From: Amycolatopsis sp. cg9
GTDB taxonomy: Bacteria; Actinomycetota; Actinomycetes; Mycobacteriales; Pseudonocardiaceae
Direction of reading: 5' to 3'
DNA length: 64,000 nucleotides
NCBI RefSeq assembly: GCF_041346945.1
Contig: NZ_CP166850.1
Coordinates: 868,001 to 932,000 of the forward strand
Shown: positions 1 to 64,000 of the stretch, piece by piece
Numbering within the stretch: position 1 is the stretch's first letter
Layout of the letters: each line of letters opens with the position of its first letter
Program-made: the position numbers and the translations under genes
The notes under the pieces: generated by a model
The model's database searches: none
The model's input: only the letters and a program-made list of their open reading frames with translations
Told to the model about the DNA's origin: nothing

Positions 1-125
1 ACATGCGCAGCGCGTGGTTCCCGCGCGCCGACGTCGAGAAGATGATCCTCGCCGGGGAGATCACCGACGCGCAATCGGTCGCCGCGTGGGCCCAGCTCAT
101 GCTGTACGAGCGGCTCCGGCCTTGA
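1..125 (+). CDS. NUDIX hydrolase, C-terminal fragment (partial)
   Basis: Only the last 40 or so codons are inside the window; the gene starts to the left of it. The frame ending in TGA at 123-125 encodes RSAWFPRADVEKMILAGEI followed by TDAQSVAAW. This resembles the C-terminal helix region of actinobacterial NUDIX pyrophosphatases, where an Asp/Glu-rich 'F...ADVEKMI..GEI.DAQSVAAW' tail closes the domain. The NUDIX box itself is not visible, so the family call rests on tail similarity only and the substrate cannot be given. The end overlaps the convergent DUF2867 gene by 29 bp. Confidence 0.55.
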   Translation, partial: MRSAWFPRADVEKMILAGEITDAQSVAAWAQLMLYERLRP

Positions 126-561
126 GCATCCCGCGGATGACGAGGTGGTGGAACGGCTTGATCACCGCGAAGTAGGCCGGTCCGACGCGGTTGTGGAACT
201 GCACGATCGTGCCGAGCCGGAACCCGCGGGGCACCGCTTCGACCGTCAGGTACCCGGTCAGGTGACTGTCGTCCACGCCCGCGACCAGGTAGCGCTCCGG
301 ATCCCCGGCGCGGACGGTGAAGAACGCGACCCGGTCGCCGGGCGCGAACCCGACGTCTTCGGGCCGGAGCCGGCCGGTCCGCGGGACCGACGCGGTGTCC
401 AGCCGCAGGGCCTTGGCGAGCAGGTACCGGACGCCGAAGAGTCCCTTCACCCACCACGGCGACCAGCCGAACACGCCCGCGACGAACTCGCGCAGGCTGT
501 TGTCGCTCGCGATCTCCTTGAATTCCACGTAGTCGGCGCCGTCGAGAAAAGGCTCGGTCAT
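97..561 (-). CDS. DUF2867 domain protein
   Basis: This 154-residue protein starts at MTEPFLDGADYVEF. A longer upstream reading in the same frame is arginine-rich shadow sequence over the TetR gene, so ATG 561 was chosen. Its ATG overlaps the TetR stop by 4 bp (ATGA, 558-561), which suggests translational coupling. The middle (PGDRVAFFTVRAGDPERYL, then DDSHLTGYLTV) and the end (VGPAYFAVIKPFHHLVIRGML) match the DUF2867 family, whose members occur alone or fused to NmrA-like dehydrogenases. The biochemical role of the family is not established. It is probably controlled by the upstream TetR regulator, because the two form an operon. Confidence 0.7.
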   Translation of the reverse strand: MTEPFLDGADYVEFKEIASDNSLREFVAGVFGWSPWWVKGLFGVRYLLAKALRLDTASVPRTGRLRPEDVGFAPGDRVAFFTVRAGDPERYLVAGVDDSHLTGYLTVEAVPRGFRLGTIVQFHNRVGPAYFAVIKPFHHLVIRGMLKAGAARTA

Positions 562-1064
562 TTCCGTCTCCCCAGAACGAGTTCCAGCGCGCTCTTGAGC
601 TGACGGCCGGACAGCGGGGGCACGACCTGCCCGGCGCCGACGACCACCAGGTACAGCGCCTGCGCGAGATCGGCGTCGCCGCTGATCTCGGTCAGGTAGG
701 CCACGCGGGTCCGGTCGACGCGCTCCTGGACCGCCCGCGCTTCGACGTCCTGCAGAGCCCACGCCCGGACGGCGATCTCCAGCTCCGGACCGGGTCCCGG
801 CGCGAGGACGAGCTTCAGCAGAGCGCCCAGCCGGTCGCCCTCCGCCGCTTCGGCCTGCTCCACGAAGCGGGTCGTGCGTTCGGCCTCGAAGTGCTCCAGC
901 AGGGCGGTGCGGAAGCCGCCCATGCCCTTGAAGTGGTGGTAGAACGAGCCCTTCGACAGGCCGAGCCGCTCGGCCAGCCGCTCGATCGTCACCGCCGGCG
1001 CGCCCTGCTCCGCCAGCAGCACCAGCCCCGCGTCCAGCCAGTCCCGTTTTCCCGCCATGGCCAT
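558..1064 (-). CDS. TetR/AcrR family transcriptional regulator
   Basis: A 168-residue one-domain repressor. The N-terminal helix-turn-helix is clear: IERLAERLGLSKGSFYHHF at about residues 26-44, the classical TetR 'G.S.G..Y.HF' signature. The C-terminal ligand domain is too divergent to name an effector. Two in-frame ATG codons exist, at 1064 and 1058. The 17-bp inverted repeat at 1064-1080 lies directly against the first ATG, so the regulator probably represses itself and the downstream DUF2867 gene, with which it overlaps by 4 bp. It is separated from the enoyl-CoA hydratase upstream by a perfect 30-bp palindrome, so it is likely a separate transcription unit. Confidence 0.85.
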   Translation of the reverse strand: MAMAGKRDWLDAGLVLLAEQGAPAVTIERLAERLGLSKGSFYHHFKGMGGFRTALLEHFEAERTTRFVEQAEAAEGDRLGALLKLVLAPGPGPELEIAVRAWALQDVEARAVQERVDRTRVAYLTEISGDADLAQALYLVVVGAGQVVPPLSGRQLKSALELVLGRRK

Positions 1065-1080
1065 ACCATACCGTATGGTA
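1064..1080. promoter_or_regulatory. Probable TetR operator, 8-1-8 inverted repeat
   Basis: TACCATAC-C-GTATGGTA reads as a perfect inverted repeat around one central base. It abuts the start codon of the TetR gene, as expected for an autorepressor with a short or absent leader. Size and symmetry are typical of TetR-family operators. That this protein binds it is inferred. Confidence 0.6.
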
Positions 1081-1096
1081 CGGGGAATGGCCGCGA

Positions 1097-1126
1097 AGCC
1101 CGCACTTTCACGTGAAAGTGCGGGCT
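1097..1126. repeat. 30-bp perfect intergenic palindrome / possible terminator
   Basis: Both arms (AGCCCGCACTTTCAC and its complement) meet without a loop at CACGTG, centre 1111.5. It begins on the last base of the enoyl-CoA hydratase stop codon (minus strand), so it could end that transcript. It lacks a loop and a U-run. It resembles the palindromic intergenic elements seen elsewhere in this window (25.5, 27.7 and 40.7 kb) and may be a dispersed repeat used as a bidirectional terminator. Confidence 0.6.
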
Positions 1127-1899
1127 CAGTCGGGCCAGGAAGGCTTGCGCTTCTCCAGGAACGCCGCCATGCCTTCGCGCGCGCCGGGCAGCTGCGACGC
1201 CGCGGCCATGACCTCCAGCGCGATCGCGTACGCGTCGGCCTCGGGCCGGTCGAGCTGGGCGTAGAGCGTGACCTTGCCCATCGACTTGCTCGCACGGCTG
1301 CCGCGGGTCGCCCGCCCGAGCAGCTCCGCGACGGCGTCGTCGAGCTGCTCGTCCGGGACGACGCGGTTGACCAGGCCCCAGTCGAGCGCGGTGGGCGCGT
1401 CGATGACGTCGCCGGTCAGCGCCAGCTCCATCAGCCGCTTGCGGCCGATGGAGCGCGCCACCGGCACCGCCGGCGTGTGGCAGAACCAGCCGCCCTTGCC
1501 GCCGGGGAGCGCGAAGCCCGCCGATTCGGCGGCCACGGCGAGGTCGCACGACGCCACGAGCTGACAGCCCGCCGCCGTGGCCAGGCCGTGCACCCGCGCG
1601 ATGACGACCTGCGGCACGGACTCCATCGTCTTCATCAGGTCCGTGCACAGCGTCAGCAGCTCGCGCACGCCCATCAGGTCGCGCGCGGCGACGTCGCCGA
1701 AGTCGTGGCCGGCGGAGAACACCGGGCCCGCGCCGGCCAGCACGATGCCGGTCGCGTCGGACGTCCCCGCCTCGTGGAACGCCGCGAGCAGCTCCGCCAG
1801 GTGGTCCGCGGACAGCGAGTTGCGCCGCGCCGCTCGGTTCATCGTGATCGTGACGGTGCCGCCGTCCCGCTTGACCAGGATGTGCTCGTACTCGGTCAT
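1126..1899 (-). CDS. Enoyl-CoA hydratase/isomerase family protein
   Basis: A 257-residue crotonase-fold protein, the usual length for the family. The oxyanion-hole segments are visible: GPVFSAGHDFGDV at about 58-70 and VHGLATAAGCQLVASCDLAV at about 104-123. The region after the second segment reads LPGGKGGWFCHTPAVPV, like ECHDC3-type enoyl-CoA hydratase domain proteins rather than classical FadB-type hydratases. The two catalytic glutamates of rat mitochondrial hydratase are not obvious, so hydration, isomerisation or hydrolysis are all possible. Its ATG overlaps the stop of the GlxA-type regulator by 4 bp (1896-1899), which indicates a two-gene operon. Confidence 0.85.
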   Translation of the reverse strand: MTEYEHILVKRDGGTVTITMNRAARRNSLSADHLAELLAAFHEAGTSDATGIVLAGAGPVFSAGHDFGDVAARDLMGVRELLTLCTDLMKTMESVPQVVIARVHGLATAAGCQLVASCDLAVAAESAGFALPGGKGGWFCHTPAVPVARSIGRKRLMELALTGDVIDAPTALDWGLVNRVVPDEQLDDAVAELLGRATRGSRASKSMGKVTLYAQLDRPEADAYAIALEVMAAASQLPGAREGMAAFLEKRKPSWPD

Positions 1900-2858
1900 G
1901 CCCCGACGGTAACCGTTCGGAATGTGCGCCGGTAGCTGTCCGGCCCGACGCCGACTTCGGCGCGCATCCGGCGTCGCAGGTTCGCCGCCGTGCCCAGGCC
2001 CGAGCGCTCGGCCACGCGCTCCACCGGCAGCTCCGTCGTCTCCAGCAGCCGCTGCGCGTACCGGACGCGCTGCACGCGCAGCCAGCGCCCGGGCGTCACG
2101 CCGGCGGCCGCGGCGAACTCGCGGTGGAACGTGCGCTCACTCATCCGCGCGTGCCCGACGAGGTCCTCGACGCCGATCCCGGATCCGAGCCGCGCCAGCG
2201 CCCAGTCCATTGTGGACGCCATGCCGGGCTGGGAAGCGGCCGGGGGCAACGGGTTGTCGACGTACTGCCGCTGCCCGCCCTCCCGGGCCGGGGGCATCAC
2301 CAGGCGGCGGGCGAGCGTCGCGGCGACCTCCGCGCCGTGGTCGCGCCGGACCAGGTACAGGCAGAGGTCGAGGCCACCGACGACACCCGCGGACGTCAGG
2401 ACGCCGCCGTCGTCGGTGTAGAGCACGTCCCGCCGGAGGTCGGCCCGCGGTGCGACGCGGGCCAGCGCGTCGAGGTCGCGCCAGTGCGTGGTCGCCGGGC
2501 GGCCGTCGAGGAGCCCGGCGGCGGCCAGCGTGAACGCGCCGGAGCACAGCCCGGCGACGGTCCGCCCGTCCCGGTGCGCCCGCCGCAGCGCGCTCGCCGC
2601 CGCCGCGGGCACCGCGGCGAGGGGGTCGTCGCGGCCGGGCGCCAGCACGAGGTCGCAGCCGTCGAGCCCGGCCAGGCCGTGCGTCGCCGCGACGTTACCG
2701 AACGGCGAGACGGCGGTGCGCGCCCGGCGGCCGCTGCACAGCCGGACGGTGAACGGGCCGATCCCGCTGTCGGTCCGGTCCTGGCCCCAGACCTCGCCGA
2801 TCACCGCGAGGTCGAACATCCGGGTGCCGGGCAGCAGCAGAACGCCGATGGTGCGCAT
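1896..2858 (-). CDS. GlxA family transcriptional regulator (DJ-1/PfpI plus AraC)
   Basis: A 320-residue protein from MRTIGVLLLPGTRMFDLAVI. Residues 1-170 form a DJ-1/PfpI-like glutamine amidotransferase fold with the nucleophile-elbow segment VAGLCSGAFTLAAAGLLDG. Residues from about 215 form an AraC-type double helix-turn-helix (MSERTFHREFAAAAGVTPG, then ERSGLGTAANLRRRM). Such proteins sense small metabolites and activate neighbouring genes. An alternative ATG at 2876 would add six residues. It is divergent from the cysteine hydrolase gene (71-bp gap) and co-transcribed with the enoyl-CoA hydratase, so both are likely targets. Confidence 0.88.
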   Translation of the reverse strand: MRTIGVLLLPGTRMFDLAVIGEVWGQDRTDSGIGPFTVRLCSGRRARTAVSPFGNVAATHGLAGLDGCDLVLAPGRDDPLAAVPAAAASALRRAHRDGRTVAGLCSGAFTLAAAGLLDGRPATTHWRDLDALARVAPRADLRRDVLYTDDGGVLTSAGVVGGLDLCLYLVRRDHGAEVAATLARRLVMPPAREGGQRQYVDNPLPPAASQPGMASTMDWALARLGSGIGVEDLVGHARMSERTFHREFAAAAGVTPGRWLRVQRVRYAQRLLETTELPVERVAERSGLGTAANLRRRMRAEVGVGPDSYRRTFRTVTVGA

Positions 2859-2929
2859 GGCAGGAAAGTACCGCATCGCGCGTCTTCTGCCACTCCCGGC
2901 CGCGGCGTGGAACGGCGAAACTAGACGGC

Positions 2930-3472
2930 ATGACGGAAACGGCACTCATCCTGATCGACGTCCAGCGCGGGTTCGACGACGCGGCCTTCTGGGGCCCGCG
3001 CAACAACCCCGGCGCCGAAGCGAACATGAAGGCACTGCTGGACGCGTGGCAGGAGCGGCGGCTGCCCGTCGTGCTCGTGCACCACGACTCCGTGAAGCCG
3101 GATTCGCCGCTGCGGCCGGGACAGCCCGGCAACGACTTCAAGCCCGAGCTCGACGGCGCGCGCCCGGACCTGGTGTTCGGCAAGAAGGTCAACTCGGCCT
3201 TCCTCGGCGACGTCGACCTCGACGCGTGGCTGCGCAAGCGCGGCATCACGAGCTTCGTCCTGGCGGGGATCCAGACGAACTTCTGCTGCGAGACCACCGC
3301 GCGGATGGGTGGAAATCTCGGCTACGACGTGACTTTCGCGCTCGACGCCACGTTCACGTTCGACCTTCCGGAGGTCACGGCCGACGAGCTGTACCGCGTG
3401 ACGGCGGCGAACCTGGCGAACCAGTTCGCCACCGTCAAGTCCACAAAGGACGTCCTGGCCGGGCTCAGCTGA
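2930..3472 (+). CDS. Cysteine hydrolase, isochorismatase family
   Basis: A 180-residue single-domain protein. The catalytic triad can be placed: Asp10 (LILIDVQ), Lys85 or 86 (VFGKKVNSAF) and Cys119 (GIQTNFCCETTARMGG), followed by the expected cis-peptide region. The family hydrolyses amides or vinyl ethers such as nicotinamide, N-carbamoyl compounds or isochorismate; the substrate here is unknown. It is transcribed divergently from a GlxA-type activator, a common pairing, and converges with meaA with an 8-bp overlap of 3' ends. Confidence 0.87.
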   Translation: MTETALILIDVQRGFDDAAFWGPRNNPGAEANMKALLDAWQERRLPVVLVHHDSVKPDSPLRPGQPGNDFKPELDGARPDLVFGKKVNSAFLGDVDLDAWLRKRGITSFVLAGIQTNFCCETTARMGGNLGYDVTFALDATFTFDLPEVTADELYRVTAANLANQFATVKSTKDVLAGLS

Positions 3473-5480
3473 GCCCGTTGCGCTCCCGGACCAGCGAGAC
3501 GATGCCGTCCATGATGTCGGTCAGCTCGTAGTCCTTGGGCGTGAACACCCGGGCGATGCCGCGCTCGGTGAGCAGCGCGGCGTCGTCCGGCGGGATGATC
3601 CCGCCGACGATCACCGGCACGTCACCCGCACCCGCGGCGCGCAGGCCGTCGACGACGTTCGGGACGACCTCCAGGTGCGAGCCGGACAGCACGGACAGCC
3701 CGACGACGTGCACGCCCTCCTGCACCGCGGCCGCGACGATCTGCTCGGGCGTCAGCCGGATGCCCTGGTAGACGACCTCGAAGCCGACATCGCGCGCCCG
3801 GACGGCGACCTGCTCGGCGCCGTTGGAGTGCCCGTCGAGGCCGGGCTTGCCGACCAGGATCCGCAGCCGCTCGCCGAGTTCCGCTTCGGTGGCGCGGACG
3901 CGTTCGCGCACCCGCTCGATCCCCGGATCGCCGTTGCCCGCGGCGGACGCGGAAACGCCGGTGGGCGCCCGGTACTCGCCGAACACCTCGCGCAGCGCGC
4001 CGGACCACTCGCCGGTCGTGACGCCGGACCGCGCACAGTCCACAGTGGCCTCGAAGAGGTTCTCCGTCGTCCGCGCACGCTCTTTCAGGGCGGCCAGCGA
4101 CCGTTCGACGGCGTCGTTGTCGCGCCCGGTACGCCACTCCTCGATCGCCGTGACGGCCGCCTTTTCGACGGCGGGGTCGATGGTCTCGATCGCCTTCGCG
4201 CCCTCGGCCTGCAGCGGCGACGGCTCGGTCGTCTCGAACTTGTTGACCCCGACCAGGATCCGCTCGCCGTTCTCCATCCCGCGCCGGTACTCGGCGAGCG
4301 AGGTGACCAGCTGCGACTTCATGTAGCCGCTCTCGACCGCGGCGACCGCGCCGCCGAGGTCCTGCACGCGCGCGATCTCCTCGCGCGCGCCGGTCATGAT
4401 CTCGTCGACCTTGGCCTGGATGACGTGCGAGCCGTCGAAGATGTCCTCGTACTCCAGCAGGTCGGTCTCGAACGCGAGCACCTGCTGCATCCGCAGCGCC
4501 CACTGCTGGTCCCACGGGCGGGGCAGGCCGAGCGCCTCGTTCCAGGCGGGCAGCTGGATCGCGCGGGCGCGGGCGCCGCGGGACAGCGACACCGCGAGCA
4601 TCTCCAGCACGATCCGCTGGACGTTGTTCTCCGGCTGGGCTTCGGTGAGGCCCAGCGAGTTGACCTGGACGCCGTAGCGCAGGCGGCGCGCCTTCGGATC
4701 CGTTACGCCGTAACGGTCCCGCGTGATCTCGTCCCAGAGCGCGGTGAACGCGCGCATCTTGGACATCTCCTCGACGAACCGGACGCCGGCGTTGACGAAG
4801 AACGAGATCCGCGCGACGACCTTGGCCATGTCGGCCGCGTCGACCTGCCCGGAGTCGCGGACGGCGTCGAGCACGGCGATCGCGGTGCACAGCGCGTAGG
4901 CGACCTCCTGCGTCGGCGTCGCCCCGGCTTCCTGCAGGTGGTAGCTGCAGATGTTGATCGGGTTCCACTTCGGCACGTGGTGCACGGTCCACGCGATCAT
5001 GTCGGTGATCAGCCGCAGGCTCGGCCCGGGCGGGAAAATGTAGGTCCCTCGGGAGAGGTACTCCTTGATGATGTCGTTCTGCGTGGTGCCGGTGAGCTTC
5101 GCGAGCACCTCGTCGACGTCCCGGCCCTCGGCTTCGGCCTGCTCGCGCGCCACGGAGACGTACAGCGCGAGCAGCCACATGGCCGGCGCGTTGATCGTCA
5201 TCGACGTGTTCGCCTCGGCGAGCGGGATGCCGTCGAAGAGCCGCCGCATGTCGCCGATGTGCGACACCGGCACGCCGACCTTGCCGACTTCACCGCGGGA
5301 GAGCTGGTGGTCCGGGTCGTAGCCGGTCTGGGTGGGCAGGTCGAACGCCACCGAGAGCCCGGTCTGCCCCTTGGCGAGGTTGCGCCGGTAGAGCTCGTTG
5401 GACGCGGCCGCGGACGAGTGCCCCGCGTACGTGCGCATCACCCACGGTCGGTCTCGCTCGCGGTCCGTTGGGTACGGCAC
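3465..5480 (-). CDS. meaA: Coenzyme B12-dependent acyl-CoA mutase MeaA (ethylmalonyl-CoA mutase type)
   Basis: A 671-residue one-chain mutase with the methylmalonyl-CoA mutase TIM-barrel domain first (MRTYAGHSSAAASNELYRR, LSVAFDLPTQTGYDPDH, TINAPAMWLLALYVSVA). The cobalamin-binding domain is C-terminal, with the base-off signature LDGHSNGAEQVAVRA (DxHxxG) and the later SVLSGSH and GGIIPPDD loops. The short N-terminus and single-subunit layout match MeaA/Ecm, which interconverts ethylmalonyl-CoA and methylsuccinyl-CoA in the ethylmalonyl-CoA pathway. Isobutyryl-CoA mutase is a less likely alternative because both domains are in one chain. It has its own promoter region with a TetR-like operator, and a cob(I)alamin adenosyltransferase lies at 12.7 kb. 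Confidence 0.88.
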   Translation of the reverse strand: MPYPTDRERDRPWVMRTYAGHSSAAASNELYRRNLAKGQTGLSVAFDLPTQTGYDPDHQLSRGEVGKVGVPVSHIGDMRRLFDGIPLAEANTSMTINAPAMWLLALYVSVAREQAEAEGRDVDEVLAKLTGTTQNDIIKEYLSRGTYIFPPGPSLRLITDMIAWTVHHVPKWNPINICSYHLQEAGATPTQEVAYALCTAIAVLDAVRDSGQVDAADMAKVVARISFFVNAGVRFVEEMSKMRAFTALWDEITRDRYGVTDPKARRLRYGVQVNSLGLTEAQPENNVQRIVLEMLAVSLSRGARARAIQLPAWNEALGLPRPWDQQWALRMQQVLAFETDLLEYEDIFDGSHVIQAKVDEIMTGAREEIARVQDLGGAVAAVESGYMKSQLVTSLAEYRRGMENGERILVGVNKFETTEPSPLQAEGAKAIETIDPAVEKAAVTAIEEWRTGRDNDAVERSLAALKERARTTENLFEATVDCARSGVTTGEWSGALREVFGEYRAPTGVSASAAGNGDPGIERVRERVRATEAELGERLRILVGKPGLDGHSNGAEQVAVRARDVGFEVVYQGIRLTPEQIVAAAVQEGVHVVGLSVLSGSHLEVVPNVVDGLRAAGAGDVPVIVGGIIPPDDAALLTERGIARVFTPKDYELTDIMDGIVSLVRERNGLS

Positions 5481-5510
5481 TGGGCACCTCCGGCGGTGGA
5501 CGTTTCGTCG

Positions 5511-5526
5511 AGTGTACCGACCGGTA
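5511..5526 (-). promoter_or_regulatory. Putative meaA promoter -10 and overlapping operator
   Basis: On the minus strand TACACT (5516-5511) fits a -10 box 31 bp upstream of the meaA ATG. Overlapping it is TACCGACCGGTA (5515-5526), an almost perfect 12-bp inverted repeat of the kind TetR repressors bind. No clear -35 is visible and the cognate regulator is not identified. Confidence 0.4.
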
Positions 5527-5564
5527 ACTTGTGGTGGCAGTGGAATCCGACACGTCCGGGTGAC

Positions 5565-6089
5565 TCAGGGTGCTTCCTGCGCCGCCACGACCAGGTCGTG
5601 GATCCGGTCGGGCTCCGGCACGGCGACCAGCCGGATCGCCGTGCGCTCACGGTGCCATCCCACCGAGTAGCCGGCAACGTCCACCACGAGGTCCGGCGGC
5701 CCGAAGTCGAGCGTGCCGAGGCCGTCGCGGCCCAGCCAGGTGACCGCTGGCGGGACCGTGCCCAGCTCCGCCTGCCTGCGGACGCGGCCCGAGACGCGAT
5801 CGGCCACCACGACCCGCCGATCGGTCACCGTGTACACCGCGCGACCCAGCACCCACGGCCGGGCGAGCACGGGCCACCAGAATCCCGCGAGGCCGCCGGC
5901 CACCACCACGACGACGAAGGCGAACGGATACCCGGGGAACACAAGGGGAACCACCGCGGCGGACGCCGCCACCAAGACCGAGCCGAAGACGGGGCGCAAC
6001 CACTCGAGACCGACCGGGCCGATCCGCTGCGGCCGCCCCGACCACAGCAACCGCTCACCGGGCGACAAAACGATCGAAGGCACATCCAC
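5565..6089 (-). CDS. Membrane protein with bacterial PH-like domain (copy 1)
   Basis: A 174-residue protein with the pattern LSPGERLLWSGRPQR, then two hydrophobic spans (about 31-50 and 55-75), then a YTVTDRRVVVADR segment and a C-terminal beta-rich part ending in a helix (PDRIHDLVVAAQ). This is the layout of small actinobacterial bPH-type membrane proteins, whose function is unknown. The start GTG 6089 keeps the full 'PGE..LW.G.P' motif; GTG 6083 is also possible. It is followed upstream by a paralogue with 59 bp between them, suggesting a tandem duplication and a shared transcript. Confidence 0.7.
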   Translation of the reverse strand: MDVPSIVLSPGERLLWSGRPQRIGPVGLEWLRPVFGSVLVAASAAVVPLVFPGYPFAFVVVVVAGGLAGFWWPVLARPWVLGRAVYTVTDRRVVVADRVSGRVRRQAELGTVPPAVTWLGRDGLGTLDFGPPDLVVDVAGYSVGWHRERTAIRLVAVPEPDRIHDLVVAAQEAP

Positions 6090-6148
6090 GGCGACCTCCC
6101 CAGGCGCTCTTTCGGTGCGAACGCGCGGGAGGGCCGTGCCGGTTGCCT

Positions 6149-6670
6149 TCAGGCGGCCGGATTGCCCGATTCCGGCGGGGCCTGGCGGGCCTTCGCCTCG
6201 TCGATGGCCCTGGTCAGCAGGTCACGCACGCGCTTCGGCTCGCCGACGCCGATCAGCGTCACCGCGCCGGGCGTGCCGAAGGAGATCGTGCCGGTGCGCG
6301 ACGGGCCGGGCTTGAGGACCGGTGCCGGCAGGCCGGCCAGTTCGCTGGCGCGTTCCTTCTGCCGGAACAGGCCGGAGCGCGCGATGATCCGGCTGTCCGT
6401 CACCGCGTACGTCGTGCGGCCGAGCGCGAGGTAGCGCACGACCGAGCGGCCGAGCGCGCCGTAGAGACCGAGAGCCAGCACGACCACGGCCGCGACCGTG
6501 GTGCCGCCCGTCGGCTGCTGGATGAGCAGGAACCAGAGCGAGGCGGCGGTGACGACGAGTCCGGCAGGGGCGAGCACCCCGTCCGCGGCGACGTAGAGCG
6601 GGCGCTGGACCGGTTCTCCCGCCCAGAGCACGCGTTCACCGGGTAGAAGATCGATTTCCCCTGCTGACAT
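6149..6670 (-). CDS. Membrane protein with bacterial PH-like domain (copy 2)
   Basis: A 173-residue paralogue of the downstream gene. It shares the opening LLPGERVLWAGEP, two hydrophobic segments (about 31-50 and 58-78), the YAVTDSRIIARSGLF strand and the terminal PKRVRDLLTRAI helix. Sequence identity to copy 1 is low but the order of motifs is the same, so the duplication is old. It probably forms an operon with copy 1. No partner or ligand can be read from the sequence. Confidence 0.7.
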   Translation of the reverse strand: MSAGEIDLLPGERVLWAGEPVQRPLYVAADGVLAPAGLVVTAASLWFLLIQQPTGGTTVAAVVVLALGLYGALGRSVVRYLALGRTTYAVTDSRIIARSGLFRQKERASELAGLPAPVLKPGPSRTGTISFGTPGAVTLIGVGEPKRVRDLLTRAIDEAKARQAPPESGNPAA

Positions 6671-6861
6671 GGCCGAACACTACTCCGCCGCGGCCCCTCC
6701 CGCCGAACCTCGAGCGCGCTGCACCTGCTCGTACACCCTCTGTGGATGATCGATCGCAGGTCCTCGCCCGATTCCAAGTCGAGTTCCCCCGGTGCGCGGG
6801 GACGAAGTACGCGAGCGGCACTGTGACGGAAATCCGCGAGACCAGGGGCGATCCCGTCGGT

Positions 6862-6867
6862 TAGCGT
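6862..6867 (+). promoter_or_regulatory. -10 box of a leaderless lysE-type gene
   Basis: TAGCGT ends seven bases before the GTG at 6875, the spacing expected when transcription starts at the first base of the start codon. No ribosome binding site precedes this GTG, which supports leaderless translation. Confidence 0.5.
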
Positions 6868-6874
6868 GGCGGCC

Positions 6875-7501
6875 GTGACGTGGAGTTCGTACGGGAGTTA
6901 CCTGGTCATCGTGGTCCTGATCGTGCTCGCGCCGGGACCCGACACGATGGTGATGCTGAAGAACGCGCTGTCCGGCGGGTTCCGGGGCGGGCTGCTCGCG
7001 TCGCTCGGCATCTTCACCGGCAACGCCGTGCAGGGCAGCGCCGCGGCGCTGGGGCTCGGCGTCCTCATCGCGCGGTCGCAGCCGGTGTTCCTCGCGCTGA
7101 AGTGGGCCGGCGCGGCCTACCTCGTCTTCCTCGGGTTCCAGGCGCTGCGCGGGGCGTGGCGCGGCGACTACGGCGTCGTCGAGCAGGCGCAGCGCCGCAA
7201 GGGCGGCGGGTTCCGGCGGTTCCGCGAAGGGTTCCTCTCCAACATCACCAACCCGAAGGTGCTGGTGCTGTACCTGTCGGTGCTCCCCCAGTTCCTCGAC
7301 CCCGCGCGCACGACGACGTGGGACGCGCTGGCGCTGGCCTACACCGTCGCCGTGCTCGGCGTGGTGTGGCTGCTGGTGCTGCTGGCGTTCGTGCACCGCG
7401 TGCGCGCGTGGCTCGAACGCCGCCGGGTGCGCCGCACGCTGGACGGTGTCACCGGCACCGCGCTGCTCGGCTTCGGTGCCGCCCTCGCACTGGAGTCCTG
7501 A
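6875..7501 (+). CDS. LysE/RhtB family amino acid exporter (first of a tandem pair)
   Basis: About 208 residues with the LysE-family hallmarks: APGPDTMVMLKNALSGG near the N-terminus, a small-residue-rich second span (GIFTGNAVQGSAAALGLG), AYLVFLGFQALRGAW, and NITNPKVLVLYLSVLPQFL in the centre. Six hydrophobic spans are expected. The family exports basic or neutral amino acids, homoserine lactone or similar metabolites. GTG 6875 is chosen because of the -10 box at 6862-6867; GTG 6866 would add three residues. The stop TGA shares a base with the ATG of the next gene (TGATG), so the two are translationally coupled. Confidence 0.88.
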   Translation: MTWSSYGSYLVIVVLIVLAPGPDTMVMLKNALSGGFRGGLLASLGIFTGNAVQGSAAALGLGVLIARSQPVFLALKWAGAAYLVFLGFQALRGAWRGDYGVVEQAQRRKGGGFRRFREGFLSNITNPKVLVLYLSVLPQFLDPARTTTWDALALAYTVAVLGVVWLLVLLAFVHRVRAWLERRRVRRTLDGVTGTALLGFGAALALES

Positions 7502-8124
7502 TGTCACTGAGCACATACGCGGGGTTCGCCGCGATGATGGCGTTCCTGGCGATGATGCCGGGGCCGGACACGATGGTCGTGCTGAAGAACGCGCTGACGG
7601 GCGGCGCCCGCGGCGGCGCGTGGGCGTGCGCGGGCATCACGGCCGCGAACTTCCTCCAGGGCACGGCGGCGGCCCTCGGCCTCGGCGCGGTGCTCACGCG
7701 CTCCCAGCCGGTGTTCGAGACGGTGAAGTGGCTCGGCGCGGCCTACCTGGTCTTCCTGGGCGTCCAGGCCCTGCGCGGAGCTTGGCGTGGCGACTACACG
7801 GCACTGGACGACGTCCGCCGCGCCCGCGCCTCCCGCGGCCGTCGGTTCCGCGAAGGGTTCCTCTCCAACATCACCAACCCCAAGGTGATCGTGCTGTACC
7901 TGTCGGTGCTGCCGCAGTTCCTGACCCCGTCGTCGACCTTCGCCGATTCCCTGCTGCTGGCCTACACGGTCGCGGCGCTGGGACTGGTGTGGCAGGTGCT
8001 GCTGCTGTTCTTCGTGCACCGCGTCCGCGGCTGGCTGCAGCGCCGGCGGGTCCGCCGCGTGCTGGACGGCGTGACCGGGACGGCCCTCCTGGGCTTCGGC
8101 GCGGCCCTCGCCCTGGAGTCCTGA
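7501..8124 (+). CDS. LysE/RhtB family amino acid exporter (second of a tandem pair)
   Basis: A 207-residue paralogue of the preceding gene. It has MMPGPDTMVVLKNALTGG, AYLVFLGVQALRGAWRGDY, FREGFLSNITNPKVIVLYL, and the same C-terminal stretch DGVTGTALLGFGAALALES. The pair arose by tandem duplication, and the coupled stop/start argues for equal expression, perhaps as a hetero-oligomer. Just downstream is a decayed fragment of a third copy. Substrate is unknown. Confidence 0.88.
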   Translation: MSLSTYAGFAAMMAFLAMMPGPDTMVVLKNALTGGARGGAWACAGITAANFLQGTAAALGLGAVLTRSQPVFETVKWLGAAYLVFLGVQALRGAWRGDYTALDDVRRARASRGRRFREGFLSNITNPKVIVLYLSVLPQFLTPSSTFADSLLLAYTVAALGLVWQVLLLFFVHRVRGWLQRRRVRRVLDGVTGTALLGFGAALALES

Positions 8125-8129
8125 ACTGC

Positions 8130-8225
8130 CTTTCCCGCACCGTGCGCGGCCGGGTTCCCGTGGCCGCGGCGGCGCCGGGTCCGCCGCACCTCGACGGCGG
8201 CACCGGCACCTCGCTCGAAAGCTAA
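8130..8225 (+). pseudogene. Decayed 3' end of a third lysE-type copy
   Basis: About 95 bp after the second lysE gene can be aligned with the 3' ends of both intact copies. The matching blocks cover the codons for FVHRVR, RRRVRR, LDGVTGT and the terminal LES plus stop. It contains indels and lacks most of the gene, so it cannot encode a transporter. The fragment ends where the hydrolase gene on the other strand stops. Confidence 0.6.
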
Positions 8226-9412
8226 AGCGTGCGGTCCAGCCAGTCGTAGACGCGGCCGGTCGCGAGGCGCTGGGCGCCGACGTGGCAGTGGGCGTCCGCG
8301 CCCTCCTCCGCGGTGAACGTCAGCAGCGTCTTCGGCGCGTTCAGGTGCGCGTACAGCCGGCGGGGCTCGGTTTCCTCCTCCCCGCCGAAGAACAGGTCGT
8401 CCGCCGCTTCGCAGACCAGCACCGGGCACGTGATCTTCTCCGCGACGCCGTCCTCCAGCGTGTACTCCAGGTACTTCGCGACGAACTCGCGGTCGGTGGC
8501 CGCGCCCAGGACGTAGCGGCCGTGGTCGCACGCCCAGCGCAGGGTCGGGCTCGCCTCGCGGCCCGCGGCGAGCATCGCGTCGAACTCCGGGTCCTCGGCG
8601 GCGTCGGCCCGGCGGACGATCTCCGCGCGGTCCCAGGGCAGGAACCCGACGACCGCCGCGCCGGCGTCGTACACGCCGTCCACCGCGACAACCGCCGCCA
8701 GGCGAGGCTCGAACGCCGCCGCGCGCGGGGCCAGCATGCCGCCGAGGCTGACGCCGAGCAGTGCGACGCGGTCCGGGTCGACGCCGTCGAGGCCGAGGAC
8801 GAAGTCCACCACCGGCGTGACGACGTGCTCCCAGTCCGGCCGGAACACCAGGTCCTCGTGCCGGATCGCGCTCGGCTGCCCCGGGCCGTCGAACGTCAGC
8901 ACGTGGTAGCCGCGCTCGGCGCCGCCGGCCGCGCCCAGGTAGTGGCATTCCTCGGCGCTGCCGTCGAAACCGTTGTGCATCAGCAGCACCGGCTTCGGGC
9001 CCTCGCCCGGCGCGCGGTAGAAGTAGCCGCGCAGAACCGTTCCCTCGTAAGGGATTTCGACCGGCTCGGCGACGGCGGCGCGCCGGAAGCACTCGACGCT
9101 GCGGTCGTAGGCCGCCGCGATGCGCGGGTCGGCCGGGTCGCCGTGGAGGAAGAACTCAGCCGAGAAGTAGTACGTCGACGCGCGCAGCAGCAGGTCGCGC
9201 GCGGTCACCGGGCGCGCGTCGGCCGCTTCGGCGTACAGGCGGTCGGCCAGGCCGCGGTAGGCGTCGTGCCAGCTGTCGTAGTCGCCCGGCTTCACGGTCG
9301 ACGCCGCCGCGAGGACCTCGCCGAAGTCCGAGCCGCCGTAGGCCGCGTGGCCGAACAGGCGCAGGCTCTCGAACCAGAACTGGGCGTCTTCTTCGAACAT
9401 GAGCTGCTTCAT
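8222..9412 (-). CDS. Alpha/beta hydrolase with helical N-terminal extension
   Basis: A 396-residue hydrolase. Residues 1-130 are helical and precede the core domain. The oxyanion-hole region is LLMHNGFDGSAEE, the nucleophile elbow is GVSLGGM (Ser), the acid is probably in CEAADDLFFGG, and the histidine is in EEGADAHCHVG. The layout resembles 2,6-dihydropseudooxynicotine hydrolase and FrsA/DUF1100-type esterases, which cleave C-C or ester bonds; the substrate cannot be assigned. ATG 9412 overlaps the stop of the NmrA-like gene by 4 bp; ATG 9400 is an alternative start. It is the last gene of the operon opposite the TetR gene at 10743. Confidence 0.83.
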   Translation of the reverse strand: MKQLMFEEDAQFWFESLRLFGHAAYGGSDFGEVLAAASTVKPGDYDSWHDAYRGLADRLYAEAADARPVTARDLLLRASTYYFSAEFFLHGDPADPRIAAAYDRSVECFRRAAVAEPVEIPYEGTVLRGYFYRAPGEGPKPVLLMHNGFDGSAEECHYLGAAGGAERGYHVLTFDGPGQPSAIRHEDLVFRPDWEHVVTPVVDFVLGLDGVDPDRVALLGVSLGGMLAPRAAAFEPRLAAVVAVDGVYDAGAAVVGFLPWDRAEIVRRADAAEDPEFDAMLAAGREASPTLRWACDHGRYVLGAATDREFVAKYLEYTLEDGVAEKITCPVLVCEAADDLFFGGEEETEPRRLYAHLNAPKTLLTFTAEEGADAHCHVGAQRLATGRVYDWLDRTL

Positions 9413-10227
9413 CGGATTTCTTCCTCCACGAAGGTTTCGAACGACCGGGCGGGCCGCCCGGTGACCCGCTCGACGACGGGGGTGACGCGGTCTTCGGCGC
9501 CGCGCCGGATGTCTTCGTCGAGCGCGGCGAGCACGCGCGCGAATTCGGCGGGGATGCCGGACGCGGTCAGGTGCGCCGCGAACTCGGCCGTGCCGACCGG
9601 GCGGTGGCGCACCGGGCGGCCGGTGCGGGCGGCGATGATCGATGTGGCTTCGGAATAGCTCAAAGCGCCGGGACCGGTCAGGACGTGTTCGGTGTTGTGC
9701 GGTTCGGGGTCGGTCAGCGCGCGGACGGCGACCGCCGCGATGTCGGCGGCGTCGACGAACGCGACCCGGCCGTCCCCGGTGGCGGTGACGACCTCGCCGT
9801 CCCGCACGCCCCGCGCCACCAGGTGCTCGCCGGTGAAGTTCTGCATGAACCACGACGGCCGCAGCACGGCCCACTCCGGCGCCGTCCGGACCAGCCGCGG
9901 CAGCTCGCCGAGGCCGGGCGTGTCCTCGGTGACGGCGGACGAGCTCAGCAGCACGATCCGGCGGACCCCGGCGTCGAGCGCGTCCGCCACGAACGGCGCC
10001 ACCAGCCCCGCCGGCGCGGCCTCGCCGATCGGCGCGACGAGGTAGACGGCGGAGGCGCCGCGCAGAGCCTCGGCGTGGGTGGCGCGGTCGGTCCAGTCGA
10101 ACCGGACCTGGCCGGGCTCGCCGGGCTTGCGGGTCGCCGCGCGCGCCTCGGCGCCGTGCGCGCGCAGTCCCGCGACGACCCGGCGGCCGGTGGTGCCGGT
10201 GCCGCCGACGACCAGGACGTCAGCCAC
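9409..10227 (-). CDS. NmrA-like NAD(P)-binding oxidoreductase/sensor
   Basis: A 272-residue Rossmann protein. The dinucleotide motif VLVVGGTGTTGRRV is at residues 4-17, and an atypical SDR core lacks the Tyr-x-x-x-Lys pair (LLSSSAVTEDTPG instead). VLRPSWFMQNF and the C-terminal FAAHLTASGIPAEFARVL are typical of actinobacterial NmrA/HSCARG-type proteins, which may sense redox state or reduce quinones. It overlaps the upstream SnoaL-like gene by 8 bp and the downstream hydrolase by 4 bp, so all three are co-translated and share TetR control. Confidence 0.85.
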   Translation of the reverse strand: MADVLVVGGTGTTGRRVVAGLRAHGAEARAATRKPGEPGQVRFDWTDRATHAEALRGASAVYLVAPIGEAAPAGLVAPFVADALDAGVRRIVLLSSSAVTEDTPGLGELPRLVRTAPEWAVLRPSWFMQNFTGEHLVARGVRDGEVVTATGDGRVAFVDAADIAAVAVRALTDPEPHNTEHVLTGPGALSYSEATSIIAARTGRPVRHRPVGTAEFAAHLTASGIPAEFARVLAALDEDIRRGAEDRVTPVVERVTGRPARSFETFVEEEIR

Positions 10228-10651
10228 GGTCGCCCCCGGTGAACGCCGCGGTCAGCTCGTCCGCGCCGCCGAGCAGCTCCGCCGCGGCCTGCGGGCTCCA
10301 GTAGTCGCGGTACCGGCGGATCTCGCCGTCCTCGACGGTGATCACGGCGATGTAGGACAGCTCGTACGGCCGCTGCGTCGCGACGACGACGCCGGCCACG
10401 GTGAACTCGGCGACGACCACGGCCGGGTCGGTGGTCTGGTGCACGGTCTTCGCCGTGACCTCCCGGATGTCCAGGAGGTTCGGGTAGTCGCGCAGGTACT
10501 CGCGGATCGCGTCGCGCCCTTCGACGCTCGCCGGGTAGCCCGGAGCGGCGAACGGGAACTCGAGGACACCGTCCTCGGCCCAGAGCCCGGCGAACCCGGC
10601 CATGTCGTGCTTCAGCAGCAGATCGAGCGCGTGCTCGACGAAGTCGCGCAT
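10220..10651 (-). CDS. SnoaL-like / NTF2-fold protein
   Basis: A 143-residue single-domain protein of the cone-shaped alpha+beta NTF2 fold. It has an N-terminal helix pair (MRDFVEHALDLLLKHDMAGF), the signature WAEDGVLEFPFAAPGYP, and a C-terminal strand pair ending IRRYRDYWSPQ. Members bind small hydrophobic ligands and act as isomerases, hydrolases or carriers. It is first in the three-gene operon, 92 bp from the divergent TetR gene, with two operator palindromes in between. Confidence 0.82.
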   Translation of the reverse strand: MRDFVEHALDLLLKHDMAGFAGLWAEDGVLEFPFAAPGYPASVEGRDAIREYLRDYPNLLDIREVTAKTVHQTTDPAVVVAEFTVAGVVVATQRPYELSYIAVITVEDGEIRRYRDYWSPQAAAELLGGADELTAAFTGGDRG

Positions 10652-10676
10652 CGCAGCCTCCCAACGTTCGGACGAT

Positions 10677-10719
10677 ACGGTACCGTCCCGACGTTAGAGT
10701 AGACAGGACGGTACCGTCC
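10677..10719. promoter_or_regulatory. Pair of TetR operators in a divergent promoter region
   Basis: ACGGTACCGT (10677-10686) and GGACGGTACCGTCC (10706-10719) are perfect palindromes with the same core, centred 31 bp apart (three helical turns). They fill the gap between the SnoaL-like operon and the TetR gene. Two repressor dimers on one DNA face could control both directions. Confidence 0.75.
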
Positions 10720-10742
10720 CGTCCACCCGCTAGACTGCCGGC

Positions 10743-11336
10743 ATGGCACGCACCCCGACCGGCGCCGCGGTCCTCCAGCCCGAGGTCACGCAGGCCATCA
10801 GCGAAGCCGTCATGTGGGAACTCGCCGAACAGGGCTATGGGCGGCTGTCGATGGAAGCGGTGGCGAAACGCGCCGGTGTCAGCAAGAGCGCGCTGTACCG
10901 GCGGTGGGCGTCGAAGGAGCACATGATCGCGTCCGTGGTGACGGAGTTCAGCGTGACCCGCGCGCCGGAGGTCGACACCGGCTCCCTTCGCGGAGACCTG
11001 CGCGAAACGATGCAGGCGCTGATCGACTGGCTCACGCACCCGCTGTTCTCGCGGATCCTGCCGGACCTGGTCGCGGAGGACGCCCGCGCCCCGGAGCACA
11101 GCCGCGGCTTGCGCGAGGCCATCGGCGGCCCGCGCCGCGAGGTCGGCGAGGCGATGCTGCGCCGCGCGATCACCCGCGGCGAGCTCCCCGCGGACCTGGA
11201 CATGGAACTGGCGCTCGACGCACTGGCGGCGCCGATCTACTGGCGCCTGGTGGTCCGCCTGGCCCCGGCGGAACCGGACTACGTGGAGCGCCTGGTGGCG
11301 TACGCCCTGCGCGCACTGGGCGCGCAGGGCGGGTGA
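10743..11336 (+). CDS. TetR/AcrR family transcriptional regulator
   Basis: A 197-residue repressor. The helix-turn-helix is SMEAVAKRAGVSKSALYRR followed by WASKEHMIASVV (about residues 36-66), with a TetR_C-type ligand domain containing the REAIGGPRREVGEAMLRRAI segment. The gene is divergent from the SnoaL-NmrA-hydrolase operon. Two identical-core palindromes in the intergenic gap make it the likely repressor of that operon and of itself. Its stop lies 1 bp from the convergent murA stop. Confidence 0.9.
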   Translation: MARTPTGAAVLQPEVTQAISEAVMWELAEQGYGRLSMEAVAKRAGVSKSALYRRWASKEHMIASVVTEFSVTRAPEVDTGSLRGDLRETMQALIDWLTHPLFSRILPDLVAEDARAPEHSRGLREAIGGPRREVGEAMLRRAITRGELPADLDMELALDALAAPIYWRLVVRLAPAEPDYVERLVAYALRALGAQGG

Positions 11337-11337
11337 C

Positions 11338-12612
11338 TCACGCCCGCTCGGGCTCGCCGGCGACGCGCTTGATGTTCGCGCCCAGGCGGTTCAGGTTCTC
11401 CACGAAGTGCGGGTAGCCGCGGTCGATGTGGAAGACGTCCCAGACCTCGGTGACGCCGTCCGCGCACAGGCCGGCCAGCACCAGGCCCGCGCCCGCGCGG
11501 ATGTCGGAGGCCCAGACCGGGGCGCTCGACAGCTGGGGGACGCCGCGGACCACCGCGTGGTGGCCGTCCGTGCGGGCGTCGCCCGAGAGGCGGACCATCT
11601 CCTCGATGAAGCGGAAGCGCGCCTCGTAGACGTTCTCCGTGATCATCGACGTGCCCTCGGACACCGCCGACAGCGCCACCGCGAAGGGCTGCAGGTCGGT
11701 CGCGAAGCCGGGGTACGGCAGCGTCACCCAGTCGACCGCCTTCGGGCGCTCCGGCTGCACCACGCGGAAGCCCTTGTCGCCGAACGTCTCGACCTCGGCG
11801 CCGGCCAGCTCCAGCTTGTTCAGGACCAGGTCGAGGTGGTGCGGGTTGACGCCGCGGACGGTGATGTCGCCGCGGGTCATCGAGGCGGCGAACGCCCAGG
11901 TCGCGCCGACGATCCGGTCGCCGATCACGCTGTGCTCGGTCGGGTGCAGCTTCTCGACGCCGTGGACGGTGAGCGTCGACGTTCCGGCGCCCTCGATCTT
12001 CGCGCCCATCTCGATGAGCATCGTGCAGATGTCGGCGATCTCGGGCTCGCGCGCGCAGTTGTCGATGACCGTGGTGCCCTCGGCCAGCACGGCCGCCATC
12101 AGGATGTTCTCGGTCGCGCCGACGCTCGGGAAGTCCAGCCAGATCTGCGCGCCGACCAGCGTCTCGGCCTTCGCGACGACGCAGCCGTGCTCGATCGTGC
12201 TCGTCGCGCCCAGCTTGCGCAGGCCGTTCTGGTGCATGTCCAGCGGGCGCGAGCCGATCGCGTCGCCGCCCGGCAGCGCCACCACGGCCTGCTTCAGCCG
12301 GCCGACCAGGGGCCCCAGCACGCAGACGGACGCGCGCAGCTTGCCCATCGCGGCCGAGTCCGCGCGGTGCGACAGCTCGGCCGGCGTCGTGATGGTGGCG
12401 GTGTCGCCTTCGATGACGACCTCGCAGCCGACGCTCCGCAGCACGTCGCCCATCAGCGGGACGTCGAGGATCTGCGGGCAGTTCGTGATGGTCGTGGTGC
12501 CCTCCGCGAGGAGGGCGGCGGCCATCAGCTTCAGCACGCTGTTCTTGGCGCCGACCACGTCGACCTCGCCGACCAGCCGGGCTCCGCCATGCACGTCGAA
12601 GTGCTCGCTCAT
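11338..12612 (-). CDS. murA: UDP-N-acetylglucosamine 1-carboxyvinyltransferase
   Basis: A 424-residue EPT-fold enzyme that transfers enolpyruvate from PEP to UDP-GlcNAc, the first committed step of peptidoglycan synthesis. Conserved Lys23 is in [17 protein letters not shown]. The loop that carries the catalytic Cys115 in E. coli reads [15 protein letters not shown], with Asp at residue 117, exactly as in M. tuberculosis MurA, a substitution known to give fosfomycin resistance. [10 protein letters not shown] aligns with the mycobacterial N-terminus, so ATG 12612 is taken. A TTG at 12621 has a better placed GAGAGG and would add MAA. Divergent from the adenosyltransferase gene. Confidence 0.95.
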
Positions 12613-12661
12613 GGCCGCCAATCATGCCCTCTCGCCCGGATTCGGCCCGGGCGGGGGCCGC

Positions 12662-12667
12662 TATGGT
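12662..12667 (+). promoter_or_regulatory. -10 box of the leaderless adenosyltransferase gene
   Basis: TATGGT lies six bases before ATG 12674. This is the canonical actinobacterial arrangement for transcription starting at the A of the ATG. No ribosome binding site is present. Confidence 0.6.
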
Positions 12668-12673
12668 GGGTTC

Positions 12674-13246
12674 ATGGTCGTTCGCATCAACCGCGTCTAC
12701 ACGAAGGTCGGCGACAACGGCACGACCGCGCTCGGCGACGGGTCCCGCGTGCCCAAGACGTCCGCCCGGCTGGGCGCGTACGCGGACACCGACGAGACGA
12801 ACTCGGTGCTGGGCCTCGCCATCGCCGTCGGGCAGCTGAGCGGCGAAGTCGCGGACGTCCTGCGTGTGGTGCAGAACGATCTCTTCGACGTCGGCGCCGA
12901 CCTGTGCCTGCCGATCTCCGACGACCCGCCGTACCCGCCGCTGCGGATCACGGAGAAGTACGTCGAGCGGCTCGAGGGCTGGTGCGACGAGTTCAACGAG
13001 CGCCTGCCGAAGCTGACGTCGTTCATCCTGCCGGGCGGCACGCCGGGCGCGGCCTTCCTGCACCAGGCGCGCACGGTGTCCCGCCGCGCGGAGCGGAGCG
13101 CGTGGGCGCTGTACGAGGCCGAGCCGGAGACGACGAACCCGATCGCGGTGAAGTACCTGAACCGGCTGTCGGACCTGCTGTTCATCCTCGCCCGGCTGGC
13201 GAACCCCGAGGGTGACGTGCTGTGGCAGCCGGGCGGGCAGCCCTAG
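12674..13246 (+). CDS. Cob(I)alamin adenosyltransferase, PduO type
   Basis: A 190-residue four-helix-bundle enzyme that transfers adenosyl from ATP to cob(I)alamin. The ATP-binding N-terminus RVYTKVGDNGTTALGDGSRV (residues 7-26) is intact. The later signatures FILPGGTPGAAFLHQARTV, SRRAERSAW and YLNRLSDLLFILAR complete the PduO pattern. Orthologues sit next to murA in mycobacteria on the opposite strand, as here. The product is the cofactor needed by MeaA at 3.5 kb. It ends convergently with aroA with a 4-bp overlap. Confidence 0.93.
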   Translation: MVVRINRVYTKVGDNGTTALGDGSRVPKTSARLGAYADTDETNSVLGLAIAVGQLSGEVADVLRVVQNDLFDVGADLCLPISDDPPYPPLRITEKYVERLEGWCDEFNERLPKLTSFILPGGTPGAAFLHQARTVSRRAERSAWALYEAEPETTNPIAVKYLNRLSDLLFILARLANPEGDVLWQPGGQP

Positions 13247-14481
13247 ATCCCCCAGCTCTCCCGCAGCGCCCCCAGCGCCTGGTGGAAGCCGGGGAACGTC
13301 TTCTTCACGCAGTCCGGGTCGTCGAGCGTGATGCCGTCGACCAGCAGGCCCGTGATGCTGAACGCCATCGCGATGCGGTGGTCGCGGCGGCACTTGACCA
13401 GCGCGCCGGTGGGCGCGCCCGGCCGGATCTCGATCCAGTCCCGGCCCGTCTCGACCTCGATGCCCAGCGCACGCAGGTTCTCCTCGCACGCGTCGAGGCG
13501 GTCGCACTCCTTGATGCGGGTGTTGTAGACGTCCTCGATGCGCACCGGCCCGGACGCGAACGGCGCGATCGCCGCCAGCGTCGGGACGGTGTCCGAGATG
13601 TCGCGCATGTTCACCGTGATCCCGCGCAGGCCGCCCGAGGGGCCCGCGACCGTCACCGAGTCCTCGGCCAGCTCGACGTGCGCGCCCATCTGCGCCAGGA
13701 CATCGACGAAGCGCACGTCGCCCTGCAGCGCGGCCGAGCCGAGCCCCGGGACGGTCACCGTGCGGCCGGTGACGGCCGCCGCCGCGAGGAAGTAGCTCGC
13801 CGTGGACGCGTCGGGCTCGACCGGGTACTCGCAGGCCTGGTAAGGCGCCGGCGGGACGACGAACGTCTTCCCCTCGCGCCGGACGTCCACGCCGAAGCGG
13901 CGCATCATTTCGAGCGTGATCTCGACGTAGGGCACCGACACCAGGTCGGTCACCGTGATCCGCAGCCCCTCCGCGGTCAGCGGCCCGAGCAGCAGCAACG
14001 CGGTCAGGAACTGCGAGGACAGTCCCGCGTCGAGGGTCAGCTCGCCGCCCTTGACGCCGTCCGCGCGGACCGTCAGCGGGTGGTGCCCGGGCTCGCCCTC
14101 GAAGGACAGGTCGACGCCCAGCTCCTGCAGCGCGTCGGTCAGCGGCCCGAGCGGGCGCCGGCGCATCTGGTCGGAGGCGTCGAAGCGGAACGTCCCGGTG
14201 CCGGCCGCGGCCAGGGCGGGGAGGAACCGGGCGGTGGTGGCGCCGTCGCGGCAGAAGACGTCCGCCTCGGCGACCCCGGGGCCCGAAGGACGGCCCTCGA
14301 TGGTCCACGCGCCCGGCTGCCGGTCGACCTGGTAGCCGAGCTTGACGAGCCCCTCGGCAAAGCCCTCGGTGTCGTCCGAGTGCAGCGGACGGCCGAGGGT
14401 CGTGGTGCCGTGCGCGGCGGCGGCCAGGAACAGGCCGCGGGCGGTGACGGACTTGGAGCCGGGGATCTCGACGAGGGTCAC
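13243..14481 (-). CDS. aroA: 3-phosphoshikimate 1-carboxyvinyltransferase, divergent type
   Basis: A 412-residue EPSP synthase. Substrate and catalytic residues are present: Lys10, Ser11 and Arg15 in PGSKSVTARGLFLAA, the Asp of MRDISDTVPTLAAIAPFA, Glu and Arg in TRIKECDRLDA, and DHRIAMAFS plus DPDCVKKTFPGF near the end. The usual GNAGT loop is replaced by CRDGATTARFL (77-87), which puts Ala81 where E. coli has Gly96, a position linked to glyphosate sensitivity. This divergence and the location suggest a second aroA besides the housekeeping one. It is 10 bp downstream of a quinol-monooxygenase-like gene on the same strand. Confidence 0.88.
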   Translation of the reverse strand: MTLVEIPGSKSVTARGLFLAAAAHGTTTLGRPLHSDDTEGFAEGLVKLGYQVDRQPGAWTIEGRPSGPGVAEADVFCRDGATTARFLPALAAAGTGTFRFDASDQMRRRPLGPLTDALQELGVDLSFEGEPGHHPLTVRADGVKGGELTLDAGLSSQFLTALLLLGPLTAEGLRITVTDLVSVPYVEITLEMMRRFGVDVRREGKTFVVPPAPYQACEYPVEPDASTASYFLAAAAVTGRTVTVPGLGSAALQGDVRFVDVLAQMGAHVELAEDSVTVAGPSGGLRGITVNMRDISDTVPTLAAIAPFASGPVRIEDVYNTRIKECDRLDACEENLRALGIEVETGRDWIEIRPGAPTGALVKCRRDHRIAMAFSITGLLVDGITLDDPDCVKKTFPGFHQALGALRESWGI

Positions 14482-14491
14482 GAACCCCAGT

Positions 14492-14812
14492 TTAGTGCGG
14501 CTGGATCTCGGCCATCGGGCCCCAGTCGGAGGCGTCCTGGACGTTGATGATCCGCGGGTTGTCGCTGATGTAGGCGCCCAGGTTTTCGACGGCCCACTTG
14601 AAGTGGTCGGACCCGACGTGCGCGACGGCCGCGTCCTGGCCGTCGAAGCCCTCGACCAGCACGTACGTGTTCTTGTCCTCGAGGCTGCGGGACCATTCGA
14701 AGAACCGGTTGCCGTCTTCGGCGCGGGTGTTCCGGGTGTAGTCGGCGACGATTTCCGGCCACGCTTCGGCGTGCTCGGGCTTGACCGGGAACTTGACCAC
14801 GATGAGGATCAT
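14492..14812 (-). CDS. Putative quinol monooxygenase / ABM domain protein
   Basis: A 106-residue ferredoxin-like alpha/beta barrel protein starting MILIVVKFPVKPEHAEAW. The pattern NRFFEWSRSLEDKNTYVLVE followed by DHFKWAVENL is characteristic of the antibiotic biosynthesis monooxygenase (YgiN-like) family. Members oxidise quinols or aromatic intermediates without cofactor, and many have unknown roles. It is probably co-transcribed with the downstream EPSP synthase (10-bp gap). The start ATG 14812 has only a weak GAG upstream. Confidence 0.75.
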   Translation of the reverse strand: MILIVVKFPVKPEHAEAWPEIVADYTRNTRAEDGNRFFEWSRSLEDKNTYVLVEGFDGQDAAVAHVGSDHFKWAVENLGAYISDNPRIINVQDASDWGPMAEIQPH

Positions 14813-14879
14813 GCGCTCAACCGTAAGCCAAAAAAGCGGCCGCAGCTGTCCCACTTTGAGACAGCACAGCGAGACCGGG

Positions 14880-15314
14880 TCAGGAGGCTCGCGGGAGGCG
14901 TCGCCCGGGCGGGGCGGACTCCAGCCAGGAGAGGAACCCGGTGAGCGCGCCCGGCCCCATGGCGATCTCGATCGCTTCCTGGGTCTCGGACTCACAGCGC
15001 AGCACCGTCGAGCCTTCGGGAACGGCGTAGGCCTCGCTCCCGGACGGGTCGCGCCGGTCGGCGATCTGCATGCTTTCGCGCTGGAAGACGCGGTCCGGGC
15101 CGGTCCGCAGGCTCCACACGCGGTACCAGACGAACTCATCGCCCTCGTAGCGGCCCAGCCCCAGGTGCCAGCTGGACCGCGCGGCGTCCGGACGCCACCG
15201 CAGCGCGACGCTGACGCCCCCGCCGCGACGCATCCGGATCCACCGCTGGCCGTACCAGGCGGCCAGCACGGCGAGCACGATCAGGAGCCCGACTACGACC
15301 ACGGTGATCTTCAC
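14880..15314 (-). CDS. DUF2550 membrane protein
   Basis: A 144-residue protein with an N-terminal transmembrane helix (KITVVVVGLLIVLAVLAAW) and a cytoplasmic beta-rich domain (WHLGLGRYEGDEFVWYRVW). The DUF2550 family is found in actinobacteria directly after atpC, as in M. tuberculosis (Rv1312), and its function is unknown. The gap to atpC is 25 bp, so it is the last gene of the atp operon. Confidence 0.88.
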   Translation of the reverse strand: MKITVVVVGLLIVLAVLAAWYGQRWIRMRRGGGVSVALRWRPDAARSSWHLGLGRYEGDEFVWYRVWSLRTGPDRVFQRESMQIADRRDPSGSEAYAVPEGSTVLRCESETQEAIEIAMGPGALTGFLSWLESAPPGRRLPRAS

Positions 15315-15339
15315 GGCCCGGCTCCTGCCCGTCTCCCGC

Positions 15340-15705
15340 TCAGGCCGACTGACCTGCCGCGCGGAGCTGGGCCGTGGCCCTCGTCCGCTCGGTCTCGTCG
15401 TCGGCGCTCAATGCCGCCTTCGCCGCGTCGACGTCGATCTCGTCGGACAGTTCGGCGCTCTCGGCGAGGATGCTGACCCCGGTGCCGGTGACCGACAGGA
15501 ACCCGCCGTGCACGGCCGCGCAGACCGTCTCACCGTCGGTGGTCGTCACCTTGACCACGCCACCCTCGACGAGCTGCCCGAGCACGGGTTCGTGGCCGGC
15601 CATGATGCCGATCTCACCCTCGGTGGTCTGGGCCACCACGAAAGTGGCGGTACCCGACCAGAGACGGCGCTCGACGGCCACCAGCTCCACGGACATCTCA
15701 GCCAC
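15340..15705 (-). CDS. atpC: ATP synthase F1 subunit epsilon
   Basis: 121 residues, the short actinobacterial form. [19 protein letters not shown] and the beta-sandwich motif [16 protein letters not shown] are typical, followed by a C-terminal helical hairpin ([20 protein letters not shown]). It sits on the central stalk and regulates ATP hydrolysis. The start GTG 15705 follows AAGGAG with six-base spacing. It is separated from atpD by 114 bp that contains a small hairpin. Confidence 0.95.
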
Positions 15706-15719
15706 GTAGCACTCCTTAG

Positions 15720-15739
15720 CTCGGGGTGTTACTCCCGAG
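15720..15739. other. Small hairpin between atpD and atpC
   Basis: CTCGGGG and ACTCCCGAG arms (15720-15739) can form a short stem in the 114-bp atpD-atpC gap, just before the atpC ribosome binding site. It could tune epsilon expression by attenuation or mRNA protection. The function is inferred only. Confidence 0.35.
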
Positions 15740-15819
15740 TGTAATAGGTCTGACTCAAGCTATGAGAACGGCGGGGGCGCGAGTCCACAATGGACACTGC
15801 CCCCGCCGCGCTCAGGACG

Positions 15820-18185
<2,366 letters not shown>

Positions 18186-18196
18186 GAGCTACCAGC

Positions 18197-19834
18197 TCAC
18201 TTCTTCGGGGCGGGCTTGTTGACCTTGACGGTCTCCTGCCCGACCTTGTCGGATTCCATGGCGTCCGCGTTCTCCTGGAGCGGCTTGCCCTCGGAGGTGG
18301 TGAACTCCTTCTTGAACTCGTTCACCGCGGCGACCAGCTTGTCGGCCGTCTCGTCCTCGAACTTCCCGGAGTCGCGGATCGCGCCCAGGATGTCGTCGTG
18401 CTTGCGACGGGCCGAGTCGAGGAACTCGTGGTTGAAGCGGCGGACGTCCTCGGTCGGGACCGAGTCGTAGTGGCCGTTCGTGCCGAGCCACACCGTGCAG
18501 ACCTGCTCCTCGACCGGGATCGGCGAGTACTGCGGCTGCTTGAGCACCTCGTACAGGCGGGCACCACGCTCGAGCTGCGCCTTCGACGCGTCGTCGAGGT
18601 CCGAGGCGAAGGCCGCGAAGGCCTCCAGCTCGCGGTACTGCGACAGGTCGATGCGGAGCGAGCCGGAGACCGACTTCATCGCCTTGACCTGCGCGGCACC
18701 ACCCACGCGGGACACCGAGATGCCCACGTCGATGGCCGGGCGCTGACCGGCGTTGAAGAGGTCCGACTGGAAGAAGCACTGGCCGTCGGTGATCGAGATG
18801 ACGTTGGTCGGGATGTAGGCCGACACGTCGTTCGCCTTGGTCTCGATGATCGGGAGACCGGTCAGCGAGCCGGCGCCCAGCTCGTCCGACAGCTTCGCGC
18901 AGCGCTCCAGCAGGCGGGAGTGCAAGTAGAAGACGTCGCCGGGGAACGCCTCGCGGCCCGGCGGGCGGCGCAGCAGCAGCGAGATCGCGCGGTAGGCGTC
19001 GGCCTGCTTGGTCAGGTCGTCGAACACGATGAGGACGTGCTTGCCCTCGTACATCCAGTGCTGGCCGATGGCCGAGCCGGTGTACGGCGCGATCCACTTG
19101 AAGCCGGCGGAGTCCGACGCGGGGGCCGCGACGATGGTGGTGTACTCCATCGCGCCCGAGTCCTCGAGGGACTTCTTGACCGCGGCGATCGTCGAGCCCT
19201 TCTGGCCGACGGCGACGTAGATGCAGCGGACCTGCTTCTTCGGGTCGCCGGTCTCCCAGTTGGCCTTCTGGTTGATGATCGTGTCCACGGCGACGGCGGT
19301 CTTGCCCGTCTTGCGGTCACCGATGATCAGCTGGCGCTGGCCGCGCCCGATCGGCGTCATCGCGTCGATGGCGGTGATGCCGGTCTGCAGCGGCTCCGAC
19401 ACCGGCTGGCGCTCGACCACCGAAGCGGCCTTCAGCTCCAGCGCGCGGCGGTCGGTGGTCTCGATCTCGCCGAGGCCGTCGATCGCCTGGCCCAGCGGGT
19501 TGACGACGCGGCCGAGGTAGCCGTCGCCGACCGGCACCGACAGGACCTGTCCGGTGCGCTTGACCTGCTGGCCCTCTTCGATGCTTTCGAAGTCACCGAG
19601 GATCGCGGCACCGATGGAGCGCGCGTCCAGGTTCAGTGCGACGCCCAGGACGCCGCCGGGGAACTCGAGCAGCTCGTTGGCCATGGCCGAGGGAAGGCCT
19701 TCGACGTGGGCGATGCCGTCACCCGCGTCGATCACGACGCCAACTTCTTCCCGGCTCACGTCCGGGGCGTAACTCGAGACGTAGTTCTCGATCGCGCTAC
19801 GGATCTCATCCGAGGAGATCGTCAGCTCGGCCAT
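18197..19834 (-). CDS. atpA: ATP synthase F1 subunit alpha
   Basis: 545 residues with the non-catalytic nucleotide site [15 protein letters not shown], the VGQKGSTIA segment and the arginine-finger region [14 protein letters not shown]. The extended C-terminus past residue 515 ([14 protein letters not shown] onward), rich in Lys and acidic residues, is the form seen in actinobacteria, where it can restrain ATP hydrolysis. An 11-bp gap separates it from atpG. Confidence 0.98.
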
Positions 19835-19891
19835 GTCTTTCCCGCTCTCGCTTCGTTCTTGCCAGTATGCAAAGTCTTGTGTGACCTGGGG

Positions 19892-20716
19892 CTATGCCCG
19901 GGCCAGCCGCCTGCGCAGCGCCGCCAGCTGCCCCGCCGCGCTCCCGTCGATGACCTCGTCGCCGACGCGGACGACGAGCCCGCCGCCGAGCCGGGGGTCG
20001 ACCTCGACGTGCAGCGCGATCGGCCGCCCGTAGAGGGCGTCGAGCTTCGCGCCCAGCTGAGCGGTCTGCTCGTCGGACAGGGCGTTCGCGCTGGTCACGT
20101 AGGCGACCGAGCGCTGGCGCCGCTCCGCGGCCAGCTTGACCAGCTTGTCGAGCCCGACGCCGACGCCGCGGCCCTTGGCCCGGCGCACGACCTGCTCGAC
20201 GAGGGTCTCGGTGACCACGTCCACCTTGTCGGCGAACAGCCCGCGCACCAGCGTGCGCTTCGCTTCGGCGGAACCGGTCAGGTCCGACAGCGCCTTCTCG
20301 AGCTCGGGGTGGTTGGCCACGACCCGCGCGACCTGGAAGAGCTGGGATTCGACGGCGTCGACGTTCCCGGTCTTCTCCGCCGAGGTGAGCAGGGCCGAGC
20401 GACCGAGCGACTCGAGGCCGTCGGTCAGCTCACGGGGGCTGGACCAGCGGCTGCCCGCCACGGAGTCGAGCACCTTCAGGGCCGGTTCGGACAGCTTGCC
20501 GTCGAACAGCCGGCGCACCAGCCCGGTGCGCGCCTCCGGCGTCGCCGAGGCGTCGCTCACCGCCCGGCGCAGGCCGATCTCCCGGTCCAGCAGGTCGACG
20601 ACCGAGAGCAGCTCGTCGCCGACCGTGGCGGCATCGGCTCCCGCATCGGCCAGAACCTCGCCGAGGCGTTCCTCGGCGAGGCCGAGCGCTTCACGGCTCG
20701 CAGCATGCAGCGTCAT
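19892..20716 (-). CDS. atpH: ATP synthase F1 subunit delta
   Basis: 274 residues beginning MTLHAASREALGLAEERL. The C-terminal OSCP-type end LHVEVDPRLGGGLVVRVGDE is diagnostic. The length (about 270, against 177 in E. coli) is typical for actinobacteria with an N-terminal extension. Unlike mycobacteria, delta is not fused to a second b subunit here. It forms the peripheral-stalk cap on F1. The gap to atpF is 7 bp. Confidence 0.96.
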   Translation of the reverse strand: MTLHAASREALGLAEERLGEVLADAGADAATVGDELLSVVDLLDREIGLRRAVSDASATPEARTGLVRRLFDGKLSEPALKVLDSVAGSRWSSPRELTDGLESLGRSALLTSAEKTGNVDAVESQLFQVARVVANHPELEKALSDLTGSAEAKRTLVRGLFADKVDVVTETLVEQVVRRAKGRGVGVGLDKLVKLAAERRQRSVAYVTSANALSDEQTAQLGAKLDALYGRPIALHVEVDPRLGGGLVVRVGDEVIDGSAAGQLAALRRRLARA

Positions 20717-20723
20717 CGTTGGT

Positions 20724-21284
20724 CTACTTCCCCGCTCCGTTGGAGGCACCGGCGGTCTCCAGCTCCGCCAGGAACCGGTCGACGGTGCCGCGGCGGCGCG
20801 CCTCGTCCTCGAGCGACTCGCCGACGATGCGGCTGGCCAGCTCGACGGCGTTGCGGCCCATGTCGGCCCGCAGCTCGGCGATGATCTGCGCCTTCTGGGC
20901 CTGCAGCTGGGCCTGCCCCTGGGCGACGATGCGCTGGGACTCGGCCTCGGCCTCGGCCCGCAGCTCCGCCTTGATCTGCTCGGCTTCGAGCCGGGCGTCG
21001 TCACGGATCTTCGCGGCCTCGGTGCGGGCCTCGGCCAGCTGCGCCTTGTACTTGGCCAGCGCTTCCTCGGCCTCGGCCTGGGCCTTCTCGGCCTTCTCGA
21101 TGCCACCCTCGATCTTCTGCGCACGCTCTTCGTACGCGGCCTCGAAGCGAGGGACGACGTACTTCTTGAGGATGAACAGCAGGATGAGGAAGGCGACGAT
21201 GCCGAGGATCAGCTCCGAGATGTCGGGGATGATCGGGTTGTGCGTTTCGCCCTCTGCGGCGAGGACCAAGGCACTGTTCAGCAC
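20724..21284 (-). CDS. atpF: ATP synthase Fo subunit b
   Basis: 186 residues: a short N-terminus, one transmembrane helix (SELILGIVAFLILLFILKKY) and a long charged coiled coil rich in Ala, Glu, Lys and Arg through residue 170. This is the peripheral stalk. GTG start at 21284. Confidence 0.97.
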   Translation of the reverse strand: MLNSALVLAAEGETHNPIIPDISELILGIVAFLILLFILKKYVVPRFEAAYEERAQKIEGGIEKAEKAQAEAEEALAKYKAQLAEARTEAAKIRDDARLEAEQIKAELRAEAEAESQRIVAQGQAQLQAQKAQIIAELRADMGRNAVELASRIVGESLEDEARRRGTVDRFLAELETAGASNGAGK

Positions 21285-21313
21285 GGCGTCTCCTTAAAGC
21301 GATGAGCCGAAAC

Positions 21314-21571
21314 TCAGGCGGCGGAGGCGATGAAGTAGATGACGATGCCGATCAGGGCGAGCACCTCGGTAAGCACGAAGGTCGAGAAGCCGATGCCCTG
21401 CAGCTTGCCCTGCGCCTCCGGCTGACGCGCGGTGCCGTTGATGACGGCCGCGAAGATCAGGCCCACGCCGATGCCCGGGCCGATCGCGCCCAGGCCGTAA
21501 CCGATGGCCGCGAGGCCGGCGTTGAGGTTGACCTGCTCCGCGGCGGCCTGGGCCAGAACGATGTTGCTCAC
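21314..21571 (-). CDS. atpE: ATP synthase Fo subunit c
   Basis: An 85-residue two-helix proteolipid. The glycine-rich first helix ([20 protein letters not shown]), the polar loop ARQPEAQ and the proton-carrying Glu in [11 protein letters not shown] are all visible. GTG 21571 is preferred because AAGGGA lies eight bases upstream. ATG 21577, which would add MH, is only two bases from that site. The c-ring of this type is the diarylquinoline target in mycobacteria. Confidence 0.95.
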
Positions 21572-21626
21572 GTGCATTTCCCTTCACTTCGGTCCACGCG
21601 CTCGCGTGGATCGGGGGCTTGTGTTC

Positions 21627-22412
21627 TCAGTGCTCCGACGCCAGCGCGGCGCCGATGTACCCAGCCGACAGCAGGGCGAAGATGTAGGCCTGCAGCACCT
21701 GGATGAAGGCCTCGAGGAAGGTCATGCCGATGGCGAAGATCCACGCCACCAGCGAGACCGGCTTCAGCGCCCAGCCCGACGTCTCGGTCAGCAGGAAGGT
21801 GCCGCCGAGCGTGAACACCGCCAGGATCAGGTGACCCGCGAACATGGCGGCGAAAACACGGATGGCGAGCGTCAGCGGGTTGAGGAAGAACTTCTCCGCG
21901 AACTCGATCAGCGAGAAGAGCGGCAGCACCGCCTTGGGAACGCCCGGCGGGGCGAGTTCCTTCTTGAAGTAGCCGGCGAAGCCGTGCCGCTTGAACCCGA
22001 CGAAGTGGTAGACCGGGTACACGACGAGGACCGACAGGGCGACCGGGAAGCCGAATCGCGCCATGGTCGGGAACTGCAGGACGGGGATGATCCCGTAGAG
22101 GTTGTTCACCAGTACGAAGGTGAACAGTGCGAAAACGAGGGGGACGAACGACTTGAAGTCCTTCGAACCGATCTGCTCGCGCGCGATGTTGTTGCGGCTG
22201 AAGTCGTAGATCGACTCGGCGACGAACTGCCCCTTGCTCGGAACGACCTTGAGCTTGCGGGTCGCCAGCAGGAAGTACGTCGCGATGATGACCACCGAAA
22301 GCACGACGAGCAGCATCGGCTTGGTGACCCCGCCGAACAACGCCGGCAACTCGAAGCTTTCGGCGCCGGGCGGCGCGAATACCGCACCCTCGGCCAAAAC
22401 CAGCGCGCCCAC
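21627..22412 (-). CDS. atpB: ATP synthase Fo subunit a
   Basis: 261 residues with several hydrophobic spans. The essential Arg is in LTLAIRVFAAMFAGHLI, and the C-terminal proton-channel helix is FLEAFIQVLQAYIFALLSAG. The GTG start follows AAGGAG with a good spacing. A 522-bp non-coding stretch separates it from atpI, so atpB may have its own promoter. Confidence 0.97.
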   Translation of the reverse strand: MGALVLAEGAVFAPPGAESFELPALFGGVTKPMLLVVLSVVIIATYFLLATRKLKVVPSKGQFVAESIYDFSRNNIAREQIGSKDFKSFVPLVFALFTFVLVNNLYGIIPVLQFPTMARFGFPVALSVLVVYPVYHFVGFKRHGFAGYFKKELAPPGVPKAVLPLFSLIEFAEKFFLNPLTLAIRVFAAMFAGHLILAVFTLGGTFLLTETSGWALKPVSLVAWIFAIGMTFLEAFIQVLQAYIFALLSAGYIGAALASEH

Positions 22413-22934
22413 TGGGCTCCTTCCGGTTCTCCCGGCCGGCGTTCACTCCGCCGGGGGAATCGTCACGATCTGGACTTAACGTACCCGATACGTATCGGGA
22501 CGTCGGAGGCGGCTACCCCACTGTCCGCAGAACACGCCTTCACGTTCTGCACACGGGGTTCTCTCGCGTGAACACTGCCCTGCGGTCTACTTCGGACCAG
22601 CGGCTGACGAGGCGGAACTACACGGTCGCCACACTGCTGATCGCGGTTCGTCTTAGGGAGTGCGCGGCCGAGCCGCCACCCTTGACGCGGACCATACCAG
22701 CAGGTCAATCAGTGCCGTACACGCGTACTCCATACCCACCGATCAGCCCAGGACTTAGGTCCCGGGTCCACCAGGGACCGAGGTCCGGACCGGTCCGGGA
22801 CCCGCTCCGGAACAGCCCAGTTGACGGGTCCCGGACCGGCACCTGACCGACAGGCCGTGTGGTGCCGGTCACACTCGCGTGGCCGCGCCGGAGTTCACCC
22901 AGCGTAACGGAACTGTCCGGCAAAACGGACGGGG
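22413..22934. other. Long atpI-atpB intergenic region with palindromes
   Basis: This 522-bp stretch shows no convincing gene; open frames in it are arginine-rich or short. A perfect 16-bp palindrome CCCGATACGTATCGGG lies at 22484-22499, about 72 bp before atpB. At about 22750-22840 the words GGTCCCGG and CCGGGACC recur in both orientations and can fold into competing stems. It probably holds the main atp promoter and a structured leader; neither a clear -35/-10 pair nor a known riboswitch is recognisable. Confidence 0.5.
22484..22499. promoter_or_regulatory. 16-bp perfect palindrome upstream of atpB
   Basis: CCCGATACGTATCGGG has an uninterrupted dyad centred at 22491.5. In an AT-poor genome the central ATACGTAT core stands out and looks like a repressor operator rather than a terminator, since there is no loop. 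No regulator is assigned. Confidence 0.45.
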
Positions 22935-23378
22935 TCAGGAGGGGATGATCGTCGGGATCTTGGTCTTGCGGAAGGCCGCGAACTCGGCCGCGGCGGCCAG
23001 CAGGATGGCGACGATCATGGTGATGCCGAGCGAAAGCGGGTGCAGCGCGGTGACGCCCTTGAGCAGCGTCAGCGCGCCGAACAGCAGGACGATCTTCACG
23101 ACGTACCCGCCGAGCGCGATGACCATGACGAACATCGGGTCCTGGCCCGCGCTGAACTTCATGAGGCCCAGCGTCGACAGCGAGGCGATCATCGCGAGCG
23201 CGCCGCCGACGAGCGAGCCGAGGAAGCCGTGCAGCCCGAAGAGCACGCTGAACAGCACGATGCACACCAGCACGGCGGGCGGGGTGATCAGCAGCGAGGC
23301 CTTCGTCATCGCGCGGGCCGCCTGCAGCACCACCTTGGCGTGCGGGTTCTCCTGGTCCTGCGTTTCGGTCTCGCTCAC
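22935..23378 (-). CDS. atpI: ATP synthase protein I-like
   Basis: A 147-residue protein with four predicted hydrophobic spans (ASLLITPPAVLVCIVLFSVL, GSLVGGALAMIASLSTLGL, VMVIALGGYVVKIVLLFGAL, GITMIVAILLAAAAEFAAF). Position before atpB and the span pattern fit AtpI (Rv1303-like), thought to assist c-ring assembly or Mg import. The charged N-terminus is poorly conserved. Confidence 0.85.
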   Translation of the reverse strand: MSETETQDQENPHAKVVLQAARAMTKASLLITPPAVLVCIVLFSVLFGLHGFLGSLVGGALAMIASLSTLGLMKFSAGQDPMFVMVIALGGYVVKIVLLFGALTLLKGVTALHPLSLGITMIVAILLAAAAEFAAFRKTKIPTIIPS

Positions 23379-23426
23379 AGCTGACTCCCTGCTCGGTTCG
23401 GCACCGAGTGTAGAGAACCCCGCCGG

Positions 23427-24584
23427 TCAGGTGCCCGGCTGGTTGCGCGAGCGCAGCCTCGGCACGATCGAAACCACCACCGCGAACACCAGCCCGGCGC
23501 CGATGATCCACAGCGCCGCGGCGTCGTCGAACAGCGTGACCGACACCGCGCCGAACGCCAGGATCCCCGCCCACAAGTAGATCAGCAGGACCGCGCGGCG
23601 CTGGGAATGGCCGATCTCCAGCAGGCGGTGGTGCAGGTGCATCTTGTCGGCCGCGAACGGGCTTTCGCCGCGGCGCGTGCGCCGGACGACCGCCATGATC
23701 AGGTCCAGCAGCGGCACGAACAGCACCGCCGCCACGACCACGAGCGGCGACAGCAGCGCGATCGCGTCCTTGCCGCTGAACTGCGGGTACGGCACGCGGC
23801 CGGACGCCGACGTCGTCGCGCCCGCGAGCATCAGGCCGATCATCATCGAGCCCGAGTCGCCCATGAATATCTTCGCCGGTTGGAAGTTGTACGGCAGGAA
23901 CCCCAGGCACGCTCCCGCGAGCGTCGCCGCGATCAGGGCCGGCGGGTACGTGCCGACGTCGCCGCCGGAGCTGTCCAGCAGGCCCAGCGAAAACGCGCAC
24001 GTCGCCGCCGCCGCGATGAAGCCGAGGCCACCGGCCAGGCCGTCGAGGCCGTCGACGAAGTTCATCGCGTTGACCATCACCACGACCATCACGACCGTCA
24101 GCAGCGCGCCCTGGTTCTTGTCGAGCACCAGCACCGAGCCGAACGAGTCGCCGCTGCCGCCCCACGGCACCCAGAACGACACCCACTGCACGCCGAAGAT
24201 GACCAGGATCCCGGCGCACATCACCTGGCCGGCCAGCTTCGTCCAGGCGTCCAGCTCGAACCGGTCGTCGAGCGCGCCGATCAGCGAGATCACGCCCGCC
24301 GCGAGCAGCACGCCGACCGAGTCGAACGAGGCGTCGAACCCGTGCGACAGCGCGGGCAGCTGGTGGGCGAGGCCCATCGCGCCGGCGACGCCGAGGAAGA
24401 TCCCGATCCCGCCCATCCGCGGGATCGGGGCGACGTGGACGTCGCGCGCCCGCGGGTTGGCGATCGCGCCGACGCGGATGGCGAGCCGGCGGACGAGGCC
24501 GGTGAGCAGGTAGGTCACGGCCGTCGCGGTCAGCGCGACGAGGATGTATTCCCGGATGGGGAGGAGACCGGATGTGGGCGGCAC
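23427..24584 (-). CDS. wecA: Polyprenyl-phosphate GlcNAc-1-phosphate transferase (WecA/TagO type)
   Basis: A 385-residue polytopic PNPT enzyme. The metal and substrate loops are all present: IPRMGGIGIFL, IGALDDRFELD, NAMNFVDGLDGLAGG, KIFMGDSGSMMIG and the HLHHR motif. It transfers GlcNAc-1-P to decaprenyl phosphate, the first step of arabinogalactan linker or teichoic acid synthesis (Rfe/Rv1302 in M. tuberculosis). The conserved place between tsaC and atpI supports this. The C-terminal helices end at residue 385 without a tail domain. Confidence 0.93.
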   Translation of the reverse strand: MPPTSGLLPIREYILVALTATAVTYLLTGLVRRLAIRVGAIANPRARDVHVAPIPRMGGIGIFLGVAGAMGLAHQLPALSHGFDASFDSVGVLLAAGVISLIGALDDRFELDAWTKLAGQVMCAGILVIFGVQWVSFWVPWGGSGDSFGSVLVLDKNQGALLTVVMVVVMVNAMNFVDGLDGLAGGLGFIAAAATCAFSLGLLDSSGGDVGTYPPALIAATLAGACLGFLPYNFQPAKIFMGDSGSMMIGLMLAGATTSASGRVPYPQFSGKDAIALLSPLVVVAAVLFVPLLDLIMAVVRRTRRGESPFAADKMHLHHRLLEIGHSQRRAVLLIYLWAGILAFGAVSVTLFDDAAALWIIGAGLVFAVVVSIVPRLRSRNQPGT

Positions 24585-24658
24585 GGGTGCGTCACGCTCG
24601 CGGGGTCGGGGTCACCCGCGACACGCTATCGTGCCGCGGCTGGGACCTTGATCCGGCT

Positions 24659-25309
24659 TCAGGCCAACGATTCCGCGGGCACACCGAGCACCTCCGCGAC
24701 CGCCGTCTTCGAGACCGAACCCTCGCGCAGCACCACCGGTTCGGTACCCGTGAGGTCCACAATGGTCGACGCGACGGGCTCGCCGCTCGACCCGCCGTCG
24801 AGGTACACCGCGACCGAGTCGCCGAGCTGCTCCTGCGCCTCCTGCGCGGTGCTCGCCGGCGGCCGCCCGGAGACGTTCGCGCTCGACACGGCCATCGGGC
24901 CGACGTCGCGCAGCAGCTCCAGCGCCACCGGGTGCAGCGGCATCCGGAGCATCACGGTGCCGCGGGCGTCGCCGAGGTTCCACTGCAGGCTCGGCGCGTG
25001 CGGCAGCACGATGGACAGGTCACCGGGCCAGAAGGCTTCGATGAGCGCGCGCGCCTGCGGCGGGACGCCGAGCACCAGGCCGTCCACAGTGGACCAGGAC
25101 CCGACGAGCACGCCGACCGGCATGTCCGGGCCGCGGTTCTTCGCGCGCAGCAGCGCCTGGACGGCGCCGGCGTCGAACGCGTCGGCACCGATGCCGTAGA
25201 CCGTGTCGGTCGGCAGGACGACCAGCCTGCTCGACCGCACCGCACCCGCCGCGGCGGCCAGCCCGTCGGCCCGGGTGTCGCGCTTGCTGCAGTCGTAGAC
25301 CACGCTCAT
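24659..25309 (-). CDS. L-threonylcarbamoyladenylate synthase (Sua5/YrdC family)
   Basis: A 216-residue enzyme that makes threonylcarbamoyl-AMP for t6A37 of tRNA. Family motifs include LVVLPTDTVYGIGADAF, RAKNRGPDMPVGVLVG, SIVLPHAPSLQWNLGDARG and VSSANVSGRPPA. ATG 25309 aligns with the family start; the long arginine-rich upstream extension in the same frame is rejected. A TACCCT -10 box eight bases upstream suggests a leaderless transcript. It normally follows prmC directly, but here an M6 protease gene lies between them. Confidence 0.93.
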   Translation of the reverse strand: MSVVYDCSKRDTRADGLAAAAGAVRSSRLVVLPTDTVYGIGADAFDAGAVQALLRAKNRGPDMPVGVLVGSWSTVDGLVLGVPPQARALIEAFWPGDLSIVLPHAPSLQWNLGDARGTVMLRMPLHPVALELLRDVGPMAVSSANVSGRPPASTAQEAQEQLGDSVAVYLDGGSSGEPVASTIVDLTGTEPVVLREGSVSKTAVAEVLGVPAESLA

Positions 25310-25317
25310 GGCGCCCA

Positions 25318-25323
25318 AGGGTA
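25318..25323 (-). promoter_or_regulatory. -10 box of the threonylcarbamoyladenylate synthase gene
   Basis: TACCCT on the minus strand lies eight bases before ATG 25309. A private promoter is plausible because the upstream neighbour is now in the opposite orientation. Confidence 0.4.
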
Positions 25324-25370
25324 GTCCCGCCGCCGGAGGCGACGTCCGCCGCGTCACACCCCGCGCCGCC

Positions 25371-25416
25371 GGGGGCGCCCCCGTCTTCCACGCTACCGGC
25401 GAGCACCGACAGTTCC
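25371..25416 (+). repeat. Left arm of the inverted repeat flanking the M6 protease gene
   Basis: These 46 bp match the reverse complement of 27774-27820 except for two substitutions and one inserted base. The shared core includes TTCCACGCTACCGGCG and GCACCGACAGTTCC. The arms point toward each other around the protease gene, 2.4 kb apart. Confidence 0.75.
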
Positions 25417-25508
25417 CGGCGCTCGCGGTGCCCGCGGCCGGAGTTGTCCACAGCGCCTCCCGCCCGGGTCCCGGCTCGGCGCGCCCGGCCCGCCCGTGCC
25501 CTGCCGCC

Positions 25509-25555
25509 GTGAACGACTCGTTCACCGCGCCGGACGACGTGAAAGGGTCGTTCAT
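25509..25555. repeat. Two copies of a GTGAA-type palindromic intergenic motif
   Basis: GTGAACGACTCGTTCAC (25509-25525) is a perfect palindrome about one base. GTGAAAGGGTCGTTCAT (25539-25555) is a weaker copy 30 bp further on. The motif is related to GAATGACTCATTC in the hairpin at 27.7 kb, which suggests a dispersed family. Confidence 0.55.
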
Positions 25556-25708
25556 GACATCCGGCCGAGTGCCTGACAACCGGCCAGACTTTCGTCGTGG
25601 GGCAAGCGGGTAAACCTCGCCGCGAGGCAGAACTCCGGCAGCGCGGCTCAATACGGTCGATCACCGGGAACCGCCGACCCCCGTGGGTTCCCAGTGAAGG
25701 AGCCGCAG

Positions 25709-27682
25709 ATGCGTTCCAGAACCCCGAAGGCGCTCGCCCTGCTCGCCGCGGCCGCCGTGCTGACCGGGCTCGGCGCGGGCACCGCCGCGGCCGAGCCGCT
25801 CACCCGCGGCTGGCCCGCCCCCATCGACTCCGCGCGATGGGAGAACCAGGACCACATGACCTGGTCCGACTACAAGAAGGTCCCCGGCACGAACTGGGCC
25901 GACCCCGCCCTCAAGCCGACGCAGCGCACGTTCAAGGGCGCCGTCGTGCTCGCCGACTACCCGGACCAGGACTTCGTCGTCACGAAGCCGGCCAACTCGA
26001 CGATCTTCGGCAACCCCGGCCCCGCCGCCGCGAACATCCCGCGGGCCGGCGTCGCGCAGTACTACCAGGACTTCCTCAACAAGCCCGAGGCGCTCAACAA
26101 CGGGCACACCATCAACGAGTACTGGATGGAGGACTCCGGCGGCCGCTTCGGCGTGCAGCTGACCGCGTTCGGGCCGTACCGGATGCCCGGGAAGTCCTAC
26201 GAGTACGGCATGGAGTTCCAGCCGTCCGCCTGCCCGCCGAGCGCGAACTGCGACCGCGACATCCGCAAGGACGCCGGGGACGCGTGGCGCGCCGACGTCG
26301 GTGACACGGCGAACCAGTTCGACTTCGTCTTCTACCTCTCCGCCGGCCAGGACGAGAGCTCGACCTGGCAGGAGTTCGGCGAGATGAAGTTCGGCACCAA
26401 GGAGAACGTGCCGGACGCGTTCGGCCCGCCGAACCACGACCTGCCCAACTACGCGGCGACGCGGTACGTGCCGTGGACGTCGTGGGCGTCGGCCGCCAGC
26501 ATCTGGCCGAACGCCGAGAACGGCAGCTCGGTGCAGGCCGAGAGCTCGGGCCAGTCGACCTACGCGCACGAGTTCAGCCACATCCTCGGCATCGGCGACA
26601 ACTACAACAACCCGTTCGGCATCCCGCCGTGGCGCGACTACTCCGGGGCCTGGGAGATGCTGTCGCGCGGCACGTTCAACGGACCCGGCGGCCCGCACAC
26701 GCGCTGGCAGATCCCGGCGACGCAGGGCAGCTCGATGGGTGCCCAGCACATGCTGCGCAACAAGCTGAAGCTCGGCATCGTCGACCCCGCCGACGTCCTG
26801 CAGCTCGACCGCGCCGAGCTGGCGTCGTCGGGGCCGGTGTCGGCGCGGATCACCGCGCGCGAAGCGGAAGCGCAGCCGGGCGCGTTCACCGGGCTGAACA
26901 TCAAGCTGACCGGCGGCGACAAGACCCCGAAGTGCGACCGGGCGACGGACCCGTTCTGCGACGGCGGCGGCTACGACAACTACACCGTCGAGGTCGTCGA
27001 CCGGATGGGCGCGGACTCCTTCGCGCCGGACTCCGGGGTGCTGATCGCGAAGACGAAGAACAAGGACGCGGCGCCGTTCGAGTGGGTGATCGACGCGAAC
27101 CCGCAGGACATCGGCATCACCGACTACACGAAGCCGGACGGCACGCCGGTGAAGATCACCATCGGCGACTACCGGCAGCTCAACGACGCCCTGTTCAAGG
27201 CCGGCACGGAGGCGGCGAGCCCGTACGAGTACACCGACCAGGCCAACCGGCTGCGGTTCCTGATCACCGACCTCGCGCGGGACCGCCGCGGGATCCTGTC
27301 GTACACGGTCACGGTCGCTTCGCTGGACGGCTCGGGCAGCCAGGCGCGCGGCACCGCGGTGACCCCGGCCCCGCCGGCGTTCGCCCGCGGCGGCCTCGCG
27401 ACCTGCGACTTCGGCCTGCTCAACACGGGTTCGGCGCGGGGCGCGAAGGCGCCGTACGACACGGACACGTACCGGCTGAGCGTGTCGACGGACGCGCGCG
27501 GCTGGGAGGTCCGCCTCCCGAACGAGCTGACGACGGCGAAGTTCGGCGGCCACGTGAAGGTCCCGGCGTACGCGAAGCGCGGCCAGGGCGCCGACCTCGC
27601 GGCCCGGGTGAAGCTGACGGCGACCTCGGTGAGCGACCCGTCGAAGACGGCGTCGGCGAGCTGCACGGCGTTCGGCTTCTAG
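25709..27682 (+). CDS. Secreted M6 family (immune inhibitor A-like) metalloprotease
   Basis: 657 residues with a Sec signal peptide (Arg/Lys then ALALLAAAAVLTGLGAG, cleavage after AAA near residue 29). The zinc site is YAHEFSHILGIGDNY, with His287, Glu288 and His291 and the following GxxD, matching peptidase family M6. A C-terminal region from about 560 to the end is beta-rich and may bind substrate or the cell surface. ATG 25709 is chosen because AAGGAG lies six bases upstream and the signal peptide then starts correctly; GTG 25694 would bury that site. The gene sits alone, on the strand opposite to its core-gene neighbours, between prmC and the t6A gene. Confidence 0.9.
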   Translation: MRSRTPKALALLAAAAVLTGLGAGTAAAEPLTRGWPAPIDSARWENQDHMTWSDYKKVPGTNWADPALKPTQRTFKGAVVLADYPDQDFVVTKPANSTIFGNPGPAAANIPRAGVAQYYQDFLNKPEALNNGHTINEYWMEDSGGRFGVQLTAFGPYRMPGKSYEYGMEFQPSACPPSANCDRDIRKDAGDAWRADVGDTANQFDFVFYLSAGQDESSTWQEFGEMKFGTKENVPDAFGPPNHDLPNYAATRYVPWTSWASAASIWPNAENGSSVQAESSGQSTYAHEFSHILGIGDNYNNPFGIPPWRDYSGAWEMLSRGTFNGPGGPHTRWQIPATQGSSMGAQHMLRNKLKLGIVDPADVLQLDRAELASSGPVSARITAREAEAQPGAFTGLNIKLTGGDKTPKCDRATDPFCDGGGYDNYTVEVVDRMGADSFAPDSGVLIAKTKNKDAAPFEWVIDANPQDIGITDYTKPDGTPVKITIGDYRQLNDALFKAGTEAASPYEYTDQANRLRFLITDLARDRRGILSYTVTVASLDGSGSQARGTAVTPAPPAFARGGLATCDFGLLNTGSARGAKAPYDTDTYRLSVSTDARGWEVRLPNELTTAKFGGHVKVPAYAKRGQGADLAARVKLTATSVSDPSKTASASCTAFGF

Positions 27683-27700
27683 CCCCGGCGGGGTGAACGC

Positions 27701-27749
27701 CGCGAATGACTCATTCGGGACCGCTGAGGTCCCGAATGAGTCATTCGCG
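27701..27749. terminator. Strong hairpin after the M6 protease gene
   Basis: Two perfectly complementary 22-nt arms (27701-27722 and 27728-27749) enclose the loop GCTGA. The hairpin starts 18 bp after the protease stop. Each arm itself contains the palindrome GAATGACTCATTC. There is no U-run, as usual in high-GC actinomycetes. It would also block read-through from prmC, whose stop lies at 27889 on the other strand. Confidence 0.75.
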
Positions 27750-27773
27750 ACCTCCCGGGCCAGACGCGCACCC

Positions 27774-27820
27774 GGAACTGTCGGTGCCCGCCGGTAGCGT
27801 GGAAAACGGGGGGCGCCCCC
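27774..27820 (-). repeat. Right arm of the inverted repeat flanking the M6 protease gene
   Basis: This is the reverse complement of 25371-25416, 47 bp with two mismatches and a one-base indel. It lies between the protease terminator and the prmC stop codon. Confidence 0.75.
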
Positions 27821-27888
27821 AGGCCGGGGCGGTCAGCCGGCGTCCGGCGCACCTCGGCCGCCGAGTCGGGCGGGTCCGGCCCAAGCCC

Positions 27889-28755
27889 TCAGCCCAGCCG
27901 GCGCGCGGTGACGAACCGGGCCCGGCCGGTCAGGTCCGCGTGGTCCTCGACCCCCGTCAGCACGCGCCGCGCACGCACCAGCGCCGGCACCGCCGAGCCG
28001 TGCGTGTCGTCGTGCTCGATGGCCAGGCCGCCGCCGGGGCGGAGCAGGCGGGCGCCCGCCGCGATCGCGTGGCGGATCACCGCCAGGCCGCTCTCCTCGG
28101 CGAACACCGCGCGCGGCGGGTCGTGCTCGGCGACCTCCGGGGGCACCGGCGTGCCCTCCGGGACGTACGGCGGGTTGCACAGCACCAGGTCGACCAGGCC
28201 GTCGAGCTCGGCGAACATCGTCGGGTCGCTGATGTCACCCGAGTACAGCCGGATCGGGGTGTTGCCGGCGTCGGCGTGGACGTCCGCGTTGTGCCGGGCC
28301 CAGGCCAGCGCCTGCGGGTCGACGTCCACCGCGTAGACGACCGCGTCCGGCCGTGCGTGCGCGACCGCAAGTGCCAGTGCGGCCGACCCGGTGCACAGGT
28401 CCACCACCACCGGGAACTCGCGGCCCTGCAGGAACTTGACGCCCCACTCGAGCAGCAGCTCGGTCTCCGGCCGCGGCACGAACACCCCGGCGCCGACCGC
28501 GACGGTGATCTCGCCGAGCGCCGCCCAGCCGGTCAGGTACTGCAGCGGGATCCGCTTCGCGCGCTGCTGGACCAGCTGGCCGATGGCCTCGATGACCGGC
28601 GGGTCGACCAGTGGCACCATCGGCAGCCGCCCGCGTTCGACCCCGAGCACGTGCGCCGCGATCACCTCGGCGTCGAACCGCGGCGAGGCGACGCCGGCGC
28701 GCTCGAGGATCCGGGTGGCCTCGATGATGGCCAGGCGCAGCGGCTGCCGATTCAC
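27889..28755 (-). CDS. prmC: Release factor glutamine methyltransferase PrmC
   Basis: A 288-residue class I methyltransferase that N5-methylates the GGQ glutamine of release factors. It has the PrmC helical N-terminus with LQYLTGWAALGEITV and VFVPRPETELLLEW, the SAM-binding VVDLCTGSAALALAVA, and the substrate-binding NPPY motif in LVLCNPPYVPEGT. Starts at GTG 28755. In related genomes it directly follows prfA; here 7 kb of other genes separates them. Confidence 0.94.
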   Translation of the reverse strand: MNRQPLRLAIIEATRILERAGVASPRFDAEVIAAHVLGVERGRLPMVPLVDPPVIEAIGQLVQQRAKRIPLQYLTGWAALGEITVAVGAGVFVPRPETELLLEWGVKFLQGREFPVVVDLCTGSAALALAVAHARPDAVVYAVDVDPQALAWARHNADVHADAGNTPIRLYSGDISDPTMFAELDGLVDLVLCNPPYVPEGTPVPPEVAEHDPPRAVFAEESGLAVIRHAIAAGARLLRPGGGLAIEHDDTHGSAVPALVRARRVLTGVEDHADLTGRARFVTARRLG

Positions 28756-28851
28756 TCGTCGTCCTTCACCTCGTCAAGCCTGGCACACCAGGCGGAACTC
28801 CCCCGTGAGGACACGCGCCGGTCCTACGCCGTCCAGCGTATCGAGGCACCC

Positions 28852-29199
28852 TCAGCGCTCGTCGGACAAGTACCCGGCCAGCTCGCCGCGCCGCCGCTGG
28901 AGCGCGCTGATCCGGTCGTCCAGCGCGCTCAGCTCGCGGTGCAGCAGGCCGGCGAGCTCCGGGCACAGGTCGAGGTGCGCCTCCTCGCCGCTCGCGCACT
29001 GCAGCGCCGAGGAGATCACCCCGGTGTTCAGCCCCGCCGCGAGCAGGCGGCGGATCTGCCGGACCCGGACGACGGCGCCCTCCTCGTAGGCGCGGTAGCC
29101 GTTGCCGTCGCGCGACGCCGCCAGCAGCCCCTGCTCCTCGTAGTAGCGCAGCAGCCGCGTGCTGACGCCGGTGCGTTCCGCGAGCTCGCCGATCCGCAA
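28852..29199 (-). CDS. MerR family transcriptional regulator
   Basis: A 115-residue regulator starting RIGELAERTGVSTRLLRYY, the standard MerR helix-turn-helix and wing (GNGYRAYEEGAVVRVRQIR). A dimerisation coiled coil follows and ends LQRRRGELAGYLSDER. One Cys (CASGEE) and a second (LCPEL) lie in the effector region, but no metal-site pattern is clear. A TTG at 29199 is the only sensible start. It is divergent from an LLM oxidoreductase whose promoter has a MerR-type 20-bp spacer with a dyad inside. Confidence 0.85.
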   Translation of the reverse strand: MRIGELAERTGVSTRLLRYYEEQGLLAASRDGNGYRAYEEGAVVRVRQIRRLLAAGLNTGVISSALQCASGEEAHLDLCPELAGLLHRELSALDDRISALQRRRGELAGYLSDER

Positions 29200-29217
29200 C
29201 TCCCACCCCCTGAACGG

Positions 29218-29249
29218 TTGACCTTCACACCGATGTGAATGCCTAACGT
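29218..29249 (+). promoter_or_regulatory. MerR-type promoter with operator dyad in a 20-bp spacer
   Basis: The -35 TTGACC (29218-29223) and the -10 TAACGT (29244-29249) are 20 bp apart. That is too long for a constitutive promoter but normal for MerR-activated ones. The spacer begins with the dyad TTCACACCGATGTGAA (29224-29239). The ATG of the target gene follows the -10 by seven bases, so the mRNA is probably leaderless. Confidence 0.75.
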
Positions 29250-29256
29250 CGCCGTC

Positions 29257-30060
29257 ATGACCGAACATTTCCCGGACCTCGAAGTCGTCCTGCCGAACGA
29301 GCAGCCGGACGTCGGGCCCGCCCGGATCGCCGAACTCGCCCGCCGCGCCGAAGAGCTCGGGTTCCGCGCCGCCTGGCTGCCCGACCACCTGATCCCGCCC
29401 GGCCCCTTCGGGGAGGTGTTCGGCGGGGTCCACGAGCCGCTGGTCACCCTCGCCCACCTCGCCGCCGTGACCAGCCGGATCCGGCTCGGGACGGCGGTGC
29501 TGATCCTGCCGCTGCGGGAGCCGTTCGCACTGGCCAAGCAGGCCGCGACGCTGGCGAGGCTGTCCGGTGACCGGTTCGACCTCGGGGTCGGCGCCGGCTG
29601 GAACGAGCCGGAGTTCGCCGAGGTCGGCGTCGACTTCGCCACCCGCGGCAAGCGGACCGACGCGTCCCTGGACCTGCTCGCCGAGCTGTTCCGGACCGGC
29701 CGCGGCCCCGGCGGCGGGTACTTCGAGCCGCGGCCGGCGCGGCCGGTGCCCCTGACCGTCGGCGGCAACTCCGCGGCGGCGCTGCGCCGGGCCGTGCGGG
29801 TCGGCGCGGGCTGGTTCAGCGCCGGGCTGTCCCCCGCCGAGGTCGGCGAGCGCGCCGGGAAGCTCACGGCCATGACAAACGGCCAAGAAACACGGGTCAC
29901 CGCCAGAATGGATTGGGACGGGACCGATCTCGACTCCGCGACCGCGCGATTCCGCGCGTATATCCTGGCGGGGGCGGACGCGGTGGCCGTCCACTTCGGC
30001 CCGGCGGAGACCTTCGAACAGCGGATGACCGCGTTCGCCGAGGCCGTCGCCGGACCCTAG
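29257..30060 (+). CDS. LLM class F420-dependent oxidoreductase
   Basis: A 267-residue luciferase-like TIM barrel. Typical segments are ELARRAEELGFRAAWLPDHL, TSRIRLGTAVLILPLREPF, LSGDRFDLGVGAGWNEPEF and the cofactor-phosphate region VPLTVGGNSAAALRRAV. The family uses F420 or FMN to oxidise or reduce diverse small molecules; the substrate is unknown. ATG 29257 is set by the promoter geometry; an ATG at 29239 lies inside the operator. It is likely activated by the divergent MerR regulator. Confidence 0.85.
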   Translation: MTEHFPDLEVVLPNEQPDVGPARIAELARRAEELGFRAAWLPDHLIPPGPFGEVFGGVHEPLVTLAHLAAVTSRIRLGTAVLILPLREPFALAKQAATLARLSGDRFDLGVGAGWNEPEFAEVGVDFATRGKRTDASLDLLAELFRTGRGPGGGYFEPRPARPVPLTVGGNSAAALRRAVRVGAGWFSAGLSPAEVGERAGKLTAMTNGQETRVTARMDWDGTDLDSATARFRAYILAGADAVAVHFGPAETFEQRMTAFAEAVAGP

Positions 30061-30092
30061 GATGCCCGAGACGCCGACCCACGGGAGCGCCA

Positions 30093-31094
30093 GTGCCGAC
30101 CGAGCCGACCACGCGCCGCCGGGTCGCGTTCGTCTTCCCGATCTACAACGAGGAAGCGAACATCGACCTGCTGCACCGCACGGTCGACGACGTCACCGCT
30201 CCCCTGGCGGAGCGGTACGACTTCAGCTTCCTCTACGTCGACGACGGCAGCCGGGACGGTTCGCTGGACCGGCTGGCCGAGCTGTCGGCCCGCGACGCGC
30301 GGGTCACCGTCGTGGAGCTCTCCCGCAACTTCGGGCACCAGATGGCCGTGACCGCCGGGCTGGACCTGGTCGACGCGGACGCCGTCATCATCATGGACAG
30401 CGACCTGCAGGACCCGCCGCGGGTGGCGCTCGAACTGCTCGAGAAGTGGGAAGAGGGCTACGACGTCGTCTACGCGCAGCGCCGGTCGAGGCGGGATTCG
30501 CCGTTCAAGCGGTACACGGCGAGCGCGTTCTACTGGTTCCTGCGGAAGATGGCCGCGGTCGACATCCCGAAGAACACCGGGGACTTCCGGCTGATCGACC
30601 GCAAGGTCGTCGACGAACTGCGCAAGTACCGCGAACGCGACCGGTTCCTGCGCGGGCTGGTCAGCTACGTCGGGTTCCGCCAGACCGCGGTGCTGTTCGA
30701 CCGCGACAAGCGCCACGCGGGCGTCACCGGCTACCCGCTGACGAAGATGCTGCGCTTCGCCGCGGACGGCATCCTCGGGTTCTCGACGACGCCGCTGCGG
30801 ATGATCACGCGGATGGGGTACCTGATCTCGCTGCTGAGCTTCCTCGGTGTGCTCTACGTCGTAGGAGTGAAGCTGTTCGCGCCGGAGACGGCGGTGCCGG
30901 GCTGGGCGTTCATCACCATCGCGATGTTCTTCCTCGGCGGCATCCAGATCATCATGCTCGGCGTCCTCGGCAGCTACATCGGCCGCACGTACTCGCAGGT
31001 CCAGAACCGGCCGCTGTACACGGTGGCGTCGGTGCGCACCGGCCTTCCCGAACCCGCCGGAGCGGACGAGAACCGCAGGAGCGCCGCCCGATGA
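30093..31094 (+). CDS. GT2 polyprenyl-phosphate glycosyltransferase (DPM1/GtrB type), copy A
   Basis: A 333-residue enzyme. The GT-A domain shows FVFPIYNEEANIDLL, YVDDGSRDGSLDRL and IIMDSDLQDPP (the metal/UDP site), with the acceptor-loop signature KNTGDFRLIDRKVV. Two C-terminal transmembrane helices follow (LISLLSFLGVLYVVGVKLF and FITIAMFFLGGIQIIMLGV). Such enzymes load a sugar onto polyprenyl phosphate at the inner leaflet. GTG 30093 has GGGAG five bases upstream. It overlaps the GtrA gene by ATGA. Copy B at 33109 is nearly identical in protein. Confidence 0.9.
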   Translation: MPTEPTTRRRVAFVFPIYNEEANIDLLHRTVDDVTAPLAERYDFSFLYVDDGSRDGSLDRLAELSARDARVTVVELSRNFGHQMAVTAGLDLVDADAVIIMDSDLQDPPRVALELLEKWEEGYDVVYAQRRSRRDSPFKRYTASAFYWFLRKMAAVDIPKNTGDFRLIDRKVVDELRKYRERDRFLRGLVSYVGFRQTAVLFDRDKRHAGVTGYPLTKMLRFAADGILGFSTTPLRMITRMGYLISLLSFLGVLYVVGVKLFAPETAVPGWAFITIAMFFLGGIQIIMLGVLGSYIGRTYSQVQNRPLYTVASVRTGLPEPAGADENRRSAAR

Positions 31095-31522
31095 GGATCA
31101 TCACTTCGACACAGCTGCGCTTCGGCATCGTCGGGATCGGCAACACGCTGGTCGACGCGCTGGGCTACGCGCTGCTGATCACGCTGGGCGTGCCGGTGTT
31201 CGTCGCGAACTTCCTCTCGACGACGGCCGGCATGCTCCTGTCGTTCACACTGAACCGGAACTTCACCTTCCGGGCGAAGGACGGCGACGTCCGCCGCCAG
31301 GCGCTGCTGTTCTTCGGCGTGACGGCGTTCGGGCTCTGGGTGGTCCAGTTCGGCGTCATCTGGCTGGTCGGCCGGCTGTTCCCGGGCGTCAACGTGCTGG
31401 TGCCGAAGGGCGCGGCGATCGTCGTCGGCCTGTTCTGGAACTACCTCCTCTACCACTACGTGGTGTTCCGGCACCGGCCGGTTTCGCCCGTTCCCGGTGC
31501 AGCACCCGCCGACTCTGCGTGA
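31091..31522 (+). CDS. GtrA family membrane protein (putative lipid-linked sugar flippase)
   Basis: A 143-residue protein with four hydrophobic helices, starting QLRFGIVGIGNTLVDALGYA and containing LLSFTLNRNFTFRA and LFWNYLLYHYVVFRHR, the GtrA/DPMS family pattern. GtrA proteins are proposed to flip polyprenyl-phosphate-sugar across the membrane. It is translationally coupled to GT2 copy A. A truncated copy of this gene lies at 34089. Confidence 0.88.
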   Translation: MRIITSTQLRFGIVGIGNTLVDALGYALLITLGVPVFVANFLSTTAGMLLSFTLNRNFTFRAKDGDVRRQALLFFGVTAFGLWVVQFGVIWLVGRLFPGVNVLVPKGAAIVVGLFWNYLLYHYVVFRHRPVSPVPGAAPADSA

Positions 31523-31527
31523 TCTCG

Positions 31528-31533
31528 TACGCT
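31528..31533 (+). promoter_or_regulatory. -10 box of a leaderless membrane-protein gene
   Basis: TACGCT ends seven bases before GTG 31541, at the spacing for leaderless start. It lies just after the GtrA stop, giving the next gene its own transcript. Confidence 0.4.
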
Positions 31534-31540
31534 GTTCCGG

Positions 31541-32995
31541 GTGCGATCCCGTGAACTGCGCTTCGGCCTGGGCGTCTTCGTCCTTTCCCTGGGCGTCCTG
31601 CTGATCCGGTTCCTCGTACCGCGGCCGGTCGGGATGGCCGACAACGGCGACGGCTGGCGCCTGCTGTGCGACCTCGGCGGCCGGCACACCGAGATCAAGC
31701 CCGAGTTCTACGTGCACTTCAGCTACGGGCCGGGCCAGGGCTGCAAGAGCGACTACATCTCGAGCCAGGCATGGCTCGACTGGTTCGCGAGCAAGCTGGG
31801 GAAGGTGCTCGGCTCGTCCGCGGAGCTCAACCTCCTCGTGCTCGGCGCGATCACGGCCGTGCTGGTCGCGGTGGGCATCGCGGCGACCGTCCTGGCGCTC
31901 GACCTCAGCGTCCGCAACCGCGTCATCGCCACGCTCCTGCTGCTGCTCGTGATGGCCGACTCGGCGTTCTTCGGCTACTTCGCCTCGGTGCTCAGCGAGG
32001 GCGCCGGGTTCCTGGGGATGCTCCTGATGGCCGGCGGGCTGCTGCTGATGCACCGCACGGGCGCGTGGCGGTACTGGGGCGCGGCGCTGACCGTGGTGGG
32101 CGCGCTGATCGGCATCAACGCGAAGTCGCAGACGCTGCTGCTGATCCCGCTGTTCGTGCTGGCGCTGGTGCTGGTCAAGCCGCTCGGGACGCGGGGGTGG
32201 GCGCGGTGGCTGCTGCCGCTGGGCGTGCTGGTGGTCGTGGGCGCGGGGACGGCGGCGGTGCAGTCCCACGGCGACCCGGCCAACGCGGAGTACCGCGAGG
32301 CGAACATGTACCACGTGGTGTTCGACAGCATCGTGGACGGCAAGCACGACACGGACGCCGATCTGGCGGCGCTGGGCCTGCCGCCGAGCGCGAAGAAGTT
32401 CATCGGCACGGGCTGGTGGGAAGCGAGCCCGTGGAAGGACGCGGACTACAACGGCTTCCGCGACAAGATCAGCCGCCGCAACGTGGTGAGCTACTACGCC
32501 TCCCACCCGCAGCGCACGCTGCAGATCCTCCAGCAGGGCGCGGTCGACACGCTGACGGCCCGCCCGGCGCGGCTGGGCAGCTTCGCCGACACGTCCGGGC
32601 TGCCGCCGATGGCGCAGGAGTTCCGGGTCCCGGTGTTCTCGGGCCTGGCCGCGCTGGCGGCACCGCTGGGGCTGTACCTGCTGGTCCCGTTCTGGCTGCT
32701 GATCGGCTGGGCCGGGGTGCGGGCGTTCCGCCGGTCGCGGCGCGAGTACGGGATCGTGGTGTTCTTCCTGCTGCTGTTCGCGGTGGGCCAGTTCGGGCTG
32801 TCGGCGCTCGGCGAGGGCGTCGAGGGCGTGAAGCACCAGCTGCTGACGCTGTTCCCGACGGTGCTCGCGTTCGTGTTCGGGGTGCTGAGCCTCTTCCCGC
32901 GCCCGGCCCGGCCGGAGCCGGCCGCGGCCGAGGAGGAGCCCGCGACCGAGGTGTTCGAGGCCTTCCGCGAGCCGGAGGAGCCGGCGGTCCGGTGA
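31541..32995 (+). CDS. Polytopic membrane protein, probable GT-C type glycosyltransferase
   Basis: 484 residues with about ten hydrophobic spans. An N-terminal acidic loop after the first span reads PVGMADNGDGWRLLCDLGG; an Asp-rich first periplasmic loop is a hallmark of GT-C transferases. A large external segment (about 245-345) contains HVVFDSIVDGKHDTDADLAA and TGWWEASPWKDADYNGFRDK. The C-terminus is acidic and probably cytoplasmic. It resembles WsfD-like hexose transferases, but the family is uncertain. Position after GT2-GtrA suggests it uses the flipped polyprenyl-sugar to glycosylate an envelope polymer or protein. Confidence 0.6.
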   Translation: MRSRELRFGLGVFVLSLGVLLIRFLVPRPVGMADNGDGWRLLCDLGGRHTEIKPEFYVHFSYGPGQGCKSDYISSQAWLDWFASKLGKVLGSSAELNLLVLGAITAVLVAVGIAATVLALDLSVRNRVIATLLLLLVMADSAFFGYFASVLSEGAGFLGMLLMAGGLLLMHRTGAWRYWGAALTVVGALIGINAKSQTLLLIPLFVLALVLVKPLGTRGWARWLLPLGVLVVVGAGTAAVQSHGDPANAEYREANMYHVVFDSIVDGKHDTDADLAALGLPPSAKKFIGTGWWEASPWKDADYNGFRDKISRRNVVSYYASHPQRTLQILQQGAVDTLTARPARLGSFADTSGLPPMAQEFRVPVFSGLAALAAPLGLYLLVPFWLLIGWAGVRAFRRSRREYGIVVFFLLLFAVGQFGLSALGEGVEGVKHQLLTLFPTVLAFVFGVLSLFPRPARPEPAAAEEEPATEVFEAFREPEEPAVR

Positions 32996-33108
32996 TGCGG
33001 GTGGGCAACGGCGGGGCGCCCCAGCCGTCCTCTCTACGATACGAGCTCCACAGCGGGGCTTTCGGCTGATCGACGGGCCGCCCGCGCCGAACCCACGGGA
33101 GTCCCGCA

Positions 33109-34092
33109 GTGGCCATCGAGCCGATCGTGCGCCGCCGGGTCGCGTTCGTCTTCCCGATCTACGACGAGGAAGCGAACATCGACCTGCTGCACCGCACGGT
33201 CGACGACGTCACCGCACCCCTGGCCGGACGGTACGACTTCAGCTTCCTCTACGTCGACGACGGCAGCCGCGACAGCTCGCTCGAGCGGCTGACCGAACTC
33301 GCCGCCGCCGACGCCCGCGTCACCGTCGTCGAACTGTCGCGCAACTTCGGCCACCAGATGGCCGTCACCGCGGGCCTCGACCTGGTCGACGCCGACGCCG
33401 TCATCATCATGGACAGCGACCTGCAGGACCCGCCGCGGGTGGCGCTCGAACTGCTCGAGGAATGGGAGCGGGGCTACGACGTCGTCTACGCCCAACGCCG
33501 GTCCCGCCGGGATTCGCCGTTCAAGAAGTTCACCGCGAGCGCGTTCTACTGGTTCCTGCGGAAAATGGCCGCCGTCGACATCCCCAAGAACACCGGGGAC
33601 TTCCGGCTCATCGACCGCAAAGTCGTCGACGAACTGCGCAAGTACCGCGAACGCGATCGATTCCTGCGCGGGCTCGTCAGCTACGTCGGCTTCAAGCAGA
33701 CCGCGGTTCTCTTCGATCGCGACAAACGGCACGCCGGCGTCACCGGCTACCCCTTGACCAAAATGCTGCGCTTCGCCGCCGACGGCATCCTCGGGTTCTC
33801 GACGACGCCGCTGCGAATGATCACTCGAATGGGTTCGCTGATCTCGCTGCTCAGCTTCCTCGGCGTGCTCTACGTCGTCGGCGTCAAACTGCTCGCGCCC
33901 CAAACCGCCGTGCCCGGCTGGGCGTTCATCACCATCGCGATGTTCTTCCTCGGCGGCATCCAGATCATCATGCTCGGCGTCCTCGGCAGCTACATCGGCC
34001 GCACGTACTCGCAGGTCCAGAACCGGCCGCTGTACACCGTCGCGGCCGTGCGGACCGGGGTCACCGAGGACAGCCGGAGCGTCGCCCGATGA
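33109..34092 (+). CDS. GT2 polyprenyl-phosphate glycosyltransferase (DPM1/GtrB type), copy B
   Basis: A 327-residue paralogue of copy A, differing at roughly a tenth of the positions, mostly in the first 110 residues and the tail. All motifs are kept (FPIYDEEANIDLL, IIMDSDLQDPP, NTGDFRLIDRKVV, two C-terminal helices). DNA identity is very uneven: the segment at 33918-34037 equals 30900-31019 base for base, whereas third codon positions upstream differ often and are less GC-rich. This points to gene conversion. GTG 33109 follows GGGAG. A -10-like TACGAT lies at 33035-33040. Confidence 0.9.
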   Translation: MAIEPIVRRRVAFVFPIYDEEANIDLLHRTVDDVTAPLAGRYDFSFLYVDDGSRDSSLERLTELAAADARVTVVELSRNFGHQMAVTAGLDLVDADAVIIMDSDLQDPPRVALELLEEWERGYDVVYAQRRSRRDSPFKKFTASAFYWFLRKMAAVDIPKNTGDFRLIDRKVVDELRKYRERDRFLRGLVSYVGFKQTAVLFDRDKRHAGVTGYPLTKMLRFAADGILGFSTTPLRMITRMGSLISLLSFLGVLYVVGVKLLAPQTAVPGWAFITIAMFFLGGIQIIMLGVLGSYIGRTYSQVQNRPLYTVAAVRTGVTEDSRSVAR

Positions 34093-34229
34093 AGCTCATC
34101 ACCCCCACCCAGCCGCGGTTCGGCATCGTCGGGATCGCGGTCGGCCTCGTCTGGAACCACGTGCTCCACCACAAAATCGTCTTCCGGCAGCGGGCCGGGA
34201 CGCCGGTCCCGGAGGTTTCCCATGACTAG
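34089..34229 (+). pseudogene. GtrA gene with in-frame internal deletion
   Basis: A 46-codon open frame. Its first 16 residues, KLITPTQPRFGIVGI after Met, match the start of the intact GtrA (RIITSTQLRFGIVGI). The rest, VGLVWNHVLHHKIVFRQR, matches its end (VGLFWNYLLYHYVVFRHR). About 95 central codons, including three transmembrane helices, are gone without a frameshift. It keeps the ATGA overlap with GT2 copy B and an 8-bp overlap with the next gene. It cannot form a normal flippase; a retained role as a coupling peptide is possible. Confidence 0.85.
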
Positions 34230-35487
34230 CACCGCCGTCCCACCGCAGACGACCGGCGAGGTGGCGCCCGAACGCTCCGAGGCCGCCCGCCACGACCGCT
34301 GGGCCTGGGTGAACGGCGACTTCGCCCGCGTCTTCGCGATCGTGCTCGCCTGGAACGTCGTGCTGATCGCCGTGGCTTGGCTGTTCGGCTCGTCCGGCCC
34401 CACCAGCGAAGGCCTCCCGAAGACCGGCATCGGCTCGACGCTGAGCCTCCTGTCGCACACCTACCGCTGGGACGCCGGCGACTACGGCGAGATCGCCCGG
34501 CACGCCTACACCGGCGACTACGTCCCGACGCGGGCCTTCTACCCGGTGTTCCCGATCCTGGTCTGGCTGGTGCAGACCGTCAGCTTCGGCACGCTCGGCC
34601 TGCTCGTCGCCGGTTTCGTGGTCAACCTGGCGGCCACCTGGCTGGCCGCGGTGGCGCTGCTGAAGATCGCCCGGCACTTCTTCGACGGCGAGCGGGCCCC
34701 GTGGCTGGTCGTCGCGGCGTTCCTCACCGCGCCCGCCGCCTTCTTCCTGCACTCGTTCTACAGCGAGGCGGTGTTCTGCGCGCTGGGCTTCTGGGCCTAC
34801 CTGTTCGCGTTGCGCCGCCAATGGCTGTGGATGGGCCTGACGCTCATCCCGCTGACGGCGTCCCGCGTCACCGCGGTGCTGTTCGTCGGCCTGTGCTTCC
34901 TGGAGTTCTGGCGGTCGGAGGGCTGGAAGCCCCGCGGGCTGCTGTCGTGGCACCTGCTGTGGTTCCCGGCGGCCTTCCTCGGCCTCGGCGGCGTGATGCT
35001 CTACATGAAGCTCCAGACCGGGGACGCGCTGGCGAGCTTCCACGCCCTCGACGGCGCGAAGAGCTGGGCGTACCACAAGTTCGCCCCGAACTTCCTCGCC
35101 ACGCTCTGGGACGAAGCCAAGATCACCGGACACGCGCTGCTCGGGGACACCCCGATGAGCGAGTGGACGCTGATGAGCCACGTGCTGCCGATGATCGGCC
35201 TGGGGCTGCTGTTCGCGTCCTCGGTCTACGTCCTGGTGGCCCTGCGGTCGAAGGGCGTCCCGCTCGCGCTGTTCGGGTTCGCGTCGATCGCGCTGCTGAC
35301 GGTGAACAGCAACGTCGTGTCGGTGCACCGCTACCTGTTACCGTGCCTGGTCATGTACGTGGCGCTGGTCCTGTTCGGCGAGCGCCGCCCGCGGCTGCGC
35401 GGCGCGGTGCACGTGGTCCTGTACGCGAACGCGCTGATCTGCGCGGCGATCTACCTCCGCTTCATCACCGGCTTCTGGGCCGGCTGA
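34222..35487 (+). CDS. PIG-V-like mannosyltransferase family membrane protein
   Basis: 421 residues with about nine hydrophobic spans. The first external loop carries the GT-C/PIG-V signature TYRWDAGDYGEIARHAY (Arg-Trp-Asp), followed by RAFYPVFPILVWLV. SFYSEAVFCALGFWAYLFAL and NVVSVHRYLLPCLVMYVAL later in the chain are also typical of PIG-V-like proteins. It probably transfers a sugar from polyprenyl phosphate to an extracytoplasmic acceptor, using the product of GT2 copy B. It overlaps the deleted GtrA by 8 bp and its stop shares a base with the next ATG (TGATG). Confidence 0.83.
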   Translation: MTSTAVPPQTTGEVAPERSEAARHDRWAWVNGDFARVFAIVLAWNVVLIAVAWLFGSSGPTSEGLPKTGIGSTLSLLSHTYRWDAGDYGEIARHAYTGDYVPTRAFYPVFPILVWLVQTVSFGTLGLLVAGFVVNLAATWLAAVALLKIARHFFDGERAPWLVVAAFLTAPAAFFLHSFYSEAVFCALGFWAYLFALRRQWLWMGLTLIPLTASRVTAVLFVGLCFLEFWRSEGWKPRGLLSWHLLWFPAAFLGLGGVMLYMKLQTGDALASFHALDGAKSWAYHKFAPNFLATLWDEAKITGHALLGDTPMSEWTLMSHVLPMIGLGLLFASSVYVLVALRSKGVPLALFGFASIALLTVNSNVVSVHRYLLPCLVMYVALVLFGERRPRLRGAVHVVLYANALICAAIYLRFITGFWAG

Positions 35488-35864
35488 TGCGGATCAAGCA
35501 CCAGGTCGTCACCTTCGACGCCGCCGACCTCGCGGCCGAGAGCCGCTTCTGGGCGGGCGTGCTCGGCGGCGAGGTGGACGAGGACGGCGACTGGCACATG
35601 GTCATGGTGGCCGGGGCCCCGCGGGTCGGGGTGCAGCTCGCCCCCGACCACGTGCCGCCCGAGTGGCCCGGCGGTCCGACCAAGCAGCAGGTGCACCTCG
35701 ACCTGTGGGTGGAGGACTTCGCCGAAGCGCACGAGCACGTCACGGCCCTCGGCGCCACGGTGCTGAAACCGGCGGCCGGGGCCACGAGCGGGGACGACTT
35801 CCAGGTCTACGCCGACCCGGCCGGGCACCCCTTCTGCCTGTGCTGGCTGGTGCGCGGGGCTTAG
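35487..35864 (+). CDS. VOC family protein (glyoxalase-like domain)
   Basis: A 125-residue protein with two beta-alpha-beta-beta-beta modules. The first is [20 protein letters not shown] with HMVMVAG; the second is [20 protein letters not shown] with [14 protein letters not shown]. This is the Glyoxalase_6-like layout with few metal ligands, so binding or resistance functions are as likely as catalysis. It is coupled to the mannosyltransferase gene by a 1-bp stop/start overlap and converges with prfA (4-bp overlap). Confidence 0.83.
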
Positions 35865-36940
35865 CCCGCCGAAGCCGCCAGCCGCTCTTCGCGGTCCGCC
35901 GTCGCCAGCGCGTCCAGCACCCCGTCCAGGTCGCCGTCCAGCACCTGGTCCAGGTTGTAGGCCTTGTAGTTCACCCGGTGGTCCGAAATCCGGTTCTCCG
36001 GGAAGTTGTACGTCCGGATCCGCTCCGAGCGGTCGACCGTGCGGACCTGGGACTTGCGGGCGTCCGAGGCCTTCGCCGCCGCCTCTTCCTCCGCGATCGC
36101 CTGCAGGCGGGCCTGCAGGACCTGCAGGGCGCGGGCGCGGTTCTGGATCTGGGACTTCTCGTTCTGGCAGGAGACGACGATGCCGGTCGGCAGGTGGGTG
36201 ATCCGCACCGCCGAGTCGGTCGTGTTGACGCTCTGGCCGCCGGGCCCCGAGGACCGGAACACGTCGATGCGCAGGTCGTTGGGGTCGATCTCGACCTCGA
36301 CCTCCTCCGGTTCCGGGTAGATCAGCACCCCGGACGCGGACGTGTGGATGCGGCCCTGCGACTCGGTCGCCGGCACGCGCTGGACGCGGTGGACACCGCC
36401 CTCGAACTTGAGGCGGGACCAGACGCCGTCGACGTCGGCCGCCTTCGTCTTGATCGACAGCGTGACGTCCTTGAAGCCGCCCAGGTCGGAGTCGACCGAG
36501 TCGAGGACCTCCGCCTTCCAGCCGTGGCGCTCGGCGTAGCGCAGGTACATGCGCAGGAGGTCGCCGGCGAACAGCGCCGACTCCTCGCCGCCCTCGCCGG
36601 ACTTGATCTCCATCACCACGTCGGAGCTGTCGTACGGGTCACGCGGGAGCAGCAGCTCGGTGAGCTTCGACTCCAGCTCGGGGATCTTCGCGGCCAGCTC
36701 TTCGGCCTCCGCGGCGAACTCCGCGTCCTCCGCGGCCATCTCCTTGGCGGCCGTGAGGTCGTCGCGGGCCGTGTCGAGCTCGTGGACGGCGCGCACCACC
36801 GGCGTCAGCTCGGCGTAGCGGCGGCCGAGCTTGCGGGCGCGCGCCTGGTCGGCGTGCACCGCCGGGTCCGCCAGCTGGGTCTCCAGCTCCGCGTGTTCGG
36901 CGAGCAGCCCCTTGAGCGAGCTCGAATCCACCTCTGCCAC
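35861..36940 (-). CDS. prfA: Peptide chain release factor 1
   Basis: 359 residues. The stop-codon recognition motif PAT is in [19 protein letters not shown], and the catalytic GGQ is in [18 protein letters not shown], the residue methylated by PrmC. The N-terminal coiled-coil domain is rich in Ala, Glu and Arg. GTG 36940 with GAGAGG upstream. It follows rpmE after a strong terminator. Confidence 0.97.
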
Positions 36941-36966
36941 CTCTCAGCCCGGGGGAAAACAAAGCG

Positions 36967-37002
36967 ACGGCGCCCACCCGGGAAGTCCCGGGTGGGCGCC
37001 GT
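36967..37002 (-). terminator. Intrinsic terminator after rpmE
   Basis: Perfect 17-bp arms (36967-36983 and 36986-37002) with a two-base gap form a very stable hairpin starting 9 bp after the rpmE stop. On the minus strand the stem is followed by CGCTTTGTTTTCC, a rare true U-rich tail in this genome. It separates rpmE from prfA, so prfA must rely on read-through or its own promoter. Confidence 0.85.
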
Positions 37003-37010
37003 CGGAAAAG

Positions 37011-37238
37011 CTACTTGGCGTCGGCCTTCTTCTGGCGCTTGCCGTAGCGAGCCTCGAAGCGCGCGACCCGGCCACCGGTGTCCATGATCTTCTGCTTGCC
37101 CGTGTAGAACGGGTGGCAGTTCGAGCAGATCTCGACGTGGATGTTGCCGCTGGTCTTGGTGCTGCGCGTGGTGAAGCTGTTGCCGCAGTCGCAGTTCACG
37201 TTCGTGACCACGTACTCGGGGTGAATACCGCTCTTCAT
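37011..37238 (-). CDS. rpmE: 50S ribosomal protein L31 (zinc-binding form)
   Basis: 75 residues. Zinc ligands are in [10 protein letters not shown] and [15 protein letters not shown] (CxC and CxxC), so this is the C-plus paralogue. The central part reads [24 protein letters not shown] precedes the ATG. It is between rho and prfA, as in other actinobacteria. Confidence 0.97.
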
Positions 37239-37374
37239 GGTGTCCTCTCTCGTTGGCTCCGGGTCCCCAGTCGTTCTCGCGGGGTGAACCGGCGCCGGAC
37301 TTCAGCGGGTAATTCTGCCAGACGGGCAGACGCTCACTGGAACGCACCCCGCTGACCAGGTATTCCGAACGCGC

Positions 37375-37409
37375 CGGAGGCCTCCCCACGCGCGGTGGGA
37401 AGGCCTCCG
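37375..37409 (-). terminator. Hairpin after rho
   Basis: Fifteen-base arms with one mismatch (37375-37389 and 37395-37409, containing GGAGGCCT and AGGCCTCC) enclose GCGCG. It starts 13 bp after the rho stop. There is no U-run. It is probably the terminator or a processing stem between rho and rpmE. Confidence 0.65.
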
Positions 37410-37422
37410 ATGCGAACCGGGC

Positions 37423-39363
37423 TCAGTCGTCTTCGCTGCCGCCGAGGGCGGTCTTCGAGACCTGCATGAGGAACTCGACGTTCGTCTTCGTCTTGCGCAG
37501 CCGCGAGATCAGCAGGTCGATCGCCTGCTGCGAGTCGAGCGCGTGCAGCACCCGGCTCAGCTTCACCGTGACCGCGAGCTCGTCCGGCGAGAGCAGCAGC
37601 TCGTCCTTGCGGGTACCCGACGGGTTGACGTCGACGGCCGGGAACACCCGGCGCTCGGCGATCTTCCGGTCGAGCTTGAGCTCCGCGTTGCCGGTGCCCT
37701 TGAACTCCTCGAAGATGACCGTGTCCATCGTCGAGCCGGTCTCGACCATCGCCGTGGCGAAGATGGTCAGCGAGCCGCCGTTCTCGATGTTGCGCGCCGC
37801 GCCGAGGAACCGCTTCGGCGGGTACAGCGCGGTCGAGTCGACACCACCGGACAGGATCCGGCCGGACGCCGGGGCCGCCAGGTTGTACGCCCGGCCCAGC
37901 CGCGTGATCGAGTCGAGCAGCACGACGACGTCGTGGCCCATCTCGACCAGGCGCTTGGCCCGCTCGATCGACAGCTCCGCGACCGACGTGTGGTCGGACG
38001 GCGGCCGGTCGAAGGTCGAGGCGATGACCTCGCCCTTCACCGAGCGCTGCATGTCGGTGACCTCTTCCGGACGCTCGTCGACCAGGACGACCATCAGGTG
38101 GCACTCGGGGTTGTTCGTGGAGATCGCGTTCGCGATGTCCTGCATGATCGTGGTCTTACCGGCCTTCGGCGGCGACACGATCAGGGCGCGCTGCCCCTTG
38201 CCGACCGGCATGATCAGGTCGATCACGCGGGTCGTGAGCTTGTGCGACTCGGTCTCGAGGCGCAGCCGCTCGTTCGGGTACAGCGGGGTCAGCTTGGTGA
38301 AGTCGGGACGCCGCTTGGCCTCGTCCGGCTCCAGGCCGTTGATCGAGTCGACGCGCACCAGCGGGTTGAACTTCTGCCGCTGCTGCTCGCCGTCGCGCGG
38401 CTGGCGCACGACGCCGGTGATGGCGTCACCGCGGCGCAGGCCGTACTTGCGGACCAGCGACAGCGAGACGTACACGTCGTTCGGGCCGGCGAGGTAGCCG
38501 GAGGTGCGCACGAACGCGTAGTTGTCGAGCACGTCCAGGATGCCCGCGACGGGCAGCAGGACGTCGTCCTCGCGGATCTCGGTGTCCGGCGAACCGCCCT
38601 CGCGCTGGCCGCCGCCACTGCCGCGGCGACGACGGTCGCGGAAGCGACGGCCGCGACGGCCGCCTTCCTCGTCGTCGTCCTGCTGCTGCGCGCGGTTGTC
38701 CTGACCGCCGCGGTTGCCGCCGTCCTGCTGGTTGCGCTGGCGGTTGCCGTCCTGGCGGTTGTCGTTGCGGTTGCCACCGCCCTGGCGCTGCTGGTCGCGG
38801 TTGCCGCCCTGCTGGCGGTCGCCGCCCTGGCCCTGCTGGCGGTCGCCCTGCTGGCGGTCGCCGCCCTGGCCCTGCGGCTGGCCGTCCGGGGCGCCGGCGG
38901 CGCGGTTGGAGCCGCGGCGGCGCCGGCTGCGGCCGCCCTCCTCGGGCTGGCCGTCCTGGCCCTGCGGGCCGTCCTGCTTGTCCTGCTGCGGGCGCTCGGC
39001 CTGCGGCTGCGCGTCCTGGGACGGCGCTTCGGCCTTCGGCTCCGGCTTGGTCTCGACCGGGGCGGCGGGCGCCTCGGTCTTCGGCGCGGCGGCCTTCGGG
39101 GGCTCGCCCACGCCCTCCAGTGGCAGCGTCTCGGCCGCCGTACGCGGCTTGCGGGACTTGCCCTGACGCTCGCGGATCGCGGCGATCAGGTCGCCCTTGC
39201 GCATGCCCGTCGTCTCCCCGACGCCGAGCTCCCCAGCCAGCGAACGCAGTTCCGCCACGGTCTTCCCGGTCAACCCGCCGACCGTCTTCTTGGGAGCGGG
39301 GGTGGTGCCGTTCGACTCCGCGGCGCTGCTACCCACGTCGCTCAAAAGATCGGTGTTGCTCAC
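37423..39363 (-). CDS. rho: Transcription termination factor Rho
   Basis: 646 residues. A Rho_N domain comes first (TVAELRSLAGELGVGETTGM, residues about 35-68), then a long disordered insert (about 72-258) rich in Gln, Gly, Arg, Asn and Asp with repeated GGDRQQG-like units. The cold-shock RNA-binding domain follows (GILDVLDNYAFVRTSGYLAG), then the ATPase with SPPKAGKTTIM (Walker A) and VVVLLDSITRLGRAYNL (Walker B). Bicyclomycin-site residues were not checked. GTG 39363 follows AGGAAGGA at five bases; the upstream extension in the same frame is rejected. Confidence 0.96.
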   Translation of the reverse strand: MSNTDLLSDVGSSAAESNGTTPAPKKTVGGLTGKTVAELRSLAGELGVGETTGMRKGDLIAAIRERQGKSRKPRTAAETLPLEGVGEPPKAAAPKTEAPAAPVETKPEPKAEAPSQDAQPQAERPQQDKQDGPQGQDGQPEEGGRSRRRRGSNRAAGAPDGQPQGQGGDRQQGDRQQGQGGDRQQGGNRDQQRQGGGNRNDNRQDGNRQRNQQDGGNRGGQDNRAQQQDDDEEGGRRGRRFRDRRRRGSGGGQREGGSPDTEIREDDVLLPVAGILDVLDNYAFVRTSGYLAGPNDVYVSLSLVRKYGLRRGDAITGVVRQPRDGEQQRQKFNPLVRVDSINGLEPDEAKRRPDFTKLTPLYPNERLRLETESHKLTTRVIDLIMPVGKGQRALIVSPPKAGKTTIMQDIANAISTNNPECHLMVVLVDERPEEVTDMQRSVKGEVIASTFDRPPSDHTSVAELSIERAKRLVEMGHDVVVLLDSITRLGRAYNLAAPASGRILSGGVDSTALYPPKRFLGAARNIENGGSLTIFATAMVETGSTMDTVIFEEFKGTGNAELKLDRKIAERRVFPAVDVNPSGTRKDELLLSPDELAVTVKLSRVLHALDSQQAIDLLISRLRKTKTNVEFLMQVSKTALGGSEDD

Positions 39364-39764
39364 ACATGTCCTTCCTGACCGATCCACGCCTCCAGGTGGA
39401 TCAGCGGACTGCCGCTCGCTTCTGATCGCGAACCGGCGTAACTGCCCCCCGATACGGGAGATGAGCTCTTCGGCCGTGCGGAACACAGCTGGAGCGCCTC
39501 CACCACAGGGGTTTGCGTCCTCCAAACGGAGGACACGGAATTCGGCACCGCCGAAACCGGAAACCCGCCAACGTCCTTCCGCGTTACCCCGCTTGCCAGG
39601 CGGTGCGGATTCGGCGGATCAACGAAGGATGCGATCCCAGAGGACCGGCATCGGGTGCGGAAACGCACGGTGATCGAACGCCCCCGAGGGTAGACCGCGC
39701 GGGTGCCGGGTGCAACAACCACCCCCCGCGTGGCGGCCCCTACCGCAGGCACGTGACCCAGCCT
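39364..39764 (-). promoter_or_regulatory. rho promoter and long untranslated leader
   Basis: No gene lies in this 401-bp gap. On the minus strand a -35 TTGCAC (39715-39710) and a -10 TACCCT (39692-39687) are exactly 17 bp apart, a near-consensus promoter. Transcription from it would give a leader of about 315 nt before the rho GTG. Long leaders upstream of rho are known in other bacteria for autoregulation by premature termination. No specific structure was identified. Confidence 0.65.
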
Positions 39765-40649
39765 TTACTGAGCCGCAACCTGCACACCCGCGAGATCCAC
39801 GGGCAGCTCGAAGACGTCGAAACCGTCAACGCCGCCCCCCGCCGGGAGTATTCCCGAGGTGGTCAGCGCGAGCACCGTCGGACCGGCGCCGGACACCGCG
39901 GCGGCCACGCCCTGTGCACGCAGCGTCGCCACCAGCTCGGTGCTGGCCGGGTACGCGGGGGCCCGGTAGCTCTGGTGCAGCCGGTCGTCGGTGGCCGCGA
40001 GCAGGAGCTCCGGCTTGGCCGTCAAGGCGTGGACGGCGAGCGCGGCGCGGCCGGCGTTGTGCGCCGCGTCCGCGTGCGGCACGACGGCGGGCAGCAGGCC
40101 GCGGGTGGTCGCGGTGGCGGAACGCACGGACGGGACGGCCACGACCGGGCGGATCGACGGGTGCGGCGTGAGCGTCTCGGCGTGGAACACGCCGCCTTCG
40201 CACCAGGCCAGGACGAGGCCACCGAACAGGCTCGCGGCGGCGTTGTCGGCGTGGCCTTCGAAGCCCGCGGCCAGCTGCAGCGCCTCGAACTCGTCGAGCT
40301 CCCGGCCCGCCAGCGCGTACCCGGCGGCCACGCCGGACACCACCGCGGCCGCGGACGAGCCGAGGCCGCGCGCGTGCGGGATCGCGTTGAAGCAGCGCAG
40401 GTGCAGGCCGGGGACCTCGACGCCGAGGTGCCCGCAGGTCCGCTCGATCGCGCGGAACACGAGGTGGGTCTCGTCGGTGGGGACGTCCGCGACCCCGCCG
40501 GCCCCGGCGTCCACGACCTCGACCTTCAGCCCGCTGCCCGCGACCTGCACCTCGACGACGTCGTGCAGGCCCAGCGCCATGCCGAAGGCGTCGAAACCCG
40601 GCCCGAGGTTCGCCGTGGACGCCGGGACGGTGACCTTGAAGCCGCTCAC
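39765..40649 (-). CDS. thrB: Homoserine kinase
   Basis: A 294-residue GHMP kinase that makes O-phosphohomoserine. The motifs are [19 protein letters not shown] at the N-terminus, the ATP loop [17 protein letters not shown] and the C-terminal [18 protein letters not shown] 40649 is the family start. An open extension upstream is encoded by the palindromic repeat and is rejected. It is the third gene of hom-thrC-thrB, but an 87-bp repeat element separates it from thrC. Confidence 0.95.
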
Positions 40650-40652
40650 CGG

Positions 40653-40739
40653 AGCGCCCCAATGTGGCGTTGGTTGCGTCCAGCGCACCCAATGTGGCGT
40701 TCGGTGCGTCCAACGCACCGAACGCCACATTGGGGCGCT
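40653..40739. repeat. Composite direct/inverted repeat between thrC and thrB
   Basis: The element has two direct 30-bp copies (40658-40687 and 40688-40717), starting CCCAATGTGGCGTT, and an inverted copy. The inner copy and the inverted copy form perfect 22-bp arms (40688-40709 and 40713-40734) around CCA. The outer copy can instead pair its 19 bp (40653-40671) with 40721-40739. Two mutually exclusive hairpins are therefore possible within the operon, right before thrB. Confidence 0.8.
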
Positions 40740-40752
40740 TGCGAGCCGCTGC

Positions 40753-41814
40753 TCACCGCAGGTCCAGCGCCGCCGCCACGGCCGAGGGGTCCACCGCCAG
40801 CGGCTCCACCTCGACGTTGCCCGCCAGCGCCGTCTGCGGGTCCTTAAGGCCGTGCCCGGTGACCGTGCAGACCACGCGGGAGCCCTTCGGGAGCCTGCCG
40901 TCGGCGGCGGTGGCGAGCAGGCCCGCCACGCTGGTCGCCGACGCCGGCTCGACGAACACGCCCTCGCGCCCGGCCAGCAGCCGGTACGCCTCGAGGATCT
41001 TCTCGTCGGTGACGGCTTCGAAGAGCCCGTCGGACGCTTCCTTCGCCTTCACCGCGGCGGTCCACGACGCCGGGCTGCCGATCCGGATCGCGGTCGCGAC
41101 CGTCTCCGGGTCCGCCACCGGCTCGCCGTGCACCAGCGGCGCCGCGCCGGCCGCCTGGAAGCCGAACATCCGCGGGGTGTTCTTCACCACACCGTCGGCC
41201 GCGTACTCCGAATACCCCGCCCAGTAGGCAGTGATGTTCCCCGCGTTGCCGACCGGCAGGCAGTGGATGTCCGGCGCGGTGCCGAGCACGTCGCAGATCT
41301 CGAAGGCGGCGGTCTTCTGGCCGGCGATGCGCACCGGGTTGACCGAGTTGACCAGCGTGACCGGGTAGTCGGCCGCGGTCTTGCGGGCCAGCTCGAGGCA
41401 GTCGTCGAAGTTGCCGTCGACCTGCAGGATCCGCGCGCCGTGCAGCACGGCCTGGGCGAGCTTGCCCATCGCGATCTTGCCCTGGGGCACCAGCACGGCG
41501 CAGGTGAGGCCCGCGCGGGCGGCGTAGGCGGCGGCCGACGCGGACGTGTTGCCGGTCGACGCGCAGATCACCGCCTTGAGGCCGCTGGCGAGCGCGTGCG
41601 TGATGGCCACGGTCATCCCGCGATCCTTGAACGAGCCGGTCGGGTTCGCGCCCTCGACCTTGAGGTGCACCTCGCAGCCGGTCAGCTCGGACAGGTGGTG
41701 CGCCGGGAGCAGCGGCGTGTTGCCTTCGCCGAGCGTGACGACCCGCGCGCCGTCCGGCACCGGGACGCGGTCCCGGTACGCCTCGATGAGCCCGGGCCAG
41801 GGGTGCCTGATCAC
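40753..41814 (-). CDS. thrC: Threonine synthase
   Basis: A 353-residue PLP enzyme converting O-phosphohomoserine to threonine. The PLP lysine is Lys63 in [18 protein letters not shown]. The phosphate-binding loop is [15 protein letters not shown], with [17 protein letters not shown] earlier. The length and N-terminus fit the short actinobacterial class. GTG 41814 overlaps the hom stop (GTGA). Confidence 0.96.
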
Positions 41815-43124
41815 TGGTCTTCGCCTTCCACCCGCATCACGCTGACAACTTCGTGGACGACGTCGAGCTTCGCGATCTCGTCCACAGTGGACTGCAGCGC
41901 CGCGTCGGGCGCCTGGTGCGTCACCACGACCAGGCTCGCGCGGTCGCCGACGTCGCTCTGCCGCACGGCCGCGATGCTCACCCCGTGCCCGGCGAACGCC
42001 TGCGCCACCTGGGCGAGCACGCCGGCGCGGTCGGCGACGGAAAGGCTTACGTGGTACCGGGTCGGCGTCTGGCCCATCGGCCGCACCGGCAGCGCCGCGT
42101 GCGCGGACTCGCGCGGGCCGCGGCCGCCGGCCACCCGGTTGCGGGCCACCGCGACCAGGTCGCCGAGCACCGCGCTCGCGGTCGGCGCGCCCCCCGCGCC
42201 CTGGCCGTAGAACATCAGCTCGCCGGCGGCGTCCGCCTCGACGTAGACGGCGTTGAACGCGCCGCCGACGCCCGCCAGCTGGTGGCTGCGCGGGATCATC
42301 ACCGGGTGCACGCGGGCCGAGACGGACTCGACGCCGTCGTCGTCGGTGACGCGCTCGCAGATGGCCAGCAGCTTGACCGTGCGGCCGAGCATCCGGGCCG
42401 CGCCGAGGTCGGCGGCGGTGACGTCGGCGATGCCTTCGCGGTGCACGTCCGAAGCGGTCACGCGGGTGTGGAACGCCAGCGACGCGAGGATCGCGGCCTT
42501 CGACGCGGCGTCGTAGCCGTCGACGTCGGCGGTCGGGTCGGCCTCGGCGTACCCGAGCCGGCTGGCCTCGTCGAGCGTCTCGGCGTAGCCGGCGCCGGTG
42601 GAGTCCATCGCGGACAGGATGTAGTTCGTGGTGCCGTTGACGATGCCCATCACGCGCGTGATGCGGTCGCCGGCCAGCGATTCGCGCAGCGGGCGCAGCA
42701 GCGGGATGGCACCGGCCACGGCGGCCTCGAAGTAGAGGTCGGCGCCCGCCGCGTCGGCGGCCTCGAACAGGTCGGCCGAGTGCTCGGCGAGCAGCGCCTT
42801 GTTGGCGGTGACCACGGACTTCCCGGCCTTCAGCGCGGCCAGCAGCCAGCCGCGCACCGGCTCGATCCCGCCGACCAGCTCGACCACGACGTCGACGTCG
42901 TCGGACGTGACGAGCTTCTCGGCGTCCGCGGTCAGCAGCTCCGGCGGGAGCTCGGGGTGCTTGTCCGGGCGGCGCACGGCGATGCCGGCCAGCTCGACCG
43001 GCGCGCCCGCCCGCGCGGCCAGTTCGTCGGCCTGCTCGGTGAGCAGCCGGGCGACCTCGCCGCCGACCGTCCCGCAGCCGAGCAGGGCGACGCGGATGGC
43101 CGGGCGTTCCTCAGGGGCAGCCAC
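41811..43124 (-). CDS. hom: Homoserine dehydrogenase
   Basis: A 437-residue enzyme reducing aspartate semialdehyde to homoserine. The Rossmann motif [16 protein letters not shown] is at the N-terminus. The catalytic domain carries [15 protein letters not shown] and [22 protein letters not shown]-terminal ACT domain (about 355-430, [20 protein letters not shown]) suggests feedback control by threonine. It is coupled to thrC and lies 5 bp after lysA. Confidence 0.96.
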
Positions 43125-43129
43125 TGTGT

Positions 43130-44560
43130 TCAGACCTCCAGGCGGAGCATGTCGTCGGTCGTCTCCCGCCGCAGCAGCAGCCGGGAGCTGCCGTTGCGCA
43201 CCGCGACCACGGCCGGGCGCGGCTGCCGGTTGTAGCTGCTCGCCATCGAGTAGCAGTAGGCGCCGGTCGCCGCGACCGCCAGCAGGTCGCCGGGAGCCAG
43301 CGTGTCGGGCAGCCAGCAGTCTCGTACGACGATGTCGCCGGACTCACAGTGTTTTCCCACGACCCGGGACAGCACGGCCTGCACCGGCTGCTCGTTGTCG
43401 CCCGCGGACCGGGAAACCACCCGGACGTCGTACACCGCGTCGTAGAGCGCGGTCCGGATGTTGTCGCTCATCCCGCCGTCGACGCTGACGTACCGGCGGA
43501 CCGCGTCGTCGCCGAGCGAGACGTCCTTGATGGTGCCGACCTCGTACAGCGTGACGGTGCCCGGACCGGCGATCGCGCGGCCCGGCTCGCCGGCGATGCG
43601 CGGCACCGGCAGGCCCGCGTACGCGCACTCCTTGCGGACGATCTCGCGGATCTGCGTGATCATCTGCGCCGGCGGCGGCGGGTTGTCCTTCTCGGTGTAG
43701 GCGATGCCGAAGCCACCGCCGAGGTCGACCAGGCTCAGCTGGTCGAGCAGCTCGGTGCCGTGCTCCTTGGCCAGGTCCGCGAGCAGCCCGACGACGCGGC
43801 GGGCGGCCACCTCGAAGCCGTCGGCGTCGAAGATCTGCGAACCGATGTGGCTGTGCAGGCCGACGAGCTTGAGCGAGGACGCGTTGAGCACCCGGCGGAC
43901 CGCTTCGGCGGCGTCGCCACTCGCCAGCGAGAACCCGAACTTCTGGTCCTCGTGGGCGGTCGCGATGAACTCGTGCGTGTGCGCCTCGACGCCGACGGTC
44001 ACCCGGATCAGCACCGGCTGCACGACGTCGTGGCGGGCGGCGATGTCGGCCAGCCGCGCGATCTCGTAGTAGGAGTCGAGCACGACCGTGCCGACGCCCG
44101 CGACGATCGCGGCTTCCAGCTCCGCGGGCGATTTGTTGTTGCCGTGGAAGGTGATCCGCTCGGCGGGGAAGTTCGCGCGCTGCGCCACGGCGAGCTCGCC
44201 GCCGCTGCAGACGTCGAGGCTCAGCCCCTGCTCGGCCACCCAGCGGGCGATCTCGATGGAGAGGAACGCCTTGGACGCGTAGTGCACGAGCGAGGGGTCG
44301 TCGAACGCCTCGGCGTAGTCCGCGCACCGGGACTTGAAGTCGGCCTCGTCGACCACGAACAGCGGCGTGCCGTGCTGCTCGGCCAGCTCGCGGACGTCGA
44401 CGCCGGCGATCCGGACGACGCCGTCGTGGGCGCGGAAGGTGTTGCGCGGCCACACTTTCGCGGGCAGCTTGTCGAGCTCTTCGACCCCGGACGGCTGGAG
44501 CCCGGAGGTGTCGGCGTGGGGGTAGACGTCGGCGTGCCGTGGGCCCGCGGGGTGCGCCAT
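43130..44560 (-). CDS. lysA: Diaminopimelate decarboxylase
   Basis: A 476-residue fold-type III PLP enzyme, last step of lysine synthesis. The PLP lysine is Lys97 in [30 protein letters not shown] and [20 protein letters not shown] form the cofactor pocket, and the later [20 protein letters not shown] and [19 protein letters not shown] contain active-site residues of the partner subunit. The 3-bp gap to argS and 5-bp gap to hom indicate one operon. Confidence 0.96.
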
Positions 44561-44563
44561 TTC

Positions 44564-46219
44564 TTACATCCGTTCCGGAGCGGAGACACCGAGGAGGGCG
44601 AGGCCGTTGGCCAGCACCTGGCGGGCGGCCTCGCACAGCGCGAGCCGGGCGTACGTCAGAGGGGTCGCCTCTTCGTCGCCCATGGGCAGCACGCGGCCCA
44701 CGGTGTAGAACTTGTGGTAGGCGCCCGCGAGTTCTTCGAGGTAGCGCGCGATCCGGTGCGGCTCCCGCATTTCGGCGGCGCGGCGCACGGTTTCCGGGAA
44801 TTCGCCGATGGTGCGGATCAGGTCGCCCTCGGCGGGCAGCGTGAGCAGTCCGAAGTCGACGTCCGAAGTGGACTTGATGCCGAGGTCGGCGGCGTTGCGC
44901 TGCAGGGACGCCAGCCGCGCGTGCGCGTACTGGACGTAGTAGACGGGGTTGTCGTTGGAGTGCTTGCGCAGCAGGTCCAGGTCGACGTCCAAAGTGGAGT
45001 CCACCGAGTACCGGATCAGCTCGTAGCGGGCCGGGTCGACGCCGACGGCCTCGACGAGGTCCTCCATGGTGATCACGGTGCCCGCGCGCTTCGACATCCG
45101 CACCGGCTTGCCGTCGCTGACCAGGTTGACCATCTGGCCGATCAGCACCTCGACCGTGGCCGGGTCGTCGCCGAACGCCGCGGCCGCCGCCTTGAGCCGG
45201 GCGATGTAGCCGTGGTGGTCCGCGCCGAGCATGTAGATGCACAGGTCGAAGCCGCGGTTGCGCTTGTCCTTGAAGTAGGCCAGGTCACCGGCGATGTAGG
45301 CCGGGTTGCCGTCCTGCTTGATGACGACGCGGTCCTTGTCGTCGCCGTACTCCGACGACTTCAGCCACCACGCGCCCTCGTCGAAGTAGAGGTTCCCGGA
45401 GTCCTTCAGCTGCTGGACGGCGGCGTCGACCGCGCCGGACTCGTGCAGCGAGTTCTCGTGGAAGTAGACGTCGAAGTCGGTGCCGAACTCGTGCAGGCTG
45501 GACTTGATCTCGCCGAACATCAGCTCGATGCCGATCCGGCGGAACGTCTCGTGGCGCTGCTCCTCCGGCAGCGACAGCGCGCTCGGCTCGGCCTTGATGA
45601 CCTCGGCGGCGATGTCGTTGATGTAGCCGCCCGCGTAGCCGTCCTCCGGCGCGGGCTCGCCCTTCGCGGCGGCGATCAGGGACCGGACGAACCGGTCGAT
45701 CTGGGCACCGGCGTCGTTGAAGTAGTACTCGCGGGTGACCTCGCCGCCCTGCGCGCCCAGCACCCGGCCCAGCGCGTCGCCGACCGCGGCCCAGCGGGTG
45801 CCGCCGAGGTGGATCGGGCCGGTCGGGTTCGCCGAGACGAACTCGAGGTTGATCTTCGTGCCGGCCAGCGCGTCCCCGCGCCCGAACGCGGCACCGGCGT
45901 CGAGCACCTGGCGCACGATGTCGCCCTGCGCGGCCGCGGCGAGCCGGAAGTTGAGGAAGCCGGGGCCTGCCACCTCGGCCGAGGCGACGCCGTCGTCCGC
46001 CGAGACCGCCTCGGCCAGCGCCTCCGCGAAGTCGCGGGGCTTCAGCCCGGCCTTCTTGGCCACCTGGAGGGCGATGTTCGTCGCGTAATCGCCGTGTTCG
46101 GGGTTGCGCGGGCGTTCGATGGTCACCTGCTCCGGCAGCACGGCGTCGTCGATGCCGCGTGCGGCGAGCACCTGCACGGCGGAGCTGCGGACCAGGTCGG
46201 CGAGAGCGGCGGGAGTCAC
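44564..46219 (-). CDS. argS: Arginyl-tRNA synthetase
   Basis: 551 residues. The class Ia HIGH signature is [19 protein letters not shown] and the KMSKS equivalent is [16 protein letters not shown]. The N-terminal tRNA D-loop domain and the C-terminal anticodon-binding helices ([17 protein letters not shown]) are both present. GTG 46219 is chosen because a TAGAAT box (46232-46227) precedes it by seven bases, as in leaderless genes. It starts the argS-lysA-hom-thrC-thrB operon. Confidence 0.96.
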
Positions 46220-46226
46220 TCGTCGA

Positions 46227-46232
46227 ATTCTA
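46227..46232 (-). promoter_or_regulatory. -10 box of the argS operon
   Basis: TAGAAT on the minus strand lies seven bases upstream of GTG 46219, giving a leaderless argS mRNA. It would drive argS-lysA-hom-thrC-thrB. Confidence 0.55.
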
Positions 46233-46379
46233 GGTGTGCCCTGGTCGGGCGCTTTCATCGGTCTCGGCCACGTCACGGCGGGCATCCACGTGAGGCGTTA
46301 ACCGTGATCAGACGCGTGGTCTCTACACTGGCCCGGGCGGGAATCCGTCCGCAGCCACCAGAGGGAGAACGCGGGAGCC

Positions 46380-47225
46380 ATGGCGAACGGGACAACTCGG
46401 AAAAAGGGGTCGGCGGTGAAGGCGGCCCGCGGTTCCGTGGTGAGCAAGAAGGGCACGCCCTGGGGCACGATCATCGCCGTCGTGGCCATCGTCGCACTGG
46501 CCGCCGCCGTGATCACCTACTACATGGTGGCGTCCGCGCCGAAGCGCGAGCAGTCCGACCGCGAGGCGGCGGCCGCGTCCTTCGCGCCGACGGCGTCCGA
46601 CCCGGACCCCTCCAAGCGCATCCCCGGCGTGGTGACCGCGACCTACACCGGCAGCGTGCACGTGCTCCCGACCGAGCGCGTCGCCTACGACAAGACCCCG
46701 CCGTTCGGCGGCCCGCACGACGGCTACTGGGCCACCTGCACCGGCACGGTGTACCCGAACGCCGTCCGCACCGAGAACATGGTGCACGGCCTCGAGCACG
46801 GCGCCGTCTGGATCGCCTACAACCCGCAGCAGATCACCGGTGACGCGCTGAACCTGCTCAAGGTCCGCGTCGAGGGCAAGCCGTACACCATGATGTCGCC
46901 GTACCCGGGCCTCGACAAGCCGATCTCGCTGCAGTCGTGGGGCCACCAGCTGAAGGTGGACAAGGCCGACGACGCGCGCATCGACGAGTTCATCGCGGCG
47001 CTGCGGAGCAACCCGAACGGCGTCTACCCCGAGGTCGGCGCCTCCTGCGACGCGCTCGGCGCGGGCCAGTTCGACCCGGACAACCCGCCCCCGTTCGACC
47101 CGTCGAAGCCGGGCCCGGACGCCAAGCCGATGGACTACAAGGGCACGCCGAACGCCCAGGCCGACCAGAACGGCGGCATGAGCCAGCAGCCGTCCGCACC
47201 CGCGTCGGGCACGCCCACCAAGTGA
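46380..47225 (+). CDS. DUF3105 membrane-anchored protein
   Basis: 281 residues: a basic N-terminus, one transmembrane helix (GTIIAVVAIVALAAAVITYYM, about residues 28-48) and an extracytoplasmic domain. The DUF3105 core contains PPFGGPHDGYWATCTGTVY and NMVHGLEHGAVWIAY, with two His residues and two Cys (the other in VGASCDALG) that could form a disulfide or metal site. The tail is Pro-rich and disordered. It is divergent from argS and overlaps the DUF305 gene by 4 bp (GTGA). Function is unknown; this pair often occurs together in actinobacteria. Confidence 0.85.
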   Translation: MANGTTRKKGSAVKAARGSVVSKKGTPWGTIIAVVAIVALAAAVITYYMVASAPKREQSDREAAAASFAPTASDPDPSKRIPGVVTATYTGSVHVLPTERVAYDKTPPFGGPHDGYWATCTGTVYPNAVRTENMVHGLEHGAVWIAYNPQQITGDALNLLKVRVEGKPYTMMSPYPGLDKPISLQSWGHQLKVDKADDARIDEFIAALRSNPNGVYPEVGASCDALGAGQFDPDNPPPFDPSKPGPDAKPMDYKGTPNAQADQNGGMSQQPSAPASGTPTK

Positions 47226-47914
47226 GTTCCGAAGAGGCTCAGGAGCAGCCCACCTGGTCGCGCTGGGTGATCATCGGCGGAACGCTCCTCGCGGTCCTGC
47301 TGATCGGCGCGACGGCGGGCATGTTCCTGACCCGCACGATCGACGACGCCCCGGCTGCCACCCCGGCAGCCGGGTCCGTCGAGGTCGGCTTCGCCCAGGA
47401 CATGTCGACGCACCACCTCCAGGCCGTGACGATGGCCGGCTGGGCTCGCGACCACTCGACGGACCCGGAGATCCGCCAGCTGGCGTTCGACATCGAGCGC
47501 ACCCAGCTGGAGCAGGTCGGCCGCATGAAGGGCTGGCTCATGCTGTGGGACCAGCCCGAGCAGCCCATCGGCGCCCCGATGAAGTGGATGACGGAGCCGA
47601 TGCAGGGCCACGACGGCATGGCGATGGGCACGTCCTCGGTCAACCCGGGCGCGGGTCCCCTGATGCCGGGCATGGCCACCGAGGCCGAGCTGGCCAAGCT
47701 GCGCTCGCTGTCGGGCAAGCAGCTGGACGTGTACTTCCTCCAGCTGATGCTCCGCCACCACCAGGGCGGCACGACGATGGCCCAGTACGCGGCGGCCCAT
47801 TCGAACCTGACGGCGTTGCAGGCTCTGGTGCGGAGCATTTTGACTTCGCAGGGGGCCGAGATGGACCAGATGAAGCTGATGCTCTCCGCCCGGGGCGCGC
47901 AGCCGCTGCCCTGA
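47222..47914 (+). CDS. DUF305 membrane-anchored protein
   Basis: 230 residues with an N-terminal transmembrane helix (WVIIGGTLLAVLLIGATAGM) and a four-helix DUF305 domain. The paired His motifs DMSTHHLQAVTMAGWA and MLRHHQGGTTMAQYA, with Met-rich stretches between them (MQGHDGMAMG), are typical and suggest a copper- or other metal-binding role outside the membrane. It is translationally coupled to DUF3105. The NLR-like gene on the other strand ends 19 bp downstream. Confidence 0.87.
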   Translation: MSSEEAQEQPTWSRWVIIGGTLLAVLLIGATAGMFLTRTIDDAPAATPAAGSVEVGFAQDMSTHHLQAVTMAGWARDHSTDPEIRQLAFDIERTQLEQVGRMKGWLMLWDQPEQPIGAPMKWMTEPMQGHDGMAMGTSSVNPGAGPLMPGMATEAELAKLRSLSGKQLDVYFLQLMLRHHQGGTTMAQYAAAHSNLTALQALVRSILTSQGAEMDQMKLMLSARGAQPLP

Positions 47915-47933
47915 GCGACGCCCGGAAGCCGAG

Positions 47934-50540
47934 TCAGGTATCGGGGTGCTCGTCGCCGACGACCCGGTTGCGGCGGGCGAGGGTGTCCTCGTCCAGCTCA
48001 CGCGCCCGCTCGTGCTCACCCAACCTCGTGAGGCCGACGACGAGGTTGTGGGCGGAGTTGAGGGTATCGGGGTGATCCTCACCGAGAACCCGCTTCCGCC
48101 GCGCCAAGGTGTCCTCGTCCAGCTCACGCGCCCGCTGGTACTCGCCCAGGTTGAGGAAGCAGATGGCGAGGTTGCTGGCTGAGACGAGGGTGTCGGGGTG
48201 ATCCTCACCGAGAACCCGCTTCCGCCGCGCCAAGGTGTCCTCGTCCAGCTCACGCGCCCGCTGATACTCGCCCAGGTTGGTGAAGCAGGTGGCGAGGTTG
48301 TTGGCGGCGAGGAGGGTGTCGGGGTGATCCTCACCGAGAACCCGCTTCCGCCGCGTGAAGGTGTCCTCGTTCAGCTCGCGAGCTCGCTGATGGTCACCCA
48401 GCCCGCCGAGGTCGATGGCGAGGCTGAGGGCGGAGTTGAGGGTGTCGGGGTGGTCCTCACCGAGAACCCGCTTCCGTCGCGCGAGAGTGTCCTCGTCCAG
48501 CTCACGCGCGCGCTCGTACTCACCCAAGTCACTGAGGTCGAGGGCGAGGCCGAGGGCGGAGTTGAGGGTATCGGGGTGATCCTCACCGAGAACCCGCTTC
48601 CGCCGCGCGAGAGTGTCCTCGTCCAGCTCACGCGCCCGCTCGTACTCACCCACCCTCCTCAGGCCGGCGGCGAGGTTGTTGGCCGCCACGAGGGTGCTGC
48701 GGTGGTCGTCGCCGTGTGCGTCCTTGTAGAGCGTGTGTGCCCGTTCGCGCAGGGGCAGCCCGGCGCGCGCGTTGCCGCGGGTTTGGAGGTATATCCCGGC
48801 GTAGGTGAGCAAGGCACCGATTTCCGCTGTCACTGTTCGTATCGCGCGCGCCGGGTCGCAAACGGCGAGCACGTGCGGCAGGAGGGACTGCCACGGCGGC
48901 CAGCTCGCCGGGTTGTTCAAGGGGTTGTCGGGCAACCCCGCACGCAGCAGGCGAACTGCGATGACGGGCCAGGCGACGCTCTGGTCGTCTTCGGCGGTGT
49001 TGCCATGGCTGCTTCGAGCCCGCAGCAGCGCGGCGGGAACGCGGTGGAGCTGGATGGTGGTCGTGGTGACCTCGGCCAGGCCGCGGTTGCGCAGGGCGGC
49101 GGTGAGTTCGGCGAACGCCAGCGGATCCCGCGCGGCGGCTCCGGCGTCGCCGGCCTGGTGGGTGAGCAGGGTGAGGGGCACCGGTTCCGGCGCCAGCCAC
49201 GCCACCAGGGTCAGCGTGTTCAGCGCCGCGGGGTTCTCGTGAGCGAGCTGGTCGAACGACATCGTCCAGGCCGCGGCCAGCGAGACGGGATAGCTGCTGC
49301 CGTCGTCGTGGTACGCCAAGAGGTCGTGGGCGCGCTGGGCGTGCAGGTCGAGGTAGGTGTCGGCGGTCCAGCCGGTCGACGCCAGCAGGCGTGAAGCTTG
49401 ATCGACGGCCAAGGGCAGATCCCCCAGGGCGCCGGCGATGCGGTCGGCGTCGGGTTCGGTGAGCTGGTCACAGCGGCTTTGCAGCAGCTGGACGGACTCG
49501 GACCGGGTGAATTCCCGCACCGGCAACGCGGCACCGATGTCGCCCCAGTTCGGATTGCGGGAGGTGACGACGACGTGCCCGTCGCCGCCGGGCAGCAGCG
49601 GCCGCAGGGCGGCGGGGTCTTCGGCGTTGTCGAACACCAGCAGCCACCGCTCACGGGACTGCAGCGCCCCGCGCAACCGGGCCAGCGCGACCTTCGGCGG
49701 ATCCTGCCCGGTGGCCAGGTCCAAGGCCTGGGCGAGGTCGGCGAGGTGACCGGCGATGAGGCCGGGGTCTTCGGAGGGGATCCACCAGGCGACGTCGTAG
49801 TCGTCGGCGTGGCGGTGGGCGTATTCGATCGCGGTGGTGCTCTTGCCGACGCCGCCCATCCCGTTGAGCGCCTGCACCACGGCCGGCTGCCCCGAGCACA
49901 ACGCCGCGCGCAGCCCGGTCAGCAGCTCGTCGCGACCGGTGAACGCAACCGTGCGAGCGGGGACGTTCGAGATCCGGCCCGCGGGCATCGATGTCTGCCG
50001 AGGCCGCACAGTCCGATTCAGCGCCAGCAGCAGCTTGGTTTCCAGCTCACCGGGTGAGGAAACCTTGGTCACAGTCAGGCCGCTGTCGTGCAGCCGCTGC
50101 CGGAACGCCTCCTGCCGGGGGCCGTACCGCAGGTCCCGGAACAACGAGGCCGGCCCGTCGGTGTCCTCGGTGAGCACGAACACCAGCCGTTCCATGCCGG
50201 CCTCGGTGGCGAGCTGGAACTCCTGCTCACAGTACGAAACGTCCGGGCGATCGCGCACCGGCATGCCGTACCGGAACCCGGCGATCAGCACGTAGATGTC
50301 GGCCTCGGCCAGCATCTCCCGGTCCAGCTGCTCCGGCGCCGCGTCCCGGGCGGTGAAGTCGTCCATGTCCACGACCGCGTCCCCGGCCTTGGCCACCGCC
50401 GCTTTCGCCGCCGCCACGAACGAGCGCGGCTTCGGCAGCTCACCCAGCTCGCTCGTGTGGCTGAGGAACACCCGCCGCGCCGGCGGCTTCCTCGCGTGCC
50501 CTTCGGCAGACTCCCCGACCGCCAACACCCGCTCCCTCAC
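47934..50540 (-). CDS. NLR-like STAND protein: DUF4062, NB-ARC, TPR (copy A)
   Basis: 868 residues. Residues about 22-125 form a DUF4062 (TIR-like) domain: RRVFLSHTSELGELP and DREMLAEADIYVLIAGFRYG. The NB-ARC ATPase follows, with P-loop GMGGVGKST (227-235), Walker B LLVFDNAED (300-308) and GDLPLA (373-378), then a winged-helix-like part. From about 600 to the end are six 42-residue TPR units built on RARELDEDTLARRKRVLGED, the last cut short. STAND proteins are signal-activated switches; antiphage, stress or developmental roles are possible. GTG 50540 is used, though a TTG five codons later has a better placed GAGGGAG. Confidence 0.85.
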   Translation of the reverse strand: MRERVLAVGESAEGHARKPPARRVFLSHTSELGELPKPRSFVAAAKAAVAKAGDAVVDMDDFTARDAAPEQLDREMLAEADIYVLIAGFRYGMPVRDRPDVSYCEQEFQLATEAGMERLVFVLTEDTDGPASLFRDLRYGPRQEAFRQRLHDSGLTVTKVSSPGELETKLLLALNRTVRPRQTSMPAGRISNVPARTVAFTGRDELLTGLRAALCSGQPAVVQALNGMGGVGKSTTAIEYAHRHADDYDVAWWIPSEDPGLIAGHLADLAQALDLATGQDPPKVALARLRGALQSRERWLLVFDNAEDPAALRPLLPGGDGHVVVTSRNPNWGDIGAALPVREFTRSESVQLLQSRCDQLTEPDADRIAGALGDLPLAVDQASRLLASTGWTADTYLDLHAQRAHDLLAYHDDGSSYPVSLAAAWTMSFDQLAHENPAALNTLTLVAWLAPEPVPLTLLTHQAGDAGAAARDPLAFAELTAALRNRGLAEVTTTTIQLHRVPAALLRARSSHGNTAEDDQSVAWPVIAVRLLRAGLPDNPLNNPASWPPWQSLLPHVLAVCDPARAIRTVTAEIGALLTYAGIYLQTRGNARAGLPLRERAHTLYKDAHGDDHRSTLVAANNLAAGLRRVGEYERARELDEDTLARRKRVLGEDHPDTLNSALGLALDLSDLGEYERARELDEDTLARRKRVLGEDHPDTLNSALSLAIDLGGLGDHQRARELNEDTFTRRKRVLGEDHPDTLLAANNLATCFTNLGEYQRARELDEDTLARRKRVLGEDHPDTLVSASNLAICFLNLGEYQRARELDEDTLARRKRVLGEDHPDTLNSAHNLVVGLTRLGEHERARELDEDTLARRNRVVGDEHPDT
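47945..48690 (-). repeat. 126-bp tandem repeats encoding TPR units, copy A
   Basis: Six copies of a 126-bp unit occur at exact spacing; the word GTGTCCTCGT (plus strand) recurs at 47983, 48109, 48235, 48361, 48487 and 48613. Units are highly similar at DNA level, including third positions, so they expanded or homogenised recently. Each unit is one 42-residue TPR. Confidence 0.85.
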
Positions 50541-50605
50541 GCCGCCGACACTCTGGAACAGTCTCCACGACCCAGGCGGGCGTTACGGGACGACGAAGCC
50601 CGCTA
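50541..50605 (-). repeat. Duplicated upstream block of NLR copy A
   Basis: The 65 bp before the copy A start read, on the minus strand, almost the same as 53081-53141 before copy B, including TGGAGACTGTTCCAGAGTG immediately upstream and GTCCCGTAACGCCCGC further out. The duplication therefore included the promoter or leader. Confidence 0.8.
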
Positions 50606-51523
50606 CCAGGAAAGTTCCTGGCACCGCCGAGCGCACTGCGGCGCCTCCACCTGCAACGTCGCGTGCTCGATCGCGTACCGCGACGACAGCAGGTTCTGCG
50701 CCTCCGTCAGCACGTCCGATTGCTGTGCGGGCGGCGCCAGCGTCAGGTGCGCCGAAGCGACCTCCATGCCCGACGTGAGCGTCCAGACGTGCAGGTCGTG
50801 CACGTCCGCCACGCCCGGGAGCGCGGCCAGCTCGGCGTTGATCGCGCCGACGTCGACGCCCTGCGGGGCGTGCTGGAAGAGGATGCGCAGCGCCCGGCGG
50901 GCCAGCACCCACGTGCGGGGCAGGACGAACAGGCCGATCGCCACGCCGATGATCGGGTCGGCGTAGCGCCAGCCCGTCAGCAACGTCAGCGCGCCGCTGA
51001 TCAGGACGCCGACCGAGCCGATCAGGTCCGCGAGCACCTCGAGGTACGCGCCGCGGACGTTGAGGCTCTCCTTCGCCCCCGAGCGCAGCACCGAGAACGA
51101 CACGATGTTGGCCGCCAGGCCGGCCGCCGCGGCGAGGAAGACCGGCAGGCCGGGGACCGCGGGCGGGTCGCTGATGCGGCCGATGGCCTCGACGAGGACG
51201 TAGCCCGCGACGCCGAAGAGCAGGATCGCGTTGCCGAGCGCCGCCAGCACCTCCGCGCGGTAGAGGCCGAAGGTGCGGCTGACCGTGGGGCCGCTGCGGC
51301 GCGCCAGGATGATCGCGGCCAGGGCCATGCCGACGCCGAGGACGTCGGTGAACATGTGCGCGGCGTCGGAGATCAGGGCCAGTGAACCGGTCGCGAAGCC
51401 GACGACGAACTCGAGGACCATGAAGCCGGCGCCGATGGCCAGGGCGATGGTCAGGCTCCGCACGTACCGGCCCGACGCGCTCGCCGGCGCGATCGCGTGC
51501 CCGTGGCCGTGTCCCTGCCCCAT
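50603..51523 (-). CDS. Cation diffusion facilitator family transporter
   Basis: 306 residues: a His-rich start (GQGHGHGHA), six transmembrane spans and a cytoplasmic C-terminal domain (VHDLHVWTLTSGMEVASAHL). The first half of the metal site is SDAAHMFTDVLGVGMAL. The second half reads YLEVLADLIGSVGV, with Glu where Zn transporters have His and the following Asp kept. It probably exports Zn, Cd or Co. It has a promoter containing an ArsR/SmtB-like dyad, but no such regulator gene is adjacent. It lies between the two NLR genes. Confidence 0.9.
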   Translation of the reverse strand: MGQGHGHGHAIAPASASGRYVRSLTIALAIGAGFMVLEFVVGFATGSLALISDAAHMFTDVLGVGMALAAIILARRSGPTVSRTFGLYRAEVLAALGNAILLFGVAGYVLVEAIGRISDPPAVPGLPVFLAAAAGLAANIVSFSVLRSGAKESLNVRGAYLEVLADLIGSVGVLISGALTLLTGWRYADPIIGVAIGLFVLPRTWVLARRALRILFQHAPQGVDVGAINAELAALPGVADVHDLHVWTLTSGMEVASAHLTLAPPAQQSDVLTEAQNLLSSRYAIEHATLQVEAPQCARRCQELSW

Positions 51524-51555
51524 ACCGCCTCCGTTCCCGGTTCACCGTCGCCGCA

Positions 51556-51584
51556 AACATATAGTGAGATGCGCATATGTGCAA
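51556..51584 (-). promoter_or_regulatory. CDF promoter with ArsR/SmtB-like operator
   Basis: On the minus strand a -35 TTGCAC (51584-51579) and a -10 TATGTT (51561-51556) are 17 bp apart. The inverted repeat ACATAT...ATATGT (51557-51580) covers the spacer and touches both boxes. This AT-rich dyad is the kind bound by ArsR/SmtB metal sensors. It stands 33 bp before the CDF ATG. Confidence 0.65.
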
Positions 51585-51642
51585 CAGAGGGCAGCCTAAG
51601 TTCACCCACTCGGAAAGCTACCCCGGACGGCGGTGGCGACCA

Positions 51643-51674
51643 ATCCACCAGGCGGGGTTTCCCGCCTGGTGGAT
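51643..51674 (-). terminator. Hairpin terminator after the epoxide hydrolase gene
   Basis: Two perfect 14-bp arms (51643-51656 and 51661-51674, e.g. ATCCACCAGGCGGG) enclose the loop GTTT. It begins 3 bp after the hydrolase stop on the minus strand. There is no U-run, as is common in actinomycetes. It also insulates the CDF promoter downstream. Confidence 0.8.
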
Positions 51675-51677
51675 CCG

Positions 51678-52790
51678 TCACGCTTCGCGAACCAGCCGGA
51701 AGAACCCGCGAACCTGCTCGACGAACAACTGCGGCTGCTCGAGCGCGGCGAAGTGCCCGCCGACGGGCAGCTCCTCGAACCACCGCAGGTCGGTGTAGCG
51801 CTGCTCGGCCTGCCGCCGCGACGGCCGCACGATCTCCTTGGGGAACACCGAAACCCCGGCCGGCACGTCCACCGTGGACAGATCGCGATCGTTGTTCTCC
51901 CAGTACATCCGCGCCGAGGAGGCCGCCGTCGCGGTGAACCAGTAGACGGAGATGTCGTCGAGGATCTTCTGCCGGTCGACGGCTTCCTCGGGGTGCCCCT
52001 TGTGGTCGGTCCAGGCCCAGAACTTCTCGACGATCCAGGCGGCCTGCCCGGCGGGCGAGTCGGTGAGCCCGTACCCGAGCGTCTGCGGCCGCGTGCCCTG
52101 CTCGGCGGAGTACCCGCTCCCGGTCCGCCGGAACTCCTGCAGGTCGGCGAGCGCCCGCTCCTCGGCGGCCGTCAGATCGCCCTGGTCCATCCGCACGGGC
52201 GCGAAGTTGACGTGCACCCCGGCCACCCGCTCCGCCGCGACCTGCGCGAGCGAGTTGGTGATGGCGGCACCCCAGTCACCACCCTGGGCGCCGTAGCGGT
52301 CGTAGCCGAGCGACACCATCAGCGCGTCCCACAGCGCGGCGACCCGCGGGATCTTCAACGCGGGCTTGTCGCTCCACCCGAACCCGGGCAGCGACGGCAC
52401 GACGACGTGGAACGCATCGGCCGGATCACCCCCGTACGCCCCGGGATCGGTGAGCGGCCCGATGACGTCGAGGAACTCCAGCACCGACCCGGGCCACCCG
52501 TGCGTGAGCACGAGCGGCAGCGCGTCCGGTTGTTCGGACTCGACGTGCAGGTAGTGCACCCCGACCCCGTCGACGGTCGCCCGGAACTGCGGGAAGGCGT
52601 TCAGCCGCCGCGCGAACCCGAAGTCGTACTCCTCACCCCAGTCCCGGCAGAGCTCCTTGACGTAGGCCAGCGGCACCCCCTGCGACCAATCGCCCACGGT
52701 CTCCGCCTCGGGCCACCGAGTCCGCCGCAACCGCTCCCGCAGGTCGGCGACATCACTCTCATCGAGAGCTACCTGGAACGGCTCAGCCAT
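51678..52790 (-). CDS. Epoxide hydrolase, EHN-domain alpha/beta hydrolase
   Basis: 370 residues. The N-terminal EHN segment (DVADLRERLRRTRWPEAE, then LCRDWGEEYDF) precedes an alpha/beta hydrolase core. The oxyanion motif is LTHGWPGSVLEFLDV, the nucleophile Asp is in YGAQGGDWGAAI, the lid tyrosine region is VYWFTATAASSARMYW and the catalytic His is in VGGHFAALEQP. It hydrolyses epoxides to diols; the physiological substrate is unknown. ATG 52790 has AGGAG just upstream. It lies inside the interval bounded by the two NLR genes. Confidence 0.9.
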   Translation of the reverse strand: MAEPFQVALDESDVADLRERLRRTRWPEAETVGDWSQGVPLAYVKELCRDWGEEYDFGFARRLNAFPQFRATVDGVGVHYLHVESEQPDALPLVLTHGWPGSVLEFLDVIGPLTDPGAYGGDPADAFHVVVPSLPGFGWSDKPALKIPRVAALWDALMVSLGYDRYGAQGGDWGAAITNSLAQVAAERVAGVHVNFAPVRMDQGDLTAAEERALADLQEFRRTGSGYSAEQGTRPQTLGYGLTDSPAGQAAWIVEKFWAWTDHKGHPEEAVDRQKILDDISVYWFTATAASSARMYWENNDRDLSTVDVPAGVSVFPKEIVRPSRRQAEQRYTDLRWFEELPVGGHFAALEQPQLFVEQVRGFFRLVREA

Positions 52791-52939
52791 CACGGCTCCT
52801 TCGGGTGGGGTTCCCACGCTAGCGACGCCGCGCGGAGCCGATCAACTTCATAGCGTTGACCTGGGAAAACGCGGGTGGGGGAACCTGCGCGCGAGGGGTA
52901 CGGGGGATGCGCTAAGCTTTCGGAGTCGCCCAGCGATGG

Positions 52940-53012
52940 GCCCTCGTAGCTCAGGGGATAGAGCACTGCCCTCCGGAGGCAGGTGTCGCAGGTTCGAATC
53001 CTGCCGAGGGCA
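52940..53012 (+). tRNA. tRNA-Arg (anticodon CCG)
   Basis: A complete cloverleaf: acceptor GCCCTCG pairs with CGAGGGC, the D arm is GCTCAGGGGATAGAGC, the anticodon stem CTGCC/GGCAG encloses CTCCGGA with anticodon CCG at 52973-52975, and the T arm contains GGTTCGAATCC. The discriminator base is A53012; the genome continues CCCC, so the final A of CCA is added enzymatically. It reads CGG codons. In mycobacteria the equivalent tRNA lies close to argS; here 6.7 kb separates them. NLR copy B starts 130 bp downstream. Confidence 0.97.
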
Positions 53013-53080
53013 CCCCTTTATCAGCGGAAACCCGCTTATCACCAATTCACATCCGGACACCGTCGTGTCCGACTCGCTCA

Positions 53081-53141
53081 CTTCGTCGTCGTCCCGTAAC
53101 GCCCGCGTGAATCGTGGAGACTGTTCCAGAGTGTCGGCGGC
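53081..53141 (+). repeat. Duplicated upstream block of NLR copy B
   Basis: The 61 bp before copy B match the block before copy A (50541-50605 in reverse), with a 3-bp indel in a GTC run and a few substitutions near 53107-53112. The last 30 bp before the start are identical. Confidence 0.8.
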
Positions 53142-55877
53142 GTGAGGGAGCGGGTGTTGGCGGTCGGTGAATCTGCGGAACAGCGCACGCGAAAGCCACC
53201 GGCCCGCCGCGTGTTCCTCAGTCACACCAGCGAGCTGGGCGAGCTGCCGAAGCCACGGTCGTTCGTCGCCGCGGCGAAGGACGCGGTGGCCGCCGCCGGG
53301 GATGCGGTGGTGGACATGTCCTCCTTCACCGCCCGGGACGCGACGCCGGAGCAGCTGGACCGGGAGATGCTGGCCGACGCCGACGTCTACGTGCTGATCG
53401 CCGGATTCCGGTACGGCATGCCGGTTCGCGGCCGCCCGGAGGTCTCCTACACCGAGCAGGAGTTCCAGATCGCCACCGACGCCGGCATGGAACGGCTGGT
53501 GTTCATCCTCGCCGAAGACACCGAAGGACCACCGGCGCTGATCAGGGACCTGCAGTACGGACCCCGGCAGGAAGCGTTCCGGCAACGGCTGCACGACAGC
53601 GGACTCGCCATCACCAAGGTGTCCTCACCCGGCCAGTTGGAAGCGAAGCTGCAGCTGGCCCTGACCAAACTCGACCGCCCGCAGCAGAAGTCGATGCCGG
53701 CGGGCCGGATCTCCAACATCCCCGCCCGCAGCGTCACCTTCACCGGCCGCGACGAGCTGCTGACCGGGCTGCGGGCGGCGTTGTGTTCAGGACGGCCTGC
53801 GGTGGTGCAGGCGCTCAACGGGATGGGCGGCGTCGGCAAGACCACCACCGCGATCGAGTACGCCCACCGGCACGCCGAGGACTACGACCTTGCCTGGTGG
53901 GTCCCCTCGGAAGACCCGACCCTGGTAGCCGGCCACCTCGCCGCCCTCGCCCAGGCGATGACCCTGGCCACCGGCCAAGACCCACCGGACGTCGCGCTGG
54001 CGCGGCTGCGCGGCGCGCTGCAATCGCGCGAGCGGTGGCTGCTGGTGTTCGACAACGCCGAAGACCCCGCCGCTCTGCGCCCGTTGCTGCCTGGTGGCGA
54101 CGGGCACGTCATCATCACCTCCCGCGACCCCGACTGGGACGACATCGGCGCCGCGCTACCGGTGCGGGAGTTCACCCGCGCCGAATCGGTCAAACTCCTG
54201 CAATCCCGCTGTCCCCGGCTCACCGAACTCGACGCCGACCGCATCGCCGAGGCCCTCGGCGACCTGCCCTTGGCCGTCGACCAAGCCGCACGACTTCTTG
54301 CGACGACCGGCTGGACGGCGGATACCTACCTCGATCTGCACACCCAGCGCGCCCACGACCTCCTGGCCCGCCACGAGAAGGGCAGCAGCTACCCCGTCTC
54401 ACTGGCCGCAGCCTGGACAGTGTCGTTCGACCAGCTCGCCCGCGAAAACCCCGCCGCGCTCAACACCCTCACCCTCGTGGCGTGGCTGGCTCCCGAACCG
54501 GTACCGCTCACCCTGCTCACCCACCAAACGGGCGACGCCGGAGTAGCCGCACGAGACCCGCTGGCCTTCGCTGAAATCACCACCGCCCTGCGCAGCCGCG
54601 GCCTGGCCGAGGTCACCACCACGACCATCCAGCTCCACCGCGTCCCCGCCGCACTACTGCGAGCCCACACCCGCCACGACGTCGTGGCCGACGCCCAAGA
54701 CGCCACCTGGCCCGCTACCGCAGTCCGGCTGCTGCACGCCGGTCTACCCGACTCTCCGTGGAACAACCCGGCCAGCTGGCCCCAGTGGCAGGCACTCCTG
54801 CCGCATCTGCTCACTGTCTGCGAACCGGAACGCGTGCCGCTCCGACTGACCGCAGAGATCAGATACCTGCTCAACTACGCCGGGCTCTACCTCCAGACTC
54901 GCGGCGATACCGGCGCCGCACTGCCTCTGCACGAACGCGCGTACAAACTCGTCAAAGACGCACACGGCGACGACCACCTCGACACCCTCGACTCCGCCAA
55001 CAACCTCGCCATGGCCCTCAGCATGCTGAACGAACAGCAGCGGGCCCGCGAGCTGAACGAGGACACCCTCGCCCGCTACAAACGCGTCCGGGGAGAAGAC
55101 CATCCCGACACCCTCACCTCCGCCCACAACCTCGCCGCCAAACTCAGCTTGCTGGGCGAACACGAGCGATCCCGCGAGCTGAACGAGGACACCCTCGCCC
55201 GCCGCAAGCAGATCCTCGGCGACGATCACCCCGACACCCTCAACTCCGCCAACAACCTCGCCATCGAACTCGGCACACTCGGCGAACACCAGCGGGCCCG
55301 CGAGCTGAACGAGGACACCCTCGCCCGCTACAAACGCGTCCGGGGAGAAGACCATCCCGACACCCTCACCTCCGCCTACAACCTCGCCGCCAAACTCAGC
55401 TTGCTGGGCGAACAACAGCAGGCCCTCGAGCTGAACGAGGACACCTTCGCGCGGCGGAAGCAAATCCTCGGCGACGACCACCCCGACACCCTCAACTCCG
55501 CCAACAACCTCGCCGCCGACCTCAGCGAGCTAGGCGAACACCAGCGATCCCGCGAGCTGAACGAGGACACCCTCACCCGCCGCAAGCAGATCCTCGGCGA
55601 CAACCACCCCCACACCCTCAACTCCGCCCACAACCTCGCCATCGAACTCGGCACACTCGGCGAACACCAGCAGGCCCGCGAGCTGAACGAGGACACCCTC
55701 GCCCGCCGCAAGCGGGTCCTCGGCGAAGACCACCCGCACACCCTCAACTCCGCCAACAACCTCGCCGCCAACCTCAACCAGCTGGGCGACCACCGGCGAG
55801 CTCGCGAGCTGGACAAGGACACCCTCGCCCGCAGCGAACGCATCCTCGGCGACAACGACCCCGGCACCCTCGCCTGA
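53142..55877 (+). CDS. NLR-like STAND protein: DUF4062, NB-ARC, TPR (copy B)
   Basis: 911 residues, a close paralogue of copy A with collinear domains: DUF4062 (REMLADADVYVLIAGFRYG), P-loop GMGGVGKTT (227-235), LLVFDNAED, GDLPLAVDQA, then an extended TPR array of about seven 42-residue units. Unit consensus differs from copy A in RELNEDTLARRKQILGDD. The C-terminus ends in a degenerate unit. GTG 53142 parallels copy A; a TTG at 53157 is six bases after GAGGGAG and may be the true start. Differences concentrate in the TPR part, which suggests the two proteins sense different partners with the same output domain. Confidence 0.85.
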   Translation: MRERVLAVGESAEQRTRKPPARRVFLSHTSELGELPKPRSFVAAAKDAVAAAGDAVVDMSSFTARDATPEQLDREMLADADVYVLIAGFRYGMPVRGRPEVSYTEQEFQIATDAGMERLVFILAEDTEGPPALIRDLQYGPRQEAFRQRLHDSGLAITKVSSPGQLEAKLQLALTKLDRPQQKSMPAGRISNIPARSVTFTGRDELLTGLRAALCSGRPAVVQALNGMGGVGKTTTAIEYAHRHAEDYDLAWWVPSEDPTLVAGHLAALAQAMTLATGQDPPDVALARLRGALQSRERWLLVFDNAEDPAALRPLLPGGDGHVIITSRDPDWDDIGAALPVREFTRAESVKLLQSRCPRLTELDADRIAEALGDLPLAVDQAARLLATTGWTADTYLDLHTQRAHDLLARHEKGSSYPVSLAAAWTVSFDQLARENPAALNTLTLVAWLAPEPVPLTLLTHQTGDAGVAARDPLAFAEITTALRSRGLAEVTTTTIQLHRVPAALLRAHTRHDVVADAQDATWPATAVRLLHAGLPDSPWNNPASWPQWQALLPHLLTVCEPERVPLRLTAEIRYLLNYAGLYLQTRGDTGAALPLHERAYKLVKDAHGDDHLDTLDSANNLAMALSMLNEQQRARELNEDTLARYKRVRGEDHPDTLTSAHNLAAKLSLLGEHERSRELNEDTLARRKQILGDDHPDTLNSANNLAIELGTLGEHQRARELNEDTLARYKRVRGEDHPDTLTSAYNLAAKLSLLGEQQQALELNEDTFARRKQILGDDHPDTLNSANNLAADLSELGEHQRSRELNEDTLTRRKQILGDNHPHTLNSAHNLAIELGTLGEHQQARELNEDTLARRKRVLGEDHPHTLNSANNLAANLNQLGDHRRARELDKDTLARSERILGDNDPGTLA
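55035..55870 (+). repeat. 126-bp tandem repeats encoding TPR units, copy B
   Basis: Seven units with 126-bp period, each containing GAGCTGAACGAGGACACC or a close variant, start near 55050. The first and third units are almost base-identical over more than 100 bp (both encode RYKRVRGEDHPDTLTSA), so a 252-bp pair of units was duplicated recently. Confidence 0.85.
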
Positions 55878-55948
55878 TCCCATCCCCTCCGCTCCGAGCT
55901 GGGTGACTCCTGCGGGGCAATCCAGGCACTCGCCCAGAGCAGACGTGA

Positions 55949-55984
55949 GAAAGCGCTTTCAACCACCCACTGAAAGCGTTTTCA
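55949..55984. promoter_or_regulatory. Pair of LacI-family type operators
   Basis: GAAAGCGCTTTC (55949-55960) is a perfect palindrome with the central CG typical of LacI-family sites. TGAAAGCGTTTTCA (55971-55984) is a second copy with one mismatch pair. The centres are 23 bp apart. They lie 125-160 bp before a secreted polysaccharide lyase gene, so sugar-responsive repression is likely. No LacI gene is in the window. Confidence 0.7.
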
Positions 55985-56108
55985 TCCAGCACAACCCACT
56001 TGGCCCACCCCACCCCCTCCACCCCGGTGATACCGTACGCCCCAACGGAAACCGACGTTTCCCGGGAGCGCTCTCACCCTCTGAAGTCCCGCTCAAGAGG
56101 AGGCGTGC

Positions 56109-57623
56109 ATGAGTTCATACGCAGCACTGGCGGCCACCGCGGCCCTGATCGCGGCCACAGCCGCACCGGCGGCCGCCGCGACCCAACGCGTCGAGGCCGA
56201 AGCCGCCACCTGCAGCGGCACGGTCGACAGCAACTGGTCCGGCTACTCCGGCGCCGGCTTCTGCAACGGTGACAACGCCGTCGGTGCCTACGTCCAGTTC
56301 TCCACCGGCGGTGCCGAAAGCGCCGTGGTCCGGTTCGCCAACGGCACCACGAGCGCCCGGGCCGCCGACGTTCTCGTCGACGGCGTCAAAACCCAATCCC
56401 TCTCCTTCCCCGCCACCGGCTCCTGGTCGACGTGGGCGTCGCAGACGATCCCGCTGACCGCGAACAGCAGCACCGTCCGGCTCAGCCCGACCACCGCGGG
56501 CGGGCTGCCCAACATCGACTACGCCGAGTTCACCACCGGCGGCACCCAGGCGGGCACCACCCTCTACGCCGCCCCCAACGGCAAGGACTCCGCCGAAGGC
56601 ACGCTCGCCGATCCGCTGACGCTGCCCGCCGCGATCGCCAAGATCGGGGCCGGCGGGACGATCTCCCTCAGAGGCGGGACCTACAGCTACTCTCAGACCG
56701 TCACCATCCCGCCGGCCAACAGCGGGACCTCGAGCTCCCGCAAGACCCTCTCCGCCTACGCCGGTGAGACGCCCGTCCTGAACTTCTCGGCCATGGCCGA
56801 AGACCCGGCCAACCGCGGTCTCGCCCTGAACGGGTCGTACTGGCGGGTCGCCGGGCTCGTCGTCGAACGGGCCGGGGACAACGGGATCTTCGTCGGGGGC
56901 AGCAACAACGTCGTCGAGCGCGTGGTGACCCGCTTCAACCGCGATTCCGGGCTGCAGATCTCGCGGATCGCGTCGGACACCCCCCAAGCGCAATGGCCGT
57001 CGAACAACCTCGTCGTCAGCTCCGAATCGCACGACAACGCCGACTCCGACGGGGAGGACGCCGACGGGTTCGCCTCGAAGCTCACCTCCGGCACCGGCAA
57101 CGTCTTCCGCTACGACGTCTCGCACCACAACATCGACGACGGCTGGGACCTCTACACCAAGACCGACACCGGCCCGATCGGTCCCGTGACCATCGAGGAC
57201 TCGCTCGCCTACGCCAACGGCACCCTCAGCAACGGGACGGTGAACGAGAACGGCGACCGCAACGGCTTCAAGCTCGGCGGGGACAAGATCGCGGTCGACC
57301 ACGTCGTGCGCCGGGACATCGCCTACCGGAACGGGCACCACGGGTTCACCTACAACAGCAACCCCGGCTCGATGACCGTCTCGGACAACGTCGGCATCGA
57401 CAACGCCGAACGCAACTTCTCCTTCGACACCGGCACCTCCGTCTTCCGCGCGAACACGTCGTGCCGGTTCGCCGTCGACGGGTCGAACGACAAGACCGTC
57501 GGGAACGCCGACAGCTCGAACCAGTTCTGGACCGGGACGAACGGGTCGCGGTGCTCGTCGTACGGCGGGACGCTGCGGTGGTCCTTCGCCTCGGACGGCC
57601 GGTTGGTCGTGACCTTCGGTTAG
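56109..57623 (+). CDS. Secreted CBM35 / right-handed beta-helix pectate lyase (PL9-like)
   Basis: 504 residues with a Sec signal peptide (ALAATAALIAATAAPAAA). Residues about 25-143 form a CBM35-type module (VEAEAATCSGTVDSNWSGYS, then NIDYAEF). A parallel beta-helix follows with TLYAAPNGKDSAEGTLADPL, DSDGEDADGFASKL and DGWDLYTK. The acidic cluster and the later NGFKLGGDK lysine fit the calcium site and catalytic base of family PL9. Pectate or another uronate polymer is the probable substrate. AAGAGGAGG lies just before the ATG. The upstream LacI-type sites imply carbon-source control. Confidence 0.85.
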   Translation: MSSYAALAATAALIAATAAPAAAATQRVEAEAATCSGTVDSNWSGYSGAGFCNGDNAVGAYVQFSTGGAESAVVRFANGTTSARAADVLVDGVKTQSLSFPATGSWSTWASQTIPLTANSSTVRLSPTTAGGLPNIDYAEFTTGGTQAGTTLYAAPNGKDSAEGTLADPLTLPAAIAKIGAGGTISLRGGTYSYSQTVTIPPANSGTSSSRKTLSAYAGETPVLNFSAMAEDPANRGLALNGSYWRVAGLVVERAGDNGIFVGGSNNVVERVVTRFNRDSGLQISRIASDTPQAQWPSNNLVVSSESHDNADSDGEDADGFASKLTSGTGNVFRYDVSHHNIDDGWDLYTKTDTGPIGPVTIEDSLAYANGTLSNGTVNENGDRNGFKLGGDKIAVDHVVRRDIAYRNGHHGFTYNSNPGSMTVSDNVGIDNAERNFSFDTGTSVFRANTSCRFAVDGSNDKTVGNADSSNQFWTGTNGSRCSSYGGTLRWSFASDGRLVVTFG

Positions 57624-57644
57624 TTCCTGTCGAAAAGCTGTGAA

Positions 57645-57678
57645 ACGGACGGATCCGGCACTTTCCGGGTCCGTCCGT
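57645..57678 (+). terminator. Hairpin terminator after the PL9-like gene
   Basis: Fourteen-base arms (57645-57658 and 57665-57678, e.g. ACGGACGGATCCGG) with one G-U pair enclose CACTTT. It starts 21 bp after the lyase stop and ends 32 bp before the next ATG. Confidence 0.75.
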
Positions 57679-57710
57679 GCGTTCTCCAGGTAGGGAGAAC
57701 GGGAGGAACC

Positions 57711-57986
57711 ATGGGTGCCCTGTGGACGCTGCTGGGGTTCGCGCTGAGCCTGTACCTGCTGGTACTGGTCGCGCGGATGGTGCTGGACTGGGTCGCGGTG
57801 GTCGCCGACACGCCGCCGTGGGCGCGGCGGGCGCGCGGGCTCGCCTACGCCGCCACCGAGCCCGTGATCGGGCCGGTCCGGCGGGTCGTGCGGCCGGTGC
57901 GGATCGGCGGGATCTCGCTCGACCTCGCCTTCACGCTGGTCTTCATCGGCGTCATCGTGCTGCGGTCGATCGTCTTCGCCCTCTAA
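57711..57986 (+). CDS. YggT family membrane protein
   Basis: 91 residues with two hydrophobic helices (LWTLLGFALSLYLLVLVARM and DLAFTLVFIGVIVLRSIVF) around a basic loop with ATEPVIGPVRRVVRPVRIGG, the YggT signature. Its relatives usually sit in the division cluster near sepF, and act in osmotic or envelope functions not well defined; this isolated position is unusual. GGGAGGAA gives a strong ribosome binding site. It converges with the TetR gene (4-bp overlap). Confidence 0.85.
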   Translation: MGALWTLLGFALSLYLLVLVARMVLDWVAVVADTPPWARRARGLAYAATEPVIGPVRRVVRPVRIGGISLDLAFTLVFIGVIVLRSIVFAL

Positions 57987-58633
57987 AGCGTGCCGCGGAA
58001 GCCCGCGGAGAGCCGGTCGACGCCGCTCTCCAGCTCCGCGCGCAGGCCGCGCAGGTCGATGCCGTCGGGGTCGATCAGCGCCTGCATCGAGATGCCGCGG
58101 AGCTGGGCGAGCAGGGCCGAGGCGTACGCGTCCGCGTCGCGGACGCCGGTGATGGAGCCGTCCGCGACGCCGCTGGCCACGGTCTGGGCGATGGCGAACC
58201 GGAACCGGCGGTCGGCTTCGGTCAGCGTGCCGCGCAGGGCCGAGTACTCCGCCGCGCCGTCGCCCCAGAGCGCGAGGAACGCCTGGTTGAGCGTCGGCAT
58301 CGTGCGGATCAGCTCGAAGATGATGTCGAGCAGGGCGCGCAGCATGTCCATCGGCGTCGCGGTGGCCGCGCCGGTCCGGGCCGCGACGGCCTCGCTGTAG
58401 GAGTTCGTGAACTCTTCGACGGCGAACTCGACGAGCCGCTTCCCCAGCCCTTCCTTGTCACCGAAGTGCTGGAAGACGACCGATCGCGCGTAGCCGGAGC
58501 GCGCGCAGACGGCGCCGATCTTCAGCCTGCCGAAGCCCTCCTCGGCGATGAGGTGCGCGGCGGCGCCCAGGATGCGCGCCTCGACGGCTTCATCGCCGTC
58601 CTGCGGGATCCGGTCTGCGGCGGAGCGGTCCAC
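57983..58633 (-). CDS. TetR/AcrR family transcriptional regulator
   Basis: 216 residues. The helix-turn-helix is LKIGAVCARSGYARSVVFQHF at about residues 37-57, followed by GDKEGLGKRLVEF; the C-terminal domain is ligand-binding. Start GTG 58633. It is divergent from an FAD monooxygenase gene with 115 bp between them, the standard arrangement for a repressor of a detoxification enzyme. Confidence 0.88.
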   Translation of the reverse strand: MDRSAADRIPQDGDEAVEARILGAAAHLIAEEGFGRLKIGAVCARSGYARSVVFQHFGDKEGLGKRLVEFAVEEFTNSYSEAVAARTGAATATPMDMLRALLDIIFELIRTMPTLNQAFLALWGDGAAEYSALRGTLTEADRRFRFAIAQTVASGVADGSITGVRDADAYASALLAQLRGISMQALIDPDGIDLRGLRAELESGVDRLSAGFRGTL

Positions 58634-58673
58634 CGCGCCATGCTAGCCACTCGCTCCCCGCCCCACCGGCCGA

Positions 58674-58705
58674 ACGGTCAGCGAACCGTGCGCGGACCGT
58701 CAGCG
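58674..58705. promoter_or_regulatory. Candidate operator between TetR and FAD monooxygenase genes
   Basis: ACGGT-CAGCGA-ACCGT (58674-58689) is an inverted repeat, and GTCAGCG occurs twice (58677 and 58699), 22 bp apart. The site lies in the divergent promoter gap. Its use is inferred. Confidence 0.4.
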
Positions 58706-58748
58706 GCGCCGCGCAGTCTCGGGTCACCACGACCGAGAGGAACCCCCG

Positions 58749-59930
58749 ATGAAGACCGTGCTCGTCTCCGGCGCCGGCATCGCCGGCCCGACCGCCGCCT
58801 GGTGGCTGCACCGCGGCGGCTACCGCGTCACCGTCGTCGAGGCCGCCCCCGCGCTGCGCCCCGGCGGCCAGGCCGTCGACTTCCGCGGTGAACAGGTCAA
58901 GCTGCTGGCCGCGATGGGCGTCCTGGCCGACATCCGCCGGTGCGAGACGGCGATGGGCGACCAGACCGTGCTCGGCCTCGACGCGCGGCCCGCGCTGACC
59001 GTGCCCGGCGCCGCCTGGAGCGGCGAGGTCGAGATCCTGCGCGGCGACCTCGCGCGGATCCTCTACGAACACACGAAGGACGACGCCGAATACGTCTTCG
59101 GTGACCGCGTCACGGCGCTGACCGAGACGGCCGACGGCGTCGAGGTCACCTTCCGCCACGGCGCGCCGCGGAAGTTCGACCTGGTCGTCGGCGCCGACGG
59201 CGTGCACTCCGGCGTCCGCGCCGCCGCGTTCGGCCCGGAGCGCGACTTCCGGCACGACCTCGGCTTCGGCATCGCCGGCTTCACCGCGCCCAACCACCTC
59301 GGGCTCGACCACACCAGCGTCATGTACAACGAGCCCGGCCGCGGCGTGTCGGTCGGCAGCCACCGGCTGCCCGGCAAGCTGCACGTCAGCCTGGTCTTCG
59401 CCGCCGACGGCGTCGAGTTCCGCCGCTCCCCCGGCGAGCAGCGCGCCCTCCTCACACAGCTGTTCGCGAACACCGGCTGGGAAGTGCCGAAGCTGCTCGA
59501 AGCACTGCCCGCCGCCGACGACCTCTACGTCGATTCGATCAGCCAGATCCACCTCGACCGCTGGTCGAAGGGCCGGGTCGTGCTGCTCGGCGACGCCGCC
59601 TGGTGCGCCGGGCCGGGCGGGTCCGGCACCGGGCTCGGGATGATGGGCGCGCAGGTGCTGGCCGGCGAGCTCGCGGCGGCGGGCGGGGACCACGTGACGG
59701 CGTTCGCGAAGTACGAGGAGCGGCTGCGCAAGCCGGCGACGGTCGGGCAGAAGAACGGGAAGGGCTCGGGCAACTTCCTCGCCCCGCTCACGGTCGCGAA
59801 GATCCGCAGCCGCAACCGCGCCTACCGGATGATCAGCACCCGCTTGTTCGGCAAGGTGTTCACCTGGATGACCGACCGCGCGGCCAACGCGATCGAATAC
59901 CGGGAGTACCCCGCGCTCACCACGGCATGA
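58749..59930 (+). CDS. FAD-dependent aromatic-type monooxygenase
   Basis: 393 residues of the PHBH fold. The FAD dinucleotide motif is TVLVSGAGIAGPTAAWWL, the DG motif is LVVGADGVHSGVRAAAF and the GD motif is VVLLGDAAWCAGPGGSGTGL. It resembles TetX/RebC-like hydroxylases acting on polycyclic or antibiotic-type substrates; the real one is unknown. GAGAGGA precedes the ATG. It is divergent from, and probably repressed by, the TetR protein at 58.0 kb. Confidence 0.88.
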   Translation: MKTVLVSGAGIAGPTAAWWLHRGGYRVTVVEAAPALRPGGQAVDFRGEQVKLLAAMGVLADIRRCETAMGDQTVLGLDARPALTVPGAAWSGEVEILRGDLARILYEHTKDDAEYVFGDRVTALTETADGVEVTFRHGAPRKFDLVVGADGVHSGVRAAAFGPERDFRHDLGFGIAGFTAPNHLGLDHTSVMYNEPGRGVSVGSHRLPGKLHVSLVFAADGVEFRRSPGEQRALLTQLFANTGWEVPKLLEALPAADDLYVDSISQIHLDRWSKGRVVLLGDAAWCAGPGGSGTGLGMMGAQVLAGELAAAGGDHVTAFAKYEERLRKPATVGQKNGKGSGNFLAPLTVAKIRSRNRAYRMISTRLFGKVFTWMTDRAANAIEYREYPALTTA

Positions 59931-59999
59931 GCCGACGATCTTCGTCTCATCGGGGGACTCGGCTGGCGGCCCGGCGTGGCGTGCGTCACCCTCGACGCC

Positions 60000-60986
60000 A
60001 TGTCACCGCGCCGGGCCGCCGACGCCCCCGTCAGGACGGCGATCGCCGGGCTGGCCGTGCTGGCGCTGGGCGTCGTGGCGGCGCTGAACGTCCGGTCCCT
60101 GCCCGTGATCGGCGACGGCACCACGTACTCCGCCGAATTCAGCGAAGCGGCCGGGCTGTTCGCGGGCAACGACGTCCGGATCGCCGGGGTGAAGGTCGGG
60201 CGCGTCACCGACCTCGAGCTGCGCGGCGGTCACGTGCTGGTTTCCTTCAAGGCCAAGGACGCCTGGCTCGGCGACGCGACGGGTGCGGCGATCCGGCTCA
60301 AGACCGTGCTGGGCCAGAAGTACCTCGCGCTCGACCCGGAGGGCGAAGGGACGCTCGACCCCGGGCAGCCGATCCCGCGGTCCCGCACCACCGTCCCGTA
60401 CGACGTCCTCGCGGCCTTCGGCCAGCTTTCGTCCACTGTGGACAACATCGACACGGTGCAGCTGGCGAAGAGCTTCGACACGCTGTCGGCGACACTGGCG
60501 AACACGCCGCAGAGCGTCCGCGCCGCGCTCACCGGGCTGTCCCGGCTGTCGGACTCCCTCGCGTCCCGCGACCACCAGCTCGGCACGCTGCTCGCCAACA
60601 CCAGGGCGGTGTCGCAGACGCTCGTCGACCGCGACGCCGCCGTCCAGCGGCTCTTCGCCGACGGCAACCAGCTGCTCTCCGAAGTGAGCGCCCGGGAGCA
60701 GGCGATCACCACGCTGCTGGACGGCTCGCGGCAGCTCGCCACCGAACTTTCCGGGCTGATCGACGAAAACGAGGCCCAGGTCGGCCCGCTGCTCACCCAG
60801 CTCGACCAGCTGACGTCGATGCTGCAGCGCAACCAGGACGCGCTCGCCGCCGGCATCAAGGGGTTCGCGCCGCTGGTCCGGCTCGGCACCAACATCGCCG
60901 GCAACGGCCGCTTCATCGACGGCTACCTGTGCGGGCTGATCCTGCCCTCGATCGGCCCGCTGAACGAGGAAGGCTGCCACGGCTAG
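60000..60986 (+). CDS. Orphan MCE (MlaD) family protein
   Basis: 328 residues with an N-terminal signal anchor (IAGLAVLALGVVAALNV) and an MCE domain: YSAEFSEAAGLFAGNDVRIA, GVKVGRVTDLEL and TVLGQKYLALDPEG. A long helical tail (about 140-300) then forms the channel-like needle, with a C-terminal CGLILPSIGPLNEEGCHG. MCE proteins carry lipids across the envelope and normally come in six-gene operons with YrbE permeases; none are here. ATG 60000 is preferred over GTG 59976. Confidence 0.87.
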   Translation: MSPRRAADAPVRTAIAGLAVLALGVVAALNVRSLPVIGDGTTYSAEFSEAAGLFAGNDVRIAGVKVGRVTDLELRGGHVLVSFKAKDAWLGDATGAAIRLKTVLGQKYLALDPEGEGTLDPGQPIPRSRTTVPYDVLAAFGQLSSTVDNIDTVQLAKSFDTLSATLANTPQSVRAALTGLSRLSDSLASRDHQLGTLLANTRAVSQTLVDRDAAVQRLFADGNQLLSEVSAREQAITTLLDGSRQLATELSGLIDENEAQVGPLLTQLDQLTSMLQRNQDALAAGIKGFAPLVRLGTNIAGNGRFIDGYLCGLILPSIGPLNEEGCHG

Positions 60987-61792
60987 GGTTTCGTGATCCG
61001 CACCGTCACCTGGTTGTCGCTGTAGGTGTAGGCGACGTATTCGAACTCGACGCCGGTGCGCTCGACGTACTCGGTCCAGGCGCGGTATTCGTGCCGCTGC
61101 CAGCCGGGGAAGTTGAAGAACTCGTCGAAGTGCACGATGCTGCCCGCGCGCAGCCGCGGCCCGCAGAGGTCGAGCACGGTCTTGGCGGAGCTGTAGAGGT
61201 CGCCGTCGACGTGCAGGAAGTCGACGTGTCCCCGGTGGTCGGCCAGGAACCCGGGAAGGCTGTCGTTGAACAGCCCCACGACGAGCTCGGCGCCGGGGAC
61301 GTCGGGCAGGTCGTCGCGGGCGAAGGCGCCGGCGGGCATGCCGTTGAGCCACGCCTCGGGCAGGCCGTCGAAGGAGTCGAAGCCGTAGACCTCGCGGCCG
61401 CCGCGGGCGCGGGCGATGGTCCGCAGCGTGTTGCCGGACGCGACCCCGAACTCCAGCGCCATGCCGCCTTGCGGTGCCAGGGACAGCGCGTACTCGAGCG
61501 TCTCCTTCGGACGGCCGAAGTGGCGGGAGCCGACGAGGTGCTCGCGGGCGAAGACGTTGCTCTGGAGGGCGGCGTCCTGATCGCCGGCGTAGACGATGTC
61601 GCGGCGGCTGCGGATCTCGAACTCCACCACCCGATCGAGGACCCGGTCACCCTGGCGGACGATCTCCTCGCGGAGCTCCGCGGCCATCCGGTTCAGCTGA
61701 TCGGTGTACGGGTCCTGCACTTTCGAGGCCAGCGCGTGGAGCAGCTTGCCCAGGGTTTTCCTTACGGGTGAACGGGTTTTCGTGCGGTTCAT
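60983..61792 (-). CDS. TylF/MycF-like class I SAM-dependent methyltransferase
   Basis: 269 residues. The SAM site is GMALEFGVASGNTLRTIARA. The catalytic and metal-binding part is VDFLHVDGDLYSSAKTVLDL followed by SIVHFDEFFNFPGW, the two Asp-containing motifs of TylF/MycF-type sugar O-methyltransferases. It may modify a glycosylated metabolite or envelope sugar. The start (ATG 61792) lies 146 bp inside the 3' end of the upstream thioesterase frame, an unusually long same-strand overlap. It converges with the MCE gene (4-bp overlap). Confidence 0.82.
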   Translation of the reverse strand: MNRTKTRSPVRKTLGKLLHALASKVQDPYTDQLNRMAAELREEIVRQGDRVLDRVVEFEIRSRRDIVYAGDQDAALQSNVFAREHLVGSRHFGRPKETLEYALSLAPQGGMALEFGVASGNTLRTIARARGGREVYGFDSFDGLPEAWLNGMPAGAFARDDLPDVPGAELVVGLFNDSLPGFLADHRGHVDFLHVDGDLYSSAKTVLDLCGPRLRAGSIVHFDEFFNFPGWQRHEYRAWTEYVERTGVEFEYVAYTYSDNQVTVRITKP

Positions 61793-62219
61793 CCCGGGAC
61801 GGTACCTGACGGCCCGGCGCGAGCCGGGCACTCCCCTGCGCGGCGGCGCACAGCGTGACCGCGCCACTGCCGTCCACTGTGTACACCTCGCACCGGCAGG
61901 TGGCCCGCGACCGCCCGGCCTGCACGACGACCGCGCGGGCCCGCAGCGTGGCCCCCACGGCGGGGCGCAGGTAGTCGATCGTGAAGCCGGCGGTCAGCAG
62001 CTCCGGGCCGAGCACCGTGCCCGCGGCGAAGGTGAGCGCGTTGTCGGCGGCGTAGGCCAGCACCCCGCCGTGCAGATAGCCGTTCTGCTGCTCGAGCTCC
62101 TCGCGGACGTCCAGTTCCAGGGTGGCGGCGCCGTCGCCGAACTCGGTCAGCCGGGCACCGAGCAGCCGGCTGAACGGCTGGCTCGCCAGACCACGGCGTG
62201 CTGCTTCCACATCGAGCAT
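61647..62219 (-). CDS. PaaI family hotdog thioesterase with aberrant C-terminal extension
   Basis: 190 residues. The hotdog core occupies about 1-132, with the signature NGYLHGGVLAYAADNALTFA and FTIDYLRPAVGATLRARAVV. PaaI-type proteins end near that point (CAAAQGSARLA). The remaining 58 residues are Pro-, Arg- and Glu-rich and are read from the start of the methyltransferase gene in another frame. So the normal stop has probably been lost by mutation or a small deletion. The gene starts next to a perfect MarR-type operator and is likely repressed by the divergent MarR protein. Confidence 0.8.
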   Translation of the reverse strand: MLDVEAARRGLASQPFSRLLGARLTEFGDGAATLELDVREELEQQNGYLHGGVLAYAADNALTFAAGTVLGPELLTAGFTIDYLRPAVGATLRARAVVVQAGRSRATCRCEVYTVDGSGAVTLCAAAQGSARLAPGRQVPSRDEPHENPFTRKENPGQAAPRAGLESAGPVHRSAEPDGRGAPRGDRPPG

Positions 62220-62224
62220 GGCCC

Positions 62225-62246
62225 CTCACTTCACTAGTGAAGTGAG
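62225..62246. promoter_or_regulatory. 22-bp perfect palindromic MarR-type operator
   Basis: Two 11-bp arms (CTCACTTCACT and its complement) meet at CTAG, centre 62235.5. It lies 5 bp from the thioesterase start and 38 bp from the MarR start, so one dimer could control both genes. Confidence 0.8.
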
Positions 62247-62283
62247 AATGGCGCGGCACGCCGCCGGCTGTCAAGATCGGGGC

Positions 62284-62709
62284 GTGCCCGAACCCGACCA
62301 GCGCCTGTTCTTCCTGCTCCAGCAGGCCGCCCACCGCCTGCGCGTGGACGCCGACCGCCGGCTGGCCGCCGCCGCGGGCATCACCTCGGCCCAGCTCGGC
62401 GCCCTCTTCGCGGTCCGCGAAGGCGGTTTGACGCAGCGGGACCTCGCCGACCGCCTCGGCCAGCGCGAGTCGGCGGTGACGGCGATGGTCACCCGGCTCG
62501 CCGCCGCCGGGCTGGTCGCCAAGCGGGCGCACCCGCGCGAGCACCGCGCGATCGTGCTGGAGCTGACCGCGGCGGGCGCGGAAGCGCTGGCCCGCGTCGC
62601 GCCCGAAGTCGAGGCGTTCAACGCGCAGCTGCGGGCGGTCCTGGGTGAGGACGGTTTCCGCCGGACGGCCGAAGCGGCCGGGAAGCTGGCTGACTGGCCG
62701 CCACGATGA
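62284..62709 (+). CDS. MarR family transcriptional regulator
   Basis: 141 residues. The winged helix is LTQRDLADRLGQRESAVTAM with VTRLAAAGLVAKRAHPREHR as recognition helix and wing, flanked by dimerisation helices. GTG 62284 gives the standard length; upstream ATG codons would extend into the operator. It is divergent from the thioesterase gene, and its last 92 bp overlap the C-terminal codons of a methyltransferase on the other strand. Confidence 0.88.
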   Translation: MPEPDQRLFFLLQQAAHRLRVDADRRLAAAAGITSAQLGALFAVREGGLTQRDLADRLGQRESAVTAMVTRLAAAGLVAKRAHPREHRAIVLELTAAGAEALARVAPEVEAFNAQLRAVLGEDGFRRTAEAAGKLADWPPR

Positions 62710-63427
62710 GCCGGAAGCCCGCGTCCCACTCCGGGCGGGCCAGCAGTTCGGCGTGCTCCGCGTGCCACCGGCCGGACTCGAGGTCGGCCCGCAGCCGGTC
62801 CATCCCCCGCTCGACGGCTTCCGGCGACGTCTGCGCGAGCGCCGAGCAGGCCCGCCGCACGGCCGGGTCCAGGTAGGCCTCCGGCCGCCGCCAGTGCGCC
62901 GGGAACACCCCGTCGGTGAAGTCCCACGGCACGGGCAGCGGGAGCACCGACGACGTGCCGAGGAAGTCCGCGATGTCCGCCGCCGAAGGGCGCGACCGCT
63001 CGAGTTCCGCCACCTCCGGCACGTACTCCCGCACGAGCCAGAAGTCGTTGTGCAGCGCGGTGTCGTAGGCCAGCACGACCTGCCGGGGCGCGACCCGGCG
63101 CAGCTCCTCGAGCCCCCGGCGCCAGTCCGGCCAGTGGTGCACGGTCAGCACCGCCAGCGCGGCGTCGAACGTCCCGGCCGCGAACGGCAGCGCCTCCGCG
63201 ACCGCCCGCACGACCGGCGCGGCACCGGCCCGGCGCTGCCGGATCATCTCCGCCGACGGCTCGACGGCGACCACCCGGCGGTCCGGCGGCTCGTACGACC
63301 CCGTCCCGGACCCGACGTCCAGCACGGACCGCGCCGCACCCAGCGCGGCGACCACCGGCGCGAGCCACCGCGGGTCGGTGCGCCGCCCCAGCGCGTAACC
63401 GACCCCGATCTCGTCGTAGCGTGCCAT
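62618..63427 (-). CDS. Class I SAM-dependent methyltransferase
   Basis: 269 residues of the Methyltransf_11/25 type. The SAM loop is SVLDVGSGTGSYEPP, followed by VVAVEPSAEMIRQRRAGAAP and FDAALAVLTVHHWPDW. Substrate is unknown. The last 28 residues (ASQPASRPLRPSGGNRPHP onward) overlap the MarR gene and look like run-on sequence. It shares one base with the stop of the upstream PAC2 gene (TGATG), so the two are coupled. Confidence 0.83.
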   Translation of the reverse strand: MARYDEIGVGYALGRRTDPRWLAPVVAALGAARSVLDVGSGTGSYEPPDRRVVAVEPSAEMIRQRRAGAAPVVRAVAEALPFAAGTFDAALAVLTVHHWPDWRRGLEELRRVAPRQVVLAYDTALHNDFWLVREYVPEVAELERSRPSAADIADFLGTSSVLPLPVPWDFTDGVFPAHWRRPEAYLDPAVRRACSALAQTSPEAVERGMDRLRADLESGRWHAEHAELLARPEWDAGFRLIVAASQPASRPLRPSGGNRPHPGPPAAAR

Positions 63428-64000
63428 CAGCGCTCGGGGCCGTCGCCGCCGTTCTGCTCGGCCAGGAAGCGCTCGAACTGCGAGCCGAGCTCCTCCGCGG
63501 TCGGCATGTGCTCGACGGACTCCGCGAGCAGGGACCCCTTCTCCGAAGCCTCGACGAACGTGTCGTACTGCCGCTCCAGCGCGCGGACGACGTCGGCGAC
63601 CTCGTCGGACTCGGCGACCTGGCGGTTGATCTCGGCGTCGGCCAGCTCGGCGGCCGTGCGCAGCTCGCCCTCGGTCAGGCTCAGCCCGGTCGCGCGGCTC
63701 AGCGCGTCGAGCACGACCAGAGAAGCGGCGGGGTACGTCGACTGCGCCAGGTAGTGCGGCACGTGCGCGGCGAAGCCGACGGCGTCGTGGCCCCACTCGC
63801 CGAGCCGGTACTCCAGCAGCGCGGCGAGGCTGCCGGGGACCTGCAGCCGGTTCGGCAGCGGCTGGTGCTCGCCGACCAGGTCCTGGCGGGTGGCGTGCGC
63901 GGTGACGCCGAGCGGGCGGGTGTGCGGCGCGCCCATCGGGATGCCGTGGAAGCCCGCGGTGAGCCGGACGCCCCAGCGCTCGACCAGGTTCCGGACCGCG
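63427..64000 (-). CDS. PAC2 (proteasome assembly chaperone-like) family protein, partial
   Basis: The gene runs off the right edge; about 191 C-terminal residues are visible. LTAGFHGIPMGAPHTRPLGV is the conserved core of actinobacterial PAC2 proteins, followed by VPHYLAQSTYPAASLVVLDA and an acidic tail (LGSQFERFLAEQNGGDGPER). The function in bacteria is not settled. It is translationally coupled to the downstream methyltransferase. Confidence 0.85.
   Translation of the reverse strand, partial: AVRNLVERWGVRLTAGFHGIPMGAPHTRPLGVTAHATRQDLVGEHQPLPNRLQVPGSLAALLEYRLGEWGHDAVGFAAHVPHYLAQSTYPAASLVVLDALSRATGLSLTEGELRTAAELADAEINRQVAESDEVADVVRALERQYDTFVEASEKGSLLAESVEHMPTAEELGSQFERFLAEQNGGDGPER

Follow-up and report, generated by a model that had tools for sequence, protein, structure and literature searches.

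Genes for DUF4062-headed NLR-like proteins in two neighboring slots of an Amycolatopsis genome, candidate receptors for NAD+ depletion

Gene layout and domain organization

The window, a stretch of 64,000 nucleotides from Amycolatopsis sp. cg9 (contig NZ_CP166850.1, positions 868,001 to 932,000), contains two divergently transcribed genes, NLR-A and NLR-B, with 2.6 kb between their starts (Table 1). They enclose a gene for a cation exporter of the CDF family (Pfam, NCBIfam), a gene for an alpha/beta hydrolase whose N terminus is of the epoxide-hydrolase type (Pfam), and a tRNA-Arg gene. An earlier description of this DNA, made from its letters alone (the sequence-only reading), had reported two divergent DUF4062/NB-ARC/TPR genes of 868 and 911 residues at this spacing, and the coordinates, the Pfam matches and the predicted model agree with it. 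The inverted arrangement around the exporter, the hydrolase and the tRNA-Arg is also found as described, with main repeat arms of 1016 nt (85% identity), 1053 nt (75%) and 579 nt (86%). The size given there, on a scale of 0.87-0.91 kDa, is in error, as 868 and 911 residues correspond to about 95-100 kDa. The gaps are 63 bp between NLR-A and the CDF gene and 127 bp between NLR-B and the tRNA. A third gene of the family is located at 4.85 Mb in the genome.

Table 1. Positions of the genes, domains and other features at the locus, in window coordinates.
Feature	Position	Strand	Basis or remark
NLR-A, 868 aa, DUF4062 - NB-ARC - TPR array	47934-50540	-	ORF and Pfam/NCBIfam
NLR-A TIR-like DUF4062 domain, residues 20-180	50001-50483	-	Pfam, AF2, fold search, KpSwz alignment
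NLR-A E107 codon	50220-50222	-	Invariant column
NLR-A NB-ARC switch, residues about 193-430	49251-49964	-	
NLR-A TPR array, 6 units x 42 aa (126 bp)	47940-48695	-	
Upstream element of NLR-A, GTAAC-N15-GGAGACTGTT, putative promoter	50557-50586	-	Conserved
Left insert, NLR-A and its upstream element alone, between the DUF305 and CDF genes	47915-50604	.	DUF305 and CDF genes adjacent in relatives
NLR-B, 911 aa, DUF4062 - NB-ARC - TPR array	53142-55877	+	ORF and Pfam/NCBIfam
NLR-B TIR-like DUF4062 domain, residues 20-180	53199-53681	+	Pfam; aligned to NLR-A
NLR-B E107 codon	53460-53462	+	Invariant column
NLR-B NB-ARC switch, residues about 193-430	53718-54431	+	
NLR-B TPR array, 7 units x 42 aa	54984-55865	+	
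Upstream element of NLR-B, putative promoter	53096-53125	+	Conserved
Right insert with NLR-B, from the tRNA-Arg 3' end to the flank common to relatives	53018-55945	.	Right edge approximate, 55945-55971
CDF cation exporter	50603-51523	-	At the same place in 40/40 relatives examined
Epoxide-hydrolase-like alpha/beta hydrolase	51678-52817	-	At the same place in 40/40 relatives examined
tRNA-Arg(CCG), landmark for the NLR-B insertion slot	52940-53014	+	
DUF305 protein, left border of the NLR-A slot	46937-47914	+	

The Pfam match to DUF4062 (PF13271) spans residues 23-111, with scores of 35.8 bits for NLR-A and 38.7 bits for NLR-B (cut-off 24.7). The NB-ARC matches are slightly below the Pfam cut-off (21.3 and 22.4 versus 23.5), but the core of the predicted NLR-A model resembles Apaf-1. 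The P-loop and Walker B motifs had been described as intact, and their columns in a 57-sequence alignment with both proteins are indeed invariant or conserved to 90% or more. The C-terminal repeats match TPR_10 with 239 bits (NLR-A) and 256 bits (NLR-B), and TPR_NPHP3 weakly. They are of the kinesin-light-chain type, and the array matches 4y6c, a kinesin-light-chain-like entry from Podospora. The number of units in each array was obtained with our own profile. Both proteins have the parts expected of an NLR/STAND receptor, namely an effector head, a STAND NTPase with P-loop and Walker B, and C-terminal repeats.

The two proteins share 78% amino acid identity overall. By part, the identity is 82% for DUF4062, 87% for NB-ARC, 75% for the next segment and 69% for the TPR region, and the divergence is greatest in the TPR region, as the sequence-only reading had noticed. 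The two proteins are collinear, but NLR-B has an extra TPR unit (7 versus 6).

Distribution, insertion sites and origin of the copies

A search of 80 genomes of the genus finds 25 copies of the family in 11 carriers, with 1-6 copies per genome. A twelfth genome (G008) also gives matches but is not counted as a carrier, as it holds only a relative with 31% identity; such 31% relatives in G008 and G013 are left out of the carrier and copy counts. In a phylum-wide sample of 198 genomes, the window genome alone is matched at 1e-20. The CDF-hydrolase-tRNA segment, on the other hand, is matched wholly or partly in all 80 genomes of the genus, and the order of the CDF and hydrolase genes is kept in 40 of the 40 relatives examined. 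As a result, the enclosed genes can be assigned to the core and the NLR genes to the variable part of the genome, with strong variation of their presence between species. The CDF exporter and the hydrolase are outside the NLR system.

Of the 79 relatives, 40 were examined for the insertion slots, for the most part those with the closest matches. The slot between the DUF305 and CDF genes contains a DUF4062-NLR gene in four of them (G025, G042, G048 and G019), and in G008 a frame with NB-ARC and TPR but no match to DUF4062. The two border genes are no more than 30 bp apart in 11 of the 40, as judged by the ends of the matches. The other relatives have longer gaps, some of which hold other genes. 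In G017, where the CDF-hydrolase segment is 94% identical to that of the window, the slot contains solely a 399-residue frame that is transporter-like by eye. The borders of the right slot are 286 bp apart in G051, and 2.7 kb of other sequence is located there in G042. NLR genes on both sides of the segment are found in two of the 40 relatives, G048 and G025, and in G025 about 10 kb of other genes separates the tRNA from the NLR gene. The pair is not common to all close relatives, a situation that the sequence-only reading had named as speaking against a defense role.

The third copy is located between the end of a tRNA-Val gene and the next gene. This site is without an NLR gene in the eight relatives compared (on both strands), and its borders are less than 100 bp apart in four of them (G017, G048, G031 and G041) and 590-985 bp apart in the other four (G042, G019, G040 and G051). 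An orthologous copy is present at the tRNA-Val site of G025, which is outside these eight. The family is patchy and consists of inserts of a single gene each, some of them right behind a tRNA gene, and relatives have empty sites.

As judged by eye, copies from different sites become homologous abruptly at a GTAAC box that precedes GGAGACT by 15 bases. A set of 15 chosen genomes (10 carriers and 5 non-carriers) contains 16 matches to the exact pattern GTAAC-N15-GGAGACTNTT, compared to none for the reversed control. All of the matches are just upstream of family copies, accounting for 16 of the 24 copies in this set and for 3 of 3 in the window genome, and the exact pattern has no match in the carriers G023, G029, G044 and G066. 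The element looks like a private promoter of the family.

Five of the 24 copies, distributed over four tRNA sites (Arg, Val, Ala and Thr), begin less than 300 bp downstream of a tRNA in the same direction, with the distance counted to residue 21 or 22. As there are 50 tRNA matches in the window genome, a rough count puts this adjacency above chance. In G048, the tRNA-Arg end recurs as an exact 45-bp copy downstream of the two tandem NLR genes, and in G019 a tRNA-Pro end recurs as an exact 40-bp copy just before an NLR gene. These look like attachment-site repeats, and tRNA attachment sites may be involved in these two genomes. Site-specific integration was considered for the window copies as well and was rejected, as the copies of tRNA 3' ends near NLR-B and the tRNA-Val copy are all 14 bp or shorter.

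The sequence-only reading explained the pair by duplication in place followed by divergence of the sensor. This origin is disfavored by the DNA tree, where the nearest neighbor of NLR-B is the G025 copy on the same side of tRNA-Arg (support 97/96) and NLR-A and NLR-B form one clade in 1% of the bootstrap trees. (The trees exclude the copy in G029, where no TPR units were found, and G013.) The protein tree, on the other hand, places NLR-A, NLR-B and three G025 copies inside one clade (98/97) without resolving them, and the AU test with NLR-A and NLR-B held together gives a p value of 0.064, with no formal rejection. Over their first 580 codons, NLR-B and its sister in G025 share 85.5% identity, compared to 94% for the CDF-hydrolase segments of the two genomes. 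A single clade of the left-slot copies of G000, G025, G042 and G048 is rejected (p 2.5e-5). Different species have thus had different lineages in this slot, which is refilled or converted over time. NLR-A and NLR-B are best seen as members of a repertoire in two neighboring slots, and not as a functional two-gene system.

Variation in the TPR array and at the N terminus

In 23 proteins of the genus (excluding those of G029 and G013), 129 TPR units are found, with 3-11 units per array and a spacing of always 42 residues. The best-matching unit is located in the same array for 98 of the 129 units, compared to a mean of 5 and a maximum of 17 in 2000 shuffles of the labels. As the most similar units are mostly in the same array, the repeats have undergone concerted evolution. 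The number of units differs between orthologs, with 7 in NLR-B and 6 in its G025 sister, and 5 and 6 in the two tRNA-Val copies.

The most variable, groove-facing TPR positions given in PMC1261162 include 2, 5, 9, 12 and 13, which correspond to 3, 6, 10, 13 and 14 here after a shift of one by our own alignment of the unit types. The pN/pS ratio, uncorrected for multiple hits, is 1.47 at these positions (1.26-1.80 by bootstrap over arrays) and 0.42 (0.37-0.49) at the remaining TPR positions. This mapping was made with the per-position pN/pS table already known, and an earlier set of six positions was also chosen from the data. Positions 33 and 34 of the same source (34 and 35 here) are not raised, with a ratio of 0.39. 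As a control, five further TPR arrays from this genome were pooled and show 1.24 in the groove versus 0.52 elsewhere, with two of the five below 1. The excess is therefore not private to the DUF4062-NLR family, and groove selection as a proof of immune function is weakened. Near-identical repeats, changing numbers of units and variation at the binding positions, the features seen in this family, are also described for fungal NLRs (PMC4986451).

Some of the relatives have an additional motif. A sequence of the GVQIGDGN type is located before DUF4062, as seen by eye, in the NLRs of G019 (three proteins), G023 and G066. Four of these NLRs were scanned for RHIM, with scores below the cut-off in three and no match in one. 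Small proteins encoded next to the NLR genes match RHIM at 21.8 in G019 and G008 (cut-off 20), and at 19.4, just below the cut-off, in G023. The motif-bearing NLRs and their small RHIM neighbors fit the amyloid NLR pairs described as BASS/BELL (PMC7889193). By eye, NLR-A and NLR-B have no such motif at their N termini, and the short gaps upstream of the two genes leave no space for a RHIM-effector gene.

The DUF4062 head and the proposed function

The sequence-only reading regarded DUF4062 as little studied. This is out of date, as a preprint of May 2026 (PMC13174449) describes the domain as the TIR-like NADase of the antiphage system Swarozyc. The structure prediction that had been proposed as a check, an AlphaFold (AF2) model of NLR-A, gives a TIR/DNPH1-like head. 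A Foldseek search with this head has TIR domains in the top rows, at modest TM-scores (0.45-0.52 by query length), and a CMP N-glycosidase in the first row. By VIA, DNPH1 is first, tied with a TIR domain (13.4 versus 13.2).

Residue E107 is invariant in 121 domain rows from the 120 closest proteins, and the DUF4062 domain of KpSwz, from Swarozyc, can be aligned with those of the window proteins. The engineered active-site alanine of KpSwz, taken here as E97A (the numbering is inferred), probably falls on E107, which is likely the catalytic Glu. The absence of a catalytic pocket would have argued against an effector, and the pocket residue is present in both heads. The heads of NLR-A and NLR-B may therefore be predicted, from this alignment, to hydrolyze NAD+. 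Among four human DUF4062 proteins assayed in PMC13174449, TEP1 is the sole active NADase, and no NADase activity is reported there for NWD1, NWD2 and NPHP3 (DUF4062-NACHT). Fold and architecture are thus no guarantee of this activity.

We consider it reasonably probable that NLR-A and NLR-B are NLR receptors and respond to phage or other non-self by depleting NAD+. Comparison establishes the domain make-up, the predicted fold, the conserved Glu, the patchy presence of single genes and the concerted evolution of the TPR units; for the two proteins themselves we infer the NADase activity, the trigger, the oligomerization and the cell death. The TPR array, with its groove variable from copy to copy, would bind an invader-derived or otherwise foreign protein. 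Ligand binding would open the Apaf-1-like NB-ARC switch, which would then oligomerize with ATP and bring the N-terminal DUF4062 heads together for NAD+ hydrolysis. Loss of NAD+ would lead to cell death or a growth stop, equivalent to abortive infection.

Clustering with known defense genes was examined in a rough test with PADLOC, covering 118 of 172 ORFs picked around the copies at 19 of 20 loci. (The scan omitted the NLRs, the shared-slot genes, every ORF of locus L074 and several from L072, L076 and L079.) No clear clustering is seen. The best 25 of 52 matching families have one or two members each among these neighbors, mostly PD-T4-6-type models with one member each, together with mad2 (two) and mad6 (one). 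Among eight window proteins, the sole PADLOC match is a weak one of NLR-B to a CARF model, and NLR-A and six window neighbors have no match. The defense role suggested earlier for the pair is strengthened by the published NADase head, the likely catalytic Glu that is retained, the patchy presence and the sensor variation, and the rough scan of the neighborhood gives no defense-island signal.

The same machine could respond to a different trigger and function in kin recognition, allorecognition or developmental cell death, like fungal NLRs at cell fusion, which we regard as possible but considerably less probable. Amycolatopsis is filamentous, which would suit such a role, but we know of no cell-fusion biology in these bacteria comparable to that of fungi. 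The evolutionary signature matches that of fungal NLRs (PMC4986451), kin recognition has been raised for bacterial STAND sensors (PMC10907252), and the rough PADLOC scan gives no clear defense-island setting. However, the characterized bacterial DUF4062 proteins known to us act against phage.

It is unlikely that the head has another chemistry (a DNPH1-like nucleotide N-glycosidase, or an NAD+-derived signal) or is a scaffold only. The sequence kinship to the NADase KpSwz, with the catalytic position apparently kept, argues against this, although DNPH1 and CMP N-glycosidase are the top matches by VIA and Foldseek, and three of the four human proteins are inactive on NAD+ (PMC13174449).

NCBI names the relatives 'FxSxx-COOH system TPR protein', which would make NLR-A and NLR-B part of a peptide system with a TPR protein that responds to a peptide modified by a radical SAM enzyme. 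The name comes from the NB-ARC-TPR part that they share with this protein (NF040586; PMC7159879), and the scores for NF040586 FxSxx_TPR are 606 bits (NLR-A) and 716 bits (NLR-B) with a cut-off of 300. The match starts at residue 193 and is therefore confined to the NB-ARC and TPR parts, while NLR-A and NLR-B also have the DUF4062 head. Moreover, none of three FxsB radical SAM matches in the genome is over the cut-off (25-27 bits versus 370), and no FxSxx component is found among the other six window proteins scanned with NCBIfam, which makes this assignment very improbable. A role as AfsR-type transcription regulators is very unlikely: NLR-B matches NF053617 (AfsR) and solved AfsR chains in its NB-ARC part, but the NF053617 score is 57.7 bits versus a cut-off of 1430, and Pfam finds no DNA-binding domain in NLR-A or NLR-B.

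Plant TIR-NLRs (RPP1, Roq1) and bacterial Avs and bNACHT proteins have the same organization as NLR-A and NLR-B, with an effector head, a STAND ATPase and a C-terminal sensor, but their heads are canonical TIR or other domains instead of DUF4062, and the sensors of plant NLRs are LRRs. In human TEP1, NWD1, NWD2 and NPHP3, DUF4062 is also located beside a STAND ATPase in the effector-head position, with NACHT in place of NB-ARC. KpSwz of Swarozyc (PMC13174449, PDB 10wc, 11cq and 11cv) shares the TIR-like DUF4062 head, with the Glu position apparently kept, and a patchy distribution. In comparison, where NLR-A and NLR-B have NB-ARC and TPR, KpSwz has a short auxiliary domain of the HTH/winged type for binding to the phage portal, and no defense-island setting is seen for the window NLRs in the rough scan. 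Fungal NLRs have heads of the HeLo-like, PNP_UDP, HET and other types (PMC4986451), compared to DUF4062 here. A literature search, covering few subscription papers and with supplements outside its scope, found no title on DUF4062-NB-ARC-TPR proteins. The DUF4062 head domain and the NLR layout are already known, and the case here is that of DUF4062-headed bacterial NLRs with fungal-like sensor evolution.

More tentatively, the family could be the bacterial equivalent of the NLR repertoires of fungi. It would consist of single-gene NADase receptors with one private promoter, which move singly between tRNA ends and gene junctions and renew the sensor by shuffling near-identical TPR units, with the groove under diversifying selection. 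Some relatives would add an N-terminal RHIM-like amyloid motif and a RHIM-tipped partner, so that a single receptor has two outputs.

These observations place the newly recognized DUF4062 NADase on a full bacterial NLR chassis, with a layout near that of human TEP1, NWD1 and NPHP3. A genus with several natural copies and empty sites makes it testable what bacterial TPR-NLRs sense, and also whether bacteria diversify their receptor repeats in the fungal way.

Copies beside tRNA genes

Several DUF4062-NB-ARC-TPR genes (NLRs) are found next to tRNA genes and repeats of their ends. In locus L076 (genome G048), the 3′ end of tRNA-Arg (10672-10746) is repeated exactly, over 45 bp, downstream of two tandem NLRs. 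Att-like repeats thus flank this tandem-NLR stretch on either side. In locus L080 (G019), an exact 40-bp repeat of the end of tRNA-Pro (11661-11735) is located 1.8 kb downstream, immediately preceding an NLR copy. In G025, an inverted tRNA-Arg fragment (26 bp, 96%; 1457-1482 of the reverse-complemented locus L095) lies 3′ of the CDF-side NLR, and may be a trace of the mode of arrival of that copy.

The genome of strain cg9 carries a third such gene, at 4.85 Mb (see the table). No such gene was found at this tRNA-Val(TAC) place in the 8 relatives compared; an orthologue is present at the same place in G025. In the window, a PLP-dependent decarboxylase gene adjoins the arginyl-tRNA synthetase gene.

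Features in the window and in fetched loci (L-codes; positions within each locus)
Feature	Position	Remark
Arginyl-tRNA synthetase gene	window 44564-46285	near tRNA-Arg locus
L31-Actinobacteria ribosomal protein leader	window 37255-37298	ordinary
Upstream element GTAAC-N15-GGAGACTNTT	window 50557-50586, 53096-53125	
Third DUF4062-NB-ARC-TPR gene	L064:7599-10274	immediately 3′ of tRNA-Val(TAC)
NB-ARC-TPR frame without DUF4062 head	L118:5909-7573 (G008)	same DUF305-CDF slot as NLR-A
Small protein, C-terminal RHIM-like motif	L079:7207-7545	adjoins NLR
Small protein, C-terminal RHIM-like motif	L118:7585-7929	adjoins NLR
Small protein, C-terminal RHIM-like motif	L078:8292-8678	adjoins NLR

Domain make-up and small neighbours

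The headless frame of G008 adjoins a small gene tipped with RHIM, an amyloid-type motif. In the NLRs of L079 and L078, a motif similar to the RHIM-like one of the neighbour is placed ahead of DUF4062. The copy in L077 (G029) has the head and the NB-ARC part, with no TPR units detected, and is perhaps truncated.

Upstream element and family name

Among the 15 genomes searched, the upstream element is confined to DUF4062-NB-ARC-TPR NLRs. NCBIfam NF040586 labels these proteins 'FxSxx-COOH system TPR protein'. No FxsB, the radical SAM maturase of that system, scores above cut-off in the genome of strain cg9, though its DUF4062-NLRs receive the NF040586 name. This naming is possibly an over-annotation of the DUF4062-NLRs.
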